This document shows, in pieces, positions 1 through 64,000 of a DNA stretch of 64,000 nt. Each line of letters opens with the position of its first letter. The stretch's first letter is position 1. The notes under the pieces were generated by a model. It saw only the letters and a list, made by a program, of their open reading frames with translations. It was not told the DNA's origin and made no database searches. The position numbers and the translations under genes are program-made. This DNA comes from Qipengyuania xiapuensis (GTDB lineage Bacteria; Pseudomonadota; Alphaproteobacteria; Sphingomonadales; Sphingomonadaceae), in the NCBI RefSeq assembly GCF_019711395.1, contig NZ_JAIGNL010000001.1:186001-250000 (forward strand), written 5' to 3'.

Positions 1-1194
1 ACGACTGCGCGCTGGCTGGACCGGCAGGTCGCGAGCGAGAACGACCGGCTGGCGCAGGTTTGCGGCTGGGCGGCGATTACCGCCGCGGGCCTGCTCATGC
101 CCGATGGCAAGCCGCGCCGCCTTTATGGCGAGGCGGGCCTGCTGCGCTCGCTGGGCGAACTGGTCAGCGACGACGGCGGCGTGCTGTCGCGCAGCCCGAG
201 CGCGCAGGCCGAAGCGATTGCGCTGCTGATCGACCTGCGCGCCTGCTATGCCGCCGTCGGCCGCGAGCCTCCGCAGGGCATAGAATCGATCCTCGGACTG
301 CTCGTGCCCGCGCTTCTTTCGCTGCGCATGGGCGATCGCGGGCTGGGCAGCTGGCACGGCTCTGCAGCGATGAGCGAGGAAGCTCTCGACGCGCTCGTGA
401 CTGCCAGCGGCGTGCGCAGCCGCCCGATGCTCGAATCGCGGCACTGGGGTTACCAGCGTATTCGCGGCAAGGACGGCGTGCTGGTGTTCGACGCCGCGCC
501 GCCGCCCAAGCCGCGCCATGCCCGCCATGCCTGCGCCTCGACGCTCGCCTTCGAATTCTCGCATCGCGCGCAGCGGATCATCGTCAATTGCGGCGGTGCA
601 GAGCTTGCAGGCGCGCTGGTCCCGGCGCGGATCGAGCAGGGCCTGCGCGGAACCTCCGCCCATTCGACGCTGGTGCTGGAAGAAACCAATTCCACCGCCG
701 TCCTCCTCCACGGGCAGGTCGGCAAGGGTGTCGAGGAAGTCGATTTCTCCCGCGAGCTCATCGAGCAGGGCGCGCGCAAGGCGACCAAGTTCGAAGCGGT
801 GCACAATGGCTATGCCTCGCGCTTCGGCCTGCTTCACCGCCGCATCCTTATCCTGTCGGACGATGGCGGCGAATTGCGCGGCGAGGACGTGCTCGAACCC
901 TCCACCCGCAAGGGCAAGCGCGGCAAGATCGGTTTCGCCATGCGCTTCCATCTCGGCCGCGGGATCGAGGCGCGGGTGAGCGACGATGGGCACGGTGTGC
1001 ACCTTGCCCTTCCCGACGCAAGCTACTGGCAATTTCGCCTCGCAGGCACTAGCGGCGAGGCGCACTGCACGCTCGAGGATTCGCTGTGGGTCGATGGCCA
1101 CGGCCGTCCGCACGAGGTGCAGCAGATCGTGGTCGAAGGCATGGCCGCTCGCAGCGGGGAACGCTTCCCCTGGCTGCTCAAGAAAATGGGATAG
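1..1194 (+). CDS. Heparinase II/III family protein (3' part, N-terminus outside window)
   Basis: The frame is open from base 1 to the TAG at 1192, giving the last 397 residues of a larger protein. The part seen fits the C-terminal beta-sandwich region of heparinase II/III-like polysaccharide lyases; for example, residues rich in Gly/His/Ser around bases 590-760 ([21 protein letters not shown]) match the usual 'H.D..S..L...G..W..D.G' style core only loosely. In the family these proteins cleave acidic polysaccharides, often in the periplasm. The gene lies 8 bases before purH, an arrangement I recall from other sphingomonads. The substrate cannot be read from sequence. Family assignment is moderately sure; catalytic residues were not verified because the N-terminal toroid domain is missing. 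Confidence 0.7.
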
Positions 1195-1202
1195 AACTTT
1201 CA

Positions 1203-2789
1203 ATGGCAGACGTGGCGATCAAGCGGGCGCTTCTCTCGGTGTCCGACAAGAGCGGTTTGGTTGAGCTGGGCAAGGCATTGGCCGCGAAGGGCGTGGAACT
1301 GGTCTCGACCGGCGGCACCGCGAAGGCGCTGCGCGAGGCGGGTCTCGAGGTAGAGGACGTCTCCGATCTCACCGGCTTCCCCGAGATGATGGACGGCCGC
1401 GTGAAGACGCTGCACCCGATGGTCCACGGCGGTCTTCTCGCCGTGCGCGACAATCCCGAACATGCCGCTGCCATGGAAGAACACGCGATCGGCGCGATCG
1501 ATCTCGTGGTCGTGAACCTCTATCCGTTCGAAGCCACCGTGATGCGCGGTGCCGAGCGTGACGAGATCATCGAGAACATCGACATCGGCGGCCCCAGCAT
1601 GGTGCGCAGCGCGGCCAAGAACCATGCATTTGTCACCATCGTCACCGATCCGGGTGATTACGACACGCTCATCGGCGAACTCGAAGCGACCGGCGCAACC
1701 TCGCTCGACTTTCGCCGCAAGTGCGCGGCCAAGGCATTCGCGGCGACCGCGGCCTATGACAGCATGATCAGCCAGTGGTTCGCTTTCGCCGACCAGCAGC
1801 AGCTCTTCCCCGACTTCCTCGCGGTCAACGGCAAGGCACCGGTCGAGCTTCGCTATGGCGAGAACCCGCACCAGAAGGCGGCGCTCTACACTCCCAGCGG
1901 CCCGCACGGCAAAGGCATCGCGCAGGCAGAGCAGCTGCAGGGTAAGGAGCTGAGCTACAACAATTACAACGATGCCGATGCCGCGCTCGAACTGTGCGCC
2001 GAATTCGCCGGCGGCGAACCGGCAGTGGTCATCGTCAAGCACGCCAATCCCTGCGGCGTGGCGCAAGGCTCGACGCTGATCGAGGCGTGGAACGAGGCGC
2101 TGGCATGCGACAGCGTGTCGGCTTTCGGCGGTATCGTTGCCGTCAACACCGAGCTCGACGGAGAGACCGCCCGCGCGATCTGCGAGATCTTTACCGAAGT
2201 CGTCATCGCCCCTTCCGTGTCGGACGAGGCGCGCGAGGCCTTCGCCAAGAAGAAGAACCTGCGCCTGCTCGTCACCGGCGACCTGCCCGATCCGCGTCGC
2301 GGCGGGCTGATGGTCAAGCCGATCACCGGCGGCCTGCTGGTGCAGACGCGCGACAATGGCGCGATCACCGAGGCCGATCTCAAGGTCGTCACCAAACGCG
2401 AGCCGACCGAGCAGGAACTGAAGGACTGCCTCTTCGCCTGGACCGTGGCGCGCCACGTGAAGTCTAACGCGATCGTCTACGCCAAGGACGGCGCGACTGC
2501 GGGCATCGGCGCAGGCCAGATGAACCGCCGCGATTCCTCGCGCATCGCTGCGATCAAGGCTGCCGAAGCTGCCGAGAAGTATGGCTGGGAGCAGAGCCGC
2601 GCCGTTGGCAGCGCCGTGGCCTCGGATGCTTTCTTCCCCTTCGCCGACGGCCTGCTGGCAGCAGCCGAAGCGGGTGCGACCGCGATCATTCAGCCGGGCG
2701 GTTCGATCCGCGACGAGGAAGTGATCGCGGCGGCGGACGAGCAGAACCTCGCCATGGTGTTTACCGGAATGCGCCACTTCCGGCACTAA
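1203..2789 (+). CDS. purH: Bifunctional AICAR formyltransferase / IMP cyclohydrolase PurH
   Basis: This cytosolic enzyme performs the last two steps of de novo purine synthesis: formylation of AICAR with 10-formyl-tetrahydrofolate, then ring closure to IMP. The 528-residue length is typical. The N-terminal MGS-like cyclohydrolase domain starts at once ([18 protein letters not shown]) and includes [17 protein letters not shown] near residue 125. The transformylase domain follows with RYGENPHQ near residue 217 and the catalytic-loop motif KHANPCG near 278. I chose the ATG at 1203 because the protein then begins exactly where PurH homologues do; an upstream in-frame extension back to 1086 runs through the preceding gene. 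It begins 8 bases after the heparinase-like gene and may be co-transcribed with it. Confidence 0.97.
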
Positions 2790-2826
2790 TCGGGCTGCCC
2801 TGCCGCGGGGCGGCCAACTGATCGGC

Positions 2827-2837
2827 TGAACCGTTCA
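2827..2837. promoter_or_regulatory. 11-bp palindrome TGAACCGTTCA
   Basis: A perfect dyad (TGAAC-C-GTTCA) lies in the purH-msrA gap, 74 bases before the small membrane peptide. The same 11 bases form the centre of the larger palindrome in front of dxs at 4240-4262. Shared symmetric cores at two promoters suggest a common dimeric regulator, but no known operator consensus is recognised. Confidence 0.4.
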
Positions 2838-2881
2838 CAACAATCGCATTCAGCACGTTGCAATTGGGCGGCGTGTAACCA

Positions 2882-2898
2882 CGTGGGATATTCCCACG
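2882..2898. promoter_or_regulatory. Inverted repeat CGTGGGA-TAT-TCCCACG
   Basis: Perfect 7-bp arms are separated by three bases, ending 12 bases before the start of the 39-residue ORF. It could be an operator over the promoter or a hairpin in the 5' untranslated region that limits access to the start. No T-run follows, so it is not a terminator for purH. Confidence 0.45.
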
Positions 2899-2910
2899 AA
2901 AGAATACAAC

Positions 2911-3030
2911 ATGAGCCTCTTTACCCCCGACCTCTATCGCAATTTCGGCATCGGATTTTTCGCCGGCGCCATCATCGTCGCCTTCTCGAACGGCGCGGAG
3001 ATCGTCTCCGCCGTGGCCGCCATCGTCTGA
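2911..3030 (+). CDS. 39-residue single-span membrane peptide upstream of msrA
   Basis: A short ORF starts at ATG 2911 and ends in TGA 3028-3030, sharing its last base with the ATG of msrA (TGATG). The predicted peptide is a single hydrophobic segment (IGFFAGAIIVAFSNGAEIV) with a short polar N-terminus (MSLFTPDLYRN), so an inner-membrane micropeptide is plausible. A weak purine stretch (GAAAG) lies about 8 bases before the start. The stop-start overlap suggests translational coupling to msrA. Function is unknown. It may be a real small protein or mainly a coupling leader. Confidence 0.55.
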   Translation: MSLFTPDLYRNFGIGFFAGAIIVAFSNGAEIVSAVAAIV

Positions 3031-3710
3031 TGCGCCGCATTTCCCTCCTCCTCGCCGCAGGCGCGCTGGCAATGACCAGCGCTTGCCAGCAGCCCGCCAT
3101 CGCCGCCGAAAAGGTGGTCGAGGCGCCGGCTGCCGCGCGCAAGGCGAATGAGGGAACCGGCCTCAAGACCGCTATCTTCGCAGGTGGCTGCTTCTGGGGC
3201 GTCGAAGCCGTGTTCAGCCATACCAAGGGCGTGACCAGCGCGGTCTCCGGCTATCACGGCGGCACCAGCAAGGCTGCGAAATACAGCCTCGTCTCCTCGG
3301 GCGTCACCGATCATGTCGAGGCGGTTAAGGTCGTCTACGATCCCAAGGTCGTTCGCTACGACCAGCTGCTGCGCATCTTCTTCTCGGTGGTCATCGATCC
3401 CACGCTCAAGAACCGGCAGGGTCCCGATCGCGGGGCGCACTACAATGCCGAGCTCATTCCCCTGTCGGCGGAGCAGCGCAAGGTCGCCGCCTCCTATCTC
3501 GCCCAGCTGAAGAAGAGCGGGCTGTGGTCGAAACCGATCGTGACCAGCATCGAGCCTGCACGCACCTTCTATCCGGCAGAGACCTACCACCAGGATTTCG
3601 CCGACAAGAACCCGCGCCACGGCTATATCGTGCGTTGGGATGCACCCAAGGTGGCCGCGCTGAAGCGGCTCTATCCCTCGCTCTACCGCGCCGAGTTCAA
3701 GCGTAACTGA
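3030..3710 (+). CDS. msrA: Peptide-methionine (S)-S-oxide reductase MsrA, exported form
   Basis: MsrA reduces the S-epimer of methionine sulfoxide in proteins. The 226-residue product begins with a lipoprotein signal (MRRISLLLAAGALAMTSAC, Cys at about residue 20), so the enzyme is probably anchored in the cell envelope. The catalytic motif GGCFWGVEAVF places the active Cys near residue 54. Further family motifs are SGYHGG and HDQ-type residues around YHQDFADKNP. ATG 3030 is chosen because it starts the signal peptide; the frame is open further upstream but there encodes Arg-rich shadow sequence. The start overlaps the stop of the preceding 39-residue ORF. A separate msrB, also with an export signal, lies at 19712-20221. 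Confidence 0.95.
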   Translation: MRRISLLLAAGALAMTSACQQPAIAAEKVVEAPAAARKANEGTGLKTAIFAGGCFWGVEAVFSHTKGVTSAVSGYHGGTSKAAKYSLVSSGVTDHVEAVKVVYDPKVVRYDQLLRIFFSVVIDPTLKNRQGPDRGAHYNAELIPLSAEQRKVAASYLAQLKKSGLWSKPIVTSIEPARTFYPAETYHQDFADKNPRHGYIVRWDAPKVAALKRLYPSLYRAEFKRN

Positions 3711-3747
3711 CCTTGCGCCGCGCCCCTCGCGGGCTTACCTCTCGCGC

Positions 3748-4215
3748 ATGGCAGGACACGCACACGCACATAAGGAACATTCGGGCGAGGATCTGATCGA
3801 TGCCGCCCGTCACACGCTGACCGATGCGGGCGAACAGTGGACGGGCATGCGCCAGTCCGTGTTCGAGGAGCTCGCGCGGCACGAAAAGCCGGCCAGCGCC
3901 TACGACATCGCCGACAACCTTTCGGCGGCGCGCGGCAAGCGCGTGGCGCCCAACAGCGTGTACCGCATCCTCGACCTGTTCGTGCGCAACAATCTCGCCA
4001 ACCGGATCGAGAGCGCAAATGCCTATCTGGTCAACACGCACCCGGGCTGCCGCCACGACTGCATCTTCCTGATCTGCGATGATTGCGGGAAGGCTACGCA
4101 TATCGACGACGACCGGGTCACCGGCGCGCTGCGCGAAGCGGGCAAGGATGCCGGCTTTACCGATGTACGCCCGGTGATCGAACTGCGCGGGCTGTGCGAC
4201 GATTGCGCCGCCTGA
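3748..4215 (+). CDS. Fur-family metalloregulator, Zur-like
   Basis: This 155-residue protein is a Fur/Zur-type repressor that binds DNA as a metal-loaded dimer. The N-terminus is His-rich (AGHAHAHKEH), followed by the winged helix (about residues 20-90; RQSVFEELARHEKPASAYDIA, PNSVYRILDLF). The C-terminal dimerisation domain has two CxxC pairs (CDDCGK near 111 and CDDCAA at the very end), which in this family hold structural zinc. The His-rich N-terminus and short length favour a zinc-uptake regulator (Zur) over Fur, but metal specificity is an inference. It sits alone between msrA and dxs; no znu genes are visible nearby. Confidence 0.85.
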   Translation: MAGHAHAHKEHSGEDLIDAARHTLTDAGEQWTGMRQSVFEELARHEKPASAYDIADNLSAARGKRVAPNSVYRILDLFVRNNLANRIESANAYLVNTHPGCRHDCIFLICDDCGKATHIDDDRVTGALREAGKDAGFTDVRPVIELRGLCDDCAA

Positions 4216-4239
4216 CGACGCCGACAGAACGTGCTTTTT

Positions 4240-4262
4240 TGTCGATGAACCGTTCATCGACA
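4240..4262. promoter_or_regulatory. 23-bp perfect palindrome between zur-like gene and dxs
   Basis: The arms TGTCGATGAAC and GTTCATCGACA flank a single C. The dyad starts 25 bases after the regulator's stop and ends 29 bases before the dxs ATG. A run of six T precedes it rather than follows it, so it is not a forward terminator. An operator for a dimeric protein controlling dxs is the simplest reading; a 9-bp hairpin with a 5-base loop is also possible. Its centre TGAACCGTTCA recurs at 2827. Confidence 0.55.
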
Positions 4263-4291
4263 GTTTCGAAAACCGCGTGTAAGGCATTCGT

Positions 4292-6214
4292 ATGAGTGAA
4301 CGCCCCAAGACCCCGCTGCTTGACACGGTCAACACCCCCGACGACCTCCGCAAGCTCGAAAAAGATCAGCTTCGCCAGCTCTCTGACGAGCTCCGCGCAG
4401 AGATGATCGATGCCGTCGGCACCACCGGCGGGCACCTCGGTTCGGGGCTCGGCGTGGTCGAGCTGACCACTGCGATCCACTACGTATTCAACACGCCCGA
4501 AGACAAGCTCGTCTGGGACGTGGGCCACCAGTGCTATCCGCACAAGATCCTCACCGGTCGCCGCGACCGTATCCGCACGCTGCGCCAGGGCGGGGGCCTG
4601 TCGGGCTTCACCAAGCGCGCGGAAAGCGAATACGATCCCTTCGGCGCTGCCCACAGCTCGACCTCGATCAGCGCCGCACTCGGTTTCGCCATGGCGAACA
4701 AGATGCAGGGCAGGCCCGGCCGCGGCATTGCCGTGATCGGCGACGGCGCGATGAGCGCGGGCATGGCCTATGAGGCGATGAACAATGCCGAACAGGCGGG
4801 CAATCGCCTCGTGGTCATCCTCAACGATAACGACATGTCGATCGCGCCGCCCGTCGGCGGCCTCTCGGCCTATCTCGCGCGCACTGTTTCGAGCAGCGAA
4901 TATCTCGGGCTTCGCAGCCTTGCCTCGCGCCTCTCGAAAAAGCTCAGCCGCCGCGTGCACCACGGTCTCGAAAAGGCCGAGGAATATGCCCGCGGCATGG
5001 TCACCGGCGGTACGCTGTTCGAGGAACTCGGCTTCTACTACGTCGGCCCGATCGACGGCCACAATCTCGACCACCTCATCCCGGTGCTCGAGAATGTGCG
5101 CGACAGCGAACAGGGCCCGGTTCTGATCCATGTCGTGACCAAGAAGGGCAAGGGCTACGCGCCCGCCGAAAACAGCGCCGACAAATATCACGGCGTTGCC
5201 AAGTTCGACGTCGTCACCGGTGAACAGAAGAAATCGAAGGGCGGCCCGCCTGCCTATCAGAACGTCTTCGGTGAAACGCTCGCCAAGCTGGCAAACGACG
5301 ATCCGCGCATCTGCGCCATCACCGCCGCGATGCCTTCCGGCACGGGCGTCGACAAGTTCGCCAAGGCGCATCCCGACAAGGCCTTCGACGTCGGCATCGC
5401 CGAACAGCACGGCGTGACCTTCGCCGCAGGCCTTGCCGCCGAAGGCATGCGACCCTTCGCGGCAATCTATTCCACCTTCCTCCAGCGCGCCTACGACCAG
5501 GTCGTGCACGACGTGGCGATCCAGAACCTGCCGGTCCGCTTCGCGATCGACCGCGCCGGACTGGTCGGCGCCGACGGCTGTACCCATGCAGGCTCGTTCG
5601 ACATCACCTATCTCGCCACGCTGCCCAACATGGTCGTGATGGCTGCTGCCGACGAGGCAGAGCTGGCGCACATGACCTATACCGCCGCCGAGTATGACGA
5701 TGGCCCCATCGCCTTCCGCTATCCGCGAGGGAGCGGCACGGGCGTCGAAATTCCCGAGCAGCTCGAAAAGCTCGAAATCGGCAAGGGCCGCATCGTGCGC
5801 GAAGGCACCAAGGTCGCGATCCTGTCGCTCGGCGCGCGCCTCGAAGAGGCCAAGAAGGCTGCCGACCAGCTCGAGGCCAAGGGCCTTTCGACCACGGTTG
5901 CCGATATGCGTTTCGCCAAGCCGCTCGACACCGATCTGATCGAGAAGCTGATGCGCAGCCACGAAGTCGTGGTGACGGTCGAGGAAGGCGCTATCGGCGG
6001 CCTCGGCGCGCACGTGCTGACCTTCGCCTCCGACGAAGGCCTGACCGACGGCGGGCTCAAGGTGCGCACCATGCGCCTGCCCGATGTCTTCCAGGACCAG
6101 GACGATCCGGCCAAGCAGTATGACGAGGCGGGCCTCAACGCGCCGCATATCGTCGACACGGTGCTCGGCGCGCTTCGCCACAATTCAGCGGGCGTCGAAG
6201 AGGCGCGCGCTTGA
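4292..6214 (+). CDS. dxs: 1-deoxy-D-xylulose-5-phosphate synthase
   Basis: DXS condenses pyruvate and glyceraldehyde-3-phosphate to DXP, the entry and flux-controlling step of the MEP isoprenoid pathway, which feeds carotenoids and ubiquinone. The 640-residue length is normal. Visible features are the thiamine-diphosphate motif beginning [17 protein letters not shown] near residue 150 and ending in NDND, the His-rich [14 protein letters not shown] segment, and the transketolase middle domain with [15 protein letters not shown] and RYPRG. The ATG start agrees with homologues. A large palindrome precedes the gene. The stop overlaps the TTG start of the next gene by four bases (TTGA). Confidence 0.97.
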
Positions 6215-7029
6215 GCCGACCGGTCCGCGTCCTCATGTGGATCGTCGGCCTCGCAATCGCAGCCTACCTGATCGTGCTGGCGCTCCTGTGGGCGCAGCAG
6301 GGGCGGCTGATCTATCCCGCGCCCACGGCGCTCACGCCCCCGACCGGCGGGTTCGAGCAGGTAACCTACCGCACCAGCGACGGGCTCGACCTTGCCGCCG
6401 GATACCGCGCGGGCGAGCCGGGCAAGCCCACCATCCTTTACTTCCACGGGAATGGCGCCGACTGGGTGTCGAGCGTGGTTGCCACCGACCGGCTAGTGCC
6501 CTCGGGCTACGGAGTGCTGGCCGCCGAATATCGCGGCTATCGCGGCAATCCCGGAACGCCGCATGAGGATGGCCTCTACCGCGACGGACGCGCCGCGCTG
6601 GCCTTCCTTGCAACCCGCGGGATTGCCGCAGGCGATGTCGTGATCATCGGCAATTCGATCGGCTCCGGCGTCGCGGTACAGATGGCCAGCGAGCAGGTGC
6701 CACAAGCGCTCGTGCTGATCTCCCCCTTCGCCAGCCTGCGCCAGCTAGTGGATGAGAAAATGCGCTGGGTCCCGAGCGGCCTGCTGCTGCGCGATCGTTA
6801 CGAGAACGCAGAGAAGATCGCGGGCATCGATGCGCCGCTGCTGCTGCTTCACGGCGATGCCGACACGCTGATCCCCGATACGCATTCGCGCCAGCTCGGT
6901 AGGTTGCGCGATGATGCGAAGCTGGTCATCTTCGAAGGCAAGGGACACGACCTTGCCTGGCACGACGAGGCCGAAGAGGCCGTGCTGTCCTTTCTCGACA
7001 CTTTGAACACGCGAGGCACCGAGCGATGA
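6211..7029 (+). CDS. Membrane-anchored alpha/beta hydrolase
   Basis: A 272-residue alpha/beta-hydrolase-fold protein of the BEM46/FrsA-like type. An N-terminal membrane anchor ([20 protein letters not shown]) precedes the domain, which would lie on the periplasmic side. The nucleophile elbow is GNSIGSG (Ser near residue 148), the acid is in HGDADTLIP and the His in GKGHDLAW. The TTG at 6211 overlaps the dxs stop and gives the full anchor; an ATG at 6235 would shorten it by eight residues. The substrate is unknown. Coupled with dxs upstream and the crotonase downstream (ATGA overlap). Confidence 0.8.
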
Positions 7030-7823
7030 GCCTGCTCCAGATCGAAAACGCCGACCATGTCACAACGCTGACGCTCAACCGGCCCGACAGCATGAACCCG
7101 CTGGGCGCGGCGGGAGACGGCGACGCCTTTGCCGAGGCCTGCGATGCGATCAATGCTGACATGGACGTGCGCTGCGCGATCCTGACCGGGGCGGGCCGCG
7201 CATTCTCCGCCGGCGGCGACATCAAGGCGATGAAGGAGAAGACCGGCAATTTCGGCGGCACTGCGCCCGAGATCGCAGACGGCTACCGCAACAACATCCA
7301 CAAGATCCTGCGCGCGCTCTATTCGCTGCGCGTTCCGCTGATCGCCGCGGTCAACGGTCCGGCGATCGGTCTCGGCTGCGACCTTGCCTGCCTCGCCGAC
7401 ATGCGCATCGCGAGCGAGAAGGCCAAGTTCGGCGTGACCTTCCTCAAGCTCGGCATCATCCCGGGCGATGGCGGCACGTGGATCCTGCCGCGCATTATCG
7501 GCGAAGCGCGCGCGGCGGAGCTGTTCTACACCGGCGACGTTATCGACGCGCAGACCGCACTCGACTGGGGGCTGGTGAGCCGGGTCGCCTCGTCCGAGGA
7601 GCTGATGGGCGAGGCGAATGCGCTCGCGGCCAAGGTCGCCGCCATGCCCCCGCACGCTTTGCGGCAGGCGAAGAACCTCATGCGGCAGGGACGCTCGACC
7701 TCCTATGATGCCGCGCTGGAAATGGCCGCCAATGCGCAGGCACTGATGCACTCGACCGCCGATCACATGGAAGGCGTCGATGCGCTGATCGAGAAGCGTA
7801 CGCCGAAATTCAGCGGCCGCTAG
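7026..7823 (+). CDS. Enoyl-CoA hydratase/isomerase (crotonase) family protein
   Basis: A 265-residue crotonase-fold protein. The oxyanion-hole segments are present (FSAGGDIKAM near residue 60; NGPAIGLGCDLACLADMRIA near 110-130; KLGIIPGDGGTWILPR near 145). The two glutamates used by classical enoyl-CoA hydratases are not at their expected places: the position in 'LGCDLA' is Asp and the one in 'FGVTFLKLG' is Phe. This may mean an isomerase, thioesterase or other crotonase reaction rather than hydration. The start overlaps the preceding hydrolase stop (ATGA). Acts in cytosolic acyl-CoA metabolism by family. Confidence 0.8.
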   Translation: MSLLQIENADHVTTLTLNRPDSMNPLGAAGDGDAFAEACDAINADMDVRCAILTGAGRAFSAGGDIKAMKEKTGNFGGTAPEIADGYRNNIHKILRALYSLRVPLIAAVNGPAIGLGCDLACLADMRIASEKAKFGVTFLKLGIIPGDGGTWILPRIIGEARAAELFYTGDVIDAQTALDWGLVSRVASSEELMGEANALAAKVAAMPPHALRQAKNLMRQGRSTSYDAALEMAANAQALMHSTADHMEGVDALIEKRTPKFSGR

Positions 7824-7825
7824 CC

Positions 7826-8251
7826 ATGGGCGAAGCTGTCGGATTGCCCGAGTGGTTGGCCGGGACGCTGTTCGCGGTCGGCTTCATCGTCATCCTCGGC
7901 GCATTTGCCTGGCGCAACACGTCACGCAGGATCGCGCGTACCAAGGCTAAGAGGCCTTCTCCGACGCGAGAGGAATTCATCGCCTTGATGAAGCCCGATG
8001 TGTCGGAGAGCACCGCTGAATTCCTGTGGGACTTGGCGATGGAGAATATCGAGCCTTGGTTGGCCCCTCATCCTGACGACGATCTCGTGAAAGACCTGCC
8101 GATTGCAGAGGAAGACTGGAGCATGGAGTGGCCACGCGCCTACGCAGAGCGCGCCGGATTCCATGAAAGCAATCTAGCCGACTGGCCCGAAGATTGGCCG
8201 CCGACGCTGCGCAATTTCGGCAAGTGGCTCGACCGCTCTCCGAAAGCCTAA
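7826..8251 (+). CDS. Hypothetical single-span membrane protein
   Basis: A 141-residue protein with one N-terminal membrane helix (LAGTLFAVGFIVILGAFAW), a basic stop-transfer segment (RNTSRRIARTKAKR), and a soluble acidic, Trp-rich C-terminus (EDWSMEW, ADWPEDWPP). I do not recognise a family. It starts two bases after the crotonase stop and is likely the last gene of the dxs unit. Its 3' end overlaps the convergent nnrU-like gene by four bases. Confidence 0.6.
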   Translation: MGEAVGLPEWLAGTLFAVGFIVILGAFAWRNTSRRIARTKAKRPSPTREEFIALMKPDVSESTAEFLWDLAMENIEPWLAPHPDDDLVKDLPIAEEDWSMEWPRAYAERAGFHESNLADWPEDWPPTLRNFGKWLDRSPKA

Positions 8252-8922
8252 CCGATCCAGCGCCAGATGCCGGCGGGAATGCCGTCCGCACCCATGTGCC
8301 ACCAGGTTATTCCGAGCCAGCCAGCAATGCCGCCGGTCCATAGCAGCAGGCCTGCGCCCGGCAGCTTGCCCCATTTTGGCCAATAGCTGGTCTTGGCTTC
8401 CCACTCGGCCCAAGCCTCGCCCATCAGCACTTCCTTCTTGCGGTCCTGCATGCGCGCACCGACGAGCGCGAGCACGAGGATGGCGAGCGCCACCACATTG
8501 GTCCGCCAGCTCCACCAGAGAACGAGGTGCGAGATCGCCCAGAGAGCGAAGCCCCACATCATCGGGTGGCGGGTGACGGCAAACACGCCCTTCGGGTCGC
8601 GCGCGGCAAGCTTCTCTGCGCCGGGAGCGGGTAGGGCGGGATTGCCGATGAGCGATCCGAGGAAGAGGACAAGCGCGGGCAGGGTGATGATGGTCGAGAC
8701 GATCCAGCCGATCTCCCCGGTCCCGCCGAGCCCTCCGGAAGGTGCAGCGACGAATGCGAAGTACATCCACGCCATGCAGGCTGCCGCGACGAGGCTGTAG
8801 AGCACGCTGAAACCGCCTGCCCCGACCGCTTTGACAAGCGGTGCGCGCAGCGGATGCGAAAGGGCGAAATGCGTGCCGACGAAAGCCAGCGAGGCCGCGA
8901 CAAGCGAAACGAGCGGATCCAT
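8248..8922 (-). CDS. NnrU family integral membrane protein
   Basis: A 224-residue polytopic protein with about six hydrophobic helices and the NnrU features THFALSHPLR near the N-terminus, AVTRHPMMWGFALWA in the middle and the conserved acidic C-terminal loop (MGEAWAEWEAKTSYWP). NnrU was first linked to nitrite/NO metabolism in rhodobacters, but most homologues, including Z-ISO of carotenoid pathways, sit in genomes without denitrification. Its real job here is unknown. No denitrification genes are in the window. It lies 59 bases after the FKBP gene on the same strand. Confidence 0.8.
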   Translation of the reverse strand: MDPLVSLVAASLAFVGTHFALSHPLRAPLVKAVGAGGFSVLYSLVAAACMAWMYFAFVAAPSGGLGGTGEIGWIVSTIITLPALVLFLGSLIGNPALPAPGAEKLAARDPKGVFAVTRHPMMWGFALWAISHLVLWWSWRTNVVALAILVLALVGARMQDRKKEVLMGEAWAEWEAKTSYWPKWGKLPGAGLLLWTGGIAGWLGITWWHMGADGIPAGIWRWIG

Positions 8923-8981
8923 GACAACCTCCCCTTGGTCAGCGGGAGGCTATCACAAAAGCACCGGTCGGCAAGCGCGGC

Positions 8982-9476
8982 TCAGCGGCCCTCGATACCG
9001 ATCAGCTCGACCTTGAACTTCAGCGTCGCCCCGCCCGGGATCGGGCCCTTACCCTTCGGCCCGTAGGCGAGGTCTGCCGGCGCGGCGATCTCGATCGTGT
9101 CGCCCACGCCCATTTCGGGGATCGCCATCTGCCATGCCTTTATCAGCCGTCCGAGCGGGAAGGTCACGGGCTCGCCGCGATCATAGCTCGAATCGAAGGT
9201 CTCGCCGTCGATGAAGGTGCCCGCGTAGTGGACGGTCACGCGGTCCTCGACGGTCGGCTTCACGTCCGACCCGGCATAGCTGACGTAGCGCCAGCGCAGC
9301 CCGCCATCCATCGTGTACCAGCCGTCCTCGGCCTTGAGCCCGGCGAGATAGGCCTGCTGCGCGCTCATCCACGCGATGTCCTGCGAGCGGTCGGGCCCGC
9401 CGCCGTCCTGTGCGGTCGCGGCGGCGAAGCCCACCGCTGCAAATGCCGCGCCGAGCGCGATCAGCATGCTGCGCAT
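8982..9476 (-). CDS. Secreted FKBP-type peptidyl-prolyl cis-trans isomerase
   Basis: A 164-residue protein with a cleavable signal peptide (MLIALGAAFAAVGFAAATA) and one FKBP domain covering the C-terminal two thirds. Typical motifs are VTVHYAGTFIDGETFDSSYDR, the PVTFPLG strand, and IEIAAPADLAYGPKGKGPIP ending in LKFKVELIGIE. FKBPs catalyse prolyl isomerisation; this one should act in the periplasm as a folding helper. ATG 9476 has AGGAA at a suitable distance; ATG 9467 is an alternative. It follows the two exported amidohydrolases by 14 bases and is likely co-transcribed with them. Confidence 0.88.
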   Translation of the reverse strand: MRSMLIALGAAFAAVGFAAATAQDGGGPDRSQDIAWMSAQQAYLAGLKAEDGWYTMDGGLRWRYVSYAGSDVKPTVEDRVTVHYAGTFIDGETFDSSYDRGEPVTFPLGRLIKAWQMAIPEMGVGDTIEIAAPADLAYGPKGKGPIPGGATLKFKVELIGIEGR

Positions 9477-9490
9477 GTCGTTTATCGTTC

Positions 9491-10779
9491 CTACCAGTCG
9501 TAAGCCTTGGGAAGATCGCTTTCGTCGAGGTCGCGATAGCGATCACGCAGGCGGCTCTGGTGGTTTTCGAGCGGCTGCGCAACCCCGTCGATATAGACCT
9601 GCGTCGGCACCGAACCGACTTCGAGCGGATCGCCGTCCCAGACCACGATGTCGCCCGCCGCGCCCGGCGCAAGCACGCCCGCGCGGCCCCCCAATCCGCT
9701 GATCTCTGCAGGGACGGAGGAAATCGCAGCGAAGGCCTGGCCCCAGCTGAGCCCGTCGGCACCCGGAATGCGGGTCAGCGCGACGAGGTTGCCCGCATAC
9801 TGGTTGAGGTTGCGCGGGTTCTCCATCGCCGAGGCGTTGATGCCCACCTTCACCCCTGCTGCGACCATGCGGCCGATATTCGACTGGGTGGAGCCGAGCT
9901 GTTCGAAGCTGCTGGGCAGATCGTCGAGGCCGTCGGCGATCACCGGCACGCCTGCTGCGGCGATTTCGGGGGCGACCATCCAGCCCTCGCTCGCGCCCAC
10001 GAGCACGAGGTCGAGTGCGCGGTATTCGCGCTTGAGGTCCAGCACGCCGCGGATATCGGCGGCGCGTTCGACCATGACGTAGAGCTTCTGGCGTCCGGTC
10101 ACGACCGGAACCAGCGCCTCTGCATCGGCGCGGGTGAGCATGGCGCTTTCCGCGTCCCAGCGGCCGTTTGCCGCCTCGCGCGCTTCGCGAAGGGCATTGG
10201 CGAATTCGACATAGCTTGCGACGCGGCTGCCGCCCGCAAGCCTCGCGCCCGCTTCGCCGAGTTGCACGGTCTGGAACGCGCGGGCCTTCGTCACCGGATC
10301 GGGATCGGCGCCGAGATCGATCAGTGCGCCCTGCCCGCCGAAGATCGAGCCGGTGCTGCCCATCAGGGTCGCCGCGCGGGTGACGCCTGCCGCGCGGTGG
10401 ATCTTGATGTGCTGCGAGGCAGGATTGATCGCGCGGCTTACGTCGAGAGCCGCGTTGAAAGGCGAATCGCCGGCACGCGTATCGTTCGATTCGCTGACCG
10501 CGCCGACATCCCACAGGCCGAGCGTGGTGACCGTGGCGAAGAGGCCGGGCGTGACCCATGTGCCGGGAGGCGCTTCGACGAGCGGCATGGCAACCTCGGG
10601 CATGCCCGAGGCGGGGCCTGCATAGGTGACCTTGCCCTTCTCGACCACGACCGCGCCGTTCTCGATCGGCTCGGAGCCGTCGCCCTTGGCGACGTTCACC
10701 CCGGTGATGGCCATGGTCTGCGCTGCGGCAGGCGTTGCGGCGAGCGCGAGGGCGCTGGCGGCGAGAGTGAGAAACCGCT

Positions 10780-10783
<4 letters not shown>
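9491..10783 (-). CDS. Exported amidohydrolase-like protein lacking the HxH metal motif
   Basis: A 430-residue protein with a Sec signal (MKRFLTLAASALALAATPAAAQ) and the imidazolonepropionase-like amidohydrolase fold. The usual 'PGLID.H.H' start of the metal site reads PGLFATVTTLGLWD, so the HxH pair is gone. Other ends of the domain are kept (LAPGAAGDIVVWDGDPLE). It is therefore probably a non-catalytic partner. The upstream neighbour, overlapping by ATGA, is a paralogue with the intact motif, suggesting a heteromeric periplasmic complex. A catalytic role using other ligands cannot be excluded. Confidence 0.82.
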
Positions 10784-12177
<1,394 letters not shown>

Positions 12178-12195
12178 GCAGTCCCCCAAAAGTGA

Positions 12196-12225
12196 ACGGG
12201 CCGGAGCATTGCTGCCCCGGCCCGT
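12196..12225. other. GC-rich hairpin between POT transporter and amidohydrolase genes
   Basis: Perfect 9-bp arms ACGGGCCGG and CCGGCCCGT flank a 12-base loop. It lies in the 5' leader of the amidohydrolase operon (minus strand), 19 bases before its start. No T-run follows on either strand, so it may be an RNA structure or an operator rather than a terminator. Confidence 0.4.
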
Positions 12226-12244
12226 CCGGTCAATCGAATTTGGT

Positions 12245-12276
12245 CGAGGGGAATCGCCCGTTGGGCGAACCCCTCG
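12245..12276 (-). terminator. Probable hairpin terminator after the POT transporter gene
   Basis: The stem has outer arms CGAGGGG/CCCCTCG and inner arms TCGCCC/GGGCGA with a 3-base loop, starting 10 bases after the transporter stop on the minus strand. The sequence after it on the minus strand (CCAAATTCG) is only weakly T-rich, so termination strength is uncertain. Confidence 0.5.
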
Positions 12277-12286
12277 CAGCCTGGCG

Positions 12287-13933
12287 TCAGACGCGCGACG
12301 TCGGGTGGACGCCGCCTTCCTGTGCTTCGAGGCCGGCTTCTGCCTGGCCTTCGAGTGCATCGTCCTGGATCGTGTCGAGGTGCATCAGGCGCTTGATCAG
12401 CGGGCTGATGACCATGACGCCGACACCGATGGCGACGGCGTACCAGCCGACCGTCGAGTAGACGTCGAGCACGACCTGCTTGCCGGCTTCCTCGCCGACA
12501 CCTTCGCCGCCGGTTGCAGCAGCGATGAGGCCGGCTGCAAAGTTACCGGTGGCCGAGGCGAAGAACCAGGTACCCATGATGAGCGAGGCCATGTGACCCG
12601 GGCTCAGGCGGTTCATTGCCGAGAGGCCGACGGGCGAGAGGCAGAGCTCGCCGGTGGTGTGCAGCAGGTAGATGAGGAAGATGAAGATGACCGGCGTCGG
12701 CACGTTGATGCCCACGCTTTCCGCGCCCCAGACGAGGACGAGGAAGCCGAGACCGACCTGGATCACGGCGAGGCCGAACTTCATCGGCGTGCTGGGTTCC
12801 GCACCCTTGCGGGCAAGGCCCTGCCACAGCATCGCGAAGAGCGGTGCCAGCAGCACGATGTAGATCGCGTTGATCGACTGGAACATCGATGCGTTCACGC
12901 CCTGCGTATCGACGTGGCGATCGGTGAACACGTTGAGCGACGAACCCGCCTGCTCGAACAGCGCCCAGAAGACGATCGAGGTCAGGATGAGGAACATGGC
13001 CGCGAAGATGCGGTCACGCTCTTCCGGCGCCAGCTTGGTCACAGCGGTGAAGAGGACGTAGGCAACGAGGCCGCCGCCGAAGACGCCGAGCACCGTGCCG
13101 ACCAGCTCCTGGTACTGGATAGCGGCCCAGCACAGTGCGACCATGGCAAGGCCGGCGCCGTAAATGGCGAATTCCTTGCCGCCCTTGATCTTGGCCGGGT
13201 CCTTGGGTTCGCCCTGGCCGAGCAGCAGCGGCTTGCCGACCACGAAGAAGATGAGGCCGATGAGCATGCCGATACCGGCAAGACCGAAGCCGTATTCCCA
13301 GCCATAGGTCTGGCCGAGATAGCCGCAGATGATCGATGCGGTCGCCGCACCGACGTTAATGCCCATGTAGAAGATGGTGTAGGCCGGGTCGCGGCGCACG
13401 TCGGTGCGCGGATAGAGCTGGCCGACGATGACCGAGATGTTGGCCTTGAGGAAACCCGAACCCACGATGATGAGGGCGAGAGCGAGCCAGAAGACGTTGA
13501 TCATCGGATCGGCCTGTCCGCCCGATCCTTCGAAGGCCATGAAGAAGTGGCCGAAGGTCAGCAGGACTGCGCCGAAGAGGACCGCCTTGCGCTGGCCGAT
13601 ATACTGGTCGGCCAGATAACCGCCCACGACCGGTGCGATGTACACGAGCGCGGTATAGGCGCCGTAGATCACGTAGGCCTTTTCTTCCGCGAACATCCAG
13701 TGCTGGATGAGGTAGAAGATCAGCAGGGCGCGCATGCCGTAGTAGGAGAAACGCTCCCACATTTCGGCCATGAACAGGAGGAACAGGCCCTTGGGGTGCC
13801 CGATAACCTCTTCCTGCGGGCGGGTGATCAGAACCACGCCGCCGATGAGAAATGCTGCCAGTGCGATCACGGCAACCCTGAAAGTCCACATTTCGAACGC
13901 TGAGTCGAATGTGAAGAAGACGCCTTCTACCAT
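12287..13933 (-). CDS. POT family proton-coupled oligopeptide transporter
   Basis: A 548-residue, 14-helix major facilitator of the POT/PTR2 family, importing di- and tripeptides with protons across the inner membrane. The signature first-helix motif is intact (MAEMWERFSYYGMRA, the ExxERFxYYG pattern, near residue 60), as is the PTR2 loop (GGYLADQYIGQRKAVLFGA) and GINVGAATA. A long insertion between helices (about 270-330) is usual for this bacterial branch. ATG 13933 has AAGGGA upstream; earlier in-frame codons lack support. It is divergent from the small GntR gene and followed by two peptide-hydrolase-like amidohydrolases, together resembling a peptide-use locus. Confidence 0.93.
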   Translation of the reverse strand: MVEGVFFTFDSAFEMWTFRVAVIALAAFLIGGVVLITRPQEEVIGHPKGLFLLFMAEMWERFSYYGMRALLIFYLIQHWMFAEEKAYVIYGAYTALVYIAPVVGGYLADQYIGQRKAVLFGAVLLTFGHFFMAFEGSGGQADPMINVFWLALALIIVGSGFLKANISVIVGQLYPRTDVRRDPAYTIFYMGINVGAATASIICGYLGQTYGWEYGFGLAGIGMLIGLIFFVVGKPLLLGQGEPKDPAKIKGGKEFAIYGAGLAMVALCWAAIQYQELVGTVLGVFGGGLVAYVLFTAVTKLAPEERDRIFAAMFLILTSIVFWALFEQAGSSLNVFTDRHVDTQGVNASMFQSINAIYIVLLAPLFAMLWQGLARKGAEPSTPMKFGLAVIQVGLGFLVLVWGAESVGINVPTPVIFIFLIYLLHTTGELCLSPVGLSAMNRLSPGHMASLIMGTWFFASATGNFAAGLIAAATGGEGVGEEAGKQVVLDVYSTVGWYAVAIGVGVMVISPLIKRLMHLDTIQDDALEGQAEAGLEAQEGGVHPTSRV

Positions 13934-14010
13934 CGAATCCGGTATCCCTTGTTTTGTCGAAAGGCCGGCTTCGTGCGCGACCCCTCCCCGAAGAAGCGCG
14001 CACCCTAGCG

Positions 14011-14021
14011 GTCTGACAGAC
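14011..14021. promoter_or_regulatory. 11-bp palindrome GTCTGACAGAC in the divergent POT/GntR promoter region
   Basis: A perfect dyad with a single central A, 77 bases upstream of the transporter start and 111 bases upstream of the GntR start. It is a natural candidate operator for the adjacent short GntR regulator, but no second copy is seen. Confidence 0.35.
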
Positions 14022-14132
14022 AATGTGAAGCATTAGTTACAGGCGAGACCAACTGCCGGGAGAAAGTCGGGAACCTTGCGCGCCGCGCTGTATTATGGCA
14101 CTGAAGCACTCTACGACTTTCGGGGATTCGCC

Positions 14133-14474
14133 ATGAGCAACCAGTCCAAGCCCGTCTATCTCAAACTGCGCGACATGATCGCCGCCGCGATCATCGACGG
14201 GCGTTACAAGGAAGGCGAGATGCTGCCCTCGGTCCGCGCGCTCGCCGCAGAGCAGGGCGCGAACCCGCTGACCGTCGCAAAGGCCTACCAGCAGTTCCAG
14301 AACGACGGGTTGGTCGAGGTCCAGCGCGGTGTGGGCATGTATGTTGCCAAGGGTGCTTCGGCGACCTTGCGCCAGCGCGAGCGCGAGGCCTTCCTTTCCG
14401 AAGAGTGGCCCGAAATCCGCACCCGGATGGAGCGCCTCGGCATCGCTCCGGCAGAGCTGCTCGAAGACGCCTGA
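14133..14474 (+). CDS. Short GntR-family regulator, YtrA/YhcF type
   Basis: A 113-residue protein made almost only of the GntR winged helix (KPVYLKLRDMIAAAIIDGRY, MLPSVRALAAEQGANPLTVAKAYQQ, DGLVEVQRGVGMYVAKGA) plus a short C-terminal helical tail (LRQREREAFLSEEWPEIRTRM). This fits the YtrA subfamily, which lacks a large effector domain and usually controls a neighbouring transporter. Here the divergent neighbour is the POT transporter rather than an ABC transporter. ATG 14133 is preceded by CGGGGA; an earlier in-frame ATG at 14076 has no such site. Confidence 0.88.
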   Translation: MSNQSKPVYLKLRDMIAAAIIDGRYKEGEMLPSVRALAAEQGANPLTVAKAYQQFQNDGLVEVQRGVGMYVAKGASATLRQREREAFLSEEWPEIRTRMERLGIAPAELLEDA

Positions 14475-14577
14475 CCCGACGCGGGACAAGCGGGGAAATG
14501 CTCGCTTGCGGGAAACTCACGTTTCTGGCACAAAATCTAGCCAGCGGGCATGTTTAGGCTCGCTTCCAGGGGTCGTG

Positions 14578-14583
14578 TATAAA
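14578..14583 (+). promoter_or_regulatory. Possible -10 box TATAAA for ihfB
   Basis: TATAAA occurs 41 bases upstream of the ihfB ATG. A weak -35 (TTAGGC) sits 18 bases before it. This is a pattern match only. Confidence 0.3.
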
Positions 14584-14624
14584 GGTATTTGACTACCGCG
14601 GTCGCGGCAGTCAGGAGAGCGTGC

Positions 14625-14906
14625 ATGATCCGATCCGAATTGCTCACCGCCATAGCGGAAGACAACCCAGACCTCCGCGCCGAGGAGGTCGAGCAGGTCG
14701 TCGACATCTTCTTCGAGGAAATCGCCCAGCGCCTGACCGAGGGCGGGCGTGTCGAACTGCGCGGCTTCGGTGCATTCTCGACTCGTGAGCGTGACGCGCG
14801 ACAGGGCCGCAACCCGCGTACCGGCGAAGTGGTCGACGTGCCGGCCAAGCGCGTGCCCTATTTTAAGCCGGGCAAGGAAATCCGCGAGCGTCTCAACGAG
14901 AACTGA
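14625..14906 (+). CDS. ihfB: Integration host factor, beta subunit
   Basis: A 93-residue HU/IHF-family DNA-bending protein that pairs with IhfA, acting in recombination, transcription and nucleoid structure. The start [17 protein letters not shown] is IhfB-like, and the DNA-binding arm shows [20 protein letters not shown]. The dimer core carries [22 protein letters not shown] 14625 is preceded by AGGAG at 8 bases. It stands alone between the GntR gene and tRNA-Leu. Confidence 0.95.
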
Positions 14907-14965
14907 GCTTCGCGCCTGCGCAGATCGCGCTTCGGCGATTGCAGCCATTCCAATCAATGACTAGG

Positions 14966-14990
14966 CACACCCGTGCATCGGGCGGGTGTG
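14966..14990. repeat. Inverted repeat linking the pre-tRNA leader to the tRNA-Leu 5' end
   Basis: CACACCCG (14966-14973) is exactly complementary to CGGGTGTG (14983-14990), which is part of the tRNA acceptor stem and first connector bases, with a 9-base loop. In the precursor the leader could mask the 5' strand of the acceptor stem until RNase P or refolding acts. Confidence 0.4.
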
Positions 14991-15066
14991 GCGGAATGGT
15001 AGACGCCGGGGACTTAAAATCCCCTGTCCCTTGGACGTGTGGGTTCGAGTCCCACCACCCGCACCA
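14982..15066 (+). tRNA. tRNA-Leu (anticodon UAA)
   Basis: The cloverleaf can be drawn by eye. The acceptor stem pairs GCGGGTG with CACCCGC, and discriminator A is followed by an encoded CCA. The anticodon stem is GGGGA/TCCCC around loop CTTAAAA, giving anticodon TAA at 15015-15017. The variable arm is long, as in class II tRNAs (TGTCCCTTGGACG), and the T-arm is GTGGG-TTCGAGT-CCCAC. The length of 85 is typical for tRNA-Leu. It reads UUA (and UUG by wobble), rare codons in this GC-rich genome. Confidence 0.97.
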
Positions 15067-15215
15067 TGCATCCCCAAACCTGCAGCAGCCTCGCCTGAGG
15101 GCTTTATCCCCGTGTTAACACCTATTTCTGTAGTAGCGCAGGCTAAGGGAACGCAGGTTCAAGACGTCAGCAAGCGGTGCGCAAGTTGCCGCTGTTCTTG
15201 GGGATACGAAGAGAC

Positions 15216-15851
15216 ATGGACTATTCCGCTACGCTGAATGCGGACAGCACGAGTGAACACGATCCGGTCGAACAGCGCGGTGCGCCGCGCTATGCTTCGC
15301 TGATCCGGGCGGCAAAGCTGGTCTGCGGGCAGGGCGAATTCATCTGCGTGATCCGCGATGTGTCGGCGACGGGCGTTTCGCTCCGCACGTTCCATGCACT
15401 GCCGCAGGAGCAGCAGATCGCGCTCGAGCTGCAGAACGGCGAGACCTACGACATCGAGGAAGTGCGCCGCGAGGGCTTCGAGGCGAGCTATCGCTTCAAG
15501 GACGCGATCGAGGTCGACAAGTTGATCCAGGAAACCTGGAACTTTCCCAAGCGCCAGCTGCGTCTCAACATCGCGCTTCCGTTGAAGATTTCCTCGCTCA
15601 GCGGTTCGGGTGATGCGACGACTGTGAACCTTTCGCAGCAGGGCGCTCGCGTCGAATGCGATGCGGCCTTCGCCATCGACCAGGCGCTCAAGGTGACCGG
15701 TTCCGCCTTCCCCGATACGCGGGCCAAGGTGCGCTGGCGGCGCGATTCCCATTACGGGCTCGTGTTCGACAACACGCTCTCGCTGCGCCAGTTCGCGCTG
15801 CTGGCCGCGAGCGTCCAGTGCCCTTCGATGCTGGACGACATGCCGGCCTGA
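15216..15851 (+). CDS. PilZ-domain protein with two PilZ-like modules
   Basis: A 211-residue cytosolic protein. The N-terminal module has the c-di-GMP binding pattern RxxxR (QRGAPRYA, about residue 23) and D-x-SxxG (RDVSATGVSLR, about 50). A second module from about residue 108 repeats the layout with weaker motifs (KRQLRLNIALPLKI, NLSQQGARVECD). PilZ proteins sense c-di-GMP to adjust motility, envelope or exopolysaccharide. ATG 15216 has GGGGA/GAAGAG upstream; GTG 15177 is the alternative. The next gene, reached across a CtrA-like box, begins a glycan-related set, which would fit c-di-GMP control of surface polysaccharide. Confidence 0.85.
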   Translation: MDYSATLNADSTSEHDPVEQRGAPRYASLIRAAKLVCGQGEFICVIRDVSATGVSLRTFHALPQEQQIALELQNGETYDIEEVRREGFEASYRFKDAIEVDKLIQETWNFPKRQLRLNIALPLKISSLSGSGDATTVNLSQQGARVECDAAFAIDQALKVTGSAFPDTRAKVRWRRDSHYGLVFDNTLSLRQFALLAASVQCPSMLDDMPA

Positions 15852-15871
15852 CAACCTTTTTGCGGGGCGTT

Positions 15872-15887
15872 TTAAGCACCTTTTAAC
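15872..15887. promoter_or_regulatory. CtrA-like box TTAA-N7-TTAAC
   Basis: TTAAGCACCTTTTAAC matches the alphaproteobacterial CtrA consensus TTAA-N7-TTAAC exactly. It ends 44 bases before the FAD oxidoreductase start, a typical promoter position. CtrA is the cell-cycle/motility response regulator of alphaproteobacteria; binding here is an inference. Confidence 0.5.
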
Positions 15888-15931
15888 CAATATCCTTCAC
15901 CTCCGGATCAACAAACATTTCGGGGGTATTC

Positions 15932-17506
15932 ATGGGTACGACCAACAATCCGCTCAAAGTCGATGTCGCAATCATCGGGGCGGGTCCCGCCGGTCTTACG
16001 GCAGGCTATTTGCTGACCAAGCAGGGCAAGACGGTTGCGATCGTCGAAAAGGACGAAACCTATGTCGGCGGCATCAGCCGCACGGTCGAACATGAAGGCT
16101 ACCGTTTCGATATCGGCGGCCACCGCTTCTTCTCGAAGAGCCAGCAGGTCGTCGACCTGTGGAACGAGATCCTGGGCGAGGACGATTTCATCCAGCGCCC
16201 GCGCATGAGCCGCATCTATTACGAGGGCAAGTTCTACAGCTATCCGCTGCGTGCCTTCGAAGCGCTGTGGAACCTCGGCATCCTGCGCTCGACCGTCTGC
16301 ATGGCGAGCTATCTCCAGTACAAGCTCTTCCCCAAGAAGGACGTGAAGAGCTTCGAGGACTGGACGACCAACCAGTTCGGCCACAAGCTCTATTCGATCT
16401 TCTTCAAGACCTACACCGAGAAGGTGTGGGGCATGCCCTGCGACGAGATGAGCGCAGACTGGGCAGCCCAGCGCATCAAGGGCCTCTCGCTCTGGGGCGC
16501 GGTCACCGATGGCCTCAAGCGTAGCCTCGGCCTCAACAAGAAGCCGAACGACGGGCAGGCCGTGAAGACCCTGCTCGAAACCTTCCGCTACCCGCGCCTC
16601 GGCCCGGGCATGATGTGGGAAGCTGCGCGCGACAAGATCCTCGCCACCGGCAAGGGCCAGCTGTTCATGGGCCATGCGCTCAAGCAGCTTTCGGCCGATG
16701 CCAAGGGCGGCTGGCGCATGAGCGCGAGCGGTCCGGATGGCGATATCCTGATCGAAGCCGATCACGCGATCAGCAGTGCGCCGATGCGCGAACTGTCGAA
16801 GCGCCTGCATCCGCTGCCGCAGTCGACGCTGCAGGCGAACGAACTCAAGTATCGCGACTTCCTGACCGTGGCGCTGATGGTCGAGGGCGAAGACCTCTTC
16901 CCGGACAACTGGATCTACATCCACGACAGCAAGGTGAAGGTCGGCCGCGTGCAGAACTTCCGCAGCTGGTCGCCGGAAATGATCCCGGACGAGGACATGG
17001 CCTGCGTCGGTCTCGAATATTTCTGTTTCGAAGGCGACGGCCTGTGGTCGATGGACGACGACGACCTCGTCAAGCTCGCCACCGACGAGATGGAAATCCT
17101 GGGCCTCGTCGACCCCAAGAAGGTCAAGTCGGGCGCCGTGGTCCGCCAGGAAAAGGCCTATCCGGTCTATGACGAGGACTATGCCGCCAATGTCGATGCG
17201 ATGCGCATCGAGCTGGAGGAAAAGCACCCGACGCTGCACCTCGTGGGCCGCAACGGCATGCACCGCTACAACAACCAGGACCACGCGATGATGACCGCCA
17301 TGCTGACGGTCGAGAACATCATCGCCGGCGAGCGTGTCTACGACACCTGGTGCGTCAACGAGGACGCCGAGTATCACGAAGCCGGCGACGAGGGTGCGGA
17401 ACGCACGCTGCCCAATCGCCAGCTGACCGAAGACCAGGCCGCAGCGCTCAACTCGGTCCGCGACGTGCCGACCAAGGTCGAACCCAAGGACCGCGAGGCC
17501 GCCTGA
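15932..17506 (+). CDS. NAD(P)/FAD-dependent oxidoreductase, UGM/protoporphyrinogen-oxidase-like
   Basis: A 524-residue flavoprotein. The N-terminal dinucleotide fold is clear (VAIIGAGPAGLTAGYLLTKQ, then EKDETYVGGISRT) followed by YRFDIGGHRFFSKS, a pattern shared by the UDP-galactopyranose mutase/amine-oxidase-like group (COG1232). The C-terminus has the second FAD motif LHLVGRNGMHRYNNQDHAM. Members close to glycan genes are thought to act on sugar nucleotides or lipid-linked sugars. Here GtrA and a GT-C membrane protein follow 24 and 436 bases downstream, supporting a surface-glycan role; the reaction is not known. ATG is preceded by CGGGGGT. Confidence 0.82.
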   Translation: MGTTNNPLKVDVAIIGAGPAGLTAGYLLTKQGKTVAIVEKDETYVGGISRTVEHEGYRFDIGGHRFFSKSQQVVDLWNEILGEDDFIQRPRMSRIYYEGKFYSYPLRAFEALWNLGILRSTVCMASYLQYKLFPKKDVKSFEDWTTNQFGHKLYSIFFKTYTEKVWGMPCDEMSADWAAQRIKGLSLWGAVTDGLKRSLGLNKKPNDGQAVKTLLETFRYPRLGPGMMWEAARDKILATGKGQLFMGHALKQLSADAKGGWRMSASGPDGDILIEADHAISSAPMRELSKRLHPLPQSTLQANELKYRDFLTVALMVEGEDLFPDNWIYIHDSKVKVGRVQNFRSWSPEMIPDEDMACVGLEYFCFEGDGLWSMDDDDLVKLATDEMEILGLVDPKKVKSGAVVRQEKAYPVYDEDYAANVDAMRIELEEKHPTLHLVGRNGMHRYNNQDHAMMTAMLTVENIIAGERVYDTWCVNEDAEYHEAGDEGAERTLPNRQLTEDQAAALNSVRDVPTKVEPKDREAA

Positions 17507-17530
17507 GGCTGAGCGCGAGAGGGGGCAGGC

Positions 17531-17941
17531 ATGAGCAAGGTTCTTTCCCGGCTGCAGCGTATCCGCTTGCTGCGATACGGTTTCGCCAGCGTGGCAGCGC
17601 TTGCCGTCGACATGGGACTGTTCCTTGCCCTCCTCGCATTCGCGGTTCCCGCCGCGGCCGGTTCTGCGCTTGCCTATTCGGCCGGCATCCTCACCCACTG
17701 GCTGATCTCGAGCCGCGCCGTTTTCGCTGATACCGTCGCCGAACGCGGGCCGGAGCGCACGCGCCAGAAGGCACTCTTCGTCGGCTCGGCGCTGGTCGGC
17801 CTCGGCCTTACCACCGCCATCGTCGGTATCGGCGAGATCGCTGGCATCGATCCGCGGCTGGCCAAGCTATTCGCCATCGGCGTGAGCTTTGCCGCCACAT
17901 GGCTATTGCGCAGCCGCGTCGTCTTCCGCTCTAACGCCTGA
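17531..17941 (+). CDS. GtrA family membrane protein
   Basis: A 136-residue protein with four hydrophobic helices and the GtrA layout: short basic N-terminus (LQRIRLLRYGFAS), then helices around 20-40, 48-65, 80-100 and 108-126. The family includes proteins thought to flip undecaprenyl- or decaprenyl-linked sugars across the inner membrane. It lies between the FAD oxidoreductase and the GT-C-type protein, which suits a flippase for a lipid-linked sugar donor. Only one base separates its TGA from the next ATG. Confidence 0.85.
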   Translation: MSKVLSRLQRIRLLRYGFASVAALAVDMGLFLALLAFAVPAAAGSALAYSAGILTHWLISSRAVFADTVAERGPERTRQKALFVGSALVGLGLTTAIVGIGEIAGIDPRLAKLFAIGVSFAATWLLRSRVVFRSNA

Positions 17942-17942
17942 C

Positions 17943-19715
17943 ATGGCTTACGACCGGCGCGCGCGCCTCGGAGAATTCCCTGCTGTGCAGCTGCTCCTTG
18001 CATGGGCGGCGGTGAGCGCGATCCTGTTCCTCGCCGGCCTCGGCAGGCTCGCGCAGGGCCAGTTTCCCGACCCCGACGATGTGCTGAGGCTCGTGCAGGT
18101 GCGCGACCTGCTCGCCGGGCAGGAATGGTTCGACACCACGCAATACCGCATCGATCCGCCCGCCGGCACCGCAATGCACTGGACGCGGCTGGTCGATATC
18201 CCGCTCGCGCTCGTCATCGGCGGACTTACACCGCTGCTCGGGCAGGCCGCAGCCGAGACCGTGGCGCTGGTCGCTGTTCCGCTCCTGACATTCGGCCTCG
18301 CGGCATTTGCCATCGGCCGCCTCGCATGGCGCATGCTGGGTGCGCGCGCGGCGATCTTTGCCGTGCTTGCCTGCGGCTTCCTTCCGGCACTCCTGTTCCA
18401 GTTCCGCCCGATGCGGATCGACCATCACGGCTGGCAGATCGTCAGCGTCGCCTTCGCGCTCTGGGCGATCAGCTGGCGCGACACGCGAAAGGGCGGCTGG
18501 GTGGCGGGCCTCGCCATGGCTTTCGGCCTCAGCATCTCGCTCGAAATCCTCCCGCTCGCCGGAGCATTCGGCGCGATCCTGTTCTCTCGCTGGTGGTTCG
18601 ACCACGCGCAGCGCGGCTGGCTGGTCGCCTATATGCAGGCGCTGTCGGGCGGACTGGTGCTATTCTACCTCGCGACCCGAGGGCCTGCCGCATGGACGCA
18701 ATATTGCGACGCGATCTCGCCCGCGCATCTTGGCTTCTTCCTCACCGCCGCGCTCGGCACATGGATCCTCGCCAAGACCACGAAACTGCGGGGTTTCGGA
18801 CTGATCGTGCTCTTCTCGATCGTCGGCGCAGCGGCGCTGGCCGTTTTCGCGATGTCTTCTCCCACCTGCCTGACCACGCCCTTCGCGGCGCTTGACCCGG
18901 CGGTGGATGCGCTGTGGTATCGCCGCGTGCTCGAGGGCCAGCCGCTGTGGTCGCAGGAGATCGGCACCGTCGTGCCCGCGATCATCCAGATGCTCGCCGC
19001 AATCGGCGCAACGATCGCGATCCGCGCGCGCTCGATCGACTGGGTCCGCGGCTGGTGGACCGAATACCTGCTGCTGCTCGTGTTGGTGAATATCGCCGCG
19101 TTGCTGGTGGTGCGTTCGCTCGGCCTCGCCTCGATCATCGCCGCGATCCCGCTCGGCTGGCTGGCGGCGAACCTGCTCGACCGCGTGCGCCGCGAGAAGG
19201 CGATCGTTGCGCGGGTTGTCTCTGTCCTCGCGCTGGTCATCCTGCTCGCGCCGATGACGCCGGTGACGCTCTCGAAGCTGGTCGCGCCGCAGGCAGGCGG
19301 CGAAGGGAACACGGCTGCCAAGGTGCAGGAAGCGCGCTGCGCGATCCGCGATCAGGCCGAAAGGCTCGGCATGCTGCCGCAAGGCACGGTTTTCGCACCG
19401 CTCGATATCGGGCCGACCATCCTCCTTAAGAGCCACCATAGCGTGATCGCGACCGGCCACCACCGCGCGAACGAGGCGATGGCCGACGTCATTCATGCCT
19501 TCACGAAAGAGCCCGCCGAGGCCCGCGCGATCGTGGCGGAACACGATGCCGATTACCTTGCGCTGTGCAGCGATCTTGCAGAGGCGAACCTGTTTGCCGC
19601 GACCGCGCCCGACGGGCTTGCCGCACAGCTGGTCGCGGGCAATCCACCCGCATGGCTCGAACCGGTCGAAATTGGCGGACCGGAGGAGTTCCTGGTCTAC
19701 CGCGTCGCCGACTAG
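17943..19715 (+). CDS. Large GT-C-type membrane glycosyltransferase, STT3-like motifs
   Basis: A 590-residue protein with roughly 12 membrane helices and a soluble C-terminal domain (about 440-590). Near residue 43 the first periplasmic loop has FPDPDDVLRLVQVRDLL, with acidic residues as in the catalytic loop of GT-C enzymes. Near residue 158 is RPMRIDHHGWQIV, whose DHH resembles the motif of STT3/AglB oligosaccharyltransferases. These features suggest a lipid-linked-sugar-dependent glycosyltransferase in the inner membrane. I chose ATG 17943 since it starts right after the GtrA stop; an earlier in-frame start at 17889 lies inside gtrA. Acceptor unknown. Confidence 0.75.
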   Translation: MAYDRRARLGEFPAVQLLLAWAAVSAILFLAGLGRLAQGQFPDPDDVLRLVQVRDLLAGQEWFDTTQYRIDPPAGTAMHWTRLVDIPLALVIGGLTPLLGQAAAETVALVAVPLLTFGLAAFAIGRLAWRMLGARAAIFAVLACGFLPALLFQFRPMRIDHHGWQIVSVAFALWAISWRDTRKGGWVAGLAMAFGLSISLEILPLAGAFGAILFSRWWFDHAQRGWLVAYMQALSGGLVLFYLATRGPAAWTQYCDAISPAHLGFFLTAALGTWILAKTTKLRGFGLIVLFSIVGAAALAVFAMSSPTCLTTPFAALDPAVDALWYRRVLEGQPLWSQEIGTVVPAIIQMLAAIGATIAIRARSIDWVRGWWTEYLLLLVLVNIAALLVVRSLGLASIIAAIPLGWLAANLLDRVRREKAIVARVVSVLALVILLAPMTPVTLSKLVAPQAGGEGNTAAKVQEARCAIRDQAERLGMLPQGTVFAPLDIGPTILLKSHHSVIATGHHRANEAMADVIHAFTKEPAEARAIVAEHDADYLALCSDLAEANLFAATAPDGLAAQLVAGNPPAWLEPVEIGGPEEFLVYRVAD

Positions 19716-20221
19716 GCGGGGATGAAGTCCAGCGCGAGGCCGTTGATGCAATGGCGCTTGCCGGTGGGCTTGGGTCCATCATTGAAGATGTGCCCCAAGT
19801 GCCCGCCGCAATCGGCGCAGTGCACTTCGGTCCGCGGATAGCCGATCTTGTAGTCGGTGCTGGTGCCGACCGCGCCCTTGTCGATCGCCTGCCAGAAACT
19901 TGGCCAGCCGGTGCGCGAATCATATTTGGTCTTCGAGCTGTAGAGCCGGTTGCCGCAGCCTGCGCACACGAAGGTTCCCGCCCGCTTCTCGTCATTGAGC
20001 GGCGATGTGTAGGGGCGCTCGGTCCCCGCTTCGCGCAGGATGTAGAACTCGTCCTTCGTCAGCTTCTTGCGCCACTGCGCCTCGCTGAGCGAAATCGGAT
20101 AGTCCTTCGCCTGCGCCTCGTTCGATCCGCATGCGGCGAGCGCCGTCGCGGCGACGCCCGACCCAAGCAGGCCGAGGAAGGCGCGCCTGTTTTCTCGAAT
20201 ATCGTGCATGTCTCTACCCAT
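19712..20221 (-). CDS. msrB: Peptide-methionine (R)-S-oxide reductase MsrB, exported form
   Basis: A 169-residue MsrB repairing R-methionine sulfoxide. The N-terminus looks like a twin-arginine plus lipoprotein signal (RRAFLGLLGSGVAATALAAC), so it should be envelope-located. The domain has two zinc CxxC pairs (CAGCGN and CADCGG) and the catalytic motif RHCINGLALDF with Cys near residue 158. Start: ATG 20221 overlaps an 18-base inverted repeat; ATG 20209 with GGGTAGAG upstream is equally likely and keeps the whole signal. Convergent with the GT-C gene (4-base overlap). Confidence 0.94.
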   Translation of the reverse strand: MGRDMHDIRENRRAFLGLLGSGVAATALAACGSNEAQAKDYPISLSEAQWRKKLTKDEFYILREAGTERPYTSPLNDEKRAGTFVCAGCGNRLYSSKTKYDSRTGWPSFWQAIDKGAVGTSTDYKIGYPRTEVHCADCGGHLGHIFNDGPKPTGKRHCINGLALDFIPA

Positions 20222-20236
20222 AGGCTATTGCCTATG
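20219..20236. promoter_or_regulatory. Inverted repeat CATAGGC-TATT-GCCTATG at the msrB start
   Basis: Perfect 7-bp arms with a 4-base loop span the upstream candidate start codon of msrB. It may be an operator or a hairpin covering the translation start. It lies in the 46-base gap after the CYP153-like gene on the same strand. Confidence 0.5.
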
Positions 20237-20267
20237 AATACGCGCGAAACGGCAAAAAGGTTACGCC

Positions 20268-21605
20268 TCAGAACTCGGTGATTTCGACTTCCAGCTTGCG
20301 GAAGCCATGCACGAAGTTCGCCCGGACACGCTCCACGTCGCCTGCCAGGTGCACACGCATGCGGCGCTTGTGCATTTCCTCGAGCAGGATGCGCAGCTGC
20401 AGTTCGGCAAGGCGTGCACCGACGCAGCGGTGGATGCCGTAGCCGAAAGCGATGTGCCGGCGCGCATTCTCGCGCTCGATATCGAGCTTGTCGGGGTTCT
20501 CGAAGACCTGCTCGTCGCGGTTCGCGCTGAGATACCAGAGAACGACCTTGTCGCCCTTCTTGATCTTCTGGCCGAAGACCTCGGTATCCTCTGTGCAGGT
20601 GCGGCGCATATGCGCGAGAGGGGTCTGCATGCGCAGGATTTCCTGCACCGCGTTCGGGATCAGCTCGGGCTTCTGCTCGAACAGCTTGCGCTGGTCGGGG
20701 TTTTTGTCGAGCTGGTAGATGATCCCGCTCATCGAGTTGCGGGTGGTGTCGTTGCCGCCCACGATCAGCAGCACGAGATTGCCCATGAATTCCTCGGGGC
20801 GCATCTGGTTCATCGCGTCCGAGTGGATCATCATCGAGATGAGATCGTCACCCGGCTCCTTGTCGTGGGTGCGCTCGACCCAGAGCGACTGGAAATAGGC
20901 TGCCATCTCATGGAGGAAGCCCCAGCGCATCTCGTCGAGTTCGCGCACGGTGGCGAGCTCGGTGTCGCCCGACCAATCGGACCAGAAGGTGAGCAGGCGG
21001 CGGTCTTCCCAGGGGAAGCCGAAGAGGATCGCGAGCATGCCCGTGGTGAGCTCGATAGACACCTTGTCGACCCAGTCGAAGACCTCGCCGCGCGGCAGGC
21101 TGTCGAGCAGCTCGCCGGTGCGCTGGCGGATTTCGCCTTCCATCTCGGCCATGCCCGAGGGCGTGAACTTGGGCGCCACGGTCCGGCGCTGGCCGGTGTG
21201 CTGCGGGCGGTCCATCGCGATGAACATCGGCAGCTCGCGGCGGTCGACACCGGTCTCGGCGATCTCTTCCTCGGTCAGCCGGTTGAGGATGGTGATGCCG
21301 CCATGCTCCCAGCTCGACGAGAAGACTTCGGGCAGCGCCTCGATATGCTGGATCGCCTTGTGCTGGACGACCGCCCAGTACGGGCCGAAGGGGCTTTCGG
21401 GAATGTAATGGAGCGGACCTGCCTCGCGCATCTCCCTGAAGATCGGATGCCAGGTGTTCTCGGCATAGATGTCGCTGCGGCTCACGTCCCACTTGTGGGT
21501 GTGCTGCAGGCGCTCTTCGGGATGCTCCTCGAAATGCTTCTTGAGCGCTTCGTAGGCTGTGGGGCTCGAATGGACTTCGGGCCGTTTCGGGGCGATGGTG
21601 GCCAT
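20268..21605 (-). CDS. Cytochrome P450, CYP153-like alkane/fatty-acid hydroxylase
   Basis: A 445-residue soluble class I P450. The I-helix is VLLIVGGNDTTRNSMSG (about 265), the ExxR is in QEILRMQTPLAHMRRT, and the heme loop FGYGIHRCVGARLAE puts the thiolate Cys near 392. The segments FIAMDRPQHTGQRR, VVLWYLSANRDE and the N-terminal layout closely resemble CYP153 enzymes, which hydroxylate the ends of medium-chain alkanes or fatty acids using ferredoxin and ferredoxin reductase. A matching reductase gene is 3.5 kb away (25068-26294); no ferredoxin is in the window. ATG 21605 has GGGAGAA upstream. Confidence 0.9.
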   Translation of the reverse strand: MATIAPKRPEVHSSPTAYEALKKHFEEHPEERLQHTHKWDVSRSDIYAENTWHPIFREMREAGPLHYIPESPFGPYWAVVQHKAIQHIEALPEVFSSSWEHGGITILNRLTEEEIAETGVDRRELPMFIAMDRPQHTGQRRTVAPKFTPSGMAEMEGEIRQRTGELLDSLPRGEVFDWVDKVSIELTTGMLAILFGFPWEDRRLLTFWSDWSGDTELATVRELDEMRWGFLHEMAAYFQSLWVERTHDKEPGDDLISMMIHSDAMNQMRPEEFMGNLVLLIVGGNDTTRNSMSGIIYQLDKNPDQRKLFEQKPELIPNAVQEILRMQTPLAHMRRTCTEDTEVFGQKIKKGDKVVLWYLSANRDEQVFENPDKLDIERENARRHIAFGYGIHRCVGARLAELQLRILLEEMHKRRMRVHLAGDVERVRANFVHGFRKLEVEITEF

Positions 21606-21668
21606 GTTTTTCTCCCGGGGGACGACTCCATCAAGGGCCGCCTCTCTCTGTTCACATCCTGCCGCAAC

Positions 21669-21682
21669 TGACAGTGGTGTCA
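21669..21682. promoter_or_regulatory. Inverted repeat TGACA-GTGG-TGTCA upstream of the CYP153-like gene
   Basis: A 5-bp dyad with a 4-base centre sits 63 bases upstream of the P450 start, in its presumed promoter. It looks like an operator for a TetR- or GntR-type dimer; the regulator gene is not adjacent. Confidence 0.4.
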
Positions 21683-21754
21683 ATAGTGCGTTGCAAAAAC
21701 GAACCTAATCACGCGCCTGGGCGGGAGATTGGATGGAGGCGACGCGAAAGCCCC

Positions 21755-22978
21755 TCAGGCCGAGGCCGCGCCTCCCACGTGGCCCTTTACTGCGCGGCCG
21801 CCCTTGCCCGATTTCATCACCCGGCGACGGAACAGCGTTGCGCCGGCCTTGATGAAGATGGCGACGCAGATCCCCTGCCAGACCAGCGCCACGAGATGCG
21901 GCCAGATCTCCGGCGACTGGGCAGCGCGCGCCAGCATCGCGAAGGGCGAGGATAGCGGGAAGGCGGCTGCGAACAGCTCGAGCGGGGTGCCCGGTGAGGT
22001 CATCGAATAGGCCGCGAGGAAGAACACCAGAAGCTGCGCCATCGTCACCGGCATGGAGAGTGTCTGTACCTCGCGCACGGTCGTCGCCATGCCGCCGATG
22101 GTCAGGAACAGCGATCCCAGCAGCAGGTAACCCATCGCGAAATAGGCGACGCCGAGGAGGACGAAGAGCGGCCAGCCGAGCGCCGGTTCGGGCATGTCGG
22201 GCACGGCATCGCCCGCCAGCGCGAAGATCGCCCCGCCGAATGCGCCCCAGACGGCAATGCCGACGAAGCTCACGCCGAGCATGGCAAAGAGCTTGCCTAG
22301 GAACACCGCGTCCATCGGGATTGCCGCGGCGAGCACCTCGATGACCTTGTTCGCTTTCTCCTCGACGAGGTTCGACAGGACCATGCCCGCCAGCAGCATC
22401 ATTAGGAGGAAGAGAAGGAGCTGGCCGGCCTGCGCGGTCTTGATCCGATCCGAGCGTTCGGCAGCGGCGCTGCTTGCGAGGGGTCGCTCCTCGATCGCGG
22501 GAAATTCTGTCGGCGCGGAGCCGTTCGCCATGGCTGCAAGGAGCGAGACCGCGCCCTCCCAGCGATGGATCTGGACGTGCGGGCCGGTGAGGATCGGGCG
22601 CTCGAGATCGCCTGTCACCACCACCGCATAGTTAGAGCGGGTCAGGATTTCTTCGGCAGAGAGGTCCTCGTCGCCTTCGCTCTCGACCGCTTCGAACTCG
22701 GGTATGCCGGCCATCGTTTCGGTCGCCACTTCGCGGGCTTGGAGGATGGCGGCGTTGTTCTCAGCCGACATGGCGAGCGCGACCGTGTTGACCAGCGTCT
22801 CGCGCTGGACCTGTCCGCCGATCCCGCCCGCAAGCCCGCCGACGATGATCGGGAAGAGCGGGCCGAGCAGGAAGAAGAAGAAAGCGCGGCTGAAAAGGAT
22901 CGCCTTGAAGTCGCGGCGCGCCACGACCCATGCAGCCTGCAAGAGCGAGAGGCGCGAGGCCTGGTCGGAACTCCTCAT
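21755..22978 (-). CDS. ABC transporter permease, NatB/ABC-2 type
   Basis: A 407-residue integral membrane protein with one N-terminal helix (ILFSRAFFFFLLGPLFPIIVGGL), a periplasmic domain of about 170 residues and five or six C-terminal helices. This is the NatB/YhaP-like layout of ABC-2 exporters. The ATG at 22978 overlaps the stop of the ATP-binding gene (ATGA), so the two proteins are made together. NatAB-type systems export sodium or other substrates; the substrate here is unknown. The segment VLSNLVEEKANKVIEVLAAA is the family's typical cytoplasmic coupling region. Confidence 0.87.
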   Translation of the reverse strand: MRSSDQASRLSLLQAAWVVARRDFKAILFSRAFFFFLLGPLFPIIVGGLAGGIGGQVQRETLVNTVALAMSAENNAAILQAREVATETMAGIPEFEAVESEGDEDLSAEEILTRSNYAVVVTGDLERPILTGPHVQIHRWEGAVSLLAAMANGSAPTEFPAIEERPLASSAAAERSDRIKTAQAGQLLLFLLMMLLAGMVLSNLVEEKANKVIEVLAAAIPMDAVFLGKLFAMLGVSFVGIAVWGAFGGAIFALAGDAVPDMPEPALGWPLFVLLGVAYFAMGYLLLGSLFLTIGGMATTVREVQTLSMPVTMAQLLVFFLAAYSMTSPGTPLELFAAAFPLSSPFAMLARAAQSPEIWPHLVALVWQGICVAIFIKAGATLFRRRVMKSGKGGRAVKGHVGGAASA

Positions 22979-23973
22979 CGCACGTCCTCCGCTGCATCGT
23001 CCTCGAGCGCGCGCGCCGCTGCCTCGCCTGCGATTTCGACGAAGGCATCGTGCAGGCCGGCACGCTCGATCGAGAGCGAGAGGATCCCCGCTTCGCCATC
23101 GATCAGCCGCTTCAGAAGCGCCTCGATCCCGCCTTCGGGAATCGGGAAGTACCAGAAGTGTCCGCTGCCTTCCTTGGCGTCGTGGCGCGCGTCTTCGGGC
23201 AGCGCGCTGCGCCATTCGCCGTCCGCATTGCGCGTCTCGAGACGCACCTGCGCGGGGATGCGATCACGTGCGGCGTCGACCGATCCGGCATAGGGCACGC
23301 GGCCGCCGGCAATGATCGCGACATCGTTGCACAGCCGCTCGGCGTGATGGATCACGTGGGTCGAGAAGATCACCGTCGTGCCTTCTTTCGCAAGATCGCG
23401 GATCATCACTTCGAGCTTGCCCTGGTTGATCGCGTCGAGGCCGCTGAACGGCTCGTCGAACACCACCAGCTTCGGCCGGTGGACCAGCGTGCCCAATAGC
23501 TGCACGGTCTGCGCCATGCCCTTCGACAGCTGGCGGATCTGGCGGTCGATCGCGTGGCCGAGGCCGTGGTTTTCCATCAGCTCGCGCCCGCGCTTCTTGC
23601 CCTCGTCGAGCGGGAGGCCGCGCAGCGCGCCCATGAAGGCGATCGCGTCGTCGCATTTCATCGCCGGATAGAGGCCGCGTTCCTCGGGCAGGTAGCCGAT
23701 CCACTTGGCGATTTCGTGCGGGCGGTCGTGACCGAAAACGCGGCGCACGCCCTCGTCGGGATCAATGATGCCCAGCAGCATGCGCAGCGTGGTCGTCTTG
23801 CCCGCGCCATTGGGGCCGAGGATGCCGTAGATCGCGCCTTCGGGAACGGAGATGTCGACCCCGTCCACGGCGAGCGTATCGTCGAAGCGTTTCACCAGCC
23901 CGCGCGCCTCGATGGCGAGCGGACGGTTGTAATCCTGCGAATTTGGCGACATCGCACCCGTCTCGGTCAACAT
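22975..23973 (-). CDS. ABC transporter ATP-binding protein, NatA-like
   Basis: A 332-residue ATPase with Walker A GPNGAGKTTT near residue 50, Q-loop region IGYLPEERGLYPAM, signature LSKGMAQTVQ, Walker B LVVFDEPFSGLDAIN and the switch His in STHVIHHAE. 'EERGLYP' and 'SKGMAQ' are typical of the NatA/YhaQ exporter group. The C-terminal 90 residues extend past the nucleotide domain. ATG 23973 or 23952 may be the start; neither has a strong ribosome site. Forms an operon with the overlapping permease gene. Divergent from queG. Confidence 0.92.
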   Translation of the reverse strand: MLTETGAMSPNSQDYNRPLAIEARGLVKRFDDTLAVDGVDISVPEGAIYGILGPNGAGKTTTLRMLLGIIDPDEGVRRVFGHDRPHEIAKWIGYLPEERGLYPAMKCDDAIAFMGALRGLPLDEGKKRGRELMENHGLGHAIDRQIRQLSKGMAQTVQLLGTLVHRPKLVVFDEPFSGLDAINQGKLEVMIRDLAKEGTTVIFSTHVIHHAERLCNDVAIIAGGRVPYAGSVDAARDRIPAQVRLETRNADGEWRSALPEDARHDAKEGSGHFWYFPIPEGGIEALLKRLIDGEAGILSLSIERAGLHDAFVEIAGEAAARALEDDAAEDVR

Positions 23974-24019
23974 AGGCCGACGAGTTAACCGTGCGATGTG
24001 AACGGGAGCAACAGCAAGT

Positions 24020-25084
24020 TTGGTTAAAGCCGTCTCACCAGGCGAATTGCAGGAGGCCCTGAGAGCCGAGGCGAAGGCGCTCGGCTTCGCTGCCTGCGGC
24101 TTTACCGGGGCAGGCGAAGACCCCTTGCGCGCCGAGCGGTTCGAGCAATGGCTCGGCGAGGGTCGTCACGGCTCGATGGAGTGGATGGAGAGCCGCAAGG
24201 CGCAGCGCGCCAGCCCGCATGGTCTCTGGCCCGAGGCGAAGAGCGTGATCGCGCTGGGCATGAGCTATGCGCCGGATGTCGACCCGCTGGCGCTGGAGGA
24301 GCATCCCGACAAGGCGCGGATTTCCGTCTATGCGCATGGCCGCGACTATCACGACGTGGTCAAGAAGGCGCTCAAGGCGCTCGCCCGCTGGCTCGTCGCG
24401 CAGGCGCCCGACAGCGAGCTCAAGGTCTTCGTCGACACGGCCCCGGTGATGGAAAAGCCGCTCGGCGAGGCCGCGGGGATCGGCTGGCAGGGCAAGCACA
24501 CCAATCTCGTGAGCCGCGAACACGGTAGCTGGATGTTTCTCGGCGCGGTCTATTCGACGATACCCTTCGCGCCCGACGCGCCGCATCGCGACATGTGCGG
24601 ATCGTGCCGTGCCTGCCAGGACGCCTGCCCGACCGACGCTTTCCCCGCCCCTTATCGGCTCGATGCGCGGCGGTGCATTTCCTACCTCACGATCGAGCAC
24701 AAGGGGCCGATCCCGGAGGAGTTCCGCGAGCCGCTCGGCAACCGCATCTACGGCTGCGACGATTGCCTCGCGGTGTGCCCGTGGAACAAGTTCGCCGATG
24801 CCGCGCACCGGCACATGAAGCTCGCGCCGCGCGAGGAACTGATCGCCCCGCCGCTGTCCGAGTTCCTTGCCTTCGACGATGCGGGCTTCCGGCAGTTCTT
24901 TTCCGGCTCGCCGATCAAGCGCATCGGGCGCGACCGTTTTATGAGGAATTGCCTCTATGCCGCAGGGAACAGCGGCGATCCGACATTGATGGGGCAGGTC
25001 GAGGCTCTGCGGAGCGACCCCGATCCGGTGGTGGCGGAGGCAGCCGACTGGGCAGCCGCCCGGCTTCTCAGCCCATCTCCTTGA
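24020..25084 (+). CDS. queG: Epoxyqueuosine reductase QueG
   Basis: QueG reduces epoxyqueuosine in tRNA to queuosine using cobalamin and two [4Fe-4S] clusters. The 354-residue protein has the cluster motifs [16 protein letters not shown] (about 193) and [13 protein letters not shown] (about 250), and the DUF1730 N-terminal region with [26 protein letters not shown] and [12 protein letters not shown]. No in-frame ATG fits; TTG 24020 with GGGAG 11 bases upstream is taken as the start. Its 3' end overlaps the convergent reductase gene by 17 bases. Confidence 0.94.
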
Positions 25085-26294
25085 GCGGCACCTCGGTGTC
25101 CGACAGCAGGTCCGGATCGACCTCTGCGCGGCCCATCACCAGCTTGCGTCCCTGCGCGTAGTCGCGGGTGTTGTTGACGCAGTCGAGCGCGATGACCGTG
25201 CCCTCGCGCAGGTAGACCAAGCTGAACTTGCGCTCCGCCGGATCGCCGCGAAGCACAGTCTGGTCGTAGCCATTGGAGATGCCGACCGTCTGCAAGCGCA
25301 AATCATACTGGTTCGACCAGAACCACGGCACAGCGTCGTAATCCTGCTTGTCGCCCATGATCGCCTTGGCCGCGACACTCGCCATGTCGTTGGCGTTCTG
25401 CACCGATTCCAGCCGGATGATGGCATTGTCGGCATAGGGGTTTGGATGCGCCGCGCAGTCGCCGATGGCGTAAATATCGTCGAGCGAAGTGCGACAGAAC
25501 GTGTCCACGTCGACCCCGTTGCTGCCCGCAGCGCCCGCCGCGATCAGCGGGCCGACTGCCGGAACGATCCCGATACCGACGATCACGATCTCGCAGGCGA
25601 TGGTCTCGCCGGTCGAAAGCGTGACGCCGGTGACCTTTTCGCCGTCGCCTTCGATCCGCTCGACACCCGTCTCGAGCCGCAGGTCGACACCGTGCTTGCG
25701 ATGCTCGGCAGCATAGAATTCCGAGATTTCGGGTCCCGCGACGCGTGCCAGCACGCGGTCCTGCATTTCGACGACGGTGACCTGGCGATCCATCTTGCGC
25801 AGCACGGCCGCCGCCTCGAGCCCGATATAGCCCGCGCCGATGACCACCGCGCGCTGTGCGCCTGCGGCCAGCTCCGCCATCAGCGCGTCGGTATCGCGGC
25901 GCGTGCGGATGGTGTGGATGCCTGCCAGTTCAGCGCCCGGGCAGCCCAGTCGCCGCGCATCGCCGCCGCCTGCCCAGATGAGCTTGCGATAGCTGACCAT
26001 CGTGTCGTCCGAGAGCGCGATCGTGTGCTTGACCGGATCGACCTCGTTCGCATTCGCGCCGAGCCGCAGCGTTACATTGCGGTCGGCCCAGAAGGCTTCG
26101 GGACGGATGAGGATCTTCTCGAAGGGCTTCTCGCCCCCGAGGTATTCCTTCGACAGCGGCGGGCGTTCGTAAGGCGGATTGCGGTCGCGGCTGACCATCA
26201 GGATCGAATCCTCATGGCCTGCCTGGCGCAAGGCTATTGCTGCCTGCGCGCCGCCGTGCCCCGACCCCACGATGACGACGTCAAAATGATCCAT
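25068..26294 (-). CDS. FAD-dependent ferredoxin/rubredoxin reductase
   Basis: A 408-residue two-dinucleotide-fold flavoprotein of the putidaredoxin/rubredoxin reductase type. The FAD motif is [17 protein letters not shown] at the N-terminus, the NAD motif [19 protein letters not shown] near 145, and the second FAD site [15 protein letters not shown] near 275; the C-terminal reductase domain follows ([14 protein letters not shown]). Such enzymes pass NADH electrons to a [2Fe-2S] ferredoxin that feeds P450s, and the CYP153-like gene nearby is a likely final acceptor. ATG 26294 is preferred to TTG 26315. The gene lies 52 bases after gdh on the same strand. Confidence 0.9.
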
Positions 26295-26346
26295 GGCCAC
26301 CACGGCTGGCGTCAAACTCGCGCGCGGTCAAGCTTTGCGAGGCGCG

Positions 26347-29300
26347 TCAGCGCGCCAGGACGTTGCGCGCCATGCTTGCGATCTGGGCGAGCATGGCAGG
26401 CGCGACAGGCGTCTGCGACTGCGCGCGATCGACCATCATGCGGAACTGGCGCATCGCGACCGACTGGTCCTCCGCCCAGCTCTCGACCACCTGCGGCATG
26501 TCGCTCTTCGCGTCCTTGCGGCGCGACAGGCGGCGCAGCAACTCGATCCGCATCTGCTGGAAATCGCGCGCAAGGCCCGAGGTCAGCAAGCGTTCCCACA
26601 CGTCCGAGGGGTTCATCTTGGCCGCGGTGCTCTGCGCCCAGTCGATACCCATCATCGCCCCGATGTCGGTGAAGCCCTGCGTGAGCAGTTTCGGATCGAT
26701 TTCGGTGTCGGCGGCGAGGCTCGCAAGCCCCACCGAGCCGTCGAGATCGAACATGTGCGTCACGCGGCTGGCGATCGCGTCGGGCGCGCCGGCAGCCGTG
26801 AAGGTCTCGTGCTGCATGGCCGACTGGCTCTTGATCTCGCTGCCGAGCAGCTGGTCCGAGCAGTTGATCAGCACCGAGACGTTCTTGCCCAGCTCGGAGA
26901 CCATTTCGCCCGGCTTCACATTGCCTGCGCTGGTGCGCAGCACATCGGACATGAGGTTGCCGGTTGCTGCCGCAAGGCGGTCGAACATGAGCAGGCGTGC
27001 GGCCTCGTCCATCTTCGCGCGGTCGAGTTCGCCCCACAGGCTGCGCAGGTCGAAGAGGTGCGCCACCGCAACGAACGCGGCTGCGACGGCGGCGAGCTCG
27101 ACGCCTTCTTCCTCTGCCAGTTCGAAGGGATGGATCATCCCGAGGCGGTTGACGATCGCATTGGCGAGCTTGGTCGCGATGATCTCGCGGCGCAGGCGGT
27201 GGTTTTCGATCTGCGCCTTGAACTTGCCCCGCATCGGCTCGGGGAAGCTGCGCATCAGCAGGTCCTCGAGAATCGGGTCGTCGGGAAGGTCGCTCGCCTC
27301 GATGGCGTCCTGCAGGACCAGCTTGGTCGAGGACAGCAGCACGGCGAGCTCGGGCCGCGTCAGGCCGGTGCCGTCTGCAGCACGGCGCTGGAGTGCCTGG
27401 TTGTCGGCCAGTCCTTCGGTGCGGCGATCGAGATTGCCGCCCGCTTCGAGCGTTTCGATGAGGTGCAGCTGCGAGGCCATGGCGCGCGCGCCGCCGATCT
27501 CGGCGATCGAGAGCGCGAGCGCCTGCAGGCGGTTGTCTTCCAGAACCAGCGCGCTGACCTCGTCGGTCATTTCCTCGAGCAACTTGACGCGGCGCGGCTC
27601 GGCGAGCCTGCCTGCGCGCTTGGCCGCGGCGAGTGCGATCTTGATATTGACCTCGTTGTCCGAGCAATCGACGCCGGCCGAATTGTCGATGAAGTCGGTG
27701 TTGCAGCGCCCGCCATTGAGCGAGAACTCGATGCGTCCGGCCTGCGTGGTGCCGAGGTTGGCACCCTCGCCGATCACGCGGGCACGCACTTCCTTGGCAT
27801 CGACGCGCAGCGGATCGTTCGCCGGATCGCCGACCTGGACGTTATTCTCGCTCGAGGCCTTGATGTAGGTGCCGATGCCACCGAACCAGATCAGGTCGAC
27901 CGGCGACTTGAGGATGATCGAGATAAGCGCTTCGGGCTCGAGCTCCTTCTCCTCGGTGCCGAGCACCTTCTGCATCGCCTTCGACAGCTTGATCGTCTTG
28001 GCATCGCGCGGGAACACGCCGCCGCCCTTCGAGATCAGCTTCGGATTGTAATCCTCCCAGCTCGAACGCGGCAGGTCGAACATGCGCTGGCGTTCCTTCC
28101 AGCTCTTGGCCGGATCGGGATCGGGATCGAGGAAGATGTGGCGGTGGTCGAACGCGGCGACCAGCTTGATCGCCTTCGACAGCAGCATGCCGTTGCCGAA
28201 CACGTCGCCCGACATGTCGCCGCAGCCCACGACCTGCACGGGCTCGCTCTGCACGTCGATGCCCATCTCGAGGAAGTGGCGCTGGACGCTGACCCAGGCA
28301 CCCTTGGCAGTGATGCCCATGGCCTTGTGGTCGTAACCCTTCGAGCCGCCGGATGCGAAAGCATCGTCGAGCCAGAAGTCGCGGCTTTCCGCGATCGCGT
28401 TGGCGACGTCGGAGAAGCGCGCCGTGCCCTTGTCGGCGGCGACCACGAAATAGGGGTCCTCGCCATCGGTGATCACGACATCGTCGGGGTGCACGACCTT
28501 GTCGTCGACGATGTTGTCGGTGACCGAGAGCAGCGTACGGATGAAGACCTCGTAGCTCGCCTGCCCCTCGGCAGCCCAGCCGTCACGGTCGATCGCCGGA
28601 TCGGGCAGCTGCTTGGGATAGAAACCGCCCTTCGCGCCGGTCGGCACGATCACCGCGTTCTTCACGCGCTGCGCCTTCATCAGGCCGAGGATCTCGGTGC
28701 GGAAGTCGTCGCGGCGGTCGGACCAGCGCAGGCCGCCGCGTGCGACCGGGCCCGAACGCAGGTGGATGCCTTCGACGCGGCGCGAATAGACGAAGATCTC
28801 GCGCCAGGGGATCGGCTTGGGCAGGCCCGGGACCAGCGAGCTGTCGATCTTGAAGGCAAGCGCTTCGTTGGCGGCCTGCGCGAAGGAATTGGTGCGCAGG
28901 ATCGCGTCGATCAGCGCATTGTAGAGGCGCAGCAGGCGGTCGTCGTTGATCGCCTTGACCTTGGCGAGACCGCGCTTGATCGCGGCCTTGGCGCTCTCGG
29001 TCGCGCTTTCGCGATTGCCCTCGAAGGAGGGATCGTGGCGCGCGGTGAACAGGTCGATCAGCGCGCGGGTGATGTCGGGGTTCTTCGCCAGCGCGTCGAC
29101 CACGGTGTAGATGGTGAAGCCCATCCCCGCCTGGCGCAGGTAGCGATAGAAGGCGCGCAGCCAGTTGGCCGCCGAGGCATTGAGCCCGGCTTCGGCGACG
29201 AGACGGTTGAAGACGTCGTTCTCGGCGTGGCCGTTGAGTACTTCGGCAACCGCTTCCTCGATCGCCTCGGCACGCTCGACAAGGTCTTCCGCATCGACGC

Positions 29301-31041
29301 CCGGTGCAAGCTGCAGCGCGAAATCGTGGATCGTGCCGAGCTTGCCCTCGCTCAGCACGGTGGGCATTTCGCCCTGGACGTGGAAGCCGAAGTTCTCGAG
29401 CACCGGCACGGCGTCGGACAGCGGGAGGCTGCCCTCGGCCTGGTAGAGCTTCAGGCGCAGGCGCGGTGTTTCCTCGCGCTCGCACAGGTAGAGGCGCGCA
29501 CCGCGATGGGGCGCATCCTCGCCGTCCTCGTCCTCGGCATGGATGCCGAGCGCGCGCAGGCGGGCGATGTCTTCTGCCGCTTCGCGCGGGCCGAAACGGG
29601 CGCGGTAGGCGGTCGGGAAACTGTCGGCAAAGCGCATGGCGAGACCGGCCGCGCGGCCCTTCTCGACCATGTCGAGCAGCTCGTTCTCGACCGCCTCGTT
29701 CCAGCCGCGCAGCAGCGTCTGCAGCTGCTGTTCGAGCGCCTTCTCGTCGGGCGCCCTGGCGCCGTCGCGAATGTCGAGGACGAAGCGCAGCATCGCGAGG
29801 TTGCCGCCCTCGACCTCGAGGCTCCAGTCGAGCAGGCGCGCGGCGGCGCTGTCTTCGAGGAGCGACTTGATCTGCAGGCGGACCTGCGTTGCCAGCATGT
29901 CGCGGGGCAGCCACACGAAAGCGAAGAGGTGGCGTGCCAGCGGCGCCTCGACCAGTGCAAGGCGCGGGCGCGGGCGGTCGACGAGACCCATCATGATCGT
30001 CGCGACACGCTCGGTGTCTTCCTCGCTGAAACCGATCAGCAGGTCGTGCGGCAGCGCGGTCATCGCATGGACCAGCGCCTTGCCGGCATGGCCGCCCTCG
30101 TCGAAATTCAGCTTGTCGCGGATCGCGTCGAGACGCTCGCGCAGGATCGGCACGCCGCGCGGGGGCGTGGCGAGCGCGGCAGAGGTCCACACACCGGCAT
30201 GTACCGACAGCGCGACCAGCTTCTTGCCTTCGCGGCGGGGCACGATGAACAGGTCGAGCGGCACGTGACGGTGCACGCGGCTGAGGTGGTTGGCCTTGAT
30301 GATCAGCGGCGTGCGGGCGTCGCCCTTGCTCTCGAACCACTTGAAGGCGCGCTCGTAGCTCGCATCGACCAGCAGCTCAGGTTCGCCCGCGCGGCAGATG
30401 CCGAGCTCGCCCTGCTGCGTCCCGTCGCGCAGGCGCACGACGTGGCCGAGCTGAGTCAGCATGCCCGAATCGAGCCATTCCAGGAGGGCCTTGCCTTCCT
30501 CGTCCTCGAGCGTCTTCGCGTCGGCGCGCATCTGCTCCTGGAGCTTGGGCCAGTCGGTGACAGCCGCACGCACGTCTTCGAGCGTTTCGGCGAGCTTTTC
30601 CTGAAGCGCGCGGCGCTGCTTGGCATCGACGCGCGTGGTCTCGATGTAGATCATCGATTCCCAATAGGCGTCCTCGGGCTCGCCCTCGTCGATACGGCTG
30701 AGCGTGCCGTCCTCGGTGCGTTCCACCGGCACGACCGGGTGGACGAGGCGGTCGATCGAGATGCCGAGCGCGGCAATGGTGCTCGCGGTCGAATCGACCA
30801 GGAACGGCATGTCGTCATTGATGATGGCGATGCGCGTATAGCGGTGCCCGTTGGAGACCGATTCCACGGCCATCGCCGCTTCGCCGAAGGCGCGCTTCTG
30901 GGCCGTCTCGCTCACGAATTCTGCGGCCTCGTCAAGGCGCTTGGGATCGAATGGCGTATCACCCGGCAGCATCGAATCGCGCATGTGCTGCGCGAGCGCC
31001 TTGGTCTGGGTTGCGGGGGAAGTGGCGGTCTTGGAACCCAT
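26347..31041 (-). CDS. gdh: NAD-specific glutamate dehydrogenase, 180-kDa class
   Basis: A 1564-residue enzyme of the L_180 class, which oxidises glutamate to 2-oxoglutarate with NAD and mainly serves glutamate catabolism. The N-terminal half holds ACT-like regulatory modules (e.g. RIAIINDDMPFLVDSTA near 60). The catalytic core lies in about 690-1140: RSGPVARGGLRWSDRRDDFR, then AVIVPTGAKGGFYPK with the substrate-binding Lys near 800, and the Rossmann part with VQVVGCGDMSGDVFGNGML. The C-terminal helical region is typical. ATG 31041 has GAGAGG upstream. Its expression is often tied to amino-acid signals; a small hairpin lies 117 bases before the start. Confidence 0.96.
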   Translation of the reverse strand: MGSKTATSPATQTKALAQHMRDSMLPGDTPFDPKRLDEAAEFVSETAQKRAFGEAAMAVESVSNGHRYTRIAIINDDMPFLVDSTASTIAALGISIDRLVHPVVPVERTEDGTLSRIDEGEPEDAYWESMIYIETTRVDAKQRRALQEKLAETLEDVRAAVTDWPKLQEQMRADAKTLEDEEGKALLEWLDSGMLTQLGHVVRLRDGTQQGELGICRAGEPELLVDASYERAFKWFESKGDARTPLIIKANHLSRVHRHVPLDLFIVPRREGKKLVALSVHAGVWTSAALATPPRGVPILRERLDAIRDKLNFDEGGHAGKALVHAMTALPHDLLIGFSEEDTERVATIMMGLVDRPRPRLALVEAPLARHLFAFVWLPRDMLATQVRLQIKSLLEDSAAARLLDWSLEVEGGNLAMLRFVLDIRDGARAPDEKALEQQLQTLLRGWNEAVENELLDMVEKGRAAGLAMRFADSFPTAYRARFGPREAAEDIARLRALGIHAEDEDGEDAPHRGARLYLCEREETPRLRLKLYQAEGSLPLSDAVPVLENFGFHVQGEMPTVLSEGKLGTIHDFALQLAPGVDAEDLVERAEAIEEAVAEVLNGHAENDVFNRLVAEAGLNASAANWLRAFYRYLRQAGMGFTIYTVVDALAKNPDITRALIDLFTARHDPSFEGNRESATESAKAAIKRGLAKVKAINDDRLLRLYNALIDAILRTNSFAQAANEALAFKIDSSLVPGLPKPIPWREIFVYSRRVEGIHLRSGPVARGGLRWSDRRDDFRTEILGLMKAQRVKNAVIVPTGAKGGFYPKQLPDPAIDRDGWAAEGQASYEVFIRTLLSVTDNIVDDKVVHPDDVVITDGEDPYFVVAADKGTARFSDVANAIAESRDFWLDDAFASGGSKGYDHKAMGITAKGAWVSVQRHFLEMGIDVQSEPVQVVGCGDMSGDVFGNGMLLSKAIKLVAAFDHRHIFLDPDPDPAKSWKERQRMFDLPRSSWEDYNPKLISKGGGVFPRDAKTIKLSKAMQKVLGTEEKELEPEALISIILKSPVDLIWFGGIGTYIKASSENNVQVGDPANDPLRVDAKEVRARVIGEGANLGTTQAGRIEFSLNGGRCNTDFIDNSAGVDCSDNEVNIKIALAAAKRAGRLAEPRRVKLLEEMTDEVSALVLEDNRLQALALSIAEIGGARAMASQLHLIETLEAGGNLDRRTEGLADNQALQRRAADGTGLTRPELAVLLSSTKLVLQDAIEASDLPDDPILEDLLMRSFPEPMRGKFKAQIENHRLRREIIATKLANAIVNRLGMIHPFELAEEEGVELAAVAAAFVAVAHLFDLRSLWGELDRAKMDEAARLLMFDRLAAATGNLMSDVLRTSAGNVKPGEMVSELGKNVSVLINCSDQLLGSEIKSQSAMQHETFTAAGAPDAIASRVTHMFDLDGSVGLASLAADTEIDPKLLTQGFTDIGAMMGIDWAQSTAAKMNPSDVWERLLTSGLARDFQQMRIELLRRLSRRKDAKSDMPQVVESWAEDQSVAMRQFRMMVDRAQSQTPVAPAMLAQIASMARNVLAR

Positions 31042-31157
31042 TTGGGGCCTCTCGCTTGCGGCGCGAAAAAATTGCGGCGCCTTGTAATATCCGAGTCGTT
31101 ACCCGGCTTTGTCAGAGGCGGCGATTAGGCCTGTTGGAGAGCCACTTCAAGCGGCGT

Positions 31158-31175
31158 GAATGCATTTTTGCATTC
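31158..31175. promoter_or_regulatory. Inverted repeat GAATGCA-TTTT-TGCATTC upstream of gdh
   Basis: Perfect 7-bp arms around four T lie in the 160-base gap between the LLM gene stop and the gdh start (both minus strand). A further ATGCAT follows at 31178. It may be an operator for gdh; as a terminator the stem is short and lacks a T-run. Confidence 0.4.
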
Positions 31176-31201
31176 CTATGCATGGGCCCGCTTCCGTAGC
31201 G

Positions 31202-32179
31202 TCAGGCGGCAAGCTGCTCCATCGCGAGCCGCAGCGAGGAAATGCGCGCCTGCGGATCGAAGGTGGGACCGGCGAAGATGATCTCGTCGGCGCGGGTGCG
31301 AGCAAGGAAAGCGCGCACTGCCTCAGCGCACTGCTCGGGCGTGCCGATGGCGCTCGCCTGTCCGATATGGGCGAGCATCGCCTGTGCGGGCGCGGGCAGC
31401 TGGTCGCGATAACCCTCGACCGGAGGTTTGAGCTTCGACGGCTTGCCGGTCCGCAGCGCGACGAAGGCCTGCATCTGCGAGGTCGCCAACGTTTCCGCCT
31501 CTTCCTGCGTTTCGGCGCAGAACAGGTTCATTGCGGCCATGACGCGGGGATATCTGTGCGCGTCGCTGGGGCGGAAATCGCGGCGATAGATCTCGAGCGC
31601 CGCATCGAGATGGTCGGGCGCGAAATGGCTCGCGAAGGCGTAGGGAATGCCGAGCCGGGCGGCGAGTTGCGCGCCGAACAGGCTCGAGCCGAGCATCCAG
31701 AATTCAGGGTTCGCACCGCGTCCCGGGGTCGGGTGGATTTCACCTTCGCCCGCCATCAGCGCCATCAGCTCGGCCACGTCCTGCGGGAACATCTCGGCGG
31801 CGCGGTGGAGGTCCTTGCGCAGCGCGCGCTGCAGTTCCGGGCCGGCGCCCGGAGCGCGGCCAAGGCCCAGGTCGACACGGCCGGGAAAAAGCGCATCGAG
31901 CGTGCCGAACTGTTCGGCGATCTGGAACGGCGTGTGGTTGGGCAGCATGATGCCGCCCGAGCCGATGCGGATGGTTTTCGTCGCATTGCCGACATGGGCA
32001 AGCACGACCGAGGTCGCGCCGCCGGCGATGCCTTCCATCGCGTGGTGCTCGGCTACCCAGTAGCGTGCACAGCCCGCATCCTCGGCAGCGACGGCAAGCG
32101 CCGTGGCCGCCTCGAAGGCCTCGCCCAGCGACCCGCCTTCGCGCACCGGCACGAGATCGAGTACCGAGTAGGCGGTCAT
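31202..32179 (-). CDS. LLM-class flavin-dependent oxidoreductase
   Basis: A 325-residue luciferase-like (F420/FMN) TIM-barrel protein of the single-subunit YhbW/MsnO8 type: YSVLDLVPVREGGS at the start, AEHHAMEGIAGGATSVVLAHV near 45, IGSGGIMLPNHTPFQIAEQF near 75 and VDLGLGRAPG near 105. Family members use reduced flavin to oxygenate varied substrates; the substrate is unknown. The start codon overlaps the TPR gene stop (ATGA). It closes the five-gene minus-strand run yjgN, M48, hydrolase, TPR, LLM. Confidence 0.9.
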   Translation of the reverse strand: MTAYSVLDLVPVREGGSLGEAFEAATALAVAAEDAGCARYWVAEHHAMEGIAGGATSVVLAHVGNATKTIRIGSGGIMLPNHTPFQIAEQFGTLDALFPGRVDLGLGRAPGAGPELQRALRKDLHRAAEMFPQDVAELMALMAGEGEIHPTPGRGANPEFWMLGSSLFGAQLAARLGIPYAFASHFAPDHLDAALEIYRRDFRPSDAHRYPRVMAAMNLFCAETQEEAETLATSQMQAFVALRTGKPSKLKPPVEGYRDQLPAPAQAMLAHIGQASAIGTPEQCAEAVRAFLARTRADEIIFAGPTFDPQARISSLRLAMEQLAA

Positions 32180-33039
32180 TCGGGAAAGGTATCCTCTTCG
32201 GGAAGCTCGGGTTCTTCGGGGCCGAGCTGGTCGAGATAGCGCTGCGCCCTGTCTGCCTCGCGGCTGCCCGGAGCAACGTCGAGCACCGAGCCGAAGCTTG
32301 CACGCGCATCGCTCTCGCGCCCCGACATGGCGGCAATCACGCCTGCTTCGAGACCGACCTGCGGATCGCGCGGAGACAAGAGCGCCGCGCGCTCAATCTG
32401 CGCCTGCGCTTCGCCGAGCCTGCCAAGTCGCCGCGAGAGCGTTGCCGAAAGCAGCCAGGCCTCGGCATCGTCGCCGTCGGCCTCGCGCGCTTCGCCCAGT
32501 GCCAGCGCGGCGTCTTCCTCGCGGCCCACGCGCACCAGCACCCGCGCAAGATCGACACGCAGGTCTGCGGCAAGCGCGCCGTCACCGGCTGCCAGCGCCT
32601 GCCCCCCGGCACGGTCGAGCAGCGGCAGTGCGCCTTCGACATCGCCCGCGGCGAGCGCAGCATTGCCGGCCATTGCAGCCAGCCTTGCCGAATAGGACAG
32701 GTTGTCTGCCGGCGCTTCGCCGCTGCCCACTTCGAAGGCGCGGCGCGCCTCGTCGAGCCTGCCGAGCTGCACCAGCGCAAGGCCGAGGCAATGGGCGGAC
32801 TGGGCGAATTCCAGATCGGTCTGGGCGGTTTCGCGCCATGCCTGTGCGCGGTCGAGCGCGGCCTGGGGGAAGGACGATGCCTCGCGCAGGCACTCCGAAA
32901 GCGATTCCTGCGGCGCCTGGGTCTCGCCACGCTCCGGCCGGTCGGCGAGTTCATCGGGCAGGCCGGGCATCGCGCCGGTGGAAGGATCGGGTCCGACCTG
33001 CATCAGCAGGAGGAGAGTGGGGGCAAGGATCGGGGTCAC
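32176..33039 (-). CDS. Tetratricopeptide-repeat protein, probably exported
   Basis: A 287-residue helical-repeat protein with a short hydrophobic N-terminus (MTPILAPTLLLLMQVGPDP) that may act as a signal peptide. From about residue 55 there are six or so TPR-like units with the A/G-x-x-L/A pattern (e.g. QSAHCLGLALVQLGRLDEARRAFE, ALALGEAREADGDDAEAWLLSATL). TPR proteins mediate protein contacts, often in envelope complexes. The C-terminus is acidic. ATGA overlap with the LLM gene; starts 15 bases after the hydrolase gene. Confidence 0.8.
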   Translation of the reverse strand: MTPILAPTLLLLMQVGPDPSTGAMPGLPDELADRPERGETQAPQESLSECLREASSFPQAALDRAQAWRETAQTDLEFAQSAHCLGLALVQLGRLDEARRAFEVGSGEAPADNLSYSARLAAMAGNAALAAGDVEGALPLLDRAGGQALAAGDGALAADLRVDLARVLVRVGREEDAALALGEAREADGDDAEAWLLSATLSRRLGRLGEAQAQIERAALLSPRDPQVGLEAGVIAAMSGRESDARASFGSVLDVAPGSREADRAQRYLDQLGPEEPELPEEDTFPE

Positions 33040-33054
33040 GCGTGCTCCGGAAAA

Positions 33055-33801
33055 TTACTGGGCCAGCTCGGCCAGAAGGCCGCTGGCAGTGCGCAGGAGC
33101 AGGGCGATATCCTGCTCGCGCGACAGGCGGTGGTCGCCGTCTTTTACGAGGGCGAGTTGAACATTGTCCGAACGCAGTGCGCTCGCCAGCCGCATGCTGG
33201 TGTCCCACGGAACATCGTCGTCACGCTGGCCGTGAAGCAGGCGCACGGGCGCATCGATCGCGATCTCGCCGGAGAGCAGCAGCTGGGCCTGCCCGTCGGC
33301 GAAGAAGCCGGGATGGGTCGGGGTCGGCTCGGGGCCGTAGGGGTTGTCCTCGAAGACCGTTTCGCCGCCCGCCATCACGCGCTTCTGGGCGATGGTGTAG
33401 CCCCATTCGGTGAAGTCAGGCGCGGCAGCGATGCCGATCATTCCGGCGAGCCGTTGGCCCAGTTCGAGGCCGCACAGCAGCATGAGCCATCCGCCCATCG
33501 ACGATCCGACGAGCACGACCTTGCCGCTCACATAGGCGTCGATCAGCGCGATCACTTCCTCGCGCCAGCGCGACAGGGTTCCCTCCGCGAAATCGCCATT
33601 GCTGCGCCCGCAGCCCGAATAGTCGAGCAAGAGGCAGGCGCGGCCTTCCCCGCTGGCCCATTCGAACAGCGCCGTGGCCTTGCCGCCGTCCATGTCGGAC
33701 ATGTAGCCGGGCAGGAAGACCAGCGTCGGACCCTCGCCCTCGAGATGACGGAAAGCGATGCGGCGTCCGTCGGCGAGATCGTGGAAGCGGATGTCAGTCA
33801 T
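33055..33801 (-). CDS. Alpha/beta hydrolase
   Basis: A 248-residue cytosolic alpha/beta-hydrolase-fold protein. The nucleophile elbow is VGSSMGGWLML (Ser near 100), the oxyanion region is LVFLPGYMSDMDGGKA, the acid probably lies in LHGQRDDDVPW and the His in VKDGDHRLSR. This 'GYMSDMDGGKA' type resembles palmitoyl-protein-thioesterase-like ABHD10 hydrolases, so thioesterase or carboxylesterase activity is possible. ATG 33801 is used rather than TTG 33804. It lies between the M48 protease gene and the TPR gene. Confidence 0.87.
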   Translation of the reverse strand: MTDIRFHDLADGRRIAFRHLEGEGPTLVFLPGYMSDMDGGKATALFEWASGEGRACLLLDYSGCGRSNGDFAEGTLSRWREEVIALIDAYVSGKVVLVGSSMGGWLMLLCGLELGQRLAGMIGIAAAPDFTEWGYTIAQKRVMAGGETVFEDNPYGPEPTPTHPGFFADGQAQLLLSGEIAIDAPVRLLHGQRDDDVPWDTSMRLASALRSDNVQLALVKDGDHRLSREQDIALLLRTASGLLAELAQ

Positions 33802-33846
33802 CAACGGGCGGTGTCGGACCTGCGGCGCGCGAATGCAAGGGTGCGA

Positions 33847-34914
33847 TCAGAAGAGATCGAAATCCTCGACATCGCGGTCCTGCCTGCACATCGACTTGAG
33901 CGCGTTGAATTCGTCCTCGGTCAGGACGGGAGCGAAGTTTCCGCCCTCGGCCGCCTCGCGGTATGCCTTGGCGCGCTCGGCCGGTTCGGGGTGGCTCGAC
34001 ACCCAGCCGGTGATCGCGTTCTCCTCGCCTTCTTCATCGCCTCCGAGACGCTCGAAGAAGCGCGCCGCGCCGAGCGGGGAGACATTGCTCTCCTCCATCC
34101 GGTCGCGAGCGAACTGGTCCGCCTCGCGTTCGGCATCGCGCGAATAGCCCATCGAGGCGAGGCCGAAGACGGTATCGCCCACGCCCGAATTGGCGCCCGA
34201 GAGGAGAATCGAGAGGCCGAACTGCCTCAGCAGCGCGGTCATCACGTGGCGTTCGCGCACGTGGCCGACTTCGTGGCCGAGTACGCCGGCGAGTTCTTCG
34301 GGCGTTTCGGCTTCCTGCACCAGCCCGTCGAACAGCAGCACCTGGCCGCCGGGCAGCGCGACCGCGTTGACCATGCCGATATTGGCGACGCCGGCGCGGA
34401 CCTGCTGGTCCTCCGGGTCGACCGCGTCCAGCAGCTTGGCGAGCGCGGCATCGCCCTGCGGCGTGCTGCACAGCCGGTTGCCGAGATCGCCGACCATCGC
34501 ATCGCCGAGATTGCGCTCCCAGCTTTGCGGAATGCGCGGGCCGAGCCATTCGGGAGCGGTCATGAACAGTGCGACCGCACCGATACTGAAAGCGGCGAAA
34601 ATGGCGGTCGCCTTGCCGAGGCCGAGCTTGTCGACCCATGCGCCGTAGGTCTGCTTTTCGGGCAGGTGCGCGGCGAGGCCGGGAGGCAGGTCTTCGGGCA
34701 GGATCAGCCGGAAATCGGGCTGGCCCGAACTGCGATAGACCAGCTGTCCGCCGCGATGCTCGCCATATTCGAGATCGGAGAGTTCGACTTCCATCTCGCT
34801 CGTGAAGCCGCGCAGCGAAAGCTTGTCCCTACCGTCCCAGGTGGCCTCGCCCTCGTGGCGGACGGCGCTATGGCCGTCATACCACTGGGCCGGGGTCTGG
34901 AATGCCCTTTCCAT
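33847..34914 (-). CDS. M48 family metallopeptidase, membrane-linked
   Basis: A 355-residue zinc protease. The catalytic motif is GHEVGHVRERHV (HExxH, near 213), with the third ligand in the SRDAEREADQFARD helix (near 260). The N-terminal 90 residues form a beta-rich domain, followed by one hydrophobic segment (AIFAAFSIGAVALFMTA). M48 proteases process or degrade membrane and periplasmic proteins. It begins three bases after yjgN; the DUF898-M48 pairing is common in proteobacteria and implies a joint role. Confidence 0.9.
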   Translation of the reverse strand: MERAFQTPAQWYDGHSAVRHEGEATWDGRDKLSLRGFTSEMEVELSDLEYGEHRGGQLVYRSSGQPDFRLILPEDLPPGLAAHLPEKQTYGAWVDKLGLGKATAIFAAFSIGAVALFMTAPEWLGPRIPQSWERNLGDAMVGDLGNRLCSTPQGDAALAKLLDAVDPEDQQVRAGVANIGMVNAVALPGGQVLLFDGLVQEAETPEELAGVLGHEVGHVRERHVMTALLRQFGLSILLSGANSGVGDTVFGLASMGYSRDAEREADQFARDRMEESNVSPLGAARFFERLGGDEEGEENAITGWVSSHPEPAERAKAYREAAEGGNFAPVLTEDEFNALKSMCRQDRDVEDFDLF

Positions 34915-34917
34915 CGA

Positions 34918-36003
34918 TCAGATCGCCCCGATGTCGAAGGCGTCGAGCAGGCCCTCGCCATGCTTGGAAGTCGCGGTGGTCGACTGCGTCAGCTCGTCGA
35001 GCAGGATGTCGCCGCTGGCTTCCATATGCGTGATGAAGAACTTCCAGTGGCGGTACGACAGGAAGACGTAGCCGAGGCCCAGCGTCAGCACGACGAGGAA
35101 GAAGTCGCCGATATAGAGCTTCACCCAGTCCATGGTGGAGGCTTCGAAGTTGAAGTTGAGGTCCTTCCAGAGCGTCTTGGCGACCACTTCGCGGTAGTAC
35201 TTCGCATAGAAGGCCGCCGCGATCAGGCCGAGCGCGAAGAACCACACGAACAGAGCGATGATGATGCCAAGGCCCATGCCGATGCCCATCCCGGTCTCGC
35301 CGCCGAGACCGCCTCCGATGCCGCCACCGGAAACCGCGGCAATTCCCATCGCTACGAACAGGAGGATCGGCGCGAGATAGAACAACAGGTACCGCGCGAA
35401 TATGTTGCTCGAATCCGCATAGGCCTCGAAACGGTACGGGCCGAAGCTCATCTTGCTCCAGCGCTCGTTCCACAGGCTGGTCATCGACCAGGGCACGAGC
35501 AGGCCGAGCACCAGCTGGCCGACCATGGTCTTCCAGAAATAGGACCAGCCGTAGCCGAAGCCGGGATCGTCGCTGCCGCCGCGAATGCCGCGCCAGCGGG
35601 TGCGCGACAGGCGATAGCGCAGCGCGCGGAAGCGGGCGAGGCCGGTGAGGTAAAGGGTCAGGACGAATATCGTGAGACCCATCACGCCGACCCATTCCTG
35701 CATCCCGCGAAAGATCAGACCCTGCGCGATGAAGTTGATGAGGGTGAAGGGAATGCCGAGTACCACGGCAACGATCAGGAAGCCGATGAACAGTTCCATC
35801 CCCTTGCCGGTCCATTCGAGGCGCTCGTCGACGAAGCGCGTGTGCGACCAGAGATATTGCCGCTCGCGGGTGGTCGCCCAGAAGCGGTAGATTCCCAGTG
35901 TGACGATGGTCAGCAGAAGGTTCGGCAGGGCGATCTTCGCGAAATCCTGCCATGTGCCGTCAAAGCCGAACGCACTGTCGGCCTGCATGTCTTCGTAATG
36001 CAT
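34918..36003 (-). CDS. YjgN (DUF898) family membrane protein
   Basis: A 361-residue polytopic membrane protein with about eight helices. DUF898 features are GTWQDFAKIALPNLLLTIVT, LGIYRFWATTRERQYLWSHT and a second copy of the pattern TLGLGYVFLSYRHWKFFITHM near the C-terminus. The fold is an internal repeat and its function is unknown. ATG 36003 or ATG 35988 may be the start. The leader holds a 69-nt dyad and a CtrA-like box. Upstream of the M48 protease gene in an apparent five-gene operon. Confidence 0.85.
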   Translation of the reverse strand: MHYEDMQADSAFGFDGTWQDFAKIALPNLLLTIVTLGIYRFWATTRERQYLWSHTRFVDERLEWTGKGMELFIGFLIVAVVLGIPFTLINFIAQGLIFRGMQEWVGVMGLTIFVLTLYLTGLARFRALRYRLSRTRWRGIRGGSDDPGFGYGWSYFWKTMVGQLVLGLLVPWSMTSLWNERWSKMSFGPYRFEAYADSSNIFARYLLFYLAPILLFVAMGIAAVSGGGIGGGLGGETGMGIGMGLGIIIALFVWFFALGLIAAAFYAKYYREVVAKTLWKDLNFNFEASTMDWVKLYIGDFFLVVLTLGLGYVFLSYRHWKFFITHMEASGDILLDELTQSTTATSKHGEGLLDAFDIGAI

Positions 36004-36009
36004 CTTAAA

Positions 36010-36078
36010 AAGCGACCCCCAAACTCAATGTCGTATTCAATTCCCGTCCGGGTACGACATGCGGTTTAAGGGTCGCTT
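36010..36078 (-). promoter_or_regulatory. 69-nt nested dyad in the yjgN leader
   Basis: Two concentric inverted repeats share one centre (36044): outer arms AAGCGACCC/GGGTCGCTT (36010-36018, 36070-36078) and inner arms ATGTCGTA/TACGACAT (36028-36035, 36053-36060). The 9-base interiors also pair through AAAC/GTTT. On the minus strand the outer stem is followed by TTTTT just before the yjgN ATG, which makes it terminator- or attenuator-like. It could end transcription from the XRE operon or regulate yjgN. Confidence 0.5.
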
Positions 36079-36080
36079 AA
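36066..36080. promoter_or_regulatory. CtrA-like box TTAA-N7-TTAA upstream of yjgN
   Basis: TTAAGGGTCGCTTAA matches the CtrA half-site pair with 7-base spacing, 63 bases upstream of the yjgN start. It overlaps the distal arm of the 69-nt dyad, so the match may be partly due to that symmetry. Confidence 0.4.
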
Positions 36081-36097
36081 GTCAAGCGCGTGATCGG

Positions 36098-36289
36098 CTA
36101 GTCGCGCTGGAAGATTTCCTCGATCGCCATTTCGAAAACGTCGGCGATCTTGAAGGCGAGCGGGAGCGAGGGGTCGTAGCGCCCGGTCTCGATCGCATTG
36201 ACGCTCTGCCGGCTTACTTCGAGCAGGTCGGCGAGATGTTGCTGGCTCCAGTCGCGTTCGGCGCGAAGGACCTTGAGGCGGTTCTTCAC
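36098..36289 (-). CDS. Small XRE-family helix-turn-helix regulator
   Basis: A 63-residue DNA-binding protein that is a single HTH_3 domain: NRLKVLRAERDWSQQHLADLL, then VSRQSVNAIETGRYDPSLPLAF, ending IEEIFQRD. This minimal form is usually encoded beside membrane proteins whose expression it represses. Start is GTG 36289, which overlaps the stop of the membrane protein gene (GTGA). Last gene of a three-gene minus-strand operon. Confidence 0.92.
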   Translation of the reverse strand: MKNRLKVLRAERDWSQQHLADLLEVSRQSVNAIETGRYDPSLPLAFKIADVFEMAIEEIFQRD

Positions 36290-36900
36290 AGCGCACCCCA
36301 CGAACCATGGGTGATGCGGTTGGACACAGCACCGATGAACTGGCCGCCGAAGAAGGCGACCGCGAACCAGTAGGCAGGGATGTGCGGCACCACTTCGCCC
36401 GCTTCCAGGAAGCCCCAGATGGTTGCGAAGCCGAGGGCAAAGCCGGTCGCGATCAGCGTCTGACGCACGATCAGCATGCGGATGAACTCGTCCTTCTCGT
36501 CGAGGATCAGGCGTCCGATGGCCCAGAAGATCCCGCAAATGGCGAGGCCGGGCATGACCGACAGGGCCGCGCGTGCGGCGAGCGAGGCCTCCGACGCATC
36601 GTCGCCGCCGAGTAGGCTCACCTGCAGGGCGAGCACGACGAGATAGGTCGAGGCGAAGATCGCGACCCGCTTCACATAGAGGCGCTGTGCCTCTCCGCGT
36701 CCGCTGCAGGCGGTGGCGGTGTTGGCGACCCGCATGGTCTGGAAGAACAGGCCGGCCGGGACGATCATCAGGATGAGGGCTGTCGCCGCATTGATGGCGT
36801 CCGACAGGGCGAGGCCCATGACGGCCCCGAATGTGCCGAACGCCAGTCCGGCCCAGAAAGGCACGGTACGTGTGAAGCCGCCTTTCGCCTCGGTGCTCAT
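36286..36900 (-). CDS. Hypothetical membrane protein coupled to the XRE regulator
   Basis: A 204-residue protein with five or six hydrophobic helices (e.g. PFWAGLAFGTFGAVMGLALS, ALILMIVPAGLFFQTM, ATGFALGFATIWGFLE) and a conserved-looking cytoplasmic segment (LILDEKDEFIRMLIVRQTLI). The DEKDE/R segment recalls DUF2178/DUF3796-like proteins found beside small XRE regulators, but I cannot name a family with certainty. Both ends overlap neighbours by four bases, so the three genes are translated together. Confidence 0.75.
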   Translation of the reverse strand: MSTEAKGGFTRTVPFWAGLAFGTFGAVMGLALSDAINAATALILMIVPAGLFFQTMRVANTATACSGRGEAQRLYVKRVAIFASTYLVVLALQVSLLGGDDASEASLAARAALSVMPGLAICGIFWAIGRLILDEKDEFIRMLIVRQTLIATGFALGFATIWGFLEAGEVVPHIPAYWFAVAFFGGQFIGAVSNRITHGSWGAL

Positions 36901-37082
36901 GCCTTGCTCTTCTTCAGTAGATTGCAGGACCGGTCAGAACCGAGCCATGCCCCGGGAAAGAGGGCGAGAAGGAGAAAGGGCGAGAACTGCGCCACCTCCT
37001 CGGGCACGAATTCAAACACGGCGAGCACGGCGATGCCGATCATGGCGGCAGCGACAAGCAGGGAGAGGTGGATCTGTTTCAT
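36897..37082 (-). CDS. Hypothetical 61-residue two-span membrane protein
   Basis: A short protein with two hydrophobic helices (LSLLVAAAMIGIAVLAVFEF and PFLLLALFPGAWLG) and a basic tail (CNLLKKSKA). First gene of the overlapping XRE operon (ATGA junction with the next gene). Function unknown; small inner-membrane partner of the 204-residue protein is likely. Confidence 0.72.
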   Translation of the reverse strand: MKQIHLSLLVAAAMIGIAVLAVFEFVPEEVAQFSPFLLLALFPGAWLGSDRSCNLLKKSKA

Positions 37083-37101
37083 GGCAAGCGTCCTTTTCTA
37101 G

Positions 37102-37149
37102 ATGTAAAGCTTGTTTGTCATGATTCGCCCCACATGTCAAGGTTGCTTT
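37102..37149. promoter_or_regulatory. Two direct repeats, ATGTAAAGCTTGTTTG-like, before the XRE operon
   Basis: ATGTAAAGCTTGTTTG (37102-37117) and ATGTCAAGGTTGCTTT (37134-37149) agree at 12 of 16 positions and are 32 bases apart, about three helical turns. They begin 19 bases upstream of the first gene of the XRE operon and are candidate autoregulatory sites. Confidence 0.35.
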
Positions 37150-37189
37150 CCATAATGAAGTGCTCGCTTGTCACGCGGTGGATTCCTGC

Positions 37190-37207
37190 TTGTCATTTCG
37201 CCGTCAT
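37190..37207 (+). promoter_or_regulatory. Pho box (PhoB site) upstream of phoD
   Basis: TTGTCAT-TTCG-CCGTCAT matches the PhoB direct repeat CTGTCAT-N4-CTGTCAT with one mismatch in each half. It ends 36 bases before the PhoD start. Another TTGTCA copy at 37168 is in phase (22 bases, two repeat units). This predicts induction on phosphate starvation. Confidence 0.6.
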
Positions 37208-37243
37208 TGGGCGCAGGCATGACGGCCCAGAGGAGAGACATAG

Positions 37244-38917
37244 ATGTTCAAGACCGAGCCACCCGCTGCCGCGCCGATTGCAAGCCTCGACCGGCGCAGC
37301 CTGCTCAAGGGAGGCGTGCTGGGCGCCGGAGCGCTGTCCGCGCCGCTTTCGGCGCAAATGGCATCGGGCAAGACCGGCTTCACGCACGGCGTGGCCAGCG
37401 GCGAGCCGGGCGTCGACAAGGTCCTCCTGTGGACCCGCTATGTCGCCGACCAGTCCCTCGCGCTCGAATGGCAGGTGTCCGAAACGGCTGATTTCGCATC
37501 GACGGTCGCCGGCGGCAGCGCGCTCCCTCGCGCCGAGAACGACTGGTGCGCCAAGTCGTGGGCCGACGGCCTCAGGGCCGGCACCTGGTACTACTACCGC
37601 TTCATCGCGCCTGACGGGACGGTCTCCGATATCGGCCGCACGCGAACGCTTCCCGAAGGACCGACCGCGCGGTGGCGGATGGCGGTTTTCTCCTGCTCGA
37701 ACATCGGCTTCGGCTGGTTCAACGCCTACGCCCACGCGGCCGAGGCGAACGAGTTCGACTGCACGCTCCACCTCGGCGACTACTTTTACGAGTATCCGCA
37801 AGGCACCTATCCGAGCGAGCGCGAGACGCTTCCCGGCCGCGCCCCGCTCGACCCGCAGGGCGAGACCGTTGCGCTGGCAGAGTACCGCGCACGCTACGCG
37901 ACCTACCGGGCGGACAAGGATCTCCAGCGCATCCACCAGCTCTACCCGATGATCTCCGGCTGGGACGATCACGAGAGCTCCAACGACAGCTGGGAGGGCG
38001 GCGCGCAGAACCACCAGCCCGAGACCGAAGGCAGCTGGTCGGTGCGCAAGGCTGCGGCGATGAAGGCCTACCGCGAATGGATGCCCGTCTCCGATCGGCC
38101 CTGGGAGACCTACGAGATCGGCGATCTCGCCACTCTCTACCGGCTCGAAACGCGCCTGAGCGCGCGGGCGCAGCAGTTCGATTACGGCTCGCTGCTGCGC
38201 GGCATGGCTTCGCAGGAAGAAGGCATCGCGCGGCTCACCGCCTTCCGGAATGGAGACTATCTCGATCCGACGCGTGAGGTGCTCGGAAGCGACCAGCAGG
38301 CATGGCTGGCAGAAGGCCTCAAGGCCTCGCGCCGTGCCGGCAAGACATGGCAGGTGCTCGTCCAGCAGGTGCTGATGGGCAAGGTCGCCTCGGCCACTTC
38401 GCTTACGGATACCCTGCCCGAGGGCCTTCCCGATTTCGTCCGGCAGCGTGTCATCTCGGGTGCCATGGCGAGCCGCGCGGAGCTGCCGCTGAACATGGAC
38501 GCATGGGACGGCTATCCCGCCGCCCGCGCAAGGCTTTACGAGGCGGCACTGGCTGCCGATGCGAACCTCATCAGCCTGGCCGGGGACACGCACAATGCCT
38601 GGGCCTTCGATCTCGCCCATGATGGCGAGGCAGCCGGCGTCGAGTTCGGCGTACAGGGCGTGACCTCGCCCGGCCTCGAAAACTTCCTGCCGCAGCTGGC
38701 ACCTGAAGACATCGCCCGCGCCCTCGTCGCGCGCAATCCGGAGCTCAAGTGGATGGATGCCTCGCGCCGCGGTTACATGGCGGTCGAACTGACCCCGGGC
38801 AGTGCCAGCAGCGAGTTCCGCTTCCTCTCCAGCGTGCGCGAAAAGGGCGCCGGTGTCGTGGCGACCCGGCGAGTAACGACGCTCGCCGGTGCGCGTACGC
38901 TTGATGCTATCGGATAG
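37244..38917 (+). CDS. phoD: Alkaline phosphatase D (PhoD-like), Tat-exported
   Basis: A 557-residue periplasmic phosphatase/phosphodiesterase that releases phosphate from organic esters, normally with Ca and Fe. A twin-arginine signal is present (LDRRSLLKGGVLGAGALSA). Family motifs follow: THGVASGEPGVDKVLLWTRY, FSCSNIGFGWFNAYAHAAE, HLGDYFYEYPQG, ISGWDDHESSNDSWE and LAGDTHNAWAFDL. The ATG is preceded by GGAGAG. A Pho box in the promoter supports control by the PhoR-PhoB system. It is divergent from the XRE operon and followed by the thrS leader. Confidence 0.93.
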   Translation: MFKTEPPAAAPIASLDRRSLLKGGVLGAGALSAPLSAQMASGKTGFTHGVASGEPGVDKVLLWTRYVADQSLALEWQVSETADFASTVAGGSALPRAENDWCAKSWADGLRAGTWYYYRFIAPDGTVSDIGRTRTLPEGPTARWRMAVFSCSNIGFGWFNAYAHAAEANEFDCTLHLGDYFYEYPQGTYPSERETLPGRAPLDPQGETVALAEYRARYATYRADKDLQRIHQLYPMISGWDDHESSNDSWEGGAQNHQPETEGSWSVRKAAAMKAYREWMPVSDRPWETYEIGDLATLYRLETRLSARAQQFDYGSLLRGMASQEEGIARLTAFRNGDYLDPTREVLGSDQQAWLAEGLKASRRAGKTWQVLVQQVLMGKVASATSLTDTLPEGLPDFVRQRVISGAMASRAELPLNMDAWDGYPAARARLYEAALAADANLISLAGDTHNAWAFDLAHDGEAAGVEFGVQGVTSPGLENFLPQLAPEDIARALVARNPELKWMDASRRGYMAVELTPGSASSEFRFLSSVREKGAGVVATRRVTTLAGARTLDAIG

Positions 38918-38924
38918 GGACGGG

Positions 38925-38953
38925 TTGAGAAATTAACCCCTCGCCGCTATCTG
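38925..38953 (+). promoter_or_regulatory. Promoter of the thrS leader transcript
   Basis: TTGAGA (38925-38930) and TATCTG (38948-38953) are spaced by 17 bases, a good sigma-70-type pair. The predicted start, about 7 bases after the -10 box, falls at 38960-38961, the leader-peptide ATG itself, so the transcript may be leaderless. Confidence 0.5.
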
Positions 38954-38960
38954 GTGGGGC

Positions 38961-39032
38961 ATGACGCAGGCACGCATCACGACCACTACTACCACCACCT
39001 CGGGCAACCGGGGGCGGGTAGTCGCGGACTGA
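38961..39032 (+). CDS. Threonine-rich leader peptide upstream of thrS
   Basis: A 23-codon ORF from ATG 38961 to TGA 39030. Eight of 23 residues are Thr; residues 7-13 are seven consecutive Thr (codons ACG ACC ACT ACT ACC ACC ACC). It begins MTQARI and ends NRGRVVAD. A run of codons for the amino acid charged by the downstream synthetase is the hallmark of a ribosome-stalling attenuator leader, as in thrL of enteric bacteria. GGTGGGG lies directly before the ATG, too close for normal Shine-Dalgarno use, which fits a leaderless start. Ends 124 bases before thrS. Confidence 0.75.
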   Translation: MTQARITTTTTTTSGNRGRVVAD

Positions 39033-39063
39033 CGCGAGCTGCCGCCACCCGGTTTCGGGTGGC
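39007..39063 (+). promoter_or_regulatory. Attenuator with two mutually exclusive stems before thrS
   Basis: Segment ACCGGGGGCGG (39007-39017, inside the leader ORF) can pair with CCGCCACCCGGT (39042-39053) by 11 bp with one bulged A. The latter segment can instead form GCCACCCG/CGGGTGGC (39044-39051, 39056-39063), an 8-bp hairpin with GTTT loop. A ribosome at the leader stop (39030) would cover the first segment and free the hairpin; a ribosome stalled on early Thr codons would leave the first segment free. No strong T-run follows the hairpin (AGGCGTTCCTCCC), so the output may be weak termination or another mechanism. Confidence 0.6.
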
Positions 39064-39156
39064 AGGCGTTCCTCCCGAAATCGAATTTCTCCCAAAACGC
39101 CGCTTCAAGCGCGCGCCTACCTGTGCCATGGGCGCGGCAACGTAACGGATGAGACG

Positions 39157-41187
39157 ATGACGGAACTTCTCAAGATCAGCCTGCCCGACGGTTCGGTGCG
39201 CGAAATGGAACCCGGCAGCACGCCCGCCGATGTCGCCGCAGCGATCGGCCCGGGCCTTGCCAAGGCCGCCATTGCCGCGCGTGTCGACGGCGAGCTGCGC
39301 GATATCAACCGCCCCTTCGAAGGCGATGCCGAACTTGCGCTGGTCACGAGCCGTGACGAGGAAGACGCGCTCGAACTGGCGCGCCACGACTTTGCGCACG
39401 TGCTCGCAGAAGCCGTTCAGTCGCTCTTCCCCGGCACGCAGATCACCTTCGGTCCGGCGACGGACGATGGCTTCTATTATGACGTGAAGGCTCCCGATAC
39501 GCGCGAGCCGTTCTCCATGGACGACCTCCCCGCGATCGAGGAGGAAATGCGCCGCATCATCAAGGCCGACAAGCCGCTTCGCCGCGAGGTCTGGAGCCGC
39601 CAGCAGCTGATCGACAAGTGGGAAGCCGAGGGCGAGGTCTTCAAGGCCGAGTGGGCCAAGGAGCTGCCCGAGGACGAGGAGCTCACGGTCTACTGGTCGG
39701 GCGAAGACTGGCTCGACATGTGCCGCGGCCCGCACCTTGCCTCGACGGGCAAGCTCGATCCGCAGGCCTTCAAGCTGATGCGCGTCGCCGGTGCCTACTG
39801 GCGCGGCGACCAGAAGAACGCGCAGCTCACGCGTATCTACGGCACCGGCTGGCTCAACAAGAAGCAGCTCAATGCGCATCTCACGCGGCTGGAAGAGGCC
39901 GCCAAGCGCGACCACCGCAAGCTGGGCCGCGAGATGGACCTGTTCCACCTGCAGGAAGAGGCGCATGGCAGCGTTTTCTGGCATCCGAACGGCTATCGCA
40001 TCTGGCGCGAGCTGGAGGCCTATATGCGCCGCAAGATGGACGGTGCGGGCTACCAGGAAATCAAGACGCCGCAGCTGATGGACGTGCGCCAGTGGGAGCA
40101 GTCGGGCCACTGGGGCAAGTATGCCGAGAACATGTTCGCCGTGCCGGACATCGTCCCCGAGGTCGAAGGACTGGGCGACGACAATGACGGCAAGGGAGCC
40201 AATCCCAAGGTCGCCGACGACAGCGACTGGATGGCGATCAAGCCGATGAACTGCCCGGCCCACGTGCTGGTCTTCAAGCAGGGCATCACGTCCTATCGTG
40301 ACCTGCCGATCCGCCTTGGCGAGATGGGCTGCTGCCACCGCAACGAACCGCATGGTGCGCTTCACGGCCTGATGCGCGTGCGCCAGTTCACGCAGGACGA
40401 TGCGCATATCTTCTGCACCGAGGAGCAGGTCGTCGACGAGGTCCGCGCTTTCTGCAAGCTGGCCGACGAAGTCTATCGCGACTTCGGCTTCAGCTACCAC
40501 GTGAAGCTCGCGCTGCGCCCCGAAAAGCGCTTCGGCAGCGAGGCTGACTGGGACAAGGCGGAGCAGGAACTGCGCGACGCCGTGGCCGAGGCCGGCATGG
40601 CCAACGAGGACTACGGCTGGGAAGAGCTTCCTGGCGAAGGCGCCTTCTACGCGCCCAAGCTCGAATGGCACCTCACCGATGCGATCGGCCGCACCTGGCA
40701 GGTCGGCACGATCCAGGGCGACCGCGTGCTGCCCGAACGTCTCGATGCGACCTATGTCGGCGAAGACGGCGAGAAGCACCGCCCGGTCATGCTGCACCGC
40801 GCGATCTTCGGTTCCTACGAGCGCTTCATCGGTATCCTGATCGAGCACTTCGCCGGACGCCTGCCCTGCTGGCTCGCGCCGACGCAGGCGGTGGTCGCGA
40901 CCATCGTCTCGGACGCAGACGACTATGCCAAGGAAGCGGTGGCCAAGCTGGAAGCTGCCGGAATCCGCGTGGAAAGCGATCTTCGCAACGAGAAGATCAA
41001 CTACAAGGTCCGCGAACACAGCCACGCCAAGGTTCCGCACCTGCTGGTGGTCGGCATGCGCGAGGCCGAGGAAGGCACGGTCGCCGTGCGCACGCTCGGC
41101 CAGCAGCACCAGAAGGTGATGCCTCTGGAAGAAGCGATCGCGATGCTGAAGACCGAGGCGACTCCGCCGGACCTTCGCGAAGGCTAA
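39157..41187 (+). CDS. thrS: Threonyl-tRNA synthetase
   Basis: A 676-residue class II synthetase that charges tRNA-Thr. Domains in order are TGS (about 1-65; KISLPDGSVREMEPGSTPAD), the editing domain with HDFAHVLAEAVQSLFP and CRGPHLASTGK, the catalytic core (motif 2 CCHRNEPHGALHGLMRVR near 390; zinc ligands include the Cys of MNCPAHVLVFKQ), and the anticodon domain (about 565-670; HSHAKVPHLLVVGMREAE). Slightly longer than E. coli ThrRS (642). ATG 39157 has GGATGAG upstream. Expression is probably set by the Thr leader/attenuator immediately upstream. Confidence 0.97.
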   Translation: MTELLKISLPDGSVREMEPGSTPADVAAAIGPGLAKAAIAARVDGELRDINRPFEGDAELALVTSRDEEDALELARHDFAHVLAEAVQSLFPGTQITFGPATDDGFYYDVKAPDTREPFSMDDLPAIEEEMRRIIKADKPLRREVWSRQQLIDKWEAEGEVFKAEWAKELPEDEELTVYWSGEDWLDMCRGPHLASTGKLDPQAFKLMRVAGAYWRGDQKNAQLTRIYGTGWLNKKQLNAHLTRLEEAAKRDHRKLGREMDLFHLQEEAHGSVFWHPNGYRIWRELEAYMRRKMDGAGYQEIKTPQLMDVRQWEQSGHWGKYAENMFAVPDIVPEVEGLGDDNDGKGANPKVADDSDWMAIKPMNCPAHVLVFKQGITSYRDLPIRLGEMGCCHRNEPHGALHGLMRVRQFTQDDAHIFCTEEQVVDEVRAFCKLADEVYRDFGFSYHVKLALRPEKRFGSEADWDKAEQELRDAVAEAGMANEDYGWEELPGEGAFYAPKLEWHLTDAIGRTWQVGTIQGDRVLPERLDATYVGEDGEKHRPVMLHRAIFGSYERFIGILIEHFAGRLPCWLAPTQAVVATIVSDADDYAKEAVAKLEAAGIRVESDLRNEKINYKVREHSHAKVPHLLVVGMREAEEGTVAVRTLGQQHQKVMPLEEAIAMLKTEATPPDLREG

Positions 41188-41196
41188 GCGCGCGCG

Positions 41197-41943
41197 ATGG
41201 AGCTGCTTGCTGGTTACGGCTCGGCGGCGCTCGTCGCCGCGCTGCTGGCCGCTTTCGGCTCGGCCTTCGTTCGCGGACTGACCGGCTTCGGCATGGCAAT
41301 CCTGCTGGTGCCGGTGCTTGCGCTGGCACTCTCACCGCTCGATGCCGTCCTGCTGACGAACTTCCTCTCGGTCTTCATCGGCCTGTCTGAGATCCGGCGC
41401 CTGCTGCGGGGTGCCGAACGCTCGGCATGGGTGATCATCGTGCTGGTGGCGCTCACCACTCCGGTCGGCCTCTACCTGCTCAGCGTGACCAGCCCCGCCC
41501 TCGCGCGGGTGGTGATCGCTTTCATCGCGCTCTCGGCATTCCTCGCCATCCTGCTCCCGCGCCGCGGCGCGCTGGACCACCATCCGGCGACCACCGGGAG
41601 CGTTGGCGTGATGAGCGGGCTGATGACGGGTTATGCCGGAATGCCCGGACCGCCGGTGGTGCCCTATTACGTCGGGCGCGACATCCCGCGCGAGACCGCC
41701 AAGGCATCGATGCTGCTGATCTTCACCTGCGCCTCCACGACAGGGCTGGTGAGCGGCGCAGCGCTCGGCGTGCTCGAAGCGACGCTCGTGCTGCTCGCCG
41801 TCCTGCTGTTCCCAGCCGTGCTGCTCGGCAATTGGCTGGGCAACAAGGCGTCTGGCAGGATTGCCGACAGGACCTGGCGTATCTGCGTTGGTCTGGTGCT
41901 GGGTGCGGCAGCGGTCGCGGCGCTCGTGAAGGCGCTCGGCTAG
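41197..41943 (+). CDS. Sulfite exporter TauE/SafE family protein (copy 1)
   Basis: A 248-residue membrane protein with seven or eight helices and the TauE/SafE signature near the N-terminus (FGSAFVRGLTGFGMAILLVP) and mid-protein (GLMTGYAGMPGPPVVPYYVG). The family moves sulfite, sulfoacetate and other anions across the inner membrane. It starts 9 bases after thrS and ends directly against a second family member, so the two may work as a pair. Substrate unknown. Confidence 0.87.
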   Translation: MELLAGYGSAALVAALLAAFGSAFVRGLTGFGMAILLVPVLALALSPLDAVLLTNFLSVFIGLSEIRRLLRGAERSAWVIIVLVALTTPVGLYLLSVTSPALARVVIAFIALSAFLAILLPRRGALDHHPATTGSVGVMSGLMTGYAGMPGPPVVPYYVGRDIPRETAKASMLLIFTCASTTGLVSGAALGVLEATLVLLAVLLFPAVLLGNWLGNKASGRIADRTWRICVGLVLGAAAVAALVKALG

Positions 41944-42684
41944 ATGCTCGGACTGCCCCTTGAAGCGATCGCCATCGCGCTGCTCACTGCGCTTGCGGCG
42001 GGTTTCGTACGCGGGCTGGCGGGCTTCGGCCTGTCGGTCGTGATCGTGCCGGTGCTCGCGCTCACTATCGCGCCGAAAGAGGCGGTGCTGGTCGGCAATA
42101 TCTCGCTGTTCCTCATCGGATTGACCGACATAGGGCGCATCCGCCGAGATGCCGATCGCTCGGCGATTCCGATCACGCTCCTCGCGCTCGCCTGCATGCC
42201 GATCGGCCTCTGGGCGCTGGTGACGCTGAGCGCCGACTGGGCGCGCCTCCTCATCGCGATGGTCTCGCTCGGAGCGTTCGTGCTGGTGGTCGTCCCGCTC
42301 GGCAAGGTGGCCATGCCGCGCAAGCCCGCGATGGGCCTCTCGGGCTTCTTCACCGGCTTCTTCGGCGGTTTTGCGGGCATGCCGGGCCCGGGCATGGCGC
42401 CGTTCTACCTGCGAGGACGGCTCGAGCCGCGCGCGGCGCGTGCCTCGATGATGGCGATTTTCCTGGTGCTGACACCGCTGTCCTCGCTGCTTTTCATCCT
42501 GCTCGGCGTGGGAGGCATGCGCGAGGTACTACTTGCCCTGCTGCTTTTTCCTGCGGTCCTCGTCGGCGATCTCTTCGGCCATGCCGCTTTCGGCCGTGTC
42601 AGTGCGCGCCAGTGGCAGGTCTCGGTCGCGCTGGTCCTGGGCGGTGCAGCAGCGGGCGCGCTCTACAAACTGTTGGAAGGGTAG
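41944..42684 (+). CDS. Sulfite exporter TauE/SafE family protein (copy 2)
   Basis: A 246-residue paralogue of the preceding protein with the same two signature regions (AAGFVRGLAGFGLSVVIVPVL and FFGGFAGMPGPGMAPFYLRG). Its ATG follows the TAG of copy 1 without a gap. Sequences of the two copies differ clearly, so the duplication is old; a heteromeric transporter or two substrates are both possible. Confidence 0.87.
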   Translation: MLGLPLEAIAIALLTALAAGFVRGLAGFGLSVVIVPVLALTIAPKEAVLVGNISLFLIGLTDIGRIRRDADRSAIPITLLALACMPIGLWALVTLSADWARLLIAMVSLGAFVLVVVPLGKVAMPRKPAMGLSGFFTGFFGGFAGMPGPGMAPFYLRGRLEPRAARASMMAIFLVLTPLSSLLFILLGVGGMREVLLALLLFPAVLVGDLFGHAAFGRVSARQWQVSVALVLGGAAAGALYKLLEG

Positions 42685-42739
42685 GGTTTTCTCAAGGCCC
42701 CGGTGCTATGAAGTCGTCCGGATTTGAGGGGTCGATGAT

Positions 42740-44641
42740 TTGAACACCAACGCAGACATTGCCGCGCAGCGCCGCGACGAGGAAGATGCCCGGCTGGTAA
42801 CGGGCGCGGCAGATATCCTTGCAGGCATTGCCAGCCTGCTCGGCCTCGTGGCGCTCGGTGCGGCGTTGGCGGTGCTCGGGCCCTTCGTCGGGCCGGTAAT
42901 CGCAGCGGCTGCGGCAGGTCTCGCGATCCCGCTGGTCAAAAAGCGCAACTTCGCCTTCAGCGGCATCGTCCTCGCGGCCAGCTTTGCCGCCGGCGTGTTC
43001 GTACTCGCCTCGATCGTCGACATGGCATCGGGCCTCGTCGTGGCAGGGGCAATGGCGTGGTTCTGGCACGCGTATCGTGTGCCCTTTGCAGGTGCGCTCG
43101 TCGTGGCAGCGCCGGTCGCGACGCTCATCCTCGGCATGGGCGAGATCCTCGAGACGGCATGGGGAGGCGGCGGCCCGCTGCAGAGCCTTGCCGCTGGCAT
43201 AATCCTCTTCGCGGCCGCCATGGCAGTCGACATGTCCGATCCCGAACGCGAGACCCGCCGCTCGGGAATCGCTTTCTGGCTGCACATCTTCGCCGCGCCC
43301 TGCCTCGTCCACGGTATTTTCCTGATCGGCGGCTTCGACCCGTCCGCCGCAGAGCCGATTGCAGCGATCCCCGTGCTGGCGATCGTTGCGCTGCTCGCGC
43401 TCGTGGCGCTGGTGATCGACCGCCGCCCGCTGCTCGCATCGAGCATCGGCTATGTCGCCTATGCGCTCGCTTCGCTGGGAGAGGGGCTGGCGATCGAGAC
43501 GCGGCTGATCGCCGTCAGCCTGACGCTTGGCATCGGCATCCTTGCGCTTGCCGCATTCTGGTCGCCGCTGCGCCGCGCCGCACTCCTGCTTGTGCCGTCC
43601 GCGCTGAAGGAGAAGCTCCCGGCCGCCGGTGCCTTCGTGCCTCCGCCCAAGCCGGTCGCTCCCGAAACCCCGGCCGAGGAAGAGCCCGTCAGGCTCGTCT
43701 CGGGCTTCAACGACATCTTCGTGGTCATGGGCACGCTGCCGGTCGCCTTCGGAGCGTGGATCGTCGCCGGTGTATGGCTCTACCAGTCAGGCATCGTGAC
43801 GCGCGGCGCCTTGAGCGAGGACTGGCTGTGGCGCACGATGACCGCCCTGCTGATCCCCGGGGTCGCCATCTGGCTGGTCGCCGAATTCTTCGTGCGCGTG
43901 AGGCGCATGGCATTCCCGGCGATCGTCCTTGCAGGACAATTCGCTTTCGTGGCGTTCTTCGTGGGCGGTCTCTTCGGTTACGCCGCGATCAATCCAGAGG
44001 GGCGCGACCTTTCCGGCTTCCGTGATGGTATCGACCCGCTCGGCGTTGTCATCGCCTGCCTGTTCTCGGCGCTGCTCAACGTGCTGTTCGCCTTCCGGCA
44101 CCGCGTGCCTTTCGCTCTCGCCATGGCCGCTGCTGCGCTGCTGCCGATGTTCTTCATCGATCTCCTCGCCAGCACCGACCCGGCGAGCACGCTTCCCGAG
44201 CCGACCGAGACGAGTATCCGCATCCGCCTGTTGCTGGCAGGCGCGCTTGCGGCCGGGCTCGGCGTCTGGCTCGATCTGTCGGACCGCGAGCGCCGCACGC
44301 AAAGCTCGGACACGGCGTTCTGGCTCCACATGCTTGCAAGCCTGCTGCTGGTACCGAACCTGTTCCATTTCGCCGCCAGTGGCGAAGCGGTGCTGCTGGG
44401 GACCGTGGTGATCTTCCTCGGCCTCGCGATCTTCGCGCTCGCAGTGAACCGGCGCGCCGGACTGATCGTCGGCCTACCGTTCCTCGCATGGGCGCTCGGC
44501 GACACATTCGAAGGGTTCGGATCGAGCAGTCTTGCGATGCTCGTCTTCAGCGGCCTCGTCCTGTGGGCGGCGATCAAGTGGCAGGAACTGCGCGCGGCAT
44601 TGTTCGCCTGGATCGACCAGGACGAGCGGAGCGGGATCTAG
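42740..44641 (+). CDS. Large polytopic membrane protein with internal duplication
   Basis: A 633-residue protein with about 18 hydrophobic helices. The two halves are related: DARLVTGAADILAGIASL (near 16) matches PVRLVSGFNDIFVVMGTL (near 316), and DPERETRRSGIAFWLHIFA (near 168) matches DRERRTQSSDTAFWLHMLA (near 515), each followed by similar helices. I know no function for this family. TTG 42740 is taken as start with GAGGGG 10 bases upstream; no in-frame ATG is near. It stands 55 bases after the TauE pair. Confidence 0.75.
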   Translation: MNTNADIAAQRRDEEDARLVTGAADILAGIASLLGLVALGAALAVLGPFVGPVIAAAAAGLAIPLVKKRNFAFSGIVLAASFAAGVFVLASIVDMASGLVVAGAMAWFWHAYRVPFAGALVVAAPVATLILGMGEILETAWGGGGPLQSLAAGIILFAAAMAVDMSDPERETRRSGIAFWLHIFAAPCLVHGIFLIGGFDPSAAEPIAAIPVLAIVALLALVALVIDRRPLLASSIGYVAYALASLGEGLAIETRLIAVSLTLGIGILALAAFWSPLRRAALLLVPSALKEKLPAAGAFVPPPKPVAPETPAEEEPVRLVSGFNDIFVVMGTLPVAFGAWIVAGVWLYQSGIVTRGALSEDWLWRTMTALLIPGVAIWLVAEFFVRVRRMAFPAIVLAGQFAFVAFFVGGLFGYAAINPEGRDLSGFRDGIDPLGVVIACLFSALLNVLFAFRHRVPFALAMAAAALLPMFFIDLLASTDPASTLPEPTETSIRIRLLLAGALAAGLGVWLDLSDRERRTQSSDTAFWLHMLASLLLVPNLFHFAASGEAVLLGTVVIFLGLAIFALAVNRRAGLIVGLPFLAWALGDTFEGFGSSSLAMLVFSGLVLWAAIKWQELRAALFAWIDQDERSGI

Positions 44642-44650
44642 CGGGAGCGC

Positions 44651-44779
44651 TTAGAGCGGAAGCGCGGGGCCGGCGAGGATCAGCGCGAGGCCGCAACCGG
44701 TGACGATGGCAACGCGCGCGTACTCGGCCAGCGGAAGTGCCGGGACGTGTGTACGTGCGAGAGCGATTGCCTTTGCCAT
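44651..44779 (-). CDS. Possible 42-residue membrane peptide
   Basis: A short minus-strand ORF with one hydrophobic helix (YARVAIVTGCGLALILAGPAL). ATG 44779 has GGAG 10 bases upstream; ATG 44788 is an alternative three codons earlier. It fills the gap between the duplicated membrane protein (convergent) and the agmatine deiminase gene upstream on the same strand. A near-CtrA box (CTAA-N7-TTAA, 44804-44818) precedes it. Function unknown. Confidence 0.45.
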   Translation of the reverse strand: MAKAIALARTHVPALPLAEYARVAIVTGCGLALILAGPALPL

Positions 44780-44814
44780 GCGGGCCATTCTCCGCCCGAA
44801 ATCCTAACGAAGGG

Positions 44815-45819
44815 TTAACTCTTCCATCCGGCGGCGGGCATTTGCTGGCTGGCGCAGTGGAATCCGCCCCCTCCGGCAAGCACGGCGTCCCCGCGGACAC
44901 CCATGGTTGCGCGGTCGGGAAAAAGCTCTGCGATGGCCGCAACGCCCTCTTCGTCATGCGGGCTACCGAAGGTCGGCACCACCACGAGATGGCTGGTAAT
45001 CGCGAAATTGGCGTAGCTCGCCGGTTCGATCCGGTCGCCGCTGGTGACGAGGCCGGGCGAAGGGATTTCCTTCACGGTGACGCCTGCGGCCTCCGCGCGG
45101 GCCTTCGCGTCGGCATAGATCGCGGCATTGGGATCATCGCTGCCGGTCGCGCGCGGCAGGGCTAGCGTATTCGGCGCAACGAACCGCGCGAGATTGTCGA
45201 CATGGCCGTCGGTATGGTCGTTGATGAGGCCTTCGCCGAGCCACAGCACGCGGCTGAAACCGAGATCGCGCCCGAGGCGCTGCTCGATCTCCTCGCGCGA
45301 TAGCTGCGGGTTGCGATTGGGATTGAGCAGGCACTGTTCGGTGGTCGCGACGAGGCCCGTGCCGTCGCCGTCGATCGCGCCGCCTTCGAGGATCCAGTCG
45401 GCAGTCTCGAGCGGCAGGTCTTCATCTCTCGCCAGCTCGGCCCCGATCGTCTGGTCGCCTTCCATCAGGTACTTCCCGCCCCAGCCATTGAAGCCGAAGC
45501 GGCGCGCGGAGCGGTTGCCGTGCCCGTCCGAAAGGATCAGCGGGCCTGTATCGCGCAGCCAGACATCGCCATAGCTACGGCGTTCCAGCTTCACGGCGCC
45601 CGTCACGAGGCTGCGCGCCCGCGCTTCATTGGCCGCGTCGCGCACCAGCAGGCGGACCTCCTGCCCGCTCTCGGCCACCGCATTGGCGAAAGCCGCGATC
45701 TGCTCCTGCGCTGCGGGAAGCACTTCGGGCCACTCGTCGGCGTCGTGCGGAAAGCCGATCCACAGCCAGTCCTGCGGTGCCCATTCGGGGGGCATGGTCC
45801 ATGTGGGCGTATCGCTCAT
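44815..45819 (-). CDS. aguA: Agmatine deiminase family protein
   Basis: A 334-residue peptidyl-arginine-deiminase-type (PPAD) enzyme. Agmatine deiminases turn agmatine to N-carbamoylputrescine in polyamine metabolism. Motifs seen are WLRDTGPLIL near 88 (substrate acidic residues), WILEGGAIDGDG near 140, the His region INDHTDGHVDNLARF near 200, and the catalytic Cys in GGGGFHCASQQMPA near 322. It is somewhat shorter than plant and Pseudomonas AguA, and bacterial relatives can act on other guanidines, so substrate is probable rather than certain. Preceded by the strong terminator of the flotillin operon. Confidence 0.88.
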   Translation of the reverse strand: MSDTPTWTMPPEWAPQDWLWIGFPHDADEWPEVLPAAQEQIAAFANAVAESGQEVRLLVRDAANEARARSLVTGAVKLERRSYGDVWLRDTGPLILSDGHGNRSARRFGFNGWGGKYLMEGDQTIGAELARDEDLPLETADWILEGGAIDGDGTGLVATTEQCLLNPNRNPQLSREEIEQRLGRDLGFSRVLWLGEGLINDHTDGHVDNLARFVAPNTLALPRATGSDDPNAAIYADAKARAEAAGVTVKEIPSPGLVTSGDRIEPASYANFAITSHLVVVPTFGSPHDEEGVAAIAELFPDRATMGVRGDAVLAGGGGFHCASQQMPAAGWKS

Positions 45820-45857
45820 GGCGCTGCGGTTAGGCGGGGCCGACGTGACTAGGCAAC

Positions 45858-45883
45858 AAAAAAGGGGACGCCGAAGCGCCCCC
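45858..45883 (-). terminator. Intrinsic terminator of the yqiJ-flotillin operon
   Basis: On the minus strand a stem GGGG-CGC / GCG-T-CCCC closes a TTCG tetraloop and is followed by TTTTTTG. One bulged base interrupts the stem. It lies 25-50 bases after the flotillin stop and before the agmatine deiminase start, so it separates two minus-strand units. Confidence 0.85.
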
Positions 45884-45907
45884 TTCCCTTTGCGTATCGC
45901 CTGCCGA

Positions 45908-47656
45908 TCAGGCGTCGGCGTTTTCGCCGCCGGACTGTTTGGCGTCTTTCGACTTGCCGTTCGCCGGGAGTGCCTTGCGCTCTTCCTTGGCTTCGGTTTC
46001 GTCTTCGACTGCGAACCCGCCGGTCTGCTCTGCCGGGCCCTTCACGAGGCTGTTGAGGCTCGAGCCGTCGAGGCCCAGTTCCTTCATCAACCCGTCGAGC
46101 ACCGGAGCCTGCGCACGGTAGGCAAGTGCTGCGCTGACCGCATCGGTCGCGAGGTTGCCCGATCCGCCGCCGACACTGGCTGCTCCGCCGGAGCCTCCCT
46201 TGCCGCCATTGGTAAGGCCATCGACCTGGACGATCTTGATGCTCTCGATCGCCTCCATCGGCTTGGCGCTTTCCTTGACCAGTTCGGGCAGGACCTTGAG
46301 CAGGGCCATCTTGGTCTGCAGGCTGATCTGGTCCGAGGACAGGATGTTGGCTGCCTCGTTGATTGCCTTCTGACCCGCTGCCTCGACTTCGAAGCGGACG
46401 CGTGCAGCTTCGGCACGCAGCTTCTCGGCCTCGGCCTCACCCTGCGCTTCGAGGCGCAGCGCTTCGGCGCGGTTGGTGGCAGCGTCCTTCTCGGCCTCGG
46501 CTTCCACGCGGACACTGATCGCGTCGCGCTCGGCCTGCTTCGAAGCCTCGATCAGCTCGATGCGCTTCTGACGCTCGGCGATCTCGGTCTCTCGGCTGGT
46601 CGAGACCTGCTCTTCGGCAGCGACCGCCTTGGCGCGGGCTTCGTCGGCCTCTGCCTTGGCCTGGCTTTCCTCGCGGCTCTTGTTCTGGACCGCGATCTGC
46701 TGCTCCTGCCGGGCGATTTCGAGCGCACGCTGCTGGTCGATCCGCGCCTCTTCGACGAGACGGTCGGCTTCGATCTGCTGTGCGTCGACCTGCTTCTTCG
46801 CTTCGATCCGGGCGGCGTCGGCCTCGCGGCTGCGCTCCGCCTGTTCGCGGGCGATTTCCGAGGACTGTGCGGCGCGGCGGATTTCCACCTCGCGCTCCTG
46901 CTGGAGGCGGGCATATTCCTTGTCGCGCCCGATTTCGAAGCTCTTGGCGTCTGCCTCGAGGTTCTTCGTCTCCATCTGCACGCGCGTGTCCTGCTCGATG
47001 TCGTTGCGCAGTTTCTTGCGCGCCTCGATCTGCTCGGTCAGCTTGGTCAGACCTTCGGCGTCGAAGGCGTTGTTGGCGTTGAAGTGCTCGATGCTCGTCT
47101 GGTCGAGACCGGTCAGCGAGACCGATTCCAGTTCCAGGCCGTTCATGGCGAGGTCGTTCGACGACACCTGCTGCACCTTCTGGACGAAGTCGGCACGCTG
47201 CTCGTGCAGCTCGTTCATCGTCATGCCGGCAGCAACGCTGCGCAGCGCGTCGACGAACTTACCTTCGACGAGGTCCTTCAGGGCTTCGGGCTGCATCGTG
47301 CGCTGGCCCAGCGTCTGCGCCGCCATGGCGATCGCTTCGGCATCGGGCTTAACGCGGACGTAGAACTCCGCCTTCACGTCGATCCGCAGGCGGTCGAGCG
47401 TGATGAGCGCTTCGCCATCGCGGCGGATGACCGAAAGCACCAGCGTGTTCATGTTGACCGGCATGGTTTCGTGGAAGACCGGCAGCACCAGAGCGCCCCC
47501 GTTCATCACGACCTTTTCGCCGCCCACGCCGGTCCGCACGAAGGCAATTTCCTTCGAGGCACGGCGATACATCTTCAGCAGGAAGGTGATGATGATGATG
47601 CCGAGTAGAGTGGCACCCCCGATCATAACCAGTGATGTTCCAAATAGACTGTCCAT
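45908..47656 (-). CDS. Flotillin/YqiK family membrane scaffold protein
   Basis: A 582-residue SPFH-domain protein. It has an N-terminal membrane segment (LVMIGGATLLGIIIITFLL), the SPFH/band-7 domain (about 35-210; ALVLPVFHETMPVNMNTLVL), a long Ala/Glu-rich coiled coil (about 215-470; repeated EAEKL/RAEA patterns) and a Gly-rich tail. Flotillins organise lipid domains and large oligomeric rings on membranes. The gene follows a YqiJ-like gene by 9 bases, as in the E. coli yqiJK pair. A UUCG-loop terminator closes the unit. Confidence 0.93.
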   Translation of the reverse strand: MDSLFGTSLVMIGGATLLGIIIITFLLKMYRRASKEIAFVRTGVGGEKVVMNGGALVLPVFHETMPVNMNTLVLSVIRRDGEALITLDRLRIDVKAEFYVRVKPDAEAIAMAAQTLGQRTMQPEALKDLVEGKFVDALRSVAAGMTMNELHEQRADFVQKVQQVSSNDLAMNGLELESVSLTGLDQTSIEHFNANNAFDAEGLTKLTEQIEARKKLRNDIEQDTRVQMETKNLEADAKSFEIGRDKEYARLQQEREVEIRRAAQSSEIAREQAERSREADAARIEAKKQVDAQQIEADRLVEEARIDQQRALEIARQEQQIAVQNKSREESQAKAEADEARAKAVAAEEQVSTSRETEIAERQKRIELIEASKQAERDAISVRVEAEAEKDAATNRAEALRLEAQGEAEAEKLRAEAARVRFEVEAAGQKAINEAANILSSDQISLQTKMALLKVLPELVKESAKPMEAIESIKIVQVDGLTNGGKGGSGGAASVGGGSGNLATDAVSAALAYRAQAPVLDGLMKELGLDGSSLNSLVKGPAEQTGGFAVEDETEAKEERKALPANGKSKDAKQSGGENADA

Positions 47657-47665
47657 TGCTCCTCC

Positions 47666-48304
47666 TTATTGATTGACTGTTGGCGACAGGCGGCGCTCGG
47701 CGAGCGCGGTCGCGTAGAATTGGTTGCCCTCGCGGCGGACGAGCAGGACTTCGTCGCCTTCGTGGAGTTCGCTCGATTCCTCGTGCGGCTCCACCATGAC
47801 CCGGTGGGTCTGGCCGTGAATGTCCTTCACCCTCGCTCGCGCAGGAGATCCCGCGCGGGCCACGCCGATGCTGATCGTCGCACGCCGGCCGACAAGGCTT
47901 TCGGTGCTGACTGCGGTGGTGTGGTCCTTGGGCATGATGCGTCCCAGCGGGCGGGCGAAGACGCCCGTCACGGGAAGCGCGGCGACGCCGGCGATCAGCG
48001 CGGCAAGCCAGCTGTAGAGCGGGCTACCGGTGAGGCTTTGCGCGAGCTCCTGGATCGACAGGCCGATGCCTGCGAACATGAGCAGGAACAGTGCCAGCCA
48101 GATCGTCAGCGGGATGCGTCCGATGCCGAGCAGCGTCAGCAGCCCGTCGAACATCCCCGCATCCGGCAAACCCTCGCCATCCACGTCCAGATCGACATCG
48201 GCATCGCCGAAGTCGGCGACTCCGATCATCTGTACGATCGCGAGGACGAGCATGATGCCAAGAGCGGCCGCAAACGGCATGTTGTGCGGCTCGAGTAATG
48301 TCAT
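47666..48304 (-). CDS. YqiJ-like membrane protein with OB/NfeD-type domain
   Basis: A 212-residue protein with three membrane helices (AALGIMLVLAIVQMIGVA, IPLTIWLALFLLMFAGIGL, LAALIAGVAALPVTGVFA) and a C-terminal beta-barrel domain (about 130-205; VGRRATISIGVARAGSPARARV...EGDEVLLVRREGNQFYA). YqiJ/NfeD proteins partner with flotillins encoded beside them. First gene of the operon. In the 187-base leader two short dyads occur: CTAC-TGTT-GTAG (48367-48378) and CTACG-ATGAAC-CGTAG (48403-48418). Confidence 0.88.
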   Translation of the reverse strand: MTLLEPHNMPFAAALGIMLVLAIVQMIGVADFGDADVDLDVDGEGLPDAGMFDGLLTLLGIGRIPLTIWLALFLLMFAGIGLSIQELAQSLTGSPLYSWLAALIAGVAALPVTGVFARPLGRIMPKDHTTAVSTESLVGRRATISIGVARAGSPARARVKDIHGQTHRVMVEPHEESSELHEGDEVLLVRREGNQFYATALAERRLSPTVNQ

Positions 48305-48366
48305 GTTCCCCCCTTTCTTATGCGCAGGAAGTCCCGCCCTCCGGTTTCACCCGAAAGCGGATCGTC

Positions 48367-48418
48367 CTACTGTTGTAGTCATGTGGTTCACTTAGCAAAT
48401 TTCTACGATGAACCGTAG
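48367..48418. promoter_or_regulatory. Pair of short dyads upstream of the yqiJ-flotillin operon
   Basis: Two small inverted repeats, CTAC-TGTT-GTAG and CTACG-ATGAAC-CGTAG, are centred 38 bases apart in the promoter region. The second contains the 11-mer CGATGAACCGT that also occurs in the dxs palindrome (4244-4254). Candidate operators only. Confidence 0.3.
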
Positions 48419-48491
48419 GAATATGCGACGAACCGAGTTCGATTTTCCCCGCAATTGCGCGGGTTTGACTTCGATTAGGGGAATTTAGACT

Positions 48492-49790
48492 TCAGGCAGG
48501 CGTAAAGCGTAAAGGCAGCGTCTTGAGCCCGCCGACAAAGGTCGATTTCGAGCGCGCCGGTTCGCCTGCGAGCTCGACCGTCTCGATCCGGTCGAGCAGC
48601 GCCTCGAACAGTATCCGCATTTCCAGCCGGGCCAGGTGCAGGCCGAGGCACTGGTGCGCGCCCGCGCCGAAAGCGAGGTGCCGGTTCGGGCTGCGGCTTG
48701 CATCGAACTTGCGCGGATTGTCGAACTGTGCCGGATCGTGGTTCGCGGCGACGTAGTTGATCATCAGCCAGTCACCCTCGGCGATCTCCTGCCCGCCGAC
48801 CTCGGTGTCCTCGGCCGCAGTGCGCATGAAATGCTGCACCGGGCTCGTCCAGCGGATGGCTTCCTCGACAATACCGGGCAGCAGCGAGCGGTCTTCCCGC
48901 ACCCGCGCCCATTGTTCGGGGTCCTGCGCCAGCGCCAGCATCGCGCCTGCCGTGCTCGCACTCGTGGTGTCGTGGCCGGCGGCTGCGACAATGATGTAGT
49001 AACCCATCATGTCGCGGTCGTTCAGCGGCTCGCCGTCGACCGTGGCATTGGCGATCGTGCTGGCGACGTCGTCGGTCGGGTTCGCACGCTTCTCTGCCGT
49101 AAGTTTGGCGAAATAGGCCTCGAAGTCCTTCACCGCGCCGGCAACGAGCTGGGTGATCGCCTCGGGCGGCAGGTCCTTCATGCCCGACTGGTTCAGATCC
49201 TCGTCCTGCCCGCCGAACATCTGCTGCGTGAGCATGAGCATGCGCGGCTCGTCCTCTTCGGGCACGCCGAGGATCTGCATCACGACGTGCAGGGGATAGG
49301 GCTGCGAAACGAGCTTGCAGAAATCGGCCTCCGGTCCAGCTTCCAAGAGCCGATCGACCGTCTTGTGCGCAAGCTCGCGGACCTCGTCCTCGATCTGCCG
49401 CAGGTTCTTGGGCATGAACCATTCCTGCGTGAGCTTGCGATACTTCATGTGGATCGGCGCATCGAAGGTCACGAGGCTCGCCACCATGTGCGGGCTGCCC
49501 CCGGTCAGGTTCTTGGCGAACTCGATCCCCTCGGTGAGGCTGAAGACGACCGTCTGCGGATTGTTGAGGAAGGTCGCATTGTCCTTCGAGATGCGCATCA
49601 CGTCGTCGTAGCGCGTGACCAGCCAGAAGGGCGGGTGGCGGCCTTCCGGATCCTCGACCCAGGCGACCGGAGCTTCTTCGCGCAGGCGGTCGAACGTATC
49701 GAGCAGCGGGTCCCAGTGCGCGTAACTCTCGGGAGAAATCACCTCATAGGCGGTTTCGGGATCGAGCCTTGGTTTCGCCTGGGTTGCCAT
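48492..49790 (-). CDS. Cytochrome P450, class I
   Basis: A 432-residue soluble P450. The I-helix motif is IIVAAAGHDTTSASTAG (near 245), ExxR lies in EEAIRWTSPVQHFMRT, and the heme loop is FGAGAHQCLGLHLAR with Cys near 378. 'AGHDTTS' and the 'P.HFMRTA..D' pattern recall the CYP107/CYP125/CYP142-like bacterial group rather than CYP153. The ATG shares its A with the stop of the acyl-CoA synthetase gene (TGATG). That coupling hints at oxidation of a CoA-activated or to-be-activated acid such as a terpenoid or steroid side chain; this is inference. Confidence 0.9.
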   Translation of the reverse strand: MATQAKPRLDPETAYEVISPESYAHWDPLLDTFDRLREEAPVAWVEDPEGRHPPFWLVTRYDDVMRISKDNATFLNNPQTVVFSLTEGIEFAKNLTGGSPHMVASLVTFDAPIHMKYRKLTQEWFMPKNLRQIEDEVRELAHKTVDRLLEAGPEADFCKLVSQPYPLHVVMQILGVPEEDEPRMLMLTQQMFGGQDEDLNQSGMKDLPPEAITQLVAGAVKDFEAYFAKLTAEKRANPTDDVASTIANATVDGEPLNDRDMMGYYIIVAAAGHDTTSASTAGAMLALAQDPEQWARVREDRSLLPGIVEEAIRWTSPVQHFMRTAAEDTEVGGQEIAEGDWLMINYVAANHDPAQFDNPRKFDASRSPNRHLAFGAGAHQCLGLHLARLEMRILFEALLDRIETVELAGEPARSKSTFVGGLKTLPLRFTPA

Positions 49791-51337
49791 CACGCCTGCT
49801 CCGTTTCTTCTTCTGCCTTCCGTGCATATTCATCTCGCAGCTCTCGCTTGTAGAGCTTGCCGTTGGCCTCGCGCGGGAGTTCGGGGCGGAAGTCGAACAG
49901 CTTGGGCATCTTGATCTTGGCGAGGCTGGGAGCGAGGAATTCGCGCAGCTCTTCCTCCAGGCCATCGCCCGCCTCGCCCATGTCCTTGGGCTGGACCACC
50001 GCCACCACCTTCTCGCCGAAATCGGGGCAGGGCGCGCCGATCACCGCAGCGTCCATCACCTTGTCATGCGTGACCAGCAGGTTCTCGATCTCCTGCGGGT
50101 AGATGTTCACGCCGCCCGAGATGATCATGTGGCTCTTGCGATCGGTGAGGAAGAGATAGCCGTCCTCGTCGAGGTGGCCGATATCGCCCAGCGTCATCCA
50201 GCCCTTGGGATGCATGGCATCGCGCGTCTTCTCGGGATCGTTGTGATAGGTCGGGATGAGGTCGTTCTCGAAGAACAGCAGCCCGTCCTGTCCGGCGGGG
50301 ACTTCATTGCCCTCCCCGTCGCACACGTGGATCGTGCCGTAGATCGCCTTGCCCACGCTGCCGGGATGGGTGAGCCAGTCCTCGGCCTTGATCAGCGTCA
50401 TGCCGATACCTTCCGAGCCCGCGTAATATTCGTTGATGATGGGACCCCACCATTCGATCATCTCGCGCTTGATCGGGACCGGGCAGGGCGCGGCGGCATG
50501 GAGCGCGCGCTGGTGGCTGGAGAGGTCGTAGCCCTCGCGCTCGTGCGGCTCGAGCTTGAGCATGCGCACGAAATGCGTCGGCACCCACTGGCTGTCGGTG
50601 ATCTTGTACTTCTCGATCGTCTCGAGCGCGTGCTTGGGGTCGAAATGCTCCATCACAACGACCGTGCCGCCAAGCCGCTGCGCGGTGGTGCACCAGCCGA
50701 GCGGGGCGGCGTGGTAGAGGGGCGCGGGCGAGAGATAGACCATGCTGCCGTCGGCGGGCATGCCTGCACCCATCACGGCAAGGCCGACCAGCGGGGGGAC
50801 CGCCTCGATATCCTCGCTGTCGGGCGGTGCGGGGCGCACGCCCTTGGGACTGCCGGTCGTGCCCGAGGAATAGAGCATGTACTGGCCCGGAGCCTGGTCG
50901 GCGATCGGGTCCGAAGGCTGTGCCGCGAGCGCGGCCTCGTAATCCTCTTCGCCCTCTCCGCCGAGCACGAGGATTTCCATGTCGCCGCATCCTGCGCGGA
51001 TATCGTCGATGCGGTCATCGAACTTGCGGGTGGTGATGAGCAGCTTCACGCCCGCATCGTTGAGGATGTAGCAGATCTCGGGTGCGGTCAGGCGGGTCGA
51101 GACGGGGACCATCATCGTACCTGCGCGCTGCGAGCCCCAGGCGATCGGCAGGTAGTGAATGGTGTTTTCCATCAGTACGCCGAAGTGATCGTGCCGGTTC
51201 AGTCCCCGGGCGCGCATCAGGTGGGCGAAGCGATTGGCATAGGCGTCCATCTCGCCGTAGCTCATCGTCTCGCCGCTGCCGCTCATGATGATCGCGGGAT
51301 GGTCGGGTCGTGCCTTGGCGTGGCTGATAGGGTGCAT
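49790..51337 (-). CDS. Acyl-CoA synthetase (AMP-binding family)
   Basis: A 515-residue adenylate-forming ligase that activates a carboxylic acid with ATP and joins it to CoA. The ATP loop is YSSGTTGSPKGVRP near 156, the A5 region is NEYYAGSEGIGMT near 300, and the hinge is GWMTLGDIGHLDEDGYLFLTDR, ending in the catalytic Lys segment PREANGKLYKRELRDEY. The variant is like the FadD/ACS proteins of sphingomonad and actinobacterial catabolic clusters. It is translated just ahead of the P450, so both likely act in one degradative route. Confidence 0.92.
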   Translation of the reverse strand: MHPISHAKARPDHPAIIMSGSGETMSYGEMDAYANRFAHLMRARGLNRHDHFGVLMENTIHYLPIAWGSQRAGTMMVPVSTRLTAPEICYILNDAGVKLLITTRKFDDRIDDIRAGCGDMEILVLGGEGEEDYEAALAAQPSDPIADQAPGQYMLYSSGTTGSPKGVRPAPPDSEDIEAVPPLVGLAVMGAGMPADGSMVYLSPAPLYHAAPLGWCTTAQRLGGTVVVMEHFDPKHALETIEKYKITDSQWVPTHFVRMLKLEPHEREGYDLSSHQRALHAAAPCPVPIKREMIEWWGPIINEYYAGSEGIGMTLIKAEDWLTHPGSVGKAIYGTIHVCDGEGNEVPAGQDGLLFFENDLIPTYHNDPEKTRDAMHPKGWMTLGDIGHLDEDGYLFLTDRKSHMIISGGVNIYPQEIENLLVTHDKVMDAAVIGAPCPDFGEKVVAVVQPKDMGEAGDGLEEELREFLAPSLAKIKMPKLFDFRPELPREANGKLYKRELRDEYARKAEEETEQA

Positions 51338-51498
51338 CGCTGGTCCTCTCTCGTGCCGTCGGCCCCTGTTGGCGGGACTCGTCCGGTTGCAGGGAGAAAC
51401 CTACCTGCCACAGGGCTTTGGGCAAGAGAAAAGGCGGCGAGGTCATCCTCACCGCCTTTCCTCTGCGAACCTGCGCGGGCTTTCGCCCAGCGTATTCC

Positions 51499-52197
51499 TT
51501 ATTCTTCGTCGTTGCCGCCCTGGCCGCCTTCGCCGATCGCGAGGGCGAAAGCCTGCTGCGCCTGCGATTCGATCATGTAGGGAACCGGGTTCACCGCTTC
51601 ACCGTCGATGCGGACTTCATAGTGGAGGTGCGGACCGGTCGAACGGCCGGTCGAACCGACGTAACCGATGATGTCGCCCTTTTCGACGCGGGTGCCGGGG
51701 GCAACCGCGATGCGCGACATGTGCGCGTAACGCGTCTGGATGCGGGCACCGTGCTCGATCGAGACGAAGTTGCCGTAGCTCGACCAGCGCTGTGCCTTGG
51801 AAACGTAGCCGTCGGCGGTTGCGTAGATCGGCGTACCGGTCGGCGCGGCAAGGTCGACACCCTTGTGACCGAGGCGGCGACGCAGCACGGGGTGCGTGCG
51901 CATGCCATAGTCGCTGGTCAGGCGTGCATCCTCGAGCGGCATGCGCGACGGAACGGAAACCTGCGGTGCAACGACTGCGTCGATCGCGTTGGGGCTTTCC
52001 CAGCGTGCGAACAGCTCGGTGAACTGGGCATCTTCGCCCTGCGTCTGGACGCTGGTCACCTTCGACATGTCGATTGCGCCTTCGGCAGCCGTTGCAGCAG
52101 CAGCGACGCCGTCCGTACCGGCCTGTGCCGGAGCGGCGGCAACGAGCATTCCTGCAGCAGCCATGGTGAAAGCAAGCGATGTGCGCTTGGTGATCAT
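51499..52197 (-). CDS. Secreted M23 family metallopeptidase
   Basis: A 232-residue LytM/M23 endopeptidase-like protein with signal peptide (SLAFTMAAAGMLVAAAPAQA). The catalytic domain covers about 105-215: SDYGMRTHPVLRRRLGHKGVDLAAP supplies the first His/Asp ligands and GPHLHYEVRIDG the HxH ligand pair. It should cut peptidoglycan cross-links or serve as an amidase activator in the periplasm. ATG 52197 is chosen because it starts the signal peptide; the longer frame back to 52305 has no signal. Confidence 0.93.
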   Translation of the reverse strand: MITKRTSLAFTMAAAGMLVAAAPAQAGTDGVAAAATAAEGAIDMSKVTSVQTQGEDAQFTELFARWESPNAIDAVVAPQVSVPSRMPLEDARLTSDYGMRTHPVLRRRLGHKGVDLAAPTGTPIYATADGYVSKAQRWSSYGNFVSIEHGARIQTRYAHMSRIAVAPGTRVEKGDIIGYVGSTGRSTGPHLHYEVRIDGEAVNPVPYMIESQAQQAFALAIGEGGQGGNDEE

Positions 52198-52338
52198 GCT
52201 AAACCCGTCCGTGTGGCGCGTCGTGGCGCCTACTTTCCTAGATCGATTGGGGCGTCCCGGCCCGTGGTCGATCGAAATTTTTGTCCCGCCGGAACCCCCC
52301 GGCAATTCGTGAGTATGGGTTATGGGCGTAAAGGTTAA

Positions 52339-53127
52339 TCACGCAATACCAGCGTAGAAGTCCCGCGATAAACCGGCTGCGGAACGCGCCGAGTCGTTGA
52401 ATGGTGGCTTCAGCCCTCCCGAAAAATGCGTTTTCACCAATTTTCGCCATGTTTCCGGCGGGTTCTCGCCGCGTTCGGTGCAGACGGCCCGAAAATGCTT
52501 GGCCCCGTAGGCGACGTGACGGATTTCGTCGTCAAGGATTCGTTGCAGAATTTTCGCGCCGTTTTCATCACCTTGCGCCCGCACGCGTTCGAGCGTTGCC
52601 GGGGTGACGTCGAGCCCGCGCGCCTCGAGCACCATGGGAACGATCGCAAGCCTCGCGGCGACATCGTGAGCGGTGTCCTGAGCCGCGCTCCACAGCCCGT
52701 CGTGCGCAGGCAACGCTCCGTAGTGCGAATCGAGCGAATCGAGTTTTCGCTCGAGCAGCGCGAAGTGCATCGCCTCGTCTGCAGCGACAGAAAGGAAATC
52801 GGAAACAAAGACTTGGCCCATCGATTCGCCGAATCGCCCGGCCATGTCGAGCGCCAGGTCGATGGCGACAAACTCGATATGGGCGAGCGCGTGCCACAGC
52901 GCGATGCGGCCCTTTTCGCTTCCGCCCTTGCCGCGCCGCGGCATGTCGCGCGGCAGGCGCAGCTCGAGCTCCCCGGGCCATTCGGGCCGTTCGGGCATGG
53001 AGCAGTCGAAGGTGAATTCGAGCCGTCCCATGCGCCAGTCGCGCGCGAGCTTGCGGGTGGCGAAGACCTTGGCGGTCTTGTCACCGGTCAACAGGACATC
53101 GCGGATGGCGCGCGAGACGGAGGTCAT
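52339..53127 (-). CDS. DUF455 family ferritin-like protein
   Basis: A 262-residue all-helical protein. Ferritin-like di-iron ligand patterns appear in ALWHALAHIEFVAIDLALD (near 95), AADEAMHFALLERKLD (near 130) and the EIRHVAYGAKHF helix (near 205). Relatives include tRNA-hydroxylase-like di-iron proteins, so an oxidative role is possible, but the function of DUF455 is not known to me. Its start overlaps the Bcp gene stop (ATGA). Confidence 0.85.
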   Translation of the reverse strand: MTSVSRAIRDVLLTGDKTAKVFATRKLARDWRMGRLEFTFDCSMPERPEWPGELELRLPRDMPRRGKGGSEKGRIALWHALAHIEFVAIDLALDMAGRFGESMGQVFVSDFLSVAADEAMHFALLERKLDSLDSHYGALPAHDGLWSAAQDTAHDVAARLAIVPMVLEARGLDVTPATLERVRAQGDENGAKILQRILDDEIRHVAYGAKHFRAVCTERGENPPETWRKLVKTHFSGGLKPPFNDSARSAAGLSRDFYAGIA

Positions 53128-53594
53128 GCAGTGCGGGCGGCCTCGAGCACTTCCTCGGCATGGCCCTTCACGCGCACCTTGGGCCAGATACGCAGGATCT
53201 TGCCGTCTTCATCGAGCAGGTAGGTCGAACGGATCATGCCCATATAGGTGCGGCCGTAATTCTTCTTTTCGCCCCAGGCGCCGAGTTTATCGGACAGACC
53301 GTTTTCTTCCGCATCGGTCGCGAGGTCGACCGTCAGGTCGTGCTTGGCGATGAAGTTCTGGTGTTTCTTCGCCGAATCCTTGCTCACGCCGAGGAGATAG
53401 GTGCCGGCCTTCTCGAACTCGCTCTTCAGCGCGGTGAAGTCCTTCGCCTCGGTGGTGCAGCCGGGCGTGTTGTCCTTGGGGTAGAAGAAGATCACTGCCT
53501 TCTTTCCTGCAAGGTCGGCCTTGGTCACGCTGCCGCCATCGGGCGTCTCCATCGAGAAATCGGGAAAGGCATCGCCTTCGTTGTAGGTGCTCAT
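53124..53594 (-). CDS. bcp: Peroxiredoxin, Bcp type
   Basis: A 156-residue thiol peroxidase that reduces H2O2 and lipid peroxides with thioredoxin. The catalytic region is VIFFYPKDNTPGCTTEAKDF with the peroxidatic Cys near 46; only this Cys is clearly in place, the usual resolving Cys five residues on being absent. It ends with MIRSTYLLDEDGKILRIWPKV. ATG 53594 shares a base with the glnE stop; the longer frame inside glnE is not used. Middle gene of the glnE-bcp-DUF455 run. Confidence 0.93.
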   Translation of the reverse strand: MSTYNEGDAFPDFSMETPDGGSVTKADLAGKKAVIFFYPKDNTPGCTTEAKDFTALKSEFEKAGTYLLGVSKDSAKKHQNFIAKHDLTVDLATDAEENGLSDKLGAWGEKKNYGRTYMGMIRSTYLLDEDGKILRIWPKVRVKGHAEEVLEAARTA

Positions 53595-56266
53595 CAATCC
53601 AGCTCCAAAGTCTCGCCGAATATGTCGTGCCACTTGGCAGCCACTTGTCCGCGCGCCTCGGCAAAGCGCGCCTGCAGCTTCTTGAACTTCTTCGCCTCGC
53701 ACATCCGCGCCAGGATCGCGCGCGATGCCTTGCCCGGAATGGCGAGGTCGGGTGCGAGGAGGCGCGTACCGACCAGCAGGCGGGTCATCAAGTCATGCGC
53801 ATCGGCGAGGGAGGCGAGCTCGTCGAACTCGGTCAGGGCATAGCCGAGCTTGGGGGTGAGACCGCGGCGCTCGCGCAGCTGCAGGAAGTGGACGAGGAAC
53901 TCGAGATCGACCAGCCCGCCGCGCAGCAGCTTGGCATCGAGCGGACCCTTGGCCGCTTTGTGCTTCGCCATTTCGCCGCGCATTTCGAGCAGGTCGGATC
54001 GAAGCCTCGCAGCATCGCGCTCGCGGCACAGCACGTCCGAAAGGATCGCGGCGACCTTCTCGCGAGCGCCCGGGCTGCCGGTCAGCGGGCGTGCGCGGGT
54101 CAGCGCCATGTGCTCCCAGGTCCAGGCATCCTCGCGCTGGTAGCGCTCGAAGCTGTCGAGGCTGACCGCCAGCGGCCCTTGCGCGCCCTGCGGTCGTAAA
54201 CGCGTGTCTACTTCGTAGAGCGCGCCTTCTGCGGTCGGCACCGAAAGCGCGGCGCTCACACGCTGGGCAAGGCGATTGAAATAGAGCGTCGCGCCGAGCG
54301 GCCTGTCGCCATCGCTCTCGGCCTCGTGGCTGCCGGTGAAGAGATAGATGAGATCGAGGTCGGACGCGTAAGTGAGCGCCCCGCCGCCCAGCCGCCCGAG
54401 GCCGAGCACGACGAGTTCGCCGCCCTCGATCCGCCCGTGGCGGCGGGCAAATTCTTCTTCGGCAGCTTCCTGCGCGCATTCGAGCGCGGCCTCTGCCGTG
54501 CGCGAGAGCGCGGCGGCGATATCGAGCGGATCGTGCGTGGTCTCGATCAGCTGCACGCCCAGCGCGAAACGCGTCTCGCCGGTAACGATGCGGATGCGGT
54601 CGAGCCGGTCCTCGTAGGTATCGCCGCGTTCGCTGCGGCGCATCTCGTCGGCCAGCTCCTCGCGGCTGCCGGGAAGGTCCAGCGCGCTGCGATCGATCAG
54701 CGCATCGACCAGCTCGGGGCGGCGCGCGATCGCGTCTGCCAAAGGTGGGGCGAGCGTGAGGCAATCGGCGAGCAGCTGCATGAGGCCTGGCCGGGCTTCC
54801 ATCAGGCGGAAGAGATTGATGGCGCTGGTCATGCGCTCGAGCAGGCTTTCCCACCGTGCCACTGCGCGTTCGGGGTCGGGCGACCCGGCGAGCGATTCGA
54901 CCAGCATCGGGCGGATCGCTTCGAAGGCGCTCAGCGCGGCGTTGCTGCGCAGCGGCGGATAGCGCCCGTCGGTCCAGTTGCGCACGCGCGCGGCAAGCGT
55001 TTCGTCGAGCTCGACCTGCGTGCCAGTCGCTTCGACATGGGGGCTGTCGGCGGGCACCGAAATCTCGTCTTCTGCAAGCAAGGCGTCGTAACGTTCCGCA
55101 ACCGGCGCGCAGAGTTCGGCAATGTGCGCGAGCCAGGCCTCCCCGTCTGAATAACCGTCGAGCCGCGCGACATTGTCGAGCGCCTCGCCCGACGGAAGCG
55201 TGTGCGTTTGCTGGTCGGTGACCATCTGCAGCCGGTGCTCGATCCGCCTCAGGCCATCGTAGCTTTCGCCGAGCAGTCGGGCGTCGTCCTCCCCGATGCG
55301 GCCTGTGGCCGCTAGTGCATCGAGCGCGGCACGGGTGCGCTTGTGCCGCAGCGAGGGATCGCGTCCGCCGTGGATCAGCTGGTGCGTCTGGGCGAAGAAC
55401 TCGATCTCGCGAATACCGCCCCGGCCGAGTTTCACGTCATAGCCGGGCGAGGGCTCGCGCGGGCCGGTCTGCTTGTCGCGGATGCGATGTGTCAGGCGGC
55501 GCACCTCGTCGATGGCGCCGAAATCGAGGCTGCGGCGCCAGACGAATGGACGGATATGGTCGAGGAAGGCCTCGCCTGCCGCGATATCTCCCGCACAGGA
55601 CCGCGCGCGGATGAAAGCGGCACGCTCCCACGCGAGGGCCGAGCTTTCGTAATGCGTGATCGCCGCATCGAGCGGGAGGGCAAGCGGGCTGACTTCGGAT
55701 GCGGGCCGGAGGCGCAGGTCGACGCGGAAGACATATCCTTCGCTCGTCACTTCCGACATCAGCCGGACGATTTCGCGTGCATAGCGCTGGGCAGCTTCAC
55801 CCGGCTCGTCGCGTTCGCGGCGCGGGAGGGTCTGCGGATCGAACAGCAGGATCGGGTCGATGTCGGAAGAATAGTTGAGCTCGCCCGCCCCGTGCTTGCC
55901 GAGCGCGAGGCCGATCATCCCTTGCGGCTCGGCGCCTTCCACGCGGCGCGAAATGGCAGCTTCGATAGCGCGGTGGAGCGCGCGGTCGGCGAAGACCGAG
56001 AGTTCACGCATGACCTTGTCGAGGTCGAACGCGCCCGCAAGGTCGCCGATCGCCAGCACGAGGCCCAGCGCGCGCTTCTCTCTTCGAAGCGCAAGCCCCG
56101 TGTCATCGATGCCTTCGCCGGCGGCCTTGGCCAGCAGCAGCGCCTCGTCGCCCTTTCCTTCCGCAAGCAGTGCGGCAATCTCGGGAAGCTTCTCGAGGCC
56201 ACGCGCAAGGAAGGGTGCGTGCCCGCGTGCCCTCTCCAGCGCATTGGTCCAGTCGGCGTCCATCAC
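53594..56266 (-). CDS. glnE: Glutamine synthetase adenylyltransferase/deadenylylase
   Basis: An 890-residue bifunctional enzyme that attaches and removes AMP on glutamine synthetase in response to PII and glutamine. Two nucleotidyltransferase domains are visible: the deadenylylase half with GKHGAGELNYSSDIDPILLF (near 127) and the adenylylase half with LGRLGGGALTYASDLDLIYLF (near 622), each keeping the G-x-DxD pattern. Slightly shorter than E. coli GlnE (946). It heads a three-gene operon in which each junction overlaps. Confidence 0.96.
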   Translation of the reverse strand: MMDADWTNALERARGHAPFLARGLEKLPEIAALLAEGKGDEALLLAKAAGEGIDDTGLALRREKRALGLVLAIGDLAGAFDLDKVMRELSVFADRALHRAIEAAISRRVEGAEPQGMIGLALGKHGAGELNYSSDIDPILLFDPQTLPRRERDEPGEAAQRYAREIVRLMSEVTSEGYVFRVDLRLRPASEVSPLALPLDAAITHYESSALAWERAAFIRARSCAGDIAAGEAFLDHIRPFVWRRSLDFGAIDEVRRLTHRIRDKQTGPREPSPGYDVKLGRGGIREIEFFAQTHQLIHGGRDPSLRHKRTRAALDALAATGRIGEDDARLLGESYDGLRRIEHRLQMVTDQQTHTLPSGEALDNVARLDGYSDGEAWLAHIAELCAPVAERYDALLAEDEISVPADSPHVEATGTQVELDETLAARVRNWTDGRYPPLRSNAALSAFEAIRPMLVESLAGSPDPERAVARWESLLERMTSAINLFRLMEARPGLMQLLADCLTLAPPLADAIARRPELVDALIDRSALDLPGSREELADEMRRSERGDTYEDRLDRIRIVTGETRFALGVQLIETTHDPLDIAAALSRTAEAALECAQEAAEEEFARRHGRIEGGELVVLGLGRLGGGALTYASDLDLIYLFTGSHEAESDGDRPLGATLYFNRLAQRVSAALSVPTAEGALYEVDTRLRPQGAQGPLAVSLDSFERYQREDAWTWEHMALTRARPLTGSPGAREKVAAILSDVLCRERDAARLRSDLLEMRGEMAKHKAAKGPLDAKLLRGGLVDLEFLVHFLQLRERRGLTPKLGYALTEFDELASLADAHDLMTRLLVGTRLLAPDLAIPGKASRAILARMCEAKKFKKLQARFAEARGQVAAKWHDIFGETLELD

Positions 56267-56370
56267 TCACGGCTCTGCCCAAGCCGACCGGCAGGCGCAA
56301 GCTTGCGTGATCGCCTTCGCTGCGGCAACACACGCGCCGCACTTGCATTATTGAAGAGAGGTTGCCCCCC

Positions 56371-58062
<1,692 letters not shown>

Positions 58063-58081
58063 TCGCCTGAACCTGAAAACG

Positions 58082-58121
58082 AAAAGGGCCGGTCCACCAT
58101 TGCGGCGGACCGGCCCTTTTT
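58082..58121. terminator. Bidirectional terminator between M28 peptidase and galU
   Basis: A perfect 14-base stem AAAAGGGCCGGTCC / GGACCGGCCCTTTT with an 11-base loop is followed by a further T, and by symmetry gives a T-run on the other strand. It lies between convergent genes and should stop both. Confidence 0.93.
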
Positions 58122-58135
58122 CTGTTCGGGGCAGG

Positions 58136-59023
58136 TTAGCGCGCGAGCAGGCGCTCGGCGATGGCGCGAACCTCGCTGCCCATGTCGTCGCGTTCCAGAG
58201 CGAGCGCCAGCGTCGCTTCGACGAAACCGGTCTTGCTGCCGCAGTCGTAGCGGTTGCCCTGGAAGGTCACCGCGTGGAACGCCTGGTTGCCGATCATGCG
58301 GGCCATCGCGTCGGTCAGCTGGATTTCCCCGCCGGCACCCTTGCCCTGCGTTTCCAGCGTGCGCATCACTTCGGGCTGAAGGATGTAGCGACCCGAGATG
58401 ATCTTGTTCGACGGCGCTTCTGCGACGGGCGGCTTCTCGACGAGGCCGGTGACTTCGGTGAGCGTGTCCGAGACTGCGGCGCCCGGCGCGATCACGCCGT
58501 AGCTCGACACTTCCTCCTGCGGCACTTCGAGCACCGAGATCAGGTTTCCGCCGACCTCGTTATAGGCTTCGACCATCTGCTTCATGCAGCCGGTCCCGCC
58601 CTTGCTGGCGACCATCAATTCGTCGGGCAGGAGGATGGCGAAGGGATCGTCGCCGACGATCGCACGCGCGCACCAGATCGCGTGGCCGAGGCCCATCGGG
58701 ACCTGCTGGCGCACGGTGATGATGTCGCCCGGCGTGGCGCGGGTCGGGTCGAGCACGGTCATGTCCTTGCCGCGCTCTTCCATCGTCGTCTCGAGCTCGA
58801 AGGCAACGTCGAAATGTTCGACGATCGCGGTCTTGCCGCGGCCGGTGACGAAGATGATCTGCTCGATTCCCGCCTCGCGCGCCTCGTCGACGGCGTACTG
58901 GATGAGCGGCCGGTCGACGATGGGCAGCAGTTCCTTCGGGATCGCCTTGGTGGCGGGCAGGAAGCGCGTGCCGAGACCGGCAACGGGGAAAACGGCTTTT
59001 TTGATGGGTTTATGCTGGCTCAT
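58136..59023 (-). CDS. galU: UTP-glucose-1-phosphate uridylyltransferase
   Basis: A 295-residue nucleotidyltransferase that makes UDP-glucose for exopolysaccharide, lipopolysaccharide and glycolipids. The signature is AVFPVAGLGTRFLPATKAIPK at the N-terminus (nucleotide loop and catalytic Lys), then QYAVDEAREAGIEQI, GLGHAIWCARAIVGDDPFA and the sugar site EVTGLVEKP. Monocistronic and divergent from murA. Confidence 0.96.
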   Translation of the reverse strand: MSQHKPIKKAVFPVAGLGTRFLPATKAIPKELLPIVDRPLIQYAVDEAREAGIEQIIFVTGRGKTAIVEHFDVAFELETTMEERGKDMTVLDPTRATPGDIITVRQQVPMGLGHAIWCARAIVGDDPFAILLPDELMVASKGGTGCMKQMVEAYNEVGGNLISVLEVPQEEVSSYGVIAPGAAVSDTLTEVTGLVEKPPVAEAPSNKIISGRYILQPEVMRTLETQGKGAGGEIQLTDAMARMIGNQAFHAVTFQGNRYDCGSKTGFVEATLALALERDDMGSEVRAIAERLLAR

Positions 59024-59150
59024 GGCTCGTCGGGTTAGGTGGGCTCACGGAACTGGTCAATCTTTCGCGGATTGGGAGGAGAATGGACGGGCAGCATGAC
59101 AGGGCGGTGACGCTTGCCAAGTGGCCCGGGAGCACTAAGAGCAGGGGCCC

Positions 59151-60434
<1,284 letters not shown>

Positions 60435-60506
60435 GGATCGGGTTCGGACCTTTCGCGGCACCCGATCGTTGATGGGGCAAGTCGTTATTTCGAAAGGAAA
60501 GACACC

Positions 60507-60731
60507 ATGATTCTCAAGCTCGCAGCCCTCGGTGCGCTCGGCTACGCCGGGTATCGCTATTACGAGAAGAACCGCGTCGACAAGAACGGCGTCGCATTTG
60601 CCGACGGCGAACCCGAAGGCCAGTTCCGCAACGCCGGGTCGGAATCGACCTCGTCGCACGACGCGATGAGCTCGACCGATGAAGCGCTCGACGAAACCTA
60701 TCCGGCCAGCGACGCTACGGCGAAGTACTAG
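60507..60731 (+). CDS. Small hypothetical protein
   Basis: A 74-residue protein with a short hydrophobic start (MILKLAALGALGYAGYRYYEKNR) followed by a polar, acidic, Ser/Thr-rich tail (SESTSSHDAMSSTDEALDE). The ATG has GAAAGGAAAG upstream, a strong ribosome site. Small proteins of this kind are common in sphingomonads; function unknown. Overlaps the convergent RHH gene by four bases. Confidence 0.75.
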   Translation: MILKLAALGALGYAGYRYYEKNRVDKNGVAFADGEPEGQFRNAGSESTSSHDAMSSTDEALDETYPASDATAKY

Positions 60732-61027
60732 GCCCGGTCGGCAAGACCGTTTTCTTGGGCGGCGGGAGCGATCTCGCCGCCCATTTCATATTTGGAGACG
60801 AGTTCGTTGGTCGCGAGCCACACGCGGATCGCGCCTGCTAGGCCCGGCGGCGTCGCGCTGCGGATACGTTCGGCGTCGATGCTCGCAACCAGCGTATTCA
60901 CCGCCATACCGCGCCGCGCGGCCGCTTCGCGCAGCAGGTTCCAGAAAACCGGCTCGAGACTGATCGAGGTTCGATGGCCGTCGATGCGGACGGAGTACTT
61001 CACGGGAGGATGGTAGGGCGTTGTCAT
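60728..61027 (-). CDS. Ribbon-helix-helix domain protein
   Basis: A 99-residue protein with an arylsulfate-transferase-adjacent style RHH_4 domain: YSVRIDGHRTSISLEPVFW (strand and helix 1) and LREAAARRGMAVNTLVASID (helix 2). Such proteins bind DNA as dimers and often control their own gene. ATG 61027 gives the normal RHH start; the frame is open upstream to 61078 (sequence MHHMLMHVAN) but that extension is less likely. A 6-bp inverted repeat lies 31 bases upstream. Confidence 0.8.
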   Translation of the reverse strand: MTTPYHPPVKYSVRIDGHRTSISLEPVFWNLLREAAARRGMAVNTLVASIDAERIRSATPPGLAGAIRVWLATNELVSKYEMGGEIAPAAQENGLADRA

Positions 61028-61057
61028 CCCGGGCGCCTTAGTGATGCGATTCGCTAC

Positions 61058-61078
61058 GTGCATTAGCATATGATGCAC
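61058..61078. promoter_or_regulatory. Inverted repeat GTGCAT-N9-ATGCAC between RHH and LuxR/DUF4019 genes
   Basis: Perfect 6-bp arms 9 bases apart lie in the 141-base divergent intergenic region. It is a candidate operator for the RHH protein or the HTH regulator encoded on either side. Confidence 0.35.
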
Positions 61079-61168
61079 CCGGCCATCTTTCCTGTATCGA
61101 GCACGCTTCGATCACCCTGAATTTTTTGGGGTTGGCGCGTCGTGCCGCCAGTTCCTAGACAGGCGGGC

Positions 61169-61933
61169 ATGGACGAGGGCTACGACGCGCTGAGTGACAA
61201 GGAGAAGGAAACGCTGCGCCTGATGGTGCGCGGGCACGATGCCAAGTCGATGGCGCGCGAGCTTTCGCTCTCGGTTCACACGATCAATGACCGTCTGCGC
61301 GCGGCACGCCGAAAGCTGGGCGTGACCAGCAGCCGCGAGGCGGCCCGGCTGGTGTTCGAACACGAGGGAGAGGCACCCGAAAATCTTGCGGACAAGGAAT
61401 TGGGGAGTGCGCAGGCGGCCGCTCGCCCCGATCCTTTCATCCATTCGAAAACGGCCCCGCGTCGGGCCATCTGGATTGGAGGAATTCTTGTCATGCTGAC
61501 TATCGCAATCGCCGCCGCCCTCGCGCTGGGCGGGCATCCGGCAACCGAGCGTCCTGAAGGGGACCCTGCTACTGCCGTCGAAACGGTGCTGGTCGAGAGG
61601 TTCGAGGCTGAAGCGCTCGAATGGCTCGCACTTGTCGATGCAGGCGACTGGGACGCCAGCTTTGCCGAGGCTGGCCGCACCTTTCGCGATCCCAACACCG
61701 CGACGACCTGGCGCGAAGCGTCGGAGATGGCGCGCGTGCCGCTCGGTGAAGTGAAGGAGCGCACCACGCTCACGGTCGGGCTCGTTCAGACCGACGCTGA
61801 CGGCAGGGAAAACCTCGAGCAGGCAATCGTGCGTTTCGCGACAAGCTTCGAGAACCGCAAGGAAGCGATCGAGACTGTCACGCTCGAGGAAGACAACGGG
61901 AAATGGAGGGTGGTCGGCTACCTGATCGATTGA
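61169..61933 (+). CDS. Membrane-spanning LuxR-type HTH protein with DUF4019 domain
   Basis: A 254-residue protein. The N-terminus is a LuxR/GerE helix-turn-helix (LSDKEKETLRLMVRGHDAKS, then SVHTINDRLRAARRKLGV, about 7-60). A linker leads to one membrane helix (AIWIGGILVMLTIAIAAALAL, about 100-122). The C-terminal 120 residues form a DUF4019-like domain (EWLALVDAGDWDASFAEAGRTF...NGKWRVVGYLID) predicted outside the cytoplasm. This is a one-component, ToxR-like layout with a LuxR-type head. ATG 61169 is preferred over GTG 61142. The sensed signal is unknown. Confidence 0.83.
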   Translation: MDEGYDALSDKEKETLRLMVRGHDAKSMARELSLSVHTINDRLRAARRKLGVTSSREAARLVFEHEGEAPENLADKELGSAQAAARPDPFIHSKTAPRRAIWIGGILVMLTIAIAAALALGGHPATERPEGDPATAVETVLVERFEAEALEWLALVDAGDWDASFAEAGRTFRDPNTATTWREASEMARVPLGEVKERTTLTVGLVQTDADGRENLEQAIVRFATSFENRKEAIETVTLEEDNGKWRVVGYLID

Positions 61934-61945
61934 CCGACCGATCCC

Positions 61946-62671
61946 TTAATACATGTGCTGGCCGCCGTTGATGCTCATGGTCGAGCCGGTGACGAACTCC
62001 GCGTGCTCCGAGCACAGGAAGCTCACGCCGCGGGCGATTTCGCTGGCCTTGCCGAGCCGGCCGACGGGGATCTTCGCGACGATCTTCTCGAGCACAGGCT
62101 CGGGCACGGCGGCGACCATGTCGGTGTCGATGTAGCCGGGCGCGATGGCATTCACGGTGATCCCGAAACGCGCGCCTTCCTGTGCGAGCGCCTTGGTGAA
62201 GCCGTGGATGCCGCTCTTCGCGGCGGCGTAGTTGACCTGGCCGTACTGGCCCGCCTGCCCGTTGATCGAACCGATATTGACGATCCGGCCCCAGCCGCGC
62301 TCCTTCATTCCGGCGAAGGTCGCCTTGGCCATGTTGAAGCAGCCGCCGAGATTTGTGCGCATGACCGCGTTCCAGTCCTCGTAGCTCATCTTGAGAAGCG
62401 TGCCGTCGCGGGTGATGCCGGCGTTGTTCACGACGATGTCGATCGGGCCGTGCTCTTCTTCCACCTTCTTGCAGGCTTCCTGGACCGCGTCGTAGTCGCC
62501 CACGTCGAACTTCACGGTCGGAATGCCGGTCTCTTCGGTGAACTTCTTCGCCGCCTCGTCATTGCCGGCGTAGTTGGCGATGACCGTGCATCCGCGTTCG
62601 TCACGAAGGCGTTCGCAGATGGCGCGTCCGATGCCGCGCGTTCCTCCGGTTACGATGGCAACACGTCCCAT
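61946..62671 (-). CDS. phaB: Acetoacetyl-CoA reductase (PhaB-like SDR)
   Basis: A 241-residue short-chain dehydrogenase that reduces acetoacetyl-CoA to (R)-3-hydroxybutyryl-CoA with NADPH for polyhydroxybutyrate. The cofactor motif is AIVTGGTRGIGRAICERL, then NNAGITRDGTLLKM and the catalytic Ser-Tyr-Lys set in NIGSINGQAGQYGQVNYAAAK. It ends MSINGGQHMY, the usual PhaB terminus. ATG 62671 matches homologues. No thiolase or PHA synthase is adjacent. Confidence 0.93.
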   Translation of the reverse strand: MGRVAIVTGGTRGIGRAICERLRDERGCTVIANYAGNDEAAKKFTEETGIPTVKFDVGDYDAVQEACKKVEEEHGPIDIVVNNAGITRDGTLLKMSYEDWNAVMRTNLGGCFNMAKATFAGMKERGWGRIVNIGSINGQAGQYGQVNYAAAKSGIHGFTKALAQEGARFGITVNAIAPGYIDTDMVAAVPEPVLEKIVAKIPVGRLGKASEIARGVSFLCSEHAEFVTGSTMSINGGQHMY

Positions 62672-62803
62672 AGTTCGATCTCCCAAGCATTCCGTAGCGT
62701 TACCGCACCCTATGCGTGGATTTGTGACCACGCAAAGGCAATCCGCCTTTGGTCTAAGGCGAACAATCGTATTCTTTGGTTGGGAAGCGCCGAAGCGCAG
62801 CCG

Positions 62804-63580
62804 TCAGAAGCGAATCTGCGTTCCGACGTAGACGGCCTGGTCGTCCTCGACACCGTCGGTGAGCGGGGCGAGGCGGTCGCGTTCCTGCGACAGGCGCACA
62901 CCGGCAGTCACGTCGAGGTTGCGGCTCAGGCGGTAGGAGCCGCCGAGATCGACACGCTGCGAGCCGACGCCCTGGAGCGTGTTGGGCGAGCTGCCCGCAC
63001 GGTCACGCTGTTCGAGTGCGATGCGCGACTGGAAACGGCTCGGCTTGCCCTTGTCATCGCCGCTCTCGAAGGTCGAGAGGTCGGGCATGGCGATATCGCG
63101 CAGGTCTTCGCGAACGCCGGCCGTAACCGAGGCCGAGCTGACGGCGCGGCTGGGCTGGGCGAAGCTCTGGAAGCCGCGCGCAATACCGAGATTGTAACGC
63201 GTGCCTGCAATCGGGCTGATCGCTTCGGGCGTTGCCAGCGCGACCTTTTCGGACAGGTTGCCGCCCGACATCGTGCGCGCGGTCGCATCATCGACGCGGA
63301 CTGCGAAATTGACGGTGCGTTCGCTCGACTGGCGCGGCTTGCTTGCGGGCGTGAACCGCAGCGCGTCTTCACCGATCACTTCTGCCACCCTGCGGGCAAG
63401 CTGCGGATCGGCACCAGCCGGAGTAAACGGGAGGTATTCGATCGCGCCCGGGGCAGCGTTCGAAGTGTCGGGTGCGCCGACCGCGAGAACGGCGGCAGGC
63501 ATGGCAAAGGCGAGACCGGCGACAGCCAGCATGGCCGGCGCGAACCGTCCCTTGCCATTGCTGTGCAGTTTCTTGCCCAT
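62804..63580 (-). CDS. Secreted hypothetical protein, possible outer-membrane beta protein
   Basis: A 258-residue protein with a long signal peptide (FAPAMLAVAGLAFAMPAAVLA). The mature part is polar; its last 80 residues alternate polar and hydrophobic residues (SQRVDLGGSYRLSRNLDVTAG, QAVYVGTQIRF) and end in Phe, as outer-membrane barrels do. I do not recognise a family. ATG 63580 has GAGG 9 bases upstream and is preferred over GTG 63619. Confidence 0.65.
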   Translation of the reverse strand: MGKKLHSNGKGRFAPAMLAVAGLAFAMPAAVLAVGAPDTSNAAPGAIEYLPFTPAGADPQLARRVAEVIGEDALRFTPASKPRQSSERTVNFAVRVDDATARTMSGGNLSEKVALATPEAISPIAGTRYNLGIARGFQSFAQPSRAVSSASVTAGVREDLRDIAMPDLSTFESGDDKGKPSRFQSRIALEQRDRAGSSPNTLQGVGSQRVDLGGSYRLSRNLDVTAGVRLSQERDRLAPLTDGVEDDQAVYVGTQIRF

Positions 63581-63900
63581 CGTGTGTGCCTCTATCCCCT
63601 GAATTTCGGAAACGTTCACCCACTCAAAGGCAGGCTTCAGCTTAACGGTTCCCGAACGAAGCCGAAACGACTCGAATACAGACGGTTAGCCTAGGCCTCA
63701 CTTGCGACGAATGGAAGCTTTTCCACAGCCCATTCGGAGATACTCCGGACGGTGTTGCGCGTTTCGCACAGGGGTGTTCGATTAAGCCGATGTTCACGCG
63801 CTGGCGGGTGTCTAGGACCCGGTACGGCGGCATGCAGAACTTGCCCCCGTGCGCCGAGGCTATATAGAGCCGCTGCACCAAAAGGATCCAAGGACCGTCC
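63581..63900. other. 320-base divergent intergenic region
   Basis: No convincing gene is seen. The region must hold the promoters of the secreted protein (minus) and the lipoprotein (plus). TATATA at 63861 could be a -10 box for the latter, 34 bases before its start. GAACCGTT (minus strand, near 63650) resembles the centre of the dxs and msrA palindromes but is not symmetric. Confidence 0.4.
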
Positions 63901-64000
63901 ATGACCGCAATGAGCAATTCCCGTCGTACCCTCGCCATCGCTTGCACCGCGCTGGCCAGCCTCGGGCTCGCGGCATGCGGCAACAGCGATCGTCCGCGCG
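63901..64000 (+). CDS. Lipoprotein, 5' end only
   Basis: An ORF opens at ATG 63901 with AAGGA 8 bases upstream and runs off the window. The 33 residues seen are a lipoprotein signal (RRTLAIACTALASLGLAAC, Cys near 27) and the start of the mature part (GNSDRPR). No family can be assigned from this stretch. Confidence 0.75.
   Translation, partial: MTAMSNSRRTLAIACTALASLGLAACGNSDRPR

Follow-up and report, generated by a model that had tools for sequence, protein, structure and literature searches.

A threonine-run leader peptide and competing RNA helices upstream of thrS in Sphingomonadaceae: a probable ribosome-mediated attenuator without a U-tract

Known control of thrS and leader-peptide attenuation of synthetase genes

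The T-box of Firmicutes senses tRNA directly, and the control of thrS in Escherichia coli relies on the binding of threonyl-tRNA synthetase (ThrRS). To our knowledge, neither the T-box nor the E. coli ThrRS operator uses a leader peptide. Leader-peptide control is known or predicted for other synthetase genes, and the passages of two papers considered here name leuS and trpS in Streptomyces (PMC1262725), hisS in bacilli (PMC2965389), and pheST in gamma-proteobacteria (PMC1262725, PMC2965389). No thrS leader peptide is named in those passages, and the literature searched holds no earlier report of thrS leader-peptide attenuation, the likeliest comparative-genomics work lying outside its scope. 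Among the Alphaproteobacteria, the trpL transcript of Sinorhizobium meliloti starts at the leader ATG, and is thus leaderless (PMC7298713).

The locus described here belongs to Qipengyuania xiapuensis, and the whole stretch of DNA analysed, of 64,000 nt, is referred to as the window. Its thrS gene is probably preceded by a ribosome-mediated transcription attenuator, which would adjust the expression of the gene to the amount of charged tRNA-Thr available. An attenuator had been proposed in the initial annotation of this DNA: the Thr leader and the exclusive helices of that proposal hold, with two qualifications, namely that 3:4, the putative terminator helix, has no U-tract and is not canonical, and that a second promoter-like element, P2, may supply some thrS transcripts free of attenuation. 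The following features frame the region:

38925-38953, + strand: predicted promoter P1 (-35 TTGAGA at 38925-38930, 17-nt spacer, -10 TATCTG at 38948-38953)
38961-39032, + strand: leader peptide ORF of 23 codons, with Thr codons 7-13 at 38979-38999
39157-41187, + strand: thrS, threonine--tRNA ligase (Pfam TGS, tRNA_SAD, tRNA-synt_2b, and HGTP_anticodon; TIGR00418, E 4.5e-191)

The leader ORF and its threonine run

The leader ORF (38961-39032) translates as MTQARITTTTTTTSGNRGRVVAD*, holds seven consecutive Thr codons, and lies 124 nt before thrS. The upstream gene, encoding a PhoD-like phosphatase, ends at 38917, and the entire regulatory region is contained in a 239-nt gap. Among the 275 short ATG ORFs of the window (132 on the + strand and 143 on the - strand), the leader ORF alone reaches at least five Thr per nine residues, and an ATG followed by six Thr codons has a single match in the whole 2.7-Mb genome, which is the leader ORF itself. 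The 23-codon ORF with seven straight Thr codons before thrS, as first annotated, is therefore confirmed by its translation and by its uniqueness in both the window and the genome.

The comparison with relatives covers 80 named thrS loci and a search of 99 related genomes, to which further upstream regions were added. The Thr run that the initial annotation expected upstream of thrS in relatives is indeed found there, with a Thr-run leader at most 400 nt upstream of the gene in 49 of the 80 named loci, against a background rate of 0.003 per 400 nt. Altogether, the leader is present at 96 of the loci read out, which represent 93 distinct sequences. Peptide length ranges from 17 to 25 codons over the 93 loci, with length differences of whole codons. 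Loci with the leader follow the pattern M...TTTTTTT(P/S)xxRGRxVA, and the peptide is highly variable outside the Thr run and RGR. The run itself is encoded by all four Thr codons (ACC 389, ACG 142, ACT 133, and ACA 29 over the 93 loci), and its alignment exhibits variable third codon positions, with hardly any variation in the first two. This third-position variation with Thr kept argues for an ORF that is translated and selected as protein rather than DNA, as expected from selection for the amino acid Thr.

Competing helices

From the end of the Thr run onwards, and partly within the leader ORF, the following segments are predicted to pair in alternative ways:

38998-39003, + strand: segment 1, pairing with segment 2 (protector hairpin; swap test z -2.4)
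39008-39017, + strand: segment 2, CCGGGGGCGG, encoding the conserved RGR (2:3 swap test z -4.2 to -5.1, plus pair counts)
39042-39052, + strand: segment 3, CCGCCACCCGG, pairing with segment 2 (antiterminator) or, through 39044-39051, with segment 4
39056-39063, + strand: segment 4, pairing with 39044-39051 into hairpin 3:4, the putative terminator (z about -4.8 to -4.9 in the swap test)
39065-39070, + strand: segment 4b, GGCGTT, pairing with segment 6 (swap test z -11.3)
39074-39083, + strand: segment 5, CCCGAAATCG, pairing with 39051-39059, i.e., the loop and the 5' part of segment 4 (swap test z -8.3)
39096-39101, + strand: segment 6, AACGCC, pairing with segment 4b (swap test z -11.3)

In the swap test, each segment is paired with the partner from its own species and with those from other species, using up to 80 sequences of less than 95% identity. 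Pairing is better within species for 1:2, 2:3, 3:4, 4:5, 4b:6, and 6:7 (the latter with z -6.6), while none of the seven control combinations of the same segments (1:3, 2:4, 3:5, 4:6, 5:7, 5:6, and 2:5) shows any gain. The controls were built from this same set of relatives, and the support for the helices therefore cannot be attributed to kinship only.

Pair counts show compensatory changes in individual stems. In 3:4, formed by GCCACCCG/CGGGTGGC (39044-39051 with 39056-39063), one pair changes from G-C to A-U on both sides in 11 sequences, and one pair of 4b:6 changes from C-G to U-A in 13 of 38 sequences. For 4:5, 12 cells are changed on both sides, a count reached by none of 500 shuffles. 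Variants of these stems include GGTTCCGGG/CCCGGAACC for 4:5 in L076, GGCGT/ACGCC versus GGTGT/ACACC for 4b:6, and a 4b:6 stem swapped for GCGCC/GGCGC in L007, L010, and L052. Single-sequence folding against shuffles gives -34.8 kcal/mol with z -3.3 for the 2:3 region, and z -4.3 for the 3:4 region.

The Thr leader and the alternative folds are, hence, real and far beyond chance, and covariation strongly supports the mutually exclusive helices 1:2, 2:3, and 3:4. The initial reading of 2:3 and 3:4 as alternative helices was right according to the swap test, the pair counts, and folds beyond shuffles, and the compensatory changes that it anticipated in the stems of relatives are found for both. 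That inventory held 2:3 and 3:4, and missed segment 1, segment 5, 4b:6, the probably leaderless start, the absent U-tract, and the P2-like element.

Two further pairings were considered and set aside. An extension of the 3:4 stem into segment 4b, which appears in the single-sequence fold, was rejected because the corresponding swap test gives z +1.3 (3ext:4b), while 4b:6 is the best supported helix. Pairings 6:7 and 7:8 could extend a relay up to the start of thrS, but this is not claimed, as 6:7, although covarying, overlaps P2. Four loci (L006, L101, L156, and L162) carry a palindromic insertion of about 100 nt in the 4b:6 loop, with both arms retained.

Predicted promoter P1 and promoter-like element P2

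The predicted start of P1 falls on or adjoins the leader ATG. In an ungapped alignment of the 93 loci anchored at this ATG, TTGA at -36 and TA at -13 are fixed; the -35/-10 spacing is identical in 65 of the 93 loci, and one nt shorter in three more. Since the start lies on or next to the ATG and an SD-like tetramer precedes the leader ORF in only 4 of the 93 loci, the leader ORF is probably leaderless. A second element lies between the helices and thrS:

39103-39131, + strand: promoter-like element P2 (CTTCAA, 17-nt spacer, CCATGG)

The P2-like pair with the exact 17-nt spacer is found in 65 of the 93 leader loci and in 7 of 30 loci that have no leader nearby, compared to 0.3-0.6% in shuffles. 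With a 16-nt spacer it is found in none of the 93 loci, and with an 18-nt spacer in three. This element resembles another, older promoter; its transcripts would bypass the attenuator, so that a portion of thrS mRNA may escape the switch. According to the initial annotation, attenuation would be refuted by a transcription start of thrS 3' of 39032; such a transcript may exist while the switch keeps its role on P1 transcripts. Among loci without a nearby leader, L069, L074, L078, L009, and L014-L016 appear to carry a -10-like element some 10 nt upstream of the thrS ATG, and their thrS mRNA is possibly leaderless.

Ribosome position and the putative termination step

The region was folded with a ribosome whose leading edge was assumed, in keeping with general knowledge of its footprint, to lie 12 nt beyond the first base of the A-site codon. 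With the ribosome on the middle Thr codon, these in silico folds contain 2:3 in 80% of the sequences and 3:4 in 12%; with the ribosome at the stop codon, 3:4 is found in 94% and 2:3 in 0%. In L283 and L007, 3:4 is not the best structure of the predicted post-stop fold. In the model, ribosome position would thus select the fold. At the leader stop of this locus, the ribosome should presumably reach about 39042, immediately before the 3:4 hairpin. The edge just before the second hairpin, as initially described, therefore agrees with the usual footprint.

However, the last step departs from the standard intrinsic terminator, as no U-tract is found 3' of the 3:4 stem (none of the 93 sequences has at least five T in eight positions), and termination at 3:4 is putative. 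In the 60 kb of the window scanned, patterns of canonical terminators are no more frequent than in shuffles. Rho or another factor may be needed for termination at 3:4, and the stretch between 4b and 6, C-rich and G-poor (36% C, 14% G) within a GC-rich genome, leaves room for Rho. Helix 4:5 was also considered as the true terminator, since it is followed by slightly more T (12 of the 93 sequences with at least five), but it was rejected because it would shut thrS off under starvation.

Distribution and evolution

A covariance model built on this region matches the present genome once and, across the family, one site per genome in 139 of 398 genomes, which represent 36 of 96 genera; the matches whose position was checked precede thrS. 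Twenty divergent matches were read out, of which 19 precede thrS with a Thr ORF, and the weakest alone has none (L211, E 5e-4, taken as chance or decay). The model finds nothing convincing in 385 genomes outside the family, where two matches (L224 and L225, E about 0.006-0.01 each) are taken as chance, and a scan of viral contigs with the segment 1-2 pattern gave no match.

Among 60 family genomes without a model match, two of one genus (g104) hold a Thr leader with fully rewired stems, and the remainder mostly have no Thr leader. Stems are likewise rewired in L060, from Sphingomonas. In these three loci (L060, and L250 and L283 of g104), the stems are replaced and the 2:3 alternative still forms; L250 and L283 were missed by the covariance model. 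The presence of the attenuator is patchy, with at least 11 state changes forced on the ThrRS tree, which suggests that this control of thrS is dispensable. As the copies are homologous, repeated loss appears to be the likelier reading of this pattern.

Forty upstream regions from other alphaproteobacterial families were also examined, and one of them pointed to a case that its relatives bear out, in family f72. There, a Thr leader ORF precedes thrS in 6 of 8 loci (L328 and L330-L334), and in five loci the leader is followed by a GC hairpin and then TTTTTT. This is a textbook attenuator, probably of independent origin. A Thr-run ORF about 370 nt before thrS in a single genome of family f58 (L306/L346, TATTTTTATGG) is not found in relatives and was discarded. 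The Thr ORF of L293 looks weak.

Genes around thrS

In L007, L010, and L052, about 700 nt separate the leader from thrS, with one gene in between (L007:2281-3000, L010:2296-3000, and L052:2265-3000). Gaps of roughly 570-590 nt in a similar arrangement were noted in five other genomes (G104, G158, G198, G259, and G307), comparing the positions of model matches and thrS by eye. A gene between the attenuator and thrS favours operon-level control of transcription over local control of thrS translation, which suggests that the control acts on transcription, through the operon. For L007, L010, and L052, the sequences suggest an exonuclease-thrS operon under Thr control. The intervening gene of L010 encodes 168 aa, with a weak, sub-threshold NCBIfam match to RNase AS and no match in Pfam.

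Directly after thrS, the window holds two adjacent genes for TauE/SafE-type exporters (41197-42684, + strand); infC is not located 3' of thrS here, unlike in E. coli. The only Rfam match of the window at the gathering threshold is a tRNA gene (14982-15063, + strand).

Proposed mechanism and alternative explanations

The analysis shows that the Thr leader is conserved, that the exclusive helices covary, and that, in silico, the fold depends on where the ribosome stands; stalling in the leader, termination at 3:4, and the direction of the response are inferred. Transcription from P1 would begin at the leader ATG or beside it. The ribosome translating the Thr-run peptide would, if Thr-tRNA is scarce, stall in the Thr run and cover segment 1, so that 2:3 forms, 4:5 is able to form behind it, and 3:4 is blocked; RNA polymerase would then continue into thrS. 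With an ample supply of Thr-tRNA, the ribosome would instead reach the stop codon and block 2:3, upon which 3:4 and 4b:6 would form and transcription would mostly end. Given that there is no U-tract, termination at 3:4 is probably aided by Rho or another factor.

A version of this leader switch that differs in the last step, with Rho terminating transcription, could well be the one at work, even if we stop short of calling it probable. In the off state, 3:4 and 4b:6 would free the C-rich, G-poor stretch after segment 4 and load Rho, while in the on state 2:3 and 4:5 would hide segment 5, and Rho could not load. It would account for the missing U-tract (0 of 93), for the base composition between 4b and 6 (36% C, 14% G), for canonical terminator patterns that do not exceed shuffles in the window, and for the strong covariation of 4:5, a helix unneeded in a simple four-segment attenuator. 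However, the free stretch spans only about 26 nt, which is short for a rut site, and a non-canonical intrinsic hairpin or one aided by NusA/NusG would fit too. A broader formulation, which we put forward tentatively and regard as possible rather than probable, is that a helix chain (2:3 and 4:5 versus 1:2, 3:4, and 4b:6) relays the position of a leaderless ribosome to Rho-type or non-canonical termination, family-wide and with no U-tract. We know of no leader-peptide attenuation of this relayed, U-tract-less kind for any synthetase gene.

Explanations other than termination fare worse. The helices could exert a post-transcriptional effect, through mRNA stability or the translation of the next gene, which would also agree with the lack of a U-tract and with the end of helix 4b:6 near the SD of the intervening gene in L010; this is unlikely, as the helix chain of the window ends about 55 nt before thrS, and an entire gene separates both in L007, L010, and L052. 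It is very unlikely that most thrS mRNA comes from P2 while the RNA and peptide made from P1 have a chiefly trans-acting role, as with rnTrpL/peTrpL in Sinorhizobium: a P2-like element is present and the leaderless leader resembles rnTrpL (PMC7298713), but the attenuator element remains tied to thrS and the peptide varies widely beyond the Thr run and RGR. An operator bound by ThrRS is scarcely credible, despite the conserved RNA immediately before thrS and the autoregulation of E. coli thrS in this manner, which is generally known and mentioned in PMC2965389. That conserved region has a promoter-like fixed 17-nt spacing and occurs also without the leader, and an operator gives no role to a run in which Thr is conserved while its codons vary.

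Comparison with known attenuators

Like the trp, his, and thr attenuators (the last being RF00506 Thr_leader, of thrABC), the attenuator proposed here has a leader rich in the regulatory amino acid and alternative antiterminator and terminator helices, between which ribosome position decides. Unlike them, it controls thrS instead of biosynthesis, has no U-tract, and holds the extra covarying helices 4:5 and 4b:6. The Rfam model RF00506 scores the region at 14.9 bits, below its gathering threshold of 55. Most likely, the thrS switch works like the trp attenuator minus one defining feature, the U-tract terminator, which was looked for and not found.

With the pheST, leuS, trpS, and hisS attenuators it would share a synthetase gene governed by stalling on its own amino acid; these concern other synthetases and are described with intrinsic terminators. 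The trpL attenuator of S. meliloti also belongs to an alphaproteobacterium and has a leaderless leader, a trait that is predicted here; however, it serves Trp biosynthesis, and its termination yields a trans-acting small RNA (PMC7298713).

The Firmicutes T-box and the E. coli ThrRS operator act on the same gene, thrS, and on the same signal. None of the T-box families of Rfam reaches its gathering threshold anywhere in the window. If the proposed mechanism is true, it would be a third mode of thrS control after these two, and such a synthetase switch would be common in a large family of free-living alphaproteobacteria, offering more than 100 natural variants for studying U-tract-less attenuation in GC-rich bacteria. 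The thrS attenuator of family f72 (L330-L334) likewise has a Thr leader before thrS and alternative pairing; it differs in its canonical hairpin followed by TTTTTT, and no sequence similarity was noticed. This apparently independent leader with a canonical terminator suggests that the solution arose more than once.
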